Shown here one piece after another: positions 1 through 26,386 of a DNA stretch of 26,386 bases. Origin of the DNA: a virus; IMG/VR virus record IMGVR_UViG_3300028925_008625, positions 1 to 26,386 of that record; one strand, given 5' to 3'. The notes beneath the pieces are model-generated. The model saw only the letters and a list, made by a program, of their open reading frames with translations, searched no databases and had not been told where the DNA came from. The number at the start of each line of letters is the position of its first letter. Position 1 is the first letter of the stretch. A program made the position numbers and the translations under genes.

Positions 1-2441
1 TTGGTCTGACTATATGTTTCAATACAACCCCGTGCTGATGTGCTTTTTAAAGTGCTATTGTCGGAGGTGCGCCCTATGATATTGATCGCGGCAGTAGTTT
101 CGGTATACCCGACCCACGTACATCCACCCCCAGTGGAATCGTGCTTTTGCCAGTTGCCATACGTATCAGTCTCCGCGAGGTCCGTCATCCCGTGCGCGAC
201 ATCGCTGGACTTGAGGGTGAGGATCTCGTTGTCTGCGGTGGCCTGATTAAGCGTTGCGCCAATGGATTGGTGGGCGTTTGCAGTCTCATACATAAACAAC
301 TTGGCTTGGTCTATACGAGCGTTTACAGCCCCATTGAACGAGAACTCGTGCAAACCACTAATGCAGTCATACGTCAGTTTGTTTGTGCTGTGACTGTGGC
401 TAATACTGGCTTGATTCGTCGTATCTGCCGTATCGGTGAAGTTCAGTTCACCCACAGTACCGGCGATAACGATCTCACTGGTAGCGTCATCCGATTCGCC
501 AACGACCACACCATGAACGCTGTTTATATACGACGATGGTGCGGTATTGCCAATTGCGAGATCGGTGCCGTCGAACGTCAGTTCAGCTTCGCCTATCAGC
601 GCATTGGCCCCTGTGACCGTTGCCACGGTATTATTGGTCGTACCACTCAGCGATGTACCCGCACCAGCATCTTCCCACGCAGCAGCCGCTCCGGCTCCCG
701 CGCTTGTCAAGACTTGTCCGTCCGTGCCGTAGTTAGCTCCACCCACGCCTAACTCACCCTGCGAGGTCATGCGGAACTTCTCAGTGGCCGCTTCTGAATG
801 TCCGGTGTAGAATATCAGATCAGTGGCATTGACTGTAGCGGTAAAAGTGGCTTGAGCAACAGCCTGAATAGAAGCCGCTATTGCGATTGCATCTGTCCCT
901 GTGTCCTCGTGCGGAGCTTGAAAGTCTATCTTGCCTAAGACATCATTGGCATTGATATCGATAAGCGAAGTAGCCAGTAGCAGCTTACCCGTGCTTGTCA
1001 CGGCATCAGCAGAGGCTCCCATAATCCTCAACTGATCGGCACTTTCGTCCCACTCCATATAGGCACCAGAAGCGTTGCCAAAGAACTTTACATCATGTCC
1101 ATCAGTGTTTGCCCCTACTGTCAAGGTTCCACCACCTACGGTCAAAGCCCCAGTGGTATGGGTGATCGTGACATTGGCATTATCGAAGTTGATAACACCA
1201 GAAGCCCCTAAGTGTAGGTCGTTATATCCAAGAGCCGAAGTTCCTAAGTCCAGCCCAGCATCAGCAATGGGGTATAACGCAGTGGCACTTAGAGTCAACT
1301 CCGCTGTGTTATTTATTTTGAAATCAATTTCGTCCGCTGTACCGAAATCAATCGCAGTTTCTGAATCTTCACCGATTATCAAATCCGTAGCGTAGATAGA
1401 AGTTATCGTTGTCTGAGCAGCCGCGATAGTAACCGTAGCAGCCCCAGAGGTAGCACCTCCCGTTAAACCGTTACCCGCTACAACACTGGTAATATCACCC
1501 GCAGTAGCATCTTCCCACGCCGGAGCGGTCCCTGCACCGGTAGAGGTTAGAACTTGACCATCCGTGCCATAATTCGCCCCGCCTACCCCTAGCTCACCAT
1601 CGCTAGTGAACCTGAATTTCTCTGAGGCCGCACCAGAAGAGCCGGTAGAAAAGATTAGATCAGTGGCATTGACGGTAGCAGTAAAGGTAGCTTGTGCAAT
1701 AGCCTCTATTGAGGCCGCTATTGCGATTGCATCTGTTCCCGTGTCCTCATGAGGAGCTTGAAAGTCTATCTTGCCCAGTACATCATTGGCATTGATATTG
1801 TCAAGCGAAGTAGCCAGCAGCAGTTTACCCGTACTCGTAGTCGCATCCGCAGAGGCCCCCATAATACGAAGCTGATCGGCACTCTCGTCCCACTCCATAT
1901 AAGCACCCGCAGTGGCACCGAAAAACTTAACATCGTGTCCGGTGTCGTTTACACCTACGGTAACTTTTTGTGAAAAGGTAGATACGCCGCTTCCTATGGT
2001 AAGCACTTCGGTGTTAGTACCGGCTTTAGCTACCTTGAACGACAGTTCACCTTCTTCTGCCGTTGTCGCATCAGACACCACCATCGTATTAATTGAAGCA
2101 TAGGTATCTTGGTTATCCGCATCATCCGGCATGATAAAATCAATACCGATACCCGATCCATTGTCGGTTAGATTGCCCCCATCACCAGGGTCCCATTCTA
2201 CCGTCAAAGCGGTATGTATAGCACTTGCGGCATTATCAAGGTCTATAAGACGTAAACCAGACCGGCTTGTAGTAAAGACAAAGTCTACCGTTCCGGCACC
2301 GGCAAGATCGGTACTGGTCGTGCCGTCTAAGATATCGGCTACAGTAAAGCCATTCTCATCGACCTCACTGCCATTGATCTCATCGCCTGTACCGTCTAAG
2401 GTAGAGTGATCGGTGAGGCTTGAACGTATTGCGGTAGACAT
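1..2441 (-). CDS. Tail fibre / receptor-binding structural protein, C-terminus beyond the window
   Basis: The frame is open for 813 codons from ATG at 2441 to the window edge, with no stop. AAGGAG lies 8 bases upstream and overlaps the stop of the terminase ATPase gene, so translation is probably coupled. The protein is rich in Thr, Ala, Gly and Asp and poor in Cys. It carries short beta-repeat phrases typical of phage fibres, such as GTDGQVLTSTGAG and AYMEWDESADQLRIMG. A module of 145 residues (about residues 168-312) recurs at 448-592 with few changes. The N-terminal 160 residues are unique and would attach to the virion. The last part in view (about residues 690-813) is again unique. Fibre identity rests on composition, repeats and position after the internal proteins; no receptor-binding or endosialidase domain is visible. 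It could also be a long appendage protein on another part of the virion. Confidence 0.8.
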   Translation of the reverse strand, partial: MSTAIRSSLTDHSTLDGTGDEINGSEVDENGFTVADILDGTTSTDLAGAGTVDFVFTTSRSGLRLIDLDNAASAIHTALTVEWDPGDGGNLTDNGSGIGIDFIMPDDADNQDTYASINTMVVSDATTAEEGELSFKVAKAGTNTEVLTIGSGVSTFSQKVTVGVNDTGHDVKFFGATAGAYMEWDESADQLRIMGASADATTSTGKLLLATSLDNINANDVLGKIDFQAPHEDTGTDAIAIAASIEAIAQATFTATVNATDLIFSTGSSGAASEKFRFTSDGELGVGGANYGTDGQVLTSTGAGTAPAWEDATAGDITSVVAGNGLTGGATSGAATVTIAAAQTTITSIYATDLIIGEDSETAIDFGTADEIDFKINNTAELTLSATALYPIADAGLDLGTSALGYNDLHLGASGVINFDNANVTITHTTGALTVGGGTLTVGANTDGHDVKFFGNASGAYMEWDESADQLRIMGASADAVTSTGKLLLATSLIDINANDVLGKIDFQAPHEDTGTDAIAIAASIQAVAQATFTATVNATDLIFYTGHSEAATEKFRMTSQGELGVGGANYGTDGQVLTSAGAGAAAAWEDAGAGTSLSGTTNNTVATVTGANALIGEAELTFDGTDLAIGNTAPSSYINSVHGVVVGESDDATSEIVIAGTVGELNFTDTADTTNQASISHSHSTNKLTYDCISGLHEFSFNGAVNARIDQAKLFMYETANAHQSIGATLNQATADNEILTLKSSDVAHGMTDLAETDTYGNWQKHDSTGGGCTWVGYTETTAAINIIGRTSDNSTLKSTSARGCIETYSQT
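666..1100 (-). repeat. Distal copy of the duplicated fibre module
   Basis: This 435-bp segment encodes fibre residues 448-592, from GHDVKFFGN to AAAWEDA. It matches the segment 840 bp away (1506-1940) almost residue for residue. Differences include LIDINAND against LDNINAND and FYTGHSEAA against FSTGSSGAA. The offset is exactly 280 codons. Confidence 0.9.
1506..1940 (-). repeat. Proximal copy of the duplicated fibre module
   Basis: This 435-bp segment encodes fibre residues 168-312, from GHDVKFFGA to TAPAWEDA. It is the partner of 666-1100. The sequence between the two copies (about 135 residues) is not repeated, so the duplicated unit in view is the module and its start-to-start spacing, not a simple tandem array. 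Confidence 0.9.
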
Positions 2442-2453
2442 ACCCTAATCTCC

Positions 2454-3446
2454 TTACCAGTGTTTCATATGATTGACTAAGCCTTTAGACTCAGCCATAT
2501 CCATAAGTTCATCTATTAATTCAGCGGGTAGAAATGCCTCTTGGCCGGTGGTCCATTCATTTTTCCACATTCTACGCCACTCACTCTCTCGACCTTTAAC
2601 GGCTGGATCATTACGCCGCCCCTCTATATACGCTGGAGTCTTCCAGGGCATCCTGTTCTCATGGTCCCAATATACTAAATAACTGCCTGGTTGATAAGCT
2701 GTCCCGTATTGATAGACCGGTAAATCTTCTAACTCAGGAACCGGTGTACCGTGCTTAACATGCGGATCGTGCGGATCAGGCTTGACTACAGTTTCGTAAA
2801 TACTCCACAGCAGTTCACTCTCCCCATACCACCCCGCATACGTTGTGATAAAGCGTAGAGAGGCTGGCATGATAGAGAGGGGAACGAACTCATCCCAAAA
2901 CCTCGACATCGCATCGCCCTTATACGCCCACATCTCATCAAAGCAGGTAAACGCCTGACGACCACCCGCCTCACCCGCATAATCAGCCGGTACAAACTTA
3001 AGCCAGTGCGGTGAAGGATTAATCTGGCCGCCTTCCGCAAATTCTATCATGTTGTTCTTCGTTATTCGATCATGGTATCCTTCATCGACAATTTGCAGAA
3101 AAAGGGACTCATTCTTCTCCTTCATTATCTGCAAGTTTTTAACCACCCGATCAAACATACGTTCACCGGCTTGATCTTTGTCGTTAGCAAGGCTAAACGC
3201 ATTACCACCGTAATGACGACACCACCCGTAGGCTATAGCCCCTCCTATGGCCGTCTTACCCTCTTTCTTAGGCGTTGACCATACCACCGTTTCATAGGGC
3301 AGCTTACCCTCTTCATTGGCTGTAAACGCCTTATTCAAGATCCGGCGTTGATGGGGCTGAAACTCAACCAGCACTTTGGTGTCGTCTAAATAATATTCCC
3401 GTTCCATCAACTCGACAAAAGGACAGTCTGTAGAAGGCTCCGTCAT
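2454..3446 (-). CDS. terL (ATPase part): Terminase large subunit, ATPase domain only
   Basis: The terminase motor hydrolyses ATP to pump DNA through the portal. This 330-residue protein shows the whole N-terminal motor domain. It has an adenine-binding Q motif (FQPHQRRIL, residues 29-37) and Walker A STPKKEGKT (57-65). A typical following helix reads NDKDQAGERMFDRVVKNL, Walker B is AFTCFDE (165-171, catalytic E171), and the coupling motif is ITTYAG (200-205). The C-terminus has the usual linker phrase (WTTGQEAFLPAELIDELMD) and stops some 15 residues later. In full-length proteins of about 450-600 residues this is exactly where the RNase H-like nuclease begins. No nuclease Asp residues follow, because the next gene is the fibre. 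It overlaps the 881-residue gene by ATGA. A matching nuclease C-terminus lies at the far right of the window, so the enzyme seems to be split in two. Confidence 0.88.
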   Translation of the reverse strand: MTEPSTDCPFVELMEREYYLDDTKVLVEFQPHQRRILNKAFTANEEGKLPYETVVWSTPKKEGKTAIGGAIAYGWCRHYGGNAFSLANDKDQAGERMFDRVVKNLQIMKEKNESLFLQIVDEGYHDRITKNNMIEFAEGGQINPSPHWLKFVPADYAGEAGGRQAFTCFDEMWAYKGDAMSRFWDEFVPLSIMPASLRFITTYAGWYGESELLWSIYETVVKPDPHDPHVKHGTPVPELEDLPVYQYGTAYQPGSYLVYWDHENRMPWKTPAYIEGRRNDPAVKGRESEWRRMWKNEWTTGQEAFLPAELIDELMDMAESKGLVNHMKHW

Positions 3447-6088
3447 CTATTCATTATCCTATTAAGGACTGCGGAGGCACCCTGTACCATTGTCTCTTCC
3501 GTAAGTTTTATATTGGGATTACGACTTAACGGTGATTCCTTACGAGATGTAAAAGGCACACGACTTAAATCGGCATCTATAGAAGCAGCTTCGGGACCTG
3601 AACCACCTAAGAATATACTTTTACCATATCCTTTTTGTAGTTCTTCGGCACCTTTCTTTGCTACTATCATAGACAATGCCATTGTCTTAACATTATCAAG
3701 CAAGGATCTGGGAGAAGAAAATCGACCACCACTAAACCGTTCCTGAGAACTACCCCCCATAGCATCAGGTCGTCCTGCGGTCTTCATAAGCTCTGTTGCT
3801 TCACTAAGAAGTCCTACATTATGAACGAACTTTTTGAAGTCCTCTAATTTAATGGGTGCTTCTGTCACGCCACTTATAGGCGCACCATCCGGCGTAACAA
3901 ACCCTTCATCACTAAACATCTCTATTATTAAAGAAGAAGGACTTTCATCCATCCATCCATATTTACGTAACTGCGCCATCAATTTCTTAGCATTGATGCC
4001 TTGGATGGTCCCATTAGACTCTAATTCTATCGCATCAATAAGTAAAGAATGAAGCCATGACTGCCTGACTTGATTAAAAGCATCGGGACCAAGTATATGC
4101 TTTACTTCCCGTACTGCTGAAGTATTATTAAAAATCAACGGCATGATCTTTTCAGGTTCAGCAATGCTCTTATTATCTAAACTACCCAATACAAGGAACT
4201 TGTTCACTAACGGGTGGTGCTGGAATGTAGTATAATTTATATGAGATGCCCTTGCTGCATCTATCGCGGTTTTATAACTACCATCGCCCGATATGATGCT
4301 CATCTCTTCGCCATGACGATCAATTACATCTCTAATAAGATGATATGCCCTACCTACCATCTGACGGTCTGCTGGCGATTCAACGACTGCTTTTTGATCT
4401 AATAAACTGCCAATTTCTTTAGCTCTATTCCACCACCAATTATAATCTTTGTATACCACCTCAGTCGTCGTGCGTTTTGCAATGGGCCTACCTTGAAGAT
4501 CCAGGCGCACATTTTGTTCAGCTAAAGACTCAACCGGCTGCACACCCTGTATATCCTGCCTGACATTAGCTTGTTCTGCTGTCTCCCTAGGTCTCCTTCC
4601 AGGTGAAGGTAATGGTTTTCCGGTAGCGGGATTGATGTTAACATCAGCAAAGAGCTTGCTACCCGAAGGTTCAAGATCCCGAATATGCACATCATCCGTT
4701 GTCGTTTCTACTTTTGTGGCATTTTTTTTCGCCCACTTATAAGTAGCCATTAATTTACGCCTTGCCGGTGAAATTGCCGGTGATGCTCCTGCAAGGACAT
4801 CTAGACCAATGATATCTTCTAAGCCTTCAAAAAGAGAAACTTTCTCCGTCCTGCCTGGATCACCATTGGCATCAGGATACACTATTTCCATTTTCAAATT
4901 AGGCTTAATAGGCGTTTTCCCTATAATAGATAATGAAACTTTATCATAGGCCGCATTTTTAGAATCTTTCAAAAACTCTAACGATTTGGTTATGTCATTA
5001 ACGACTACGGTACCTACCTCAGACGGATGTTGTGCCGTGACATTATCTCCCAATCTAAGAGATATCCTATCGCGCATCTTATCAACTACAGTGGTTAATT
5101 TCTCTCTTGATTTAGTATATATCTTACGTGTTGCTGCACTTGCCATTGTACGCTGTTGTACAAACGATATCATATCAGAAGTAGGACGTAATATAGAAGC
5201 TGGAGCCTCATCCAATAAGTCTTCTTCACGCAGAAACCTCACCAAATCGTCATCAATCTCGCCCTTACCAGGACCTAACCATCGTTCTATCCCTTTCTTA
5301 CCCGCTACATACGATCCACGTAGAAGCAGTGGAAATGCAGTACCTACACCAAAGGCTATAGCACCATGTTTGGCAGCTTCATCTAAATCCTCACCTCTTA
5401 TAATAGACTTAGGCATTTCTACCATAGCAGACTCAGCCCCCCCCATTGCCGCACGACCTAATATACCTTTTAGCCCTTCTTGCCCCATCATACGTCCACC
5501 CATCTTAGTCATACCCAATACAAGACGAGCAGCCTTATACGGCATTATCATCTCACCGATAAGCTCACCAGCACCAAAAGCCATACCAGATTCTGGTTTA
5601 TTGCCTATAGCTTGAGACAACTGTTCTGTGCCGCCTAACGTCATTCCCGAACTGATACCGGACATGAAATTACTTCCGACATCACCTACCTCTTTTACTT
5701 TGTCATCTAGAGCAGACACCCCTCCAAAAAGTTTAGTTAAAGCATTGTTGGGACTTTCACTTCCCCTCCTGGCTTCACCCGTTGAAGGATCAATAGGATT
5801 ATCCACTACACGACTCATAGCACCCAAGCCAGGTATTAAATTTAGGGCGTTACGTGCTGCGCCAGGGGCTTTCATTGCAAAGTCCAACGCTTTATCTGCG
5901 AAAGGCATACCTTCCAGCACCTTCATCAGATGAGGGTTTTTCTTTTCAAAGCTACGTGCCGCTCGTTCTGTGTTGATCGTTAGATTGGGATTTCTATCCT
6001 TGAGATATGCCCCTGCTTCCGCATAAGTCTCAAAGGTCTGAACCTTATAGTCATCACGGACACGATTATATGTGCTAATATCAGCCAT
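3443..6088 (-). CDS. Large internal virion (ejection) protein, putative
   Basis: This 881-residue protein has no recognised enzymatic motif. The N-terminal third (about residues 70-280) is rich in Gly, Ala and Met with hydrophobic or amphipathic stretches, for example GMAFGAGELIGEMIMPYKAA and AIAFGVGTAFPLLLRGSYVA. These could insert in or cross a membrane. The middle and C-terminal parts are charged and mainly helical. A short duplicated phrase near residue 500-535 reads AEQANVRQDIQG then AEQNVRLDLQG. Size, composition and position as the last large gene before the terminase fit the biggest ejection protein of podoviruses (T7 gp16 position). I see no transglycosylase or lysozyme signature. 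The role is inferred from context and is not a family assignment. Confidence 0.55.
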   Translation of the reverse strand: MADISTYNRVRDDYKVQTFETYAEAGAYLKDRNPNLTINTERAARSFEKKNPHLMKVLEGMPFADKALDFAMKAPGAARNALNLIPGLGAMSRVVDNPIDPSTGEARRGSESPNNALTKLFGGVSALDDKVKEVGDVGSNFMSGISSGMTLGGTEQLSQAIGNKPESGMAFGAGELIGEMIMPYKAARLVLGMTKMGGRMMGQEGLKGILGRAAMGGAESAMVEMPKSIIRGEDLDEAAKHGAIAFGVGTAFPLLLRGSYVAGKKGIERWLGPGKGEIDDDLVRFLREEDLLDEAPASILRPTSDMISFVQQRTMASAATRKIYTKSREKLTTVVDKMRDRISLRLGDNVTAQHPSEVGTVVVNDITKSLEFLKDSKNAAYDKVSLSIIGKTPIKPNLKMEIVYPDANGDPGRTEKVSLFEGLEDIIGLDVLAGASPAISPARRKLMATYKWAKKNATKVETTTDDVHIRDLEPSGSKLFADVNINPATGKPLPSPGRRPRETAEQANVRQDIQGVQPVESLAEQNVRLDLQGRPIAKRTTTEVVYKDYNWWWNRAKEIGSLLDQKAVVESPADRQMVGRAYHLIRDVIDRHGEEMSIISGDGSYKTAIDAARASHINYTTFQHHPLVNKFLVLGSLDNKSIAEPEKIMPLIFNNTSAVREVKHILGPDAFNQVRQSWLHSLLIDAIELESNGTIQGINAKKLMAQLRKYGWMDESPSSLIIEMFSDEGFVTPDGAPISGVTEAPIKLEDFKKFVHNVGLLSEATELMKTAGRPDAMGGSSQERFSGGRFSSPRSLLDNVKTMALSMIVAKKGAEELQKGYGKSIFLGGSGPEAASIDADLSRVPFTSRKESPLSRNPNIKLTEETMVQGASAVLNRIMNR

Positions 6089-6113
6089 GTTAATCTATTT
6101 CAACCCCTTCTTC

Positions 6114-7748
6114 CTAATCCTCTGTTACGTCTTCATTTCCGAATGACCATTCATTTGTATCATCCCCACCTTCTTCTTCAACTATGATTTGTTGAGGAGC
6201 AGCCGTTGAAAAAAGAGTAGGTACACGACTCCAATCTTTTGCTATCGCAACTGGATCTTCACGATGTATACGATTTAACTCGGTGCGGTATATTGCTTCC
6301 CGATCTATTTGAGACTTTTTTGCTGCTTCCATGATACGAATTTCTAACGCATTAGGATCTTTAAAATTCGTACCTAACATCCTGTCGTAACTTGCAAACT
6401 CTAACTCACTAACCTGTGCGCCGGAACGAGCGTAAATAATGCCTTTCTTTAAATCTTGAAGAAGAGCATCAAACTCAACCAAGTCATCAGGGGCCGTAGC
6501 TTCACCCGTAAGAATATTCTCTATGGACTGTATTGAGCCTTCGATACGACCCACATACTCTCTTACTTCTGGCTTCTTTAGTAGCTTTAACAGACGGTCA
6601 GAAGCCGTTTGTATGTAGTAAGCACCAGTTAATTTATTATTTTCTGTTGCACTAAACCTTAATGGTAAACGATCAAAATCATTTACCATTGCCAATAATG
6701 CTTCTCTACTTGCTGACGATACTTGACTAGGGCCATATATGGAAAAAGCTGCGTTGATTACAGTTATCGCATCTTCTGGTGTCAACTCCCCTTTCATAAT
6801 TCGTGCAGGTAATAATGTAGTTAGCTCGACCGCATTTTGTATACCCGCAAATTGTAATTTATTTGTGTATCGTAGCTTTTGTCGTCCTGTTACAAGCTCG
6901 TCATGTAGTTCTTGTCTTTCTTTATAAAGGTCTGCCCCTCTTTTTTCGAAGGTTTCTCTAGCTTTTACTACATCTGGAATAATGGTAGTCGTTGTTTTAC
7001 CCGTAAGAGGATCAACTGATACCATTGCTCCAGTAGTTGTATTAACAAAAATACGTTTACTACTCGGACTGTTTTGTTTGAAAATAGCTAACAGTTCGTC
7101 GCTAACTGGTTCTATGCGTTCTTGACCACCAGGTTCGGTCGGTGGATAAACTACATACGGTGCTTTACCAAACATTTTAATCTCACCAGAACCAGTGCGA
7201 TTAATTGCGTCCCGTAACTCCATTTCCTGTTGTTCCAGAGTTATTTCACCAGACCGGCTTTGTAGCTCTTGATTCTGTTGGTAAATTTTAGCTTTTTCAG
7301 TCAAACCACGAGTCAACGGATGGCGATTATCCACTGTCGGTTCCGTTGCGCCTCTTCCTTGTATTAACTGTGCCATTTCTGGGTCTTCTGAGGCACGAGC
7401 CATAAGAAGATTAGTCGGACTTTTAGGATCGCCTCTCATGGGAAATGAAGGAAGTCCTGGCACTGTGATAGGTCCAGGGTGAGGAGGTAGCATACCTATC
7501 TCCCCCATCTGCCCCATGACAGTCTCTATAGCTGGAGCATTATTCGCGCCTATTGCCAACTCAAGTTGCTGTGTAAGTCTTTGTTCGGCATATTTGTTTG
7601 CTTCTAATTCTCGTTGCGCTTCATAGCGTTTCTGCTCTTTGTCAATTATATCCTGCTTATCTTCACGTTCACGATTGAGTAAGCGTTGACGGACATAACT
7701 GTCCATGCCAGTGTCAAGACCACGTGCTAAACTACGCAATATCGGCAT
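6114..7748 (-). CDS. Helical virion protein, probably internal, unrecognised family
   Basis: This 544-residue protein has a good ribosome site: AAGGAG lies 8 bases before ATG. Residues about 20-75 are strongly charged with Gln, Glu, Arg and Lys (NREREDKQDIIDKEQKRYEA) and look like a coiled coil. A Pro/Gly-rich linker follows (PPHPGPITVPGLPSFP). The C-terminal half (about 300-500) is alpha-helical, with a conserved-looking phrase IYARSGAQVSELEFASYDRM. The extreme C-terminus is acidic (VEEEGGDDTNEW). It lies in the run of four large genes between the nozzle and the terminase ATPase where podoviruses encode internal proteins. Function is inferred only from this position. Confidence 0.5.
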   Translation of the reverse strand: MPILRSLARGLDTGMDSYVRQRLLNREREDKQDIIDKEQKRYEAQRELEANKYAEQRLTQQLELAIGANNAPAIETVMGQMGEIGMLPPHPGPITVPGLPSFPMRGDPKSPTNLLMARASEDPEMAQLIQGRGATEPTVDNRHPLTRGLTEKAKIYQQNQELQSRSGEITLEQQEMELRDAINRTGSGEIKMFGKAPYVVYPPTEPGGQERIEPVSDELLAIFKQNSPSSKRIFVNTTTGAMVSVDPLTGKTTTTIIPDVVKARETFEKRGADLYKERQELHDELVTGRQKLRYTNKLQFAGIQNAVELTTLLPARIMKGELTPEDAITVINAAFSIYGPSQVSSASREALLAMVNDFDRLPLRFSATENNKLTGAYYIQTASDRLLKLLKKPEVREYVGRIEGSIQSIENILTGEATAPDDLVEFDALLQDLKKGIIYARSGAQVSELEFASYDRMLGTNFKDPNALEIRIMEAAKKSQIDREAIYRTELNRIHREDPVAIAKDWSRVPTLFSTAAPQQIIVEEEGGDDTNEWSFGNEDVTED

Positions 7749-7760
7749 TATATTTTCTCC

Positions 7761-9431
7761 TTAAGCTGCACTACCGGCAGCACTCCCTAAGAACTTCATA
7801 AGAGCCGACATTCCAGCCTCCCAACCATCGGCTCCAGAAGAGCCTTGCCCAGATCCAGCCACCTGTCCACCAGGCATACGACCTAAGAGATTAGAAAATG
7901 CGTCTACTGACCCAATACGTTGGTCAAAATCAATCTGGCGGTTTTGATTGAATAAGTCAGCAAGGCGTGAGAACTCATTAAAGTCACCTTGACGACCTTG
8001 TTGTGTTCTATCAAACTGAGATCCGGTCAACTGATCTTGTAGTTGCGAGGTAGCCGCCTGACGACCAAATGCTCCTTGATTCAAGGCTTCATTTAATTGA
8101 GCCGTTCCAGCGTCTCTACCGTATTGCCCTTGTGTCAAATCTTCCGTCAACTGCGCTCTTCCAGCGTCTCTACCGAATTGTCCTTGCGTCAATGCTTCAC
8201 CTAATTGTGTCTCTGTAGCTTCTCTACCAAACTTTCCTTGCGTCAGTGCTTCTTCTAACTGCGCCCCTTGAGCCTCTCTACCGTATTGACCCTGCGTTAA
8301 TGCTTCCTGTAGACCTAATCCACCCGTCATCTCATTGAACCCTTGCTGCCGTGTCCCAAGATCCCTACCATACTGACCCTGTTCTAACCCCTCAAGCATC
8401 TGCGTCGATTGCATCAACTCATTAATCTCTTGATTGCGCTGCGTCAGGCCGGACTGCTGTAGCGCGTTCATCATCTGTGCTTGCATCGGCATCATTTGCA
8501 GATTGGCATTGGTTGCCATGTTCATCATCTGATTCTGCTGTTGAGCTTGTAGGTCAGATCGTGCTGTATCATTAATCGTTGAGTTACCAAGTCCTCTATT
8601 GGTCATTTGCTCTTGTTGGTAGTTCCGTTCTGTTCCCTGTTGCCGTGCCAACTCATCCAGTAGCGGTTGTATCTGAGGCAAGACAGAAGGCGTACCAGCC
8701 GGTGTCATCGCGCCTGTCATTGCGTTCGCTAATGTATTTTGTATACCGGATATATCGTATGCACCCGTAGTTGGAGCATTTTGTAGACCCGATAATGCGG
8801 CATTAGATGTTCCTCCCCCAAGTGCATTTAAGGCCGGTACACCTGCCTGAGCATTAGTATATGGATTTAAGTTCGTTGCAGAAGTAGCAGACGTTGTCGT
8901 AGGGGAAAACACACCTTGGTTTGTAGCGGTGGGATTAAAAGCACCTTGAGTTGTAAGTGCTGGCGTAGCGGTTTGAGTTGTCGCTGTAGGACTAAACGGA
9001 GTAGCCCCTGTAGCAGTCGTTCCAGGTGTGAAGGCTGTTGCTTTCGTGGCACTGGCTTGAGGGTCAAAACTGGACTCAAATCCTGCTCCTGTGTACTTAG
9101 TGCCACCCGGTTGTTCGGGATTATTCCCCATAAAGGTTTCCCATGCGTTTCCTACCATATTACCCCATTTTGTTGCGTCTGATTCATAATCAGGATCGTT
9201 GTCTTCAAGCCACTTTTGATTCGTTCCACTTTGATTAGACACATTGCCTGTCCAATCGCTAGGTATCATATCCGAATTAACCGAAATCTCACCCCCACTA
9301 AAAGCAGTAGTGAGGTCATCATCGGTTAATTCATACCCGAACTTATCGGTAAACTTACTACCAATAGCAGACCTATCATCTGCTAATGTTCCACTCCAAT
9401 AGTCGTAGCGTATAGGATCAGTCAACGCCAT
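7761..9431 (-). CDS. Gln-rich internal virion protein with 18-residue repeats, putative
   Basis: This 556-residue protein has four visible parts. Residues 1-120 are a possibly folded head with Trp and Asp. Residues 120-195 are a Thr/Ala/Pro-rich linker with repeated phrases such as GAFNPTATNQGVFSPT. Residues 255-345 are a Gln/Met-rich helix (QMMNMATNANLQMMPMQAQM). Residues 347-483 carry repeats of 18 residues. The C-terminus is Gly/Ala/Ser-rich and weakly hydrophobic. No catalytic motif is seen. Its place after the repeat protein and before two large helical proteins suggests an ejected or internal core protein. The ribosome site is weak, and the upstream gene ends only 5 bases before its start, so coupling is likely. 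Confidence 0.5.
   Translation of the reverse strand: MALTDPIRYDYWSGTLADDRSAIGSKFTDKFGYELTDDDLTTAFSGGEISVNSDMIPSDWTGNVSNQSGTNQKWLEDNDPDYESDATKWGNMVGNAWETFMGNNPEQPGGTKYTGAGFESSFDPQASATKATAFTPGTTATGATPFSPTATTQTATPALTTQGAFNPTATNQGVFSPTTTSATSATNLNPYTNAQAGVPALNALGGGTSNAALSGLQNAPTTGAYDISGIQNTLANAMTGAMTPAGTPSVLPQIQPLLDELARQQGTERNYQQEQMTNRGLGNSTINDTARSDLQAQQQNQMMNMATNANLQMMPMQAQMMNALQQSGLTQRNQEINELMQSTQMLEGLEQGQYGRDLGTRQQGFNEMTGGLGLQEALTQGQYGREAQGAQLEEALTQGKFGREATETQLGEALTQGQFGRDAGRAQLTEDLTQGQYGRDAGTAQLNEALNQGAFGRQAATSQLQDQLTGSQFDRTQQGRQGDFNEFSRLADLFNQNRQIDFDQRIGSVDAFSNLLGRMPGGQVAGSGQGSSGADGWEAGMSALMKFLGSAAGSAA
7983..8306 (-). repeat. Six tandem 54-bp (18-residue) repeats
   Basis: Residues 376-483 of the 556-residue protein form six consecutive 18-residue units with consensus EALTQGQYGRDAGTAQLN. 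The last unit is degenerate (DQLTGSQFDRTQQGRQGD). A seventh, detached unit (EGLEQGQYGRDLGTRQQG) precedes at residues 347-364. The pattern of hydrophobic residues at L3, Y8 and L17 suggests a repeated helix or turn element. Confidence 0.9.
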
Positions 9432-9436
9432 AGTAA

Positions 9437-10945
9437 TTAGCCTATTACTCCGGCTATACCTGGAGTAAGACCTTCCGTGTGCGATATAATAATATCAATC
9501 GCATCTGTCTTCGGTAGACCAATATTTGTTAGCTCTGTTACTGCATCGTCTGCTGGTAGGACACCATCTCGTACATCCCTCAAAATTTGCTCTACTGGTG
9601 ATTCTGCCAGAACATCCGCCCCACCCTCACCTTGTTGCCTTGTCAATCTATCTAAGGTTTCTTCATCGAATTGTGCCAATGGTACCGGTGGTGTGTAGTC
9701 TCCCGCATATTGTCCCATTAAACCTTCTAAGTTGGGTACCCCGAAGTCTGCTTTCGATACCGGCCCCCTCATCCCCTCTAACAAGGTTGGGTCAGTGACT
9801 ACTCCCCGTAAATCATCACCTATCATAGTTGGGTCAGTGACTAAGCCCCGCATGCCCTCATCTAACAAGGTTGGGTTAGTGACCAAGCCCCGCATGCCCT
9901 CATCTAATAAGGTTGGGTTAGTGACCAAGCCCCGCATGCCCTCATCTAATAAAGTTGGGTTAGTCGCTAAGCCCCGCATGTCGTCATCTAATAAAGTTGG
10001 GTTAGTCGCTAAGCCCCGCATGCCCTCATCTAATAAAGTTGGATTAGTGACTAAGCCTCGCATGCCCTCATCTAACAAGGTCGGATTAGTGACTAAGCCT
10101 CGCATGCCCTCATCCACTAAGGTTGGATTAGTGACTAAGCCTCGCATGCCCTCATCCACTAAGGTTGGATTGGTGACTAAGCCTCGCATGCCCTCGTCCA
10201 CTAAAGTTGGATTGGTCACTAAGCCTCGCATATCGTCATCCACTAAAGTTGGATTGGTCACTAAGCCTCGCATATCGTCATCCACTAAAGTTGGGTTCTC
10301 TTCGCCTTTATATAGCTCTTCGCCCATAATCTTATTAGCCAAATACATCCAATCGTCAGGACCTCCCATACCAGCCGTAGAATTAGCAATCGCTTCCGTC
10401 AAGAAATCAATATCTATTGTAGGATTAAGATCAAGACCACGTAAAAACTGACCAATATCGGTTCGAGGATCAAACCCTCCTCCTCTTCCCGCTATAGTAT
10501 CAACAACCTTTGAATCAACTGTACCATCTTCACTTACAATAGGCACCAAATCTTCTGGAGTGGTAATAAAGTTATTACCACCATCCTCAGTAGATGTTCC
10601 TCCAGGATCTACGAAAATAACCGGATCTGTCGGAGCTACTTCTTCAACCGCTAGTCCATCGTCCCTACCATCCCCCTCTTCCGGCGAACCGGTCCAAGGG
10701 ATTATATCAGCCAGATTCCCCCCCTGATACTCCTGTACACCTTGAGGCTGAAAGCGATCTGATACAAACATCGTTCTTGGTTGGTTGGTATAAAAATCAG
10801 CAGTAGCCTTACCTTGGCCCAAGATCCCTGGCAGAAAAGCTACCTGATTCCGCATGTTCCAATCTCGCACCATATTCTGGAACTCTGCCGAACGTGCTGC
10901 CGCAGCCGCTATTCTTTCTTGACTATCTTCAAAATCTGCTGCCAT
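9437..10945 (-). CDS. Repeat-containing virion protein (thirteen 14-residue repeats)
   Basis: This 502-residue protein has GGAG 6 bases before ATG. Residues 1-75 begin with a helix (FEDSQERIAAAAARSAEFQN). Residues 75-150 are acidic and probably disordered. Residues about 160-215 look folded. Residues 217-397 are thirteen tandem repeats of NPTLVDDDMRGLVT type. The tail (about 400-502) has acidic helices and ends in a hydrophobic Gly-rich stretch. The gene lies directly after the nozzle gene and leads the run of putative internal proteins. No family is recognised. A regularly spaced acidic-Met-Arg motif suggests multivalent binding to a partner. The same motif occurs in the protein at 20628-21353. 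Confidence 0.6.
   Translation of the reverse strand: MAADFEDSQERIAAAAARSAEFQNMVRDWNMRNQVAFLPGILGQGKATADFYTNQPRTMFVSDRFQPQGVQEYQGGNLADIIPWTGSPEEGDGRDDGLAVEEVAPTDPVIFVDPGGTSTEDGGNNFITTPEDLVPIVSEDGTVDSKVVDTIAGRGGGFDPRTDIGQFLRGLDLNPTIDIDFLTEAIANSTAGMGGPDDWMYLANKIMGEELYKGEENPTLVDDDMRGLVTNPTLVDDDMRGLVTNPTLVDEGMRGLVTNPTLVDEGMRGLVTNPTLVDEGMRGLVTNPTLLDEGMRGLVTNPTLLDEGMRGLATNPTLLDDDMRGLATNPTLLDEGMRGLVTNPTLLDEGMRGLVTNPTLLDEGMRGLVTDPTMIGDDLRGVVTDPTLLEGMRGPVSKADFGVPNLEGLMGQYAGDYTPPVPLAQFDEETLDRLTRQQGEGGADVLAESPVEQILRDVRDGVLPADDAVTELTNIGLPKTDAIDIIISHTEGLTPGIAGVIG
9755..10297 (-). repeat. Tandem array of 42-bp units (14-residue repeats)
   Basis: Twelve 42-bp units and a final 39-bp unit run without interruption in frame. 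Eleven are near-identical, with consensus NPTL(V/L)D(E/D)(G/D)MRGL(V/A)T. The last two diverge (DPTMIGDDLRGVVT, then a unit lacking one residue). Neighbouring units share variants: units 1-2 have DDD, units 3-5 have VDEG, units 6-11 have LLD, and units 7-8 have LAT. This is the pattern expected from stepwise tandem expansion. Confidence 0.97.
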
Positions 10946-10954
10946 AATAATCTC

Positions 10955-12493
10955 CTATGCTGCGACTTGTTCAGCGCGTTGTTTGAACTCTATATGATAT
11001 CCATTGACTCTAAACCACTGATCGGCCCCTGTTGTCTCAAACGTCAAACGACAGTTATAGCCTCTTCGCACATCGGTGAAGCGGAAATAGTCACCACGTT
11101 GCTCACCACCCCCCCATAAGGCGGCACCCCACTCACCTACGCCCCATCCATCACTCACCCCACCGGCTGTAGAGGTCATGGTCTGCCCACCAGGACTAGG
11201 TAGATCCTTACGCCCTAATTTGGTTTTAAGCGTTAAAGGATACGCACCATTTGTTTGAAAGTCAGCAAATATACGTCCGTAATTCTTCATATACCCTAAC
11301 CGACTTTGAGAATGTTCCGAAGTCTGTAATCGTCCGGTATAGTTGGTGCCATCCCAATCATCGCCAGAGTGCAATTCGTATATTTCGCCTGTCGAATTAC
11401 CTACTACTTGTAGGTCCGTTCCACTTGAGCGATAGATACATCCTGCGGTTAAATTAGCTCTGTTATGGCGCGTAAAGCGTAGACTGCTCCTACCCCTCGC
11501 GGTATTGCATATGATGCCCTCAGAAGGGGTGGAAGTAGCCGTTCCATATTGAAACCAATACTCATCTCTGTCTTCGTTGTAAGTAGCCCAATTCGTCGCT
11601 TGAAGTCCTTTTTCGCGCCGATCAAGCAGGGGCTTCACCCGATCCGATACGTTATCTACATAAAAGCCACCAGTAGAGCTTGTCGCTACGGCACCGGCAA
11701 TGCCGTTATCTGATTCAAACATCAAGAAACCACCCCGCGCCTCTGCGACAGTGAAATGCCCTGCGGTGCCTATAATATGCGATACCTCACGTACAGCCGT
11801 TTCACTTAAATTGTTGGTAGGCAACATACGGAATATCTTACGCCGCTTAAATATGAAGAGATTGCCCATAAAAACGGTTACGCCGGTCACATCGCCTGAA
11901 CCACGATCTATCTGTATCGAACCCGCATCGGCACCCGTCCATGTCTCTGCATCATTTACCGCAGAATAACTGGCGGTATCGCCACTAAAAAGCCACCATC
12001 GTCCACCCCAACTGGTGCCAAACTTACCGGTAGAAGGAGGACTGCCACCCAAGGCACTGACCCCTGCACTGCTCGTATACTTTTTAGGGCTATCCACACC
12101 ATTGGAAATCAGTAATAGATTAGCGGCAGTAGTAGCACCGTAAAACATACCGCCAGACCATCGAACATCTGTACCCGTATTGAAGCCCGTGCCGTTAGTA
12201 GACTGTGCAAAATTACCAGCATTGCGTTCGTAAATCTTACCGTCTGCGGCTGCGGCAATAAGGCGTGATCCTTCGCTGTAATCAAATAGACCCGTCACCT
12301 TACTATCGCCTGTCGTCGTGGTGCCAATTTGTGAAGCACCGCGCATCTTTTCCGGTTCCTCTGTATCCCGCAGATAAACCATATTAAGCGCATCCCATAC
12401 GGCACGAGGATCAAACTCAGGGTTTCCAGCATGAAGACGGCGATCTATGCCGTTGCCCAAGCGATAGTGTGTGTCGTGATTCCATTGGCTCAT
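10955..12493 (-). CDS. Tail nozzle / tail hub protein, beta-propeller-like
   Basis: This 512-residue protein is full of short beta-strand phrases with aromatic and Gly residues. They include VTGLFDYSEGSRLIAAAADG, WGGRWWLFSGDTASYSA and VTVFMGNLFIFKRRKIFRML, which repeat in the manner of propeller blades. The N-terminus (NGIDRRLHAGNPEFDPRAVW) resembles the start of podovirus tail hub proteins. It follows the adaptor and the L,D-transpeptidase, the expected place for the protein that closes the tail tube (P22 gp10 or T7 gp12 role). The start overlaps the previous stop by ATGA. The C-terminus is a beta-rich cap domain with Trp/Gly repeats (GWGVGEWGAALWGGGEQ). The fold is inferred from the repeat pattern; the role comes from gene order. 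Confidence 0.7.
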   Translation of the reverse strand: MSQWNHDTHYRLGNGIDRRLHAGNPEFDPRAVWDALNMVYLRDTEEPEKMRGASQIGTTTTGDSKVTGLFDYSEGSRLIAAAADGKIYERNAGNFAQSTNGTGFNTGTDVRWSGGMFYGATTAANLLLISNGVDSPKKYTSSAGVSALGGSPPSTGKFGTSWGGRWWLFSGDTASYSAVNDAETWTGADAGSIQIDRGSGDVTGVTVFMGNLFIFKRRKIFRMLPTNNLSETAVREVSHIIGTAGHFTVAEARGGFLMFESDNGIAGAVATSSTGGFYVDNVSDRVKPLLDRREKGLQATNWATYNEDRDEYWFQYGTATSTPSEGIICNTARGRSSLRFTRHNRANLTAGCIYRSSGTDLQVVGNSTGEIYELHSGDDWDGTNYTGRLQTSEHSQSRLGYMKNYGRIFADFQTNGAYPLTLKTKLGRKDLPSPGGQTMTSTAGGVSDGWGVGEWGAALWGGGEQRGDYFRFTDVRRGYNCRLTFETTGADQWFRVNGYHIEFKQRAEQVAA

Positions 12494-13821
12494 TTTATTC
12501 TCAATGCCCCACGATGCAATGGACGAGTATCATAAGGTAATATCTCGACAGATGACCCTACATCCAAATACTCACCTACTCTTAATATATCGTCCTCTGT
12601 AAAACGCAAGCACCCATGCGATATAAACCCCTCATTCTCAAATCCACCACCTTCAGCCTTATCGCCCTGCTTATGAGGTCCGTGTAGCCCATATCCTTTC
12701 CCTGCATCCTCACCAAGTTTTGGGTAGGTATATCTTACATCGTACGGCTGATCTTCACTAGTGATAGGTGCGCCAGTAAACTGATCTAAATTAGATGCTT
12801 GAGTCAATCCCATCCATAACGGCTCATACCCACTGCCCCCTGCCATAGGCACTTCATCTTTAACTTTAAAAAAGCCGGTAGGTGAGAAATACTTTTTCCC
12901 ATACCGTGTACCAGTAGTATCACCGGTCCCTACCTGAAACTGCTCTATAGAAGTACCTATCGCATCTAATATCTCTGCTGTATTGTTATTTGGATCTATT
13001 ACCAACTTATACGGTGCTTGCGGCGAAGGATCAGCCACTTCTTCCAAGGCATCTCCCGTAACCACCACTTCACCAGGGGGTGATTCATAGGACCCTATCG
13101 CCTTCTGACTACGTATTACTGCATCCGTAATAGTCGGTGATATCTCGACCTTCTTGATATCGACACTCTCCTCTTCTACGGGCATGGGTAGTTCTGCGGG
13201 TTGATCTATAATGGCCGATGGGTACTTCACCGGTTCTGGTAACGGACCATCAAAAGGAGTTTGTCGATCTATACGCTCTAATTGCGATGACGGAGAGGTA
13301 AACTCTTCTCCTTGAAATCTCTTTGTCGATGGAAGCGATGGTGGCTCTAAATCATCTATATCAACATCCATAAGGTCTACGTCATCAAGACTCATATCAT
13401 CTGATGCGAAACCGATTGGCTCTTTGGGTCTTACCGGCGGCACCCCTGAACGTGATAGTTGGATATCTAATTCGGGTGGAAGAGATGGTCCCTCTATACG
13501 CTCTAATGGAGAAGAAGGTAACGTAGGTTCTTTACCTTGGAATCTGGCTATAGGCGGGGAAAGCGCATCGTCTACATCAGCCCTATCAACTATGTCCCTT
13601 TTTGTCGTCACCACCGTTTCGTTCATTACTATTGGATCGTCTTGAGAACGTCCTGCCGATTCGCGCTTATTTGACTCAGGATTATCTACTACACGACGAG
13701 TAACGCTCGTATAGCTGTCTCTATCAAAGAGAACAGCATCAATACGACCATCGTCTCTTTCCGTAAGTATCCATTCTCTATTTGTACCTGGATCGCCTAA
13801 CCCTACGTCTTTATAGTTCAT
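12490..13821 (-). CDS. L,D-transpeptidase (YkuD domain) with long disordered N-terminal region
   Basis: YkuD enzymes use a catalytic Cys to make or exchange 3-3 cross-links in peptidoglycan or to attach proteins to it. The C-terminal domain (about residues 268-432) shows the family's course. A first strand pair reads YKLVIDPNNNTAEIL, followed by VGTGD and SPTGFFKVKDE. The active-site His is in YGLHGPH (H380), and the signature SHGCLR follows at 401-406 with catalytic C404 and R406. Residues 1-45 look folded. Residues 45-265 are Pro/Asp/Glu/Ser-rich and probably disordered, with a duplicated phrase (RFQGKEPTLPSSPLERIEG near 93 and RFQGEEFTSPSSQLERIDR near 168). No signal peptide is seen. ATGA overlaps on both sides tie it to the adaptor and nozzle genes, which suggests a virion-associated enzyme acting on the cell wall at entry. 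Action in the infected cell is an alternative. Confidence 0.9.
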   Translation of the reverse strand: MNYKDVGLGDPGTNREWILTERDDGRIDAVLFDRDSYTSVTRRVVDNPESNKRESAGRSQDDPIVMNETVVTTKRDIVDRADVDDALSPPIARFQGKEPTLPSSPLERIEGPSLPPELDIQLSRSGVPPVRPKEPIGFASDDMSLDDVDLMDVDIDDLEPPSLPSTKRFQGEEFTSPSSQLERIDRQTPFDGPLPEPVKYPSAIIDQPAELPMPVEEESVDIKKVEISPTITDAVIRSQKAIGSYESPPGEVVVTGDALEEVADPSPQAPYKLVIDPNNNTAEILDAIGTSIEQFQVGTGDTTGTRYGKKYFSPTGFFKVKDEVPMAGGSGYEPLWMGLTQASNLDQFTGAPITSEDQPYDVRYTYPKLGEDAGKGYGLHGPHKQGDKAEGGGFENEGFISHGCLRFTEDDILRVGEYLDVGSSVEILPYDTRPLHRGALRIK

Positions 13822-15080
13822 CGTTGTGCGCCTTTAATATCGAAGTATATACCGCTACGAGTAGGTATCGTTACTCCGTAATCTCTGCGGTAGGTCTGAA
13901 GGTCAAAGGCAGCATCAATCTCTTCCCTATTTTCACGCCGCATAAGATGACCTATAGACGACTGATACCGTTGCTCCCACATCTGCGCCCTACCTCTGTC
14001 TTCATTGAACATGGCGGCTCTTACCTTGCACCGAGCTTGCACGGCTTGATAGGCGATTCCAGGGGCATTGCCGCCAAAGATATCGGTATCGAAAACACTG
14101 GCATCGTTGAATAATTCCTTATACCAGATATCAACTAAATACGCTTTCGTTGGAAACGGCCAAAGTAAAAGGCGCGGGTCTTCATTTACTGCATTACTTA
14201 CTATCGTAGCGAGGTGAGGACGACCACTGGTGTTGCGGTGAAGATCACCACCCGACTCTGACATGATGCGGGTCATATTCACCATATTAATCGAATTATC
14301 ACCCATTTGCCCCGACAGACCCTGCGCCCATGTAGCCGACTGACCATAGGTAATATGCTTGATCTCATCCATCACCCTTGTCGTATTAGTACTGGTCACG
14401 GTAGAGGTGACGCTACTCGTGCCGCCTGTAACTGTTTCACCTACCGTAAAAGCAGCACTTGCTCCACTTAAATATACAATAGATTGGCTTGTGTCATGTA
14501 GCACTATTGTTGCCGTAGAGCCACTGGAACCACCCGTAATAGTCTCACCCGTGGTATACGTGCCGGATGCTGACGATGCGACTAATGTTACGGTCCCTAA
14601 GATGGGTAAGGGGTAAGTGTCTTGGAAGATGCGATATCCGCTACCTGTGGTGGTCGTGCCTACGTAGTTACGCGACCCTGCCCCCGCCGATACCCCCAAT
14701 GTCAACGTATCAGGTGATCCACTGGTGACTACCTTTGCAATGGGATACGACTCACTGTCCTGAGTGCGCCTGATCCACATGTCGGTAGTCACTGAGCCGA
14801 AGTTGTTAGCACTTACGTCATCGGCATCGACACTATTGACGGTAGGTGATCCATTAGTAATAGCGACTTGTCCTGTGGTGATATCAGCAGTCGTTACAAA
14901 GTTACTATGCTTCAACGCCCATCGAAACTCACCATACGTCATTATCTCTTCAACGCACTCATTGACCTCTTCTATGAGTATAGACTGAAGTATATTGGTG
15001 GTCGTGAACGAACTTATCGCCGGATCACCAATCTCTTTTAAAGCTGAATTAACACAGTAGCCCAAACTTCTTGAAGCCAT
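13818..15080 (-). CDS. Head-tail adaptor (connector) protein with inserted beta repeats
   Basis: In this 420-residue protein the helical N-terminus (residues 1-60, ending in MTYGEFRWALKHS) and the C-terminal half are typical of podovirus adaptor proteins that ring the portal (P22 gp4 or T7 gp11 role). The C-terminal half includes LLLWPFPTKAYLVDIWYKEL and helices ending near residue 390. Residues 60-235 are beta-rich. They contain two copies of a short motif, TTGETITGGSSGSTATI (about 176-192) and TVGETVTGGTSSVTSTV (about 212-228), which look like an inserted pair of small beta modules. GAGG lies 4 bases before ATG. A 10-bp-arm hairpin sits in the short gap upstream. It overlaps the L,D-transpeptidase gene by ATGA. 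Confidence 0.72.
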   Translation of the reverse strand: MASRSLGYCVNSALKEIGDPAISSFTTTNILQSILIEEVNECVEEIMTYGEFRWALKHSNFVTTADITTGQVAITNGSPTVNSVDADDVSANNFGSVTTDMWIRRTQDSESYPIAKVVTSGSPDTLTLGVSAGAGSRNYVGTTTTGSGYRIFQDTYPLPILGTVTLVASSASGTYTTGETITGGSSGSTATIVLHDTSQSIVYLSGASAAFTVGETVTGGTSSVTSTVTSTNTTRVMDEIKHITYGQSATWAQGLSGQMGDNSINMVNMTRIMSESGGDLHRNTSGRPHLATIVSNAVNEDPRLLLWPFPTKAYLVDIWYKELFNDASVFDTDIFGGNAPGIAYQAVQARCKVRAAMFNEDRGRAQMWEQRYQSSIGHLMRRENREEIDAAFDLQTYRRDYGVTIPTRSGIYFDIKGAQR

Positions 15081-15106
15081 GATACCTCAGTTAGTAAATT
15101 CAATAT

Positions 15107-15130
15107 TTATTCACATACGAATGTGGATAA
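15107..15130 (-). promoter_or_regulatory. Hairpin in the gap upstream of the adaptor gene
   Basis: On the minus strand the arms TTATCCACAT and ATGTGAATAA pair with one mismatch around a TCGT loop. It lies between the stop of the 135-residue gene and the adaptor start. There is no long U run after it, so it may be an mRNA-stability or processing element and not a strong terminator. Confidence 0.4.
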
Positions 15131-15155
15131 CCTCACTCATACCAAACAGTCTATG

Positions 15156-15563
15156 CTACGAACACCGGCCAGTAACTACGATACTTACGACATCGGCTGA
15201 AGCGGCTGATAGAGTAGTAAGGACGATATCACCCGTGGCAGTCTGCCCATCCCAGATCAGTCCACCGATAGGCGTAAAGTCCAAGTAGGCGGTTTCCCCT
15301 ATGCCAATCGGATGATGATAGATTAGTCCATCTGTATCACTTCCATCTACAACAGTACCATCAAACTCTAACTCAGCAGAAATACCTGTAGTAGCTGTTA
15401 TGGCGATATTTAGGATACGGATACGGTTGGTATAGTTCAGATCCGATAGATTAACAATAATCGTATCAGTGAACTCACCCGTTCCGGCCCATACGCCACG
15501 CCATGACGAGACAAAGGCTTTTCCATTTTTATAGAGATTAGTTACTGGAGTTGGTGCGGCCAT
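15156..15563 (-). CDS. Small beta-rich virion protein, unrecognised
   Basis: This 135-residue protein has alternating hydrophobic strands (FTDTIIVNLSDLNYTNRIRI, TAYLDFTPIGGLIWDG, DVVSIVVTG) and few helices, compatible with a small beta-sandwich. The N-terminus (MAAPTPVTNLYKNGKAFVSS) has no signal peptide. It lies among head genes between the beta-helix protein and the adaptor, so a decoration or head-completion role is possible. AAAGGT precedes the ATG by about 8 bases. No family is recognised. Confidence 0.6.
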   Translation of the reverse strand: MAAPTPVTNLYKNGKAFVSSWRGVWAGTGEFTDTIIVNLSDLNYTNRIRILNIAITATTGISAELEFDGTVVDGSDTDGLIYHHPIGIGETAYLDFTPIGGLIWDGQTATGDIVLTTLSAASADVVSIVVTGRCS

Positions 15564-15639
15564 AAAATGTTACCTTTCGCCTGGATCGGCCCCATATAGG
15601 GTCCGAGGGTAGTGAGTATGCTGATTACTTCCGGTTGAG

Positions 15640-15846
15640 CTACTTCTTAGCTTTTGCTTTGATCTTTACTTTGGGCTGTGCTTTAGCCTGTTGCTTGTTG
15701 TTATACGCATGTTGTGCGCGACGATAGACCGATCTAAACTCATTTACATCACAGTCTATGCCCGCATCCTGGACGGCAACCCACGCATCAGGCCGCTCTA
15801 AACCTGATGCGAGGGTGTCATCTATTACCTTTTTCAACTCAGCCAT
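15640..15846 (-). CDS. Small protein with basic C-terminal tail, unrecognised
   Basis: This 68-residue protein starts two bases after the stop of the beta-helix gene. Residues 1-50 form a compact, probably helical unit (MAELKKVIDDTLASGLERPD). The last 17 residues are Lys/Ala/Gln-rich (AQPKVKIKAKAKK) and could bind nucleic acid or an acidic partner. A 76-base gap follows before the next gene, with no strong terminator. Function unknown. Confidence 0.6.
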   Translation of the reverse strand: MAELKKVIDDTLASGLERPDAWVAVQDAGIDCDVNEFRSVYRRAQHAYNNKQQAKAQPKVKIKAKAKK

Positions 15847-15848
15847 GA

Positions 15849-16739
15849 CTAGCTAGCTACTGTGCCTGGAAAGAGTCGGCCCGACTGATCAATAGCATCG
15901 GCCTCATAGTTCTCTGCCGCCATGCAAGAGCCAGGGTCCAGCATACTGCCCAAGGTTCCTTCGCCCATGATATTGCGCGAAATCATACCCAGTGCCGCCG
16001 CCGAAAAAATAATAGCAGGACCGAAGGTTGATACATTATTATCAATCAAACAGTCCGTATGGGCTACACCGCTATTGATTGCGCCCACATCCCACTGATT
16101 ACTTCCATTGCCACCGTGGAAAGTGCAATTACGTACTGCCAAACCATCTACTCCTGCCGCTTCAATTTCAATCGCTGCATCAGGACCATTGGCGGTAATC
16201 TGGAATCGGCAGTTGTCTACCAGCAAGTTATCCCCTGCCGCAGCTACCGTGATCGTCTCCAAGTCATTTGCACCGCACTGGAAGGTGCAGTTGCGGACAG
16301 TAAGTCCTGCCGCCCCTACATCAATACGCGAGGTATTAGCCGCACCGGAAGCATTGAATTGCAGATCCTCAATTACCACATTAGCCGCCTGATGGGATAG
16401 AATATCACCCGTCGATCCCAAGGTGCCCGTGATCGTTGAAGCATTGATATTGCCTTGACTCTTAAAACCAGCAAGGGTCATATCCGTCTTATCCAGCGCA
16501 GTAGATGAAGTGATCGTTATGGTCCCAGGTAGTATGACCACCGTATCACCACGACCATTAACACACTGAGTCACACCCTGCGAAATCGTAGAGAGGGGCT
16601 GTCCAGGAGTGCTTCCCGTATTGGTATCGGAAGCACCTTTACCTTTATACGCTACCGTGCCGCCACCTACGAAAAATACAGCACCCCCTGGTTTTTCAAC
16701 ATTGATCCATCGTCCATTAACAAAATTAAGATTAGCCAT
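15849..16739 (-). CDS. Right-handed parallel beta-helix protein, candidate head appendage or spike
   Basis: This 296-residue protein has rungs that recur about every 20-25 residues with the NCxF pattern of pectate-lyase-like beta-helices: LTVRNCTFQCGAN, LLVDNCRFQITAN, LAVRNCTFHGGNG, CLIDNNVSTFG and MISRNIMGEG. The N-terminus (FFVGGGTVAYKGKGASDTNT) resembles the cap that precedes such folds in phage appendages. No catalytic Asp/Glu set typical of a lyase or hydrolase can be identified by eye. It is the first gene after the major capsid gene, separated from it by two hairpins, so a capsid-bound fibre or decoration is as likely as a tail spike. Fold confidence is high, role confidence low. Confidence 0.75.
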   Translation of the reverse strand: MANLNFVNGRWINVEKPGGAVFFVGGGTVAYKGKGASDTNTGSTPGQPLSTISQGVTQCVNGRGDTVVILPGTITITSSTALDKTDMTLAGFKSQGNINASTITGTLGSTGDILSHQAANVVIEDLQFNASGAANTSRIDVGAAGLTVRNCTFQCGANDLETITVAAAGDNLLVDNCRFQITANGPDAAIEIEAAGVDGLAVRNCTFHGGNGSNQWDVGAINSGVAHTDCLIDNNVSTFGPAIIFSAAALGMISRNIMGEGTLGSMLDPGSCMAAENYEADAIDQSGRLFPGTVAS

Positions 16740-16765
16740 TACTTTGCTTTCTAAGTTAGATAAGT

Positions 16766-16792
16766 GGGGGTTTCGCCGTAGCTAATCCCCCC
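16766..16792 (-). promoter_or_regulatory. G/C hairpin downstream of the capsid gene
   Basis: On the minus strand GGGGG (within 16787-16792) can pair with CCCCC (16766-16770) across a 16-base loop. Flanking CAGTG and CACTT may extend the stem after a bulge. No U run follows, so it could be an attenuator or an RNA-processing site. Confidence 0.35.
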
Positions 16793-16807
16793 TCTCACTG
16801 TGATTCT

Positions 16808-16835
16808 CCTGTGGACAACTCGTTCACGCCACAGG
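16808..16835 (-). promoter_or_regulatory. Hairpin 13 bases after the capsid stop codon
   Basis: A perfect 7-bp inverted repeat (CCTGTGG and CCACAGG) surrounds a 14-base loop just after the major capsid stop (16848). No T-rich tract follows on the transcribed strand. TTTTT lies on the other side, as it would for a plus-strand terminator, but there are no plus-strand genes. The likely role is stabilising the capsid mRNA end or partial termination to lower expression of later genes. Confidence 0.4.
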
Positions 16836-16847
16836 CGAGATTTTTAC

Positions 16848-17753
16848 CTATACGCCAGGACTACCAAAGATACCACGAGGATCACTCCAGCCACTCGACT
16901 GAGCAAACAAGCCCGTGATCTTATAATCCTTGGTATCGAAATCATACTCATAATCAGTCCAGAACTCTTCACGATCATACAGCAAGAGTTCATGGTCTCC
17001 TTTATCAGCAAGAATAAACCATCCATCCGTATCCGTCAGGTAGTTCCACACCTGTGAGTCGAGCAACCCGTTGACCGCATTGATGGCATTGCTATTGTCC
17101 TCAGACTGTAGCGTCGAGCGCAGCAGTCGATCCGCTTCAAAGCGCAACTCCTTCGGCACCAGCAAGCACTTAGGCTCAATAGCCACACGCTTACCACCAC
17201 CATCACGGAAGTCACTAAAGTCGATCAACGCTTGCTCCAGCGAGGTCTGCGACAGATCAGCCGCAGAAGACAACTCATTAGCGTAGGTCGATCCATCTTC
17301 ACGAACATGAGCCGTAGAAAACAACTCAACACCATCCGCGCCGGTATAACTGGAATCGAACCCATTGTTGAAATGATTAGCAAGGATCGTTTCTTCCGTT
17401 GCTCGTGCCGAACGTGCAAGTTCCACCGCCAACTTCTCCATCGACGCATACAGATCATCACGGAGCATGTTGCGCGTCACCCGCATACCCGAACCATAGT
17501 CCAGATGCGTGTAGGTATTACGGAACCCTTCATTGTTCGTCACGTAATCAATAGGTTGACCTTCCAGCTTCTGCGTCATAATACCCACGCCGCCGATGGT
17601 CAACGTATCTTCTTGGTACTGGCTGGAGGACCTTACGTTAAAGATACTCCGGCCAATGACCGAGCGTTCCATCCATTCATGGAAAATAACCCTGTCAATG
17701 TCTCTAAGCGTTGCCGAGAAAGGAAACGCACCGATTGTATGTATTGAAGCCAT
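16848..17753 (-). CDS. Major capsid protein, HK97 fold (Mu gpT-like)
   Basis: This 301-residue protein forms the head shell. The N-terminal arm (RDIDRVIFHEWMERSVIGRS) is followed by a spine-helix region (MRVTRNMLRDDLYASMEKLA, about residues 90-130). The phrase GVELFSTAHVREDGSTYAN is of the kind found in Mu gpT-like capsids. The C-terminus ends DPRGIFGSPGV, also typical of that group. The length suits a capsid without a cleaved delta domain, consistent with a separate scaffold gene at 19081-19935. The start has AAGGAA at suitable spacing. The 108-base gap after it holds two hairpins, consistent with separate control of capsid abundance. Confidence 0.9.
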   Translation of the reverse strand: MASIHTIGAFPFSATLRDIDRVIFHEWMERSVIGRSIFNVRSSSQYQEDTLTIGGVGIMTQKLEGQPIDYVTNNEGFRNTYTHLDYGSGMRVTRNMLRDDLYASMEKLAVELARSARATEETILANHFNNGFDSSYTGADGVELFSTAHVREDGSTYANELSSAADLSQTSLEQALIDFSDFRDGGGKRVAIEPKCLLVPKELRFEADRLLRSTLQSEDNSNAINAVNGLLDSQVWNYLTDTDGWFILADKGDHELLLYDREEFWTDYEYDFDTKDYKITGLFAQSSGWSDPRGIFGSPGV

Positions 17754-17768
17754 AGTATGATTCCTTTC

Positions 17769-18320
17769 TTAAACGCCGACACCGACATTAGTTTCCATGA
17801 AATGCTCATTGACCGAACAAATCAACTCAGCGTGATCGCCAATCAGATTGTCGGAACGATTTAGAAGACCGTGTATACGCATCACCAAAGCAGCAGTAAC
17901 AGCCGCATCGGTTGCAGACAATTCCATGCCACTGATACCCGTAGTAGTGCTACCGGCATGAGTAACAGCAATCTCTGTATTATTACCATACATAGCAACA
18001 GCAGGTGTACCACTCGCATCTACTTGAGCGTAGTACATCTGAGCCGGATGATAATGAACAAGAATTGTTCCTGCCGTAGTAGCAGCAACGAGAGCTTTTT
18101 GTGACGATGATACTGACGTAGCTGATTCAGCAGCACCCACATTATGCGTTTCTGATCCAGTACTTTCCGTAACAAGACCATCCGCTTCAAGGGCCATCAT
18201 ATCGCCTTTGAAGACAGCCAAGTTATCGTTACCATTAGCATATGCGTTTAGCCCATACATAACACCCGTAGCGTTGAAGCCATGCGGGGTGTCTGCATTG
18301 GCTGGACTTGCAGCAGCCAT
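17769..18320 (-). CDS. Putative capsid decoration / head-stabilising protein
   Basis: This 183-residue protein is rich in Ala, Gly, Thr and Val with a beta-strand pattern. A first half describes a small beta-barrel-like course (NLAVFKGDMMALEADGLVTE, then SQKALVAATTAGTILVHYHP). A second half ends in AELICSVNEHF, similar to the proteins often encoded directly before the capsid gene in aquatic podoviruses. The gene lies 15 bases before the capsid start and would be made in similar amounts. No signal peptide or catalytic motif. A decoration role is inferred from position and composition. Confidence 0.55.
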   Translation of the reverse strand: MAAASPANADTPHGFNATGVMYGLNAYANGNDNLAVFKGDMMALEADGLVTESTGSETHNVGAAESATSVSSSQKALVAATTAGTILVHYHPAQMYYAQVDASGTPAVAMYGNNTEIAVTHAGSTTTGISGMELSATDAAVTAALVMRIHGLLNRSDNLIGDHAELICSVNEHFMETNVGVGV

Positions 18321-18326
18321 AACTAT

Positions 18327-19088
18327 TTATCCTCTTGTAACCGAGATACCATCTCTAGCTCTTGAATCACCATATTGAAAGTTATGACCATCTTCGCGTT
18401 CTACTTTACCCGCCACAGCCCTTGCCACTTGTCCGGCTTGAGTAGACGAGTAATTCTTTGATTTCAAACTGTCATAGATAAGTCGCTCAACACCTTCACG
18501 ATTCTGTGCAAGTGCTTCCTTACTAGCGGCCAAACCTTGTGTGACACGTGATCTTTTCTGTGCCTGTCGAGCCGTAGCAAGGCGTTCTGGCACCCTGACA
18601 AGAATTAACTCATTAGCCTTTACATCACCCGTTTCTGACGAACCTTGCATGGGCATATCCGCTAATTCCTCTTTGGTCATCTTGACGACCTGTCCACCCT
18701 GGTCAATCAATCGCTTGATCTTCTCAGGGCTTTTCCAAATCAGTTTATCGCCAGCCTTACGGCAATCTTCGCGTAAACGATCTGGAATATACAATGCGTC
18801 AAAACGGTCATATTCATCTTGCATCGTAAGACCGGCAATGTCATGTGGCGTAGGATCGTCAGGCCCCCTCAAGTCGGGACTGAGCGTATCCTGCTGCATT
18901 GCCATGATGCACTGATGAGGGTGCTTCGATTTGATATGTCCCTTTAATGCTTTGGGGTCTATCTCTTCTCCTATGCCTAATCGCGCACCGCAGAAGGGAC
19001 AGTCCTTACCATCGGAATGTTCAAAGACATAATCAACACCGGCCTGAACGATTGCATCTTCTTTCGGGTCCTTAGTGTCATTAGCCAT
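18327..19088 (-). CDS. Zinc-finger-like protein in the head operon, unknown role
   Basis: This 253-residue protein has a C2H2-type arrangement near the N-terminus: C30 and C33 in DCPFCGARLG, then H51 and H56 in LKGHIKSKHPHQC, with extra H58 and C60. The middle part is charged (RLREDCRKAGDKLIWKSPEK). The C-terminal part (about 165-235) is helical and basic (TARQAQKRSRVTQGLAASKE), with a Gly/Arg-rich end. It overlaps the scaffold stop by 8 bases and is followed by the decoration and capsid genes, so it is co-expressed with head assembly. It might bind DNA, RNA or a head protein. No named family is recognised. Confidence 0.65.
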   Translation of the reverse strand: MANDTKDPKEDAIVQAGVDYVFEHSDGKDCPFCGARLGIGEEIDPKALKGHIKSKHPHQCIMAMQQDTLSPDLRGPDDPTPHDIAGLTMQDEYDRFDALYIPDRLREDCRKAGDKLIWKSPEKIKRLIDQGGQVVKMTKEELADMPMQGSSETGDVKANELILVRVPERLATARQAQKRSRVTQGLAASKEALAQNREGVERLIYDSLKSKNYSSTQAGQVARAVAGKVEREDGHNFQYGDSRARDGISVTRG

Positions 19089-19935
19089 TGTTCGCTCCGT
19101 TATGACGGGACATAGACAACGTATCTAATTGCTTTGCTGTATCAGCAGTAATTGTGCGAAGACGATCAAAACGAGTCGCAGTAGGATCAAAAGCAGGTAT
19201 CCCCTGTTGTGGTGCCTGACCGTTAGGCGTAGCGGCGAGTGGATTTCTTGGGCGTGGTTGCGAAAACGGTTTGACTTCCCCCGCTTCCATAGCATCGACT
19301 AAAAGTTCTTTAGTTCGGGCGGCTACATCACGAGGACGCTTCGCCAGTTCAGGATATTGCTGCAAGTCTTGATTCAAACGTGCTTGCAAATTCCCAGACT
19401 GTTCCGGCGTAATCATACCCTTTTGCACCCATTCCGAGAAACGGTTGCTGGTCGAGAACGTGGAGTTTAACTCCCCCATGATCTCTCCCTTGACCTGACT
19501 TGCTACCGCAGCCATATCTTGCTTAGTAGCTAAGTCACCGGCTTTCTGCTGAAACTTATGATCAAAATGAGTCTCTAACGTATCATAAGCCTGAGTACCG
19601 GCCTCATCGTTGCCTAACTGCTGGCGTATTAATTGTTCGGTTGCGTCTGGGATCTTACGACCCTGTTCGCTTTGATCAACAGGCGCGGAACGATTCTGCA
19701 CTTGTTGGAGTTGCTGTTGCAACGCTTGATCACGTGCTGCCCATTGAGCATCACGCTGCATCAAGTTTTGCACCTGGTGTTCAGCTTGCTTGGCCTTATC
19801 GTTGACCTGTTTAAACCGGTCATACGGTACGGCTTGCGACTCCTGCCCCGCTGACGGGGAGGCACCCGATTGCGAAGTCGTTCCACCATTAGACGAGCTT
19901 GGTGAAGAATTAACGTCTGGAGTTACTTCACTCAT
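19081..19935 (-). CDS. Capsid scaffolding protein
   Basis: This 284-residue protein sits between portal and capsid genes, the standard place for a scaffold. It has a disordered Ser/Gly-rich start (residues 1-35) and a Gln-rich coiled coil (about 38-85, QVQNLMQRDAQWAARDQALQ). Helical segments continue to about 225, then a Pro/Asn/Gln linker (PRNPLAATPNGQAPQQG). The short C-terminal helix (FDRLRTITADTAKQLDTLSM) may be the capsid-binding element. The composition (high Gln, Asp and Ala, no Cys) matches phage scaffolds. AAGGAA precedes the ATG. No protease signature is seen in it or its neighbours. Confidence 0.82.
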   Translation of the reverse strand: MSEVTPDVNSSPSSSNGGTTSQSGASPSAGQESQAVPYDRFKQVNDKAKQAEHQVQNLMQRDAQWAARDQALQQQLQQVQNRSAPVDQSEQGRKIPDATEQLIRQQLGNDEAGTQAYDTLETHFDHKFQQKAGDLATKQDMAAVASQVKGEIMGELNSTFSTSNRFSEWVQKGMITPEQSGNLQARLNQDLQQYPELAKRPRDVAARTKELLVDAMEAGEVKPFSQPRPRNPLAATPNGQAPQQGIPAFDPTATRFDRLRTITADTAKQLDTLSMSRHNGANNG

Positions 19936-19953
19936 TAGAGTGGTCTTCCTTGG

Positions 19954-20094
19954 TTAGTACTGCTTATTAGCAGGTTTAGTCGTCGGCGTACTACCGCCTT
20001 TGCTCTTGGATTTCTTGCCACCCGTAGCACCTTTGCTAGATGCTTTCTTTGGTGCCCAAGATCCATGCGCCTTATTACCAGTCCAATCCTTCAT
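19954..20094 (-). CDS. 46-residue lysine-rich peptide, unrecognised
   Basis: This short frame starts at ATG 20094, sharing ATGA with the stop of the gene before it, and ends in TAA at 19954, 18 bases before the scaffold start. The product begins MKDWTGNKAHGSWAPKKASS and is then Lys/Ser/Gly/Thr-rich with 11 lysines in 46 residues and no acidic residue after D3. It is probably disordered and could bind DNA, RNA or acidic scaffold surfaces. The coupled start and exact fit between neighbours are the main support for it being a gene. Confidence 0.7.
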   Translation of the reverse strand: MKDWTGNKAHGSWAPKKASSKGATGGKKSKSKGGSTPTTKPANKQY

Positions 20095-20333
20095 GGGGAT
20101 TGCTCCTGTTGGTTGTGATTAGCTTCCGCTTGCTTACGCAAACTCCGTGACACGGTGTCCGGTAGGTTTAACCCTGCTACCTTGCATAATCCATGAAACA
20201 GGGTTAGATACTGCATGGGTTTTATGCCACCACTGACGATGGTGGTGGGATCGCCATTCTTCAACGATATAAAGGCATATTTACCCTGCCCTACCATGTT
20301 GCGAACGACTTGATGTTTAACGTCTTCGTTCAT
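20091..20333 (-). CDS. Small conserved-looking protein, unrecognised
   Basis: This 80-residue protein is coupled at both ends by ATGA. The core (GKYAFISLKNGDPTTIVSGG, then MQYLTLFHGLCKVAGLN) looks like a small alpha/beta unit. The last 20 residues are basic and then Gln/Asn-rich and likely disordered. It is part of the three-gene cluster of small proteins between the portal-associated protein and the scaffold. Function unknown. Confidence 0.65.
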   Translation of the reverse strand: MNEDVKHQVVRNMVGQGKYAFISLKNGDPTTIVSGGIKPMQYLTLFHGLCKVAGLNLPDTVSRSLRKQAEANHNQQEQSP

Positions 20334-20617
20334 GCCATCATCTCTTCTAATTGTTCCTGGGTAACGCCATCACCATCGTGCAGTCCCATTGCTGCTCCGG
20401 CCTCATTCTCCAGCCGCAGTATAGCCCTACGTACCCCTTCAGCAATACCGGTATGGTAGTTGACCTTGGAGATGTCACCTCCTTGTCCAGCACCCCTGAC
20501 CGATACGACTTCCTTCTGCTCCATCTCGCGTAATAGTACGATCACCTCATCAAAGGTCGGGTTGGTAAAGAAGTCGCGTTGGTAGCGTAGAGTCCTATCC
20601 TGCTGCTCTTGGTTCAT
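20330..20617 (-). CDS. Small helical protein, unrecognised
   Basis: This 95-residue protein has amphipathic helices at about residues 23-38 (DEVIVLLREMEQKEVVSV) and 58-75 (IAEGVRRAILRLENEAGAAM) and an acidic C-terminus (TQEQLEEMMA). It overlaps the next gene by ATGA and follows the disordered portal-adjacent gene by 10 bases. No signal peptide or known motif. Function unknown. Confidence 0.65.
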   Translation of the reverse strand: MNQEQQDRTLRYQRDFFTNPTFDEVIVLLREMEQKEVVSVRGAGQGGDISKVNYHTGIAEGVRRAILRLENEAGAAMGLHDGDGVTQEQLEEMMA

Positions 20618-20627
20618 CGTCTATTCC

Positions 20628-21353
20628 TTAATATCCCTGATTAGGCAACATATCAGAATTAGGGTTGTTATATCGGACACCTGGCTCAACATTAGTATTA
20701 GTTGCAGGTCCAGCGGGGAACAATACGCCATCTGGACCTAGTCTATAGAGCATACCATCTTGCTCATGGTATCCTGTTCTCCTCATGTAGTCCCACTCCT
20801 CTGCACTAAGATGGTCGGAAGTAAGGTACCCAGAAGATCGTCCTGCCATATCCCTGCCATATTGCGTTCCCCTGCCAGGAGAATCAGGAGAGGGAGGACC
20901 CGAGGGCACAAAACTTGGTCCTGCGGTCATACCTTCGTGGTAGTCCTGGGATGCGCCAATGGGGTCCACCATTGGTTCGCCCGTTTCATGGTGAATAGGA
21001 TAAGGCGCATAATGCCTGGCCTGATCCTCCGGCCAGCCTCCTCCTGCTTGACCCCCTGCTGCATCTCTTAATCTCTCCTGCGCTCGTTGATTTTCGATTC
21101 GATCAGAAGACGCAAGTTTATACCTTCGATTTGCTTCTGGATTTGCTGCCATGCGCCCAAGGCTTTGCGATACTGGGCGCATATCCTCATCGGCTAAAGG
21201 TGGGTTAGGTGTTGGGCGCATTGGCGAATTTAAGTTACGCATATCCCTATCCGACAATCCTTTATTGCCCATAGTAGCGTTCATCATAGACGCTATCTTT
21301 GCTTGCTGATTCGGACTTTGCCGACTAGCATAATTTGACATATCGTTTGGCAT
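20628..21353 (-). CDS. Disordered portal-adjacent protein with two DMR motifs
   Basis: This 241-residue protein is rich in Pro, Gly, Asn, Arg and Tyr and is probably largely disordered. Residues 30-43 (NKGLSDRDMRNLNS) and 50-63 (NPPLADEDMRPVSQ) match the 14-residue repeat NPTLVDDDMRGLVT of the protein at 9437-10945. The C-terminal part (LSAEEWDYMRRTGYHEQDGM and LYRLGPDGVLFPAG) looks folded. It starts two bases after the portal stop. The shared motif suggests that this protein and the repeat protein bind a common partner, or that one holds the other. No family is recognised. Confidence 0.6.
   Translation of the reverse strand: MPNDMSNYASRQSPNQQAKIASMMNATMGNKGLSDRDMRNLNSPMRPTPNPPLADEDMRPVSQSLGRMAANPEANRRYKLASSDRIENQRAQERLRDAAGGQAGGGWPEDQARHYAPYPIHHETGEPMVDPIGASQDYHEGMTAGPSFVPSGPPSPDSPGRGTQYGRDMAGRSSGYLTSDHLSAEEWDYMRRTGYHEQDGMLYRLGPDGVLFPAGPATNTNVEPGVRYNNPNSDMLPNQGY
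21165..21266 (-). repeat. Two divergent copies of the DMR motif
   Basis: Residues 30-43 and 50-63 of the 241-residue protein carry NKGLSDRDMRNLNS and NPPLADEDMRPVSQ. Both keep the L-x-D-x-DMR core of the repeat array at 9755-10297. Confidence 0.6.
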
Positions 21354-21355
21354 AA

Positions 21356-23701
21356 TTACACTCCTGCTCCAGTGAGGTTAGGCATAGCACCATTAGCGGC
21401 ACCATTAGCGGCACCATTAGCGGCACCATTATTCGCTGCGGGACTTGCTCCTACATTACCCATTGCGCCTTGTTGCGCTCCGTCCAACTGAGCTACATTC
21501 GCGGCGGTAGGCTGCTGTTGTCCTTGTTGGGGCGGTTGACCCCCTCCTGCTGCCGCCATTGCCGCCTGTTGCTGCTGCATCGTAGCTTTCTGCTGCTTCT
21601 GTTGCACCTGTTGCTGCAAGTGCATCATATGACCCGCCATATTGGGTTGATTCATACTTTGAAATGCCGATGATTGTATATGTGCCATATGCTCTTGTAT
21701 ATGGCGATCATCGTTATCATTAGGATGGACTACAGCCCCTTGGCCTAAACCAAATATCTGCTGGTCCATTTCCCCATTTTCTTCATCCGCATCTTTAGGC
21801 ACACCGGACGATAACGCTTCTTTCGGCCCAATGAACTGCTCTGGGTTTTGAATATCCACCGAATGAAGGGCGAAGTTAAGCACTTCCCACATCTTAGCCG
21901 GATCTTGCATGATGATAGGCGAACTAGCAGCCAACTGTGAAAGAGTCTGCGCTTGCTCCTGGCGCATCATAGAGCCGTACAACCCTGCATTAGCTCCTAT
22001 CCTGAAGTCATACTCGCCCCGCATCCACATCTCTTTGCGCGATAACTGCTGCGTAAGGGGTCCCTCTTTACCTTGAAGGCGCAGGGATCGCTCTTCCGGC
22101 CCAAACTGCAACTCCATGTTGTAGATCGTCCGGCAAAGAAACGAAAATGCCTCTGCATCCTGCGAAGAAGTCTCTCCCATACGAGCCATAGACTCTTGCT
22201 GCGTTCCTACAAACCCTGTCGCATGACGCGAAGCGGCACCCCTGGTAGGACTCATCCCCAAGAAAAGGTCCGTAACGCCCATGACCCGCTCTACTAAGGT
22301 ATAGAGCAACTGCTCCTCTTGAGCATAGAAAGAGGTCACATTCTGTAGTTGGGGAAAGCGCACATCGTTGATATCGTCTACCGGCACCCCCTTGAGAGGT
22401 CGTAGCTGTATCTTCTCTGGATTGATCGTGGACGTAGCTCTGTAGAAGAAGAAGGGCATGTTCGTCGCAAAGCCTACATCCATCCGCATATTATGTATGG
22501 TGTCGAGTTCGGCACTGAGGTGCTTAGCGATCTCCATCACGCCCATACTATACCAACGGGTGCCTACGGTCTGATAGTGCATCTCCAGCAGAGGACGTTC
22601 ATCTTGCCAGTAGATATCCGACAACCGATAGGCACCTATCAGCTTACGGGGGGCTGTAGCGGCAAAAAAGACACACTCTGTCCACTCTTCTTCGCCCTCT
22701 TCATTCTCCAGCGGCCACGGCATAAACCACCGTAAGACCTCAAACTCTGGGTTGGGACGGACAGTAGGGGTGCGCCGTGTAGAGAGAGATCGCTGCATCC
22801 CCTCATGGCGATCTTGCGTTTTGACACGTTGCTGATTACTGGAGGTAACGGCATCACCGGAGCGGTCTTGACTTGGGGCGTTGTCTATCCACCAATCGCG
22901 CTTCTTCATGTCATCATCGTCGTCTATATAACCATACGATGAATCTTTCAACTGCCAGATAAGGGATAGGTTCTGAAAGGTGCGTAACCCTACGAAGTCC
23001 GATCCACCTGGGTTAGACTCGGTAAGCGGCTGGAGGTTAAAGCCCTCTTTAGACTTGATTAGGTCATCCCACTCCAACGGGAACAACACCGGCCCATCAT
23101 AGCGCACAGCCCGTTTCAATGTCGTTTCTTGGGCAGACTGAATGACGGGTTGTCCGTCATCATCAATCATCGGGGTGCCATCGGGATTAAACAGGAAAGC
23201 AGGAGCAGCAGTCTCCTCTAACGCACGGTAGGTATACTCATCTACGGCATACGATATAAGACCTACTGCTGCGCCGTGTATACAGCGCATCTTAGATATC
23301 TTAGACCACATGGCACGTGCGTTCATGCGTTTAGGCTGTAGGTGCCAATCGACTAACTTACAGGCATCACGGAAAATCTCTTGGTCGTCGTCTTCTTCCG
23401 CTTTACCACTAACCAAAGGGGTCTGTGACCATACACCGGTAACAAGACGGGTATTGATTGAATCGACCAACCAATACGGCATCTGCACGTGTAAGTTAGA
23501 CGACCCTTTCCACGGACCAGCCCTGTTAGAGTCCACCTGACCTCTGAACATCTCATCATACCCAACGTGCTGCTTAGTCCATTTACTGCGTTCTTCTACC
23601 CTATCACGATAGAGGTGAAATATCGTCTGTAGGATGTCTTCTTTTTGATCTTCAGATAGATCAAGCAGTTCAGGAGGAGCAAAATTAACAGCTTGTGCCA
23701 T
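21356..23701 (-). CDS. Portal protein
   Basis: The portal is the dodecameric ring at the head vertex through which DNA passes. This 781-residue protein has the course of podovirus (P22-like) portals. A helical N-terminus (DQKEDILQTIFHLYRDRVEE) and a wing region with NLHVQMPYWLVDSINTRL come first. A central stretch follows with IAKHLSAELDTIHNMRMDVG and LVERVMGVTDLFLGM (about 440-490). A long crown/stem helical region runs to about 650. The last 100 residues are Gln-rich and then Ala/Asn/Gly repeats (GAANGAANGAANGA), probably disordered. GAGG lies 6 bases before ATG. A candidate promoter is centred about 50 bases upstream, which would make this the first gene of the head/tail operon. Confidence 0.88.
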   Translation of the reverse strand: MAQAVNFAPPELLDLSEDQKEDILQTIFHLYRDRVEERSKWTKQHVGYDEMFRGQVDSNRAGPWKGSSNLHVQMPYWLVDSINTRLVTGVWSQTPLVSGKAEEDDDQEIFRDACKLVDWHLQPKRMNARAMWSKISKMRCIHGAAVGLISYAVDEYTYRALEETAAPAFLFNPDGTPMIDDDGQPVIQSAQETTLKRAVRYDGPVLFPLEWDDLIKSKEGFNLQPLTESNPGGSDFVGLRTFQNLSLIWQLKDSSYGYIDDDDDMKKRDWWIDNAPSQDRSGDAVTSSNQQRVKTQDRHEGMQRSLSTRRTPTVRPNPEFEVLRWFMPWPLENEEGEEEWTECVFFAATAPRKLIGAYRLSDIYWQDERPLLEMHYQTVGTRWYSMGVMEIAKHLSAELDTIHNMRMDVGFATNMPFFFYRATSTINPEKIQLRPLKGVPVDDINDVRFPQLQNVTSFYAQEEQLLYTLVERVMGVTDLFLGMSPTRGAASRHATGFVGTQQESMARMGETSSQDAEAFSFLCRTIYNMELQFGPEERSLRLQGKEGPLTQQLSRKEMWMRGEYDFRIGANAGLYGSMMRQEQAQTLSQLAASSPIIMQDPAKMWEVLNFALHSVDIQNPEQFIGPKEALSSGVPKDADEENGEMDQQIFGLGQGAVVHPNDNDDRHIQEHMAHIQSSAFQSMNQPNMAGHMMHLQQQVQQKQQKATMQQQQAAMAAAGGGQPPQQGQQQPTAANVAQLDGAQQGAMGNVGASPAANNGAANGAANGAANGAMPNLTGAGV
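21387..21431 (-). repeat. 12-bp direct repeats at the portal C-terminus
   Basis: GCACCATTAGCG is repeated three times, with a fourth copy of nine bases. It encodes the GAAN repeats in the low-complexity portal tail. Such short in-frame repeats vary easily in number by slippage. Confidence 0.9.
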
Positions 23702-23739
23702 AGGTCCTCTATATAAATAGTCGGGATGATCCTAAGTAA

Positions 23740-23768
23740 GTATTAGTAGGTATAGTTACCCCTGTCAA
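23740..23768 (-). promoter_or_regulatory. Candidate sigma-70-like promoter for the portal operon
   Basis: On the minus strand a perfect TTGACA (23763-23768) is followed after 17 bases by TAATAC (23740-23745). It lies in the only sizeable gap of the right half (23702-23817). It would start RNA about 30 bases before the portal ATG. The -10 box is weak (three of six consensus bases). Confidence 0.45.
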
Positions 23769-23807
23769 CCAGATAATAGGCAAAAACACCCTTTTTATTC
23801 CATTACA

Positions 23808-23837
23808 TAGGTAATTATTAGCTATTTTTAGGTAATT
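23808..23837 (-). repeat. Pair of TAGGTAATT direct repeats spaced 21 bp
   Basis: TAGGTAATT (plus-strand reading) occurs at 23808-23816 and 23829-23837. It lies in AT-rich sequence around the stop of the 58-residue gene, upstream of the candidate promoter. The spacing of two helical turns would suit paired binding of a regulator, but chance in AT-rich sequence is possible. Confidence 0.4.
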
Positions 23838-23994
23838 TATTGCCTTTTTTGCGCTGTAAGGGCGTTTCTATGCCCAATTTTGCGCATAAGTTAATGAAGT
23901 TCTGTGTTCGTAGGCGCAAGGCACGACGCGCATCTTCATTGGTGTTGTACATACGGCAGACCCGCCTTAACTGCTCTTCACTCACCTTCGACAT
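23818..23994 (-). CDS. 58-residue basic HTH-like protein
   Basis: I choose ATG at 23994 (MSKVSEEQLRRVCRMYNTNE), which overlaps the GroES stop by 17 bases. The frame stays open to 24063, but the extra residues look like antisense-quality sequence. The body suggests a tri-helical, helix-turn-helix-like unit (EEQLRRVCRMYN, DARRALRLRTQNFINLCAKL), followed by a basic tail (QRKKGNKLPKNS). It may be a small DNA-binding regulator. A very short terminase small subunit is an alternative, since none is otherwise seen. The ribosome site is weak, so translation probably depends on the GroES gene. Confidence 0.55.
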   Translation of the reverse strand: MSKVSEEQLRRVCRMYNTNEDARRALRLRTQNFINLCAKLGIETPLQRKKGNKLPKNS

Positions 23995-24268
23995 AGGCCA
24001 TGATTTCTGATTCGGGCAATAACAGGTACCACTCGCCCTCAAATTTAACCTCCGTGCCAGCAAATTGCGGCACGATAGCTACTTTTCCAGCCTCGACCTC
24101 ATCTACATCTACGCCTACTTCTAGTATCTGTGCTTCCTGCGAAGGTCGTATCGCACTGTCGGGTGTGTAAAGGATGCTATCTTCAAATGGGTCATGCGCG
24201 GCCATTCTCTGCAATAGGACCCGCTGGCGTGTCGGATGCACCGTCAGGGGTATCTGGTCGATCATCAT
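23978..24268 (-). CDS. GroES-like co-chaperonin (Cpn10)
   Basis: GroES caps GroEL during folding; phages such as T4 (gp31) supply their own cap to fold capsid protein. The 96-residue length is usual for GroES. Start chosen at the ATG after GGGAGG with 6-base spacing. The fold order is visible: an N-terminal strand (VHPTRQRVLLQRM), then a mobile loop with hydrophobic tripeptide ILY at residues 32-34 (E. coli IVL). A barrel strand (SQEAQILEVG) leads directly into VEAGKVAIVPQFAGTEVKFE, and the C-terminus is LLLPESEIMAYVEGE, close to E. coli ESDILAIVEA. The roof hairpin between the barrel strands is almost absent, as in T4 gp31. No GroEL gene is in the window, so the host GroEL is the presumed partner. 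It overlaps the upstream gene by 77 bases. Confidence 0.85.
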   Translation of the reverse strand: MMIDQIPLTVHPTRQRVLLQRMAAHDPFEDSILYTPDSAIRPSQEAQILEVGVDVDEVEAGKVAIVPQFAGTEVKFEGEWYLLLPESEIMAYVEGE

Positions 24269-24536
24269 GTTCTTCCTCCCATACATTATATAGGTGTAGA
24301 TACGCTACGACCTGTGTCCAGACACCGGCCAAGTTAAGAAAAGACCGTGCCTCCTGCCGTAGTTCTTTTGTCTCGCCCCATAGAGATTGTTCCAGATACG
24401 TCATACGTAGACGCTGCTTGAAGTCATCGGTATGGGTATATTCGGAGGGGTTATCGGCATCCCATGTTGCTTCCTCCTCTTCAGCCGCAGACCAATCCAG
24501 GCTCTTCCATAGATCACCAAAGGTCAGCTCACTCAT
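24192..24536 (-). CDS. Small acidic protein, unrecognised
   Basis: This 114-residue protein starts at ATG 24536, which shares one base with the previous stop (TGATG); a TTG one codon earlier is less likely. It is acidic and Trp-rich at the start (LTFGDLWKSLDWSAAEEEEA), helical in the middle (DDFKQRLRMTYLEQSLWGET), and disordered and Asp/Pro-rich at the end. Its last 77 bases overlap the GroES gene in another frame. No known family. It might be a chaperonin or capsid assembly partner, but that is only neighbourhood. Confidence 0.55.
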   Translation of the reverse strand: MSELTFGDLWKSLDWSAAEEEEATWDADNPSEYTHTDDFKQRLRMTYLEQSLWGETKELRQEARSFLNLAGVWTQVVAYLHLYNVWEEEHDDRPDTPDGASDTPAGPIAENGRA

Positions 24537-25264
24537 CAATACCCCGTAATATTATCGCCCACATGCTCATGCTCTTCCTCATTATCATAATGTATTACGT
24601 TAGATCGCTCTAAGCCCATGACCCCCATCCATAGGGCGGTACAGGCTACTTCGCGTTGCTGCCGTATGGCGGCTTGGGTCTGAAGGGTATTGAAATCAAA
24701 AGGGAATAAAAGGCGCGGTATAGGGTCGTGCGGCGGGTCCATCGACACCATCGCTAAACCGGAGTGCGGGTCTATAGCGTCTGTGGAGAGCAGTGTCTCT
24801 ATGTCATGGTGCAGGGTCTCATGATCTGGAGGGGTGAGGGTCTGCGGTCGAGCGATATGCTCACGATGTTGAAAAGAAGGGAAGCGGCGGCTAGGATCAC
24901 CTACGACACTGTAATGCGTCAGTCCCTCCAACCGGCGCAACGCCTCTACATGCTCTACGGGTTGGTTAGCGACCCATAGGTAGTTGGCATGGTAGTTGTC
25001 TTTCCAGTCAATGATCTTGGGAAAGAGTTGATTGGGTATAGCGGCCTCGGCCTCATCCAGTATTACATAGACTCGCTCTATACGTCCTTCGTGGGTATAG
25101 AAGCGTTCCCCTACGCATACCGCAAAAGCAGGAGAAGCCAGCGACAGGCCGATCCCCACACGCCTGAACTCCAGCGTAAAAGGGTCATTGATCTTATCGC
25201 CCGTCTCATGCTGCCAGGTCAGCTTCGTCCCTTCGGGTGTGGCCGACGCAATAAGAAACCTCAT
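24536..25264 (-). CDS. Unrecognised 242-residue protein between glycosyltransferase and co-chaperonin
   Basis: It starts by ATGA overlap with the glycosyltransferase gene and ends by TGATG overlap with the next. Residues 1-120 look like an alpha/beta unit with strands (FAVCVGERFYT, RIERVYVILDEAEAA, NYLWVANQPVEHVEALRRLE). Residues 125-175 are His/Pro-rich (FQHREHIARPQTLTPPDHET). A helical region (about 195-220) and an acidic, His-containing end (NEEEHEHVGD) follow. The phrase VYVILDEAEA has an acidic strand end, but no Walker A or nuclease motif set accompanies it. Its position next to the terminase nuclease part allows a packaging role; no function can be assigned. Confidence 0.65.
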   Translation of the reverse strand: MRFLIASATPEGTKLTWQHETGDKINDPFTLEFRRVGIGLSLASPAFAVCVGERFYTHEGRIERVYVILDEAEAAIPNQLFPKIIDWKDNYHANYLWVANQPVEHVEALRRLEGLTHYSVVGDPSRRFPSFQHREHIARPQTLTPPDHETLHHDIETLLSTDAIDPHSGLAMVSMDPPHDPIPRLLFPFDFNTLQTQAAIRQQREVACTALWMGVMGLERSNVIHYDNEEEHEHVGDNITGY

Positions 25265-26046
25265 TGCTTACTCTTTCCTTTACGCCGTTGCCGCCTGTTT
25301 TTGGGGGTGAAGAACTTGTCATCCAATGGCGCAGGGGCAGGGGGTATATCGGAGGATGTCGCAGTGATGTCGTCTGTCGGTTGCGGTGTCTTAGCAAGAG
25401 CCTGTTGCCCTATCTTAGCGAGGTGCGTCAACGGCACCAACTCAGTGAGGTTGACCTTCCGCGCATGTTGACATAAGTAGGTCGGCAGCACGGTAACGCC
25501 CCCCACCTTGGCACAGAAGGTGAAGTCCTCTCCGGTGCGCCGTCCACCCTCGTAGGTAAAGTGAAAGGGTAGGCTCTTGTCCTCGTCGCGTATCTTCTCC
25601 AATACCGCACGGCGTATGACCATACAGCCCGTTCCCGCTACATCCGCTTTAAAAGGCTCCGTCTGCGAAGGCCATTCCTGCACCGGATAAAATCGGTAAC
25701 TGGCCTCTTTCTCTTTCGTCTTGACATACACTTGGTAGCTTGCGCCTACCTGGGGATGGTAATGACCATACAACCCCGCCACCACCGGTGCATCGACCTG
25801 TAGGATGTCGGCGTTCTCCGGTGGTGTGACATCGTGGTCGATCATCCACAGCACTTGTTTGTCAGAGGCAAGGAACTGCGCGGCGATCTCATTGCGTGTC
25901 TCACAGACCCCTGCCGTCTGGTAGTAATAGGCTATATCCCATTCGGGGTGCGTCTTACCGGCCCAGTGCATCCACCCCGCCAGCCCTCGGTCAATAGGGT
26001 CGAACGTAGGGATGCGGACCATCACTTCACTATCTAAGGTAGGCAT
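25261..26046 (-). CDS. GT-A fold glycosyltransferase-like protein
   Basis: Such enzymes move a sugar from a nucleotide sugar to an acceptor. This 261-residue protein shows the typical order. ETRNEIAAQFLASDKQVLWM (residues 49-68) precedes the DxD metal motif D70-H71-D72 in WMIDHDVTPP. Then come VVAGLYGHYHP, a loop with DVAGTGCMVIRRAVLEKI (about 135-152), and an acidic GEDFTFC (172-178). A downstream His is in CQHARKV (about 192-198). The C-terminus after about 205 is disordered and very basic (RRQRRKGKSK). No membrane segment is seen. It overlaps the terminase nuclease gene by 13 bases. It may glycosylate a virion protein or modified DNA bases, or alter host surface sugars; the substrate is not visible. 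Confidence 0.75.
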   Translation of the reverse strand: MPTLDSEVMVRIPTFDPIDRGLAGWMHWAGKTHPEWDIAYYYQTAGVCETRNEIAAQFLASDKQVLWMIDHDVTPPENADILQVDAPVVAGLYGHYHPQVGASYQVYVKTKEKEASYRFYPVQEWPSQTEPFKADVAGTGCMVIRRAVLEKIRDEDKSLPFHFTYEGGRRTGEDFTFCAKVGGVTVLPTYLCQHARKVNLTELVPLTHLAKIGQQALAKTPQPTDDITATSSDIPPAPAPLDDKFFTPKNRRQRRKGKSKQ

Positions 26047-26386
26047 GTAGCAGACCTCGCATGAGTAGCAGGGTGATACGAAGGATGCGCGAGGTGACTA
26101 TCCGACACCGTAGCTCCCTTCGTAGACATAGCAGACGCTACCGTAGCATCGACATGCACCGACTGCTTCGACTTGATGAGGCGCGGACCCCGCTCGGTCA
26201 TCTGCACGGCGGTACGCACATACTGAGCGCGTAGGTCCTCATCTTTAATAGGCAGGAAGCGCCGCTCCTCACTCAATGCCTGTAGCGTTGAACAGGCATG
26301 GGTCATCTCCGTCATCTGGTTGACCTCAATAAAAAGATGACCAAACCCTTCCTCGGCCATACGCTGGCGCGTCGTCTCAAACTGCG
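26034..26386 (-). CDS. terL (nuclease part): Terminase large subunit, C-terminal nuclease domain (N-terminus beyond the window)
   Basis: The frame is open from the window edge, so the start is outside; an internal ATG at 26360 is not the real start. The 116 residues in view follow the end of the RNase H-like nuclease that cuts packaged DNA. A helix QFETTRQRMAEEGF is followed by strand FIEVNQM and helix MTHACSTLQALSEERRFL. Then come DEDLRAQYVRTAV and the final HVDATVASAMS, where the Asp fits the conserved metal-binding residue near the domain end. A His-rich tail follows (SHLAHPSYHPATHARS). The ATPase partner is not upstream as far as can be seen, but an ATPase domain without nuclease lies at 2454-3446. 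If the unseen upstream part held its own ATPase domain, this would be a second full terminase. Confidence 0.78.
   Translation of the reverse strand, partial: QFETTRQRMAEEGFGHLFIEVNQMTEMTHACSTLQALSEERRFLPIKDEDLRAQYVRTAVQMTERGPRLIKSKQSVHVDATVASAMSTKGATVSDSHLAHPSYHPATHARSATCLP

Follow-up and report, generated by a model that had tools for sequence, protein, structure and literature searches.

L,D-transpeptidases and wall enzymes of phages

Bacterial L,D-transpeptidases (LDTs) belong to the YkuD/ErfK-YbiS-YcfS-YnhG family (Pfam PF03734), which includes B. subtilis YkuD and E. coli LdtB. The published motif of these enzymes is HXX14-17(S/T)HGC (PMC9638812). Members that possess transpeptidase activity have an arginine two residues past the catalytic cysteine (Cys+2), while alanine or asparagine occupies this position in most DpaA-like hydrolases (PMC8263019). 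The fold is also used in a protein delivered by an injection machine, as the T6SS effector Tlde1a, which is both an LD-carboxypeptidase and a transpeptidase and has a capping subdomain and disulfides, enters the periplasm of another cell and kills it (PMC9638812).

The known wall enzymes of phage virions mostly cut. A survey of virion-associated hydrolases and polyvalent virion proteins found wall enzymes encoded in structural modules and proposed that they act at injection; the domains it lists are of the lysozyme, SpoIID-like and DD-peptidase types, and YkuD and transpeptidases are absent from its account (PMC5512222). YkuD domains do occur in phage proteins: PhaLP (PMC8310338) has only 10 such entries and counts them among lytic domains, and its passage on them does not describe a portal-linked cargo family. 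The LDT-like protein gp80 of cyanosiphophage Mic1 is expressed late, and a role in lysis has been suggested for it (PMC11237433). A further precedent is provided by the internal proteins of T4, which have in common only a capsid targeting sequence (PMC3012670) and which act in the cytoplasm.

The stretch of viral DNA analysed here (the window; record G000, 26,386 bases) is for nearly its whole length a single minus-strand structural module (Table 1), and one of its genes encodes an LDT. The initial annotation had reported this open reading frame (ORF) without its strand, which is minus, and had described it as coupled by ATGA overlaps to the adaptor and nozzle genes. Both overlaps are present: the start of the LDT gene overlaps the adaptor gene by 4 bp (13818-13821) and its end overlaps the nozzle gene by 4 bp (12490-12493). 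The protein is best explained, with moderate confidence, as a virion-borne L,D-transpeptidase that reaches the periplasm at entry; we infer both its presence in the virion and its activity. Phage YkuD domains are thus already on record, though rare, whereas the portal-linked cargo family described below appears to be new. A limited literature search, which reached few subscription papers, found neither a virion L,D-transpeptidase nor a portal-linked YkuD family of this architecture.

Table 1. Features of the window and of the LDT that it encodes
Feature	Position	Strand	Remarks
Portal gene	21356..23701	-	LDT adjoins portal in several relatives
241-aa ORF after portal	20628..21353	-	N-terminal helix MMNATMG
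Scaffold-like gene	between portal and capsid	-	
Capsid gene, Mu gpT-like	16848..17753	-	
SU10-type adaptor gene	13818..15080	-	Pfam PF24175, E=1.1e-7
LDT (YkuD) gene	12490..13821	-	443 aa, ATG start, no signal peptide
LDT N-terminal mini-module, residues 1-50	13672..13821	-	Three predicted strands and helix start
LDT Pro/acid-rich linker, residues 51-222	13156..13671	-	Low confidence in model
LDT helical region before catalytic domain, residues 223-265	13027..13155	-	Conserved in family
LDT YkuD catalytic domain, residues 271-427	12541..13011	-	Pfam, fold match, phage-only profile
LDT 33-residue insertion, about residues 342-374, before HG motif	12700..12798	-	Sequence comparison
LDT H380-G381	12679..12684	-	Alignment
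LDT S401-H402-G403-C404-L405-R406	12604..12621	-	Motif and alignment
Nozzle-like gene	10955..12493	-	Homologous to HMO-2011 and HTVC103P structural proteins
14-residue-repeat protein; ORFs of 556, 544 and 881 aa	after nozzle-like gene		
Short terminase ATPase (phrog_9)	after the large ORFs		
Fibre-like ORF			Truncated by window end

The YkuD domain and its active site

The YkuD domain that had been proposed from an SHGCLR signature and an upstream histidine was recovered by Pfam. PF03734 matches residues 271-427 of the LDT (E=9.7e-11; 42.9 bits against a gathering cut-off of 23.4), and the match covers positions 2-146 of the 146 in the profile, which is the full-length domain. When the protein is aligned with 45 bacterial L,D-transpeptidases, all sequences agree at H380, G381, S401, G403, C404 and R406, and at least 90% have the histidine at H402. 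The window LDT shares its catalytic domain, predicted fold, and HG and SHGC.R motifs with the bacterial family, and both motifs are matched in the alignment with E. coli LdtB. Each of the ten phage LDTs checked has a single cysteine, which in the window protein is C404, unlike Tlde1a with its disulfides.

Structure prediction, which the initial annotation had proposed as a check, returned a YkuD fold. The AlphaFold model of the domain (pLDDT 76.8, pTM 0.75) had B. subtilis YkuD as its best PDB match (E 3.3e-7), although TM-scores were moderate at about 0.55, perhaps in part due to the 33-residue insertion in the window protein, which L002 and L004 lack, as do most of the other proteins in the family. 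Sixty-one PDB matches fell below E=0.001, and the best 50 of these 61 are YkuD-fold enzymes; among the matches listed are LDTs as well as the LD-carboxypeptidases Csd6 and Pgp2. A phmmer search of the PDB with the single LDT protein gave no match, so a profile built from nine phage domains alone was needed, and this profile reached the B. subtilis YkuD structures at E=1.9e-8. The full-length model was poor outside residues 1-50, and a fold search with it yielded nothing useful.

The phage proteins depart from their bacterial counterparts in the distance between the catalytic histidine and cysteine, which is 24 residues in the window LDT and 23-26 in ten phage LDTs versus 16 in all 78 bacterial homologues. 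Twenty residues separate H380 from S401, so the loop is longer than the published HXX14-17(S/T)HGC spacing (PMC9638812) specifies, though bacterial members also vary around that spacing. The longer spacing is a variant of the motif; the Pfam score, the active-site residues and the fold are all those of a YkuD domain.

The residue at Cys+2 bears on the reaction catalysed. It is arginine in 11 of 11 aligned phage proteins, and in L256 and L258 as well, rather than the alanine or asparagine of DpaA-like amidases (PMC8263019). By this comparison, transpeptidase-type chemistry is favoured over DpaA-type hydrolysis. There is a small but real chance that the virion YkuD domain instead works by L,D-carboxypeptidase or endopeptidase activity, loosening or perforating the wall for entry of the DNA in place of a virion lysozyme. 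YkuD-fold hydrolases exist, as exemplified by DpaA (PMC8263019) and by Csd6 and Pgp2 in the fold search, and Tlde1a combines both activities (PMC9638812). In addition, the His-Cys loop, 8 residues longer than in the 78 bacterial homologues, could alter the choice of acceptor, and the internal ORFs that were scanned encode no other lytic domain. Weighing against a hydrolase is R406 itself, along with the consideration that removing the terminal residue from tetrapeptides would leave the sacculus closed.

A non-catalytic role, in which the domain would bind peptidoglycan or form a structural plug in the virion and would have kept its fold for adhesion, is very unlikely. Two divergent family members have altered active-site loops (SAGC in L240 and SHAC in L265), which would suit such a role, as would a protein of the baseplate-hub cluster of cyanomyophage P-TIM68 in which the fold is YkuD-like and the motif degenerate. 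That protein, of 623 aa, is one of several phage proteins with fold-level YkuD matches, and its length matches ORF 6787-8658 in the cluster; profile comparison with the structural matches from P-TIM68 and a Nodularia phage did not confirm a relationship. The catalytic cysteine, HG motif and arginine, however, are kept in every family member examined, and purifying selection acts on the LDT in the window clade. For the YkuD domain, the comparison of the window with L002 gives a pN of 0.029 and a pS of 0.149; synonymous change exceeds amino-acid change in every region when the window is compared with L002 or L004, and the catalytic domain is the slowest-changing region over longer distances. Judged by sequence and predicted fold, the window LDT is apparently an intact and active YkuD enzyme.

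A phage-specific family and the position of its genes

With the LDT, its domain, and the nozzle, capsid and portal proteins as queries against viral contigs, LDT genes were found in 18 contigs, including the window. All of the carrier contigs are fragments, and the E-values of the locus searches are relative to the candidate stretches. In a phylogenetic tree, nine phage domains lie on one side of a branch that separates them from 45 bacterial domains (support 100/100), which places the LDT in what appears to be a phage-specific family. Since the bacterial domains were taken from genome contigs by one pattern search, the tree may lack the closest bacterial relative. Most family members, which range from 349 to 782 aa, have an N-terminal module, a linker of variable length and sequence, a short helical region and the YkuD domain, in that order. 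The mini-module of about 50 residues (G.PG...EW...DG.I.A.LFD....RR; predicted pLDDT about 80-89 in the window protein) is kept in relatives except L240 and L265, and the helical region has the pattern IKKVE...AVIRSQKAIGSY.SPPGEVVVT..ALEE. The phage-type N-terminal module and long linker, the absence of a signal peptide, the His-Cys spacing and the separate clade all distinguish the phage LDTs from the bacterial enzymes.

The family is sparsely distributed. Of 50 contigs scanned over their whole length, 7 have YkuD; five of these seven had been fetched via the LDT itself, and since most relatives lack the gene, the LDT provides an accessory function. YkuD was absent from 44 contigs of major-capsid relatives (mostly about 30-40% identity), which makes the capsid a poor guide to the tail module, and from the nearest named phage records (MW202601, HTVC103P, HMO-2011 and MW202554). 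A tblastn search of 50,697 phage records with the full LDT protein gave no match. With the domain alone (E up to 10), only two 'Acinetobacter phage' records were returned, and the one that was opened proved to be a bacterial contig carrying hemE and entC. Mic1 gp80 did not match PF03734, and a search for similarity between it and the window LDT found none; unlike the window protein, gp80 has 154 aa and an SAGC motif, and its gene lies beside ParB and DNA polymerase genes.

The initial annotation placed the LDT among the tail genes and proposed a survey of relatives for the same gene in the same place. This description holds for the window and its closest relatives: the LDT gene lies between the adaptor and nozzle genes in the window and L001-L004, and right behind the adaptor gene in L015, a short contig that ends there. 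L002 and L004 have an extra ORF of about 125 codons between the adaptor and LDT genes, so the upstream ATGA overlap is not universal. The description does not extend further, as no such gene is found between adaptor and nozzle in 20 relatives having both on one contig. The adaptor/nozzle placement is therefore local to the closest relatives of the window phage.

Elsewhere, the LDT gene is found mostly near the portal gene. It immediately precedes the portal gene in L077/L078, lies in the portal-scaffold interval in L175, and follows the portal gene, directly or at a short distance, in L160, L256, L258, L161 and L162 (G051). L164 (G053) and L163, which belong to the same phage group as L160, share the same LDT, with one small ORF between. 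The phage group comprising L160-L164, L256 and L258 has a terL of type phrog_38 and a portal without detectable similarity to that of the window. In L265 the LDT gene is located just before a phrog_156 portal gene and near a phrog_1328 capsid gene, while in L240 (G095) it lies downstream of the fibre gene, flanked by ORFs of 331 and 1240 aa. The YkuD domains of the window and L160 are about 67% identical despite the unrelated portals, which indicates exchange of the gene between phage groups. By these comparisons, the LDT gene appears to move between phage groups and to return to the head-tail module, having come to lie beside unrelated portals three times, in a few lineages. Given the positions in the other carriers and the empty adaptor/nozzle slots, 'portal-linked virion cargo' fits the LDT better than 'tail gene'. 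Proteins that occupy the LDT slots of relatives belong to no significant Pfam or PHROGs family, with sub-threshold hints of DUF3990 and ART-PolyVal.

Proposed packaging, delivery and action at entry

Exported bacterial L,D-transpeptidases have a signal peptide or an anchor, and the window LDT has neither. Its maximum mean N-terminal hydropathy is 0.14, and ten phage LDTs do not exceed 0.98, versus a median of 2.23 in 78 bacterial homologues, 92% of which reach at least 1.6. Sec export is unlikely for lack of a hydrophobic N-terminus in the ten phage LDTs, and a periplasmic enzyme without an export signal requires another delivery route. The placement beside structural genes is suggestive of a structural role without proving one, while the recurrence beside the portal in unrelated phages together with the lack of a secretion signal suggests that the LDT travels in the particle and acts at entry.

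The possibility of packaging by a shared signal comes from the L175 lineage. The N-terminus of the L175 LDT (MTMMPNIDPRMLEMISSSMSSG) carries a tag, MTMMPNIDP...MSSG, that it shares with five ORFs of different C-terminal content; such starts head other bodies in ORFs of L171, L172 and L175 (E 6e-7 to 8e-5). One such body, encoded by L175:9024-9971, is ART-like by weak signals (DUF3990, E=0.0056; ART-PolyVal, E=0.11), both below Pfam cut-offs. L177/L178 similarly have a 36-residue tag, identical at 35 of 36 positions, on an ART-like body and on an unrelated body. As with the T4 internal proteins (PMC3012670), a short N-terminal tag is thus borne by otherwise different proteins, a pattern which suggests a common packaging or targeting signal and swappable virion cargo, although in the LDT phages the delivered protein would act outside the cytoplasm. 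The L175 tag is not recognisable in the window LDT, whose N-terminal module differs, so tag-based packaging is an extrapolation there; the protein's own N-terminal module may serve as the packaging signal. This tag-and-body pattern points to a portal-side cargo system, ART-like bodies included, in a poorly known group of phages.

It is unlikely that the LDT is a late, non-virion protein that helps in lysis or assembly, for instance after the holin has opened the membrane, and that its place in the operon reflects co-expression only. The gene does lie in a late operon, the late-expressed Mic1 gp80 has a suggested role in lysis (PMC11237433), PhaLP treats YkuD as a lytic domain (PMC8310338), and a YkuD-bearing protein of a Nodularia phage is annotated as a lysozyme. 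On the other hand, a lysin would not be expected to lie repeatedly beside the portal or to have a tag in common with ART-like ORFs, and the LDT carriers G062 and G053 encode an M15 peptidase away from the LDT that could serve lysis. These M15 genes also mean that the LDT is not always the only wall enzyme of its phage; the initial annotation had suggested that in the window phage it may be the only such enzyme of the virion. In the window itself, a linear fragment, no M15 match was found, and the statement that the putative internal proteins lack a lysozyme-like domain agrees with a Pfam scan (E up to 10) in which the four large ORFs that follow the nozzle gene showed no lytic domain.

For a virion-borne L,D-transpeptidase, we infer packaging, ejection, reaction and benefit as follows. 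The LDT would be made in the cytoplasm without a secretion signal. The N-terminal module and the flexible linker would serve to pack it into the virion, in the portal vertex or close by, and it would be delivered to the periplasm on ejection of the particle's contents. The portal-side position and the tag data make ejection together with the genome the simplest route, one that would resemble the delivery of Tlde1a. In the periplasm, C404 would attack stem peptides containing meso-DAP, on which the arginine at Cys+2 favours transpeptidation or exchange. The resulting reaction could be 3-3 cross-linking or the exchange of amino acids or peptides, through which the wall would be remodelled or resealed around the entry site, possibly leading to exclusion. 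Tethering of the virion to peptide stems, suggested in the initial annotation, is a further candidate role. If a virion enzyme does join or exchange peptide stems, some phages would be repairing or modifying the wall as they enter, with consequences for the survival of cells during genome delivery and for the blocking of secondary infection. Carriers can be recognised by sequence, so the question could be put to a direct test in any of them that is in culture.

L,D-transpeptidases attach the C-terminal lysine of Braun's lipoprotein to the cell wall. It is conceivable, but very unlikely, that the phage LDT covalently fastens a phage protein, possibly by its own C-terminal lysine, or forms new 3-3 cross-links at the entry site, thereby sealing it and hindering further infection. 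A C-terminal lysine is present in 4 of 7 LDT lineages (...LRIK in the window clade, ...RRESK in L160, ...VGAK in L161/L162 and ...EVGK in L164) versus 19 of 472 C-termini of annotated ORFs, a difference noticed post hoc among related sequences. The idea of a role for this lysine is weakened by L256, which was found later, is close to L160 and ends in arginine.

Short motifs similar to the MMNATMG helix of the 241-aa ORF behind the portal gene occur, as weak matches (E 0.01-0.9), in ORFs that adjoin the portal gene in relatives.

Tag-sharing ORFs close to the genes for portal, scaffold and adaptor

Five viral contigs carry ORFs that have N-terminal tags in common but differ in their bodies, some of which are ART-like (for the L175 ORF, by weak DUF3990/ART-PolyVal matches); these ORFs lie in the neighbourhood of portal, scaffold and adaptor genes. 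This arrangement resembles a cargo system. Separately, towards the C-terminal end of the 1,875-aa ORF of L238, from a phage bearing an L,D-transpeptidase gene, there is a weak match to ART-PolyVal (E 0.0043), which does not reach the curated cut-off.

Features discussed in this section
Feature	Locus	Coordinates	Strand	Remark
Tag-bearing ORFs	L171	8937-9965, 12322-12927		shared short N-terminal tag
Tag-bearing ORFs	L172	7869-8504, 12432-13019		shared short N-terminal tag
Tag-bearing ORF	L175	9024-9971		shared short N-terminal tag
Tag-bearing ORF	L177	17688-18758		shared short N-terminal tag
Tag-bearing ORF	L178	14276-14914		shared short N-terminal tag
1,875-aa ORF	L238	1-5629		LDT-bearing phage G051
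Large terminase, 330 aa	window	2454-3446	-	match to part of phrog_9
14-residue-repeat protein	window	9437-10945	-	many repeat copies
Cpn10/GroES-like co-chaperonin gene	window	23978-24286	-	PF00166, E 5.5e-11

Other genes of the window and its relatives

The large terminase is similarly short in relatives (319 and 324 aa), so the protein may be naturally separate from the nuclease part. The repeat unit of the 14-residue-repeat protein is NPTLVDEGMRGLVT, and the protein's length varies among near-identical relatives (502 versus 474 aa). The co-chaperonin gene lies directly upstream of the portal gene, and profile searches found one in many relatives as well.

A probably mislabelled record

CAKLQF020000018.1, a match from the YkuD-domain search labelled 'Acinetobacter phage MD-2021a', contains enterobactin genes along with hemE and entC and appears to be a contig of bacterial origin.
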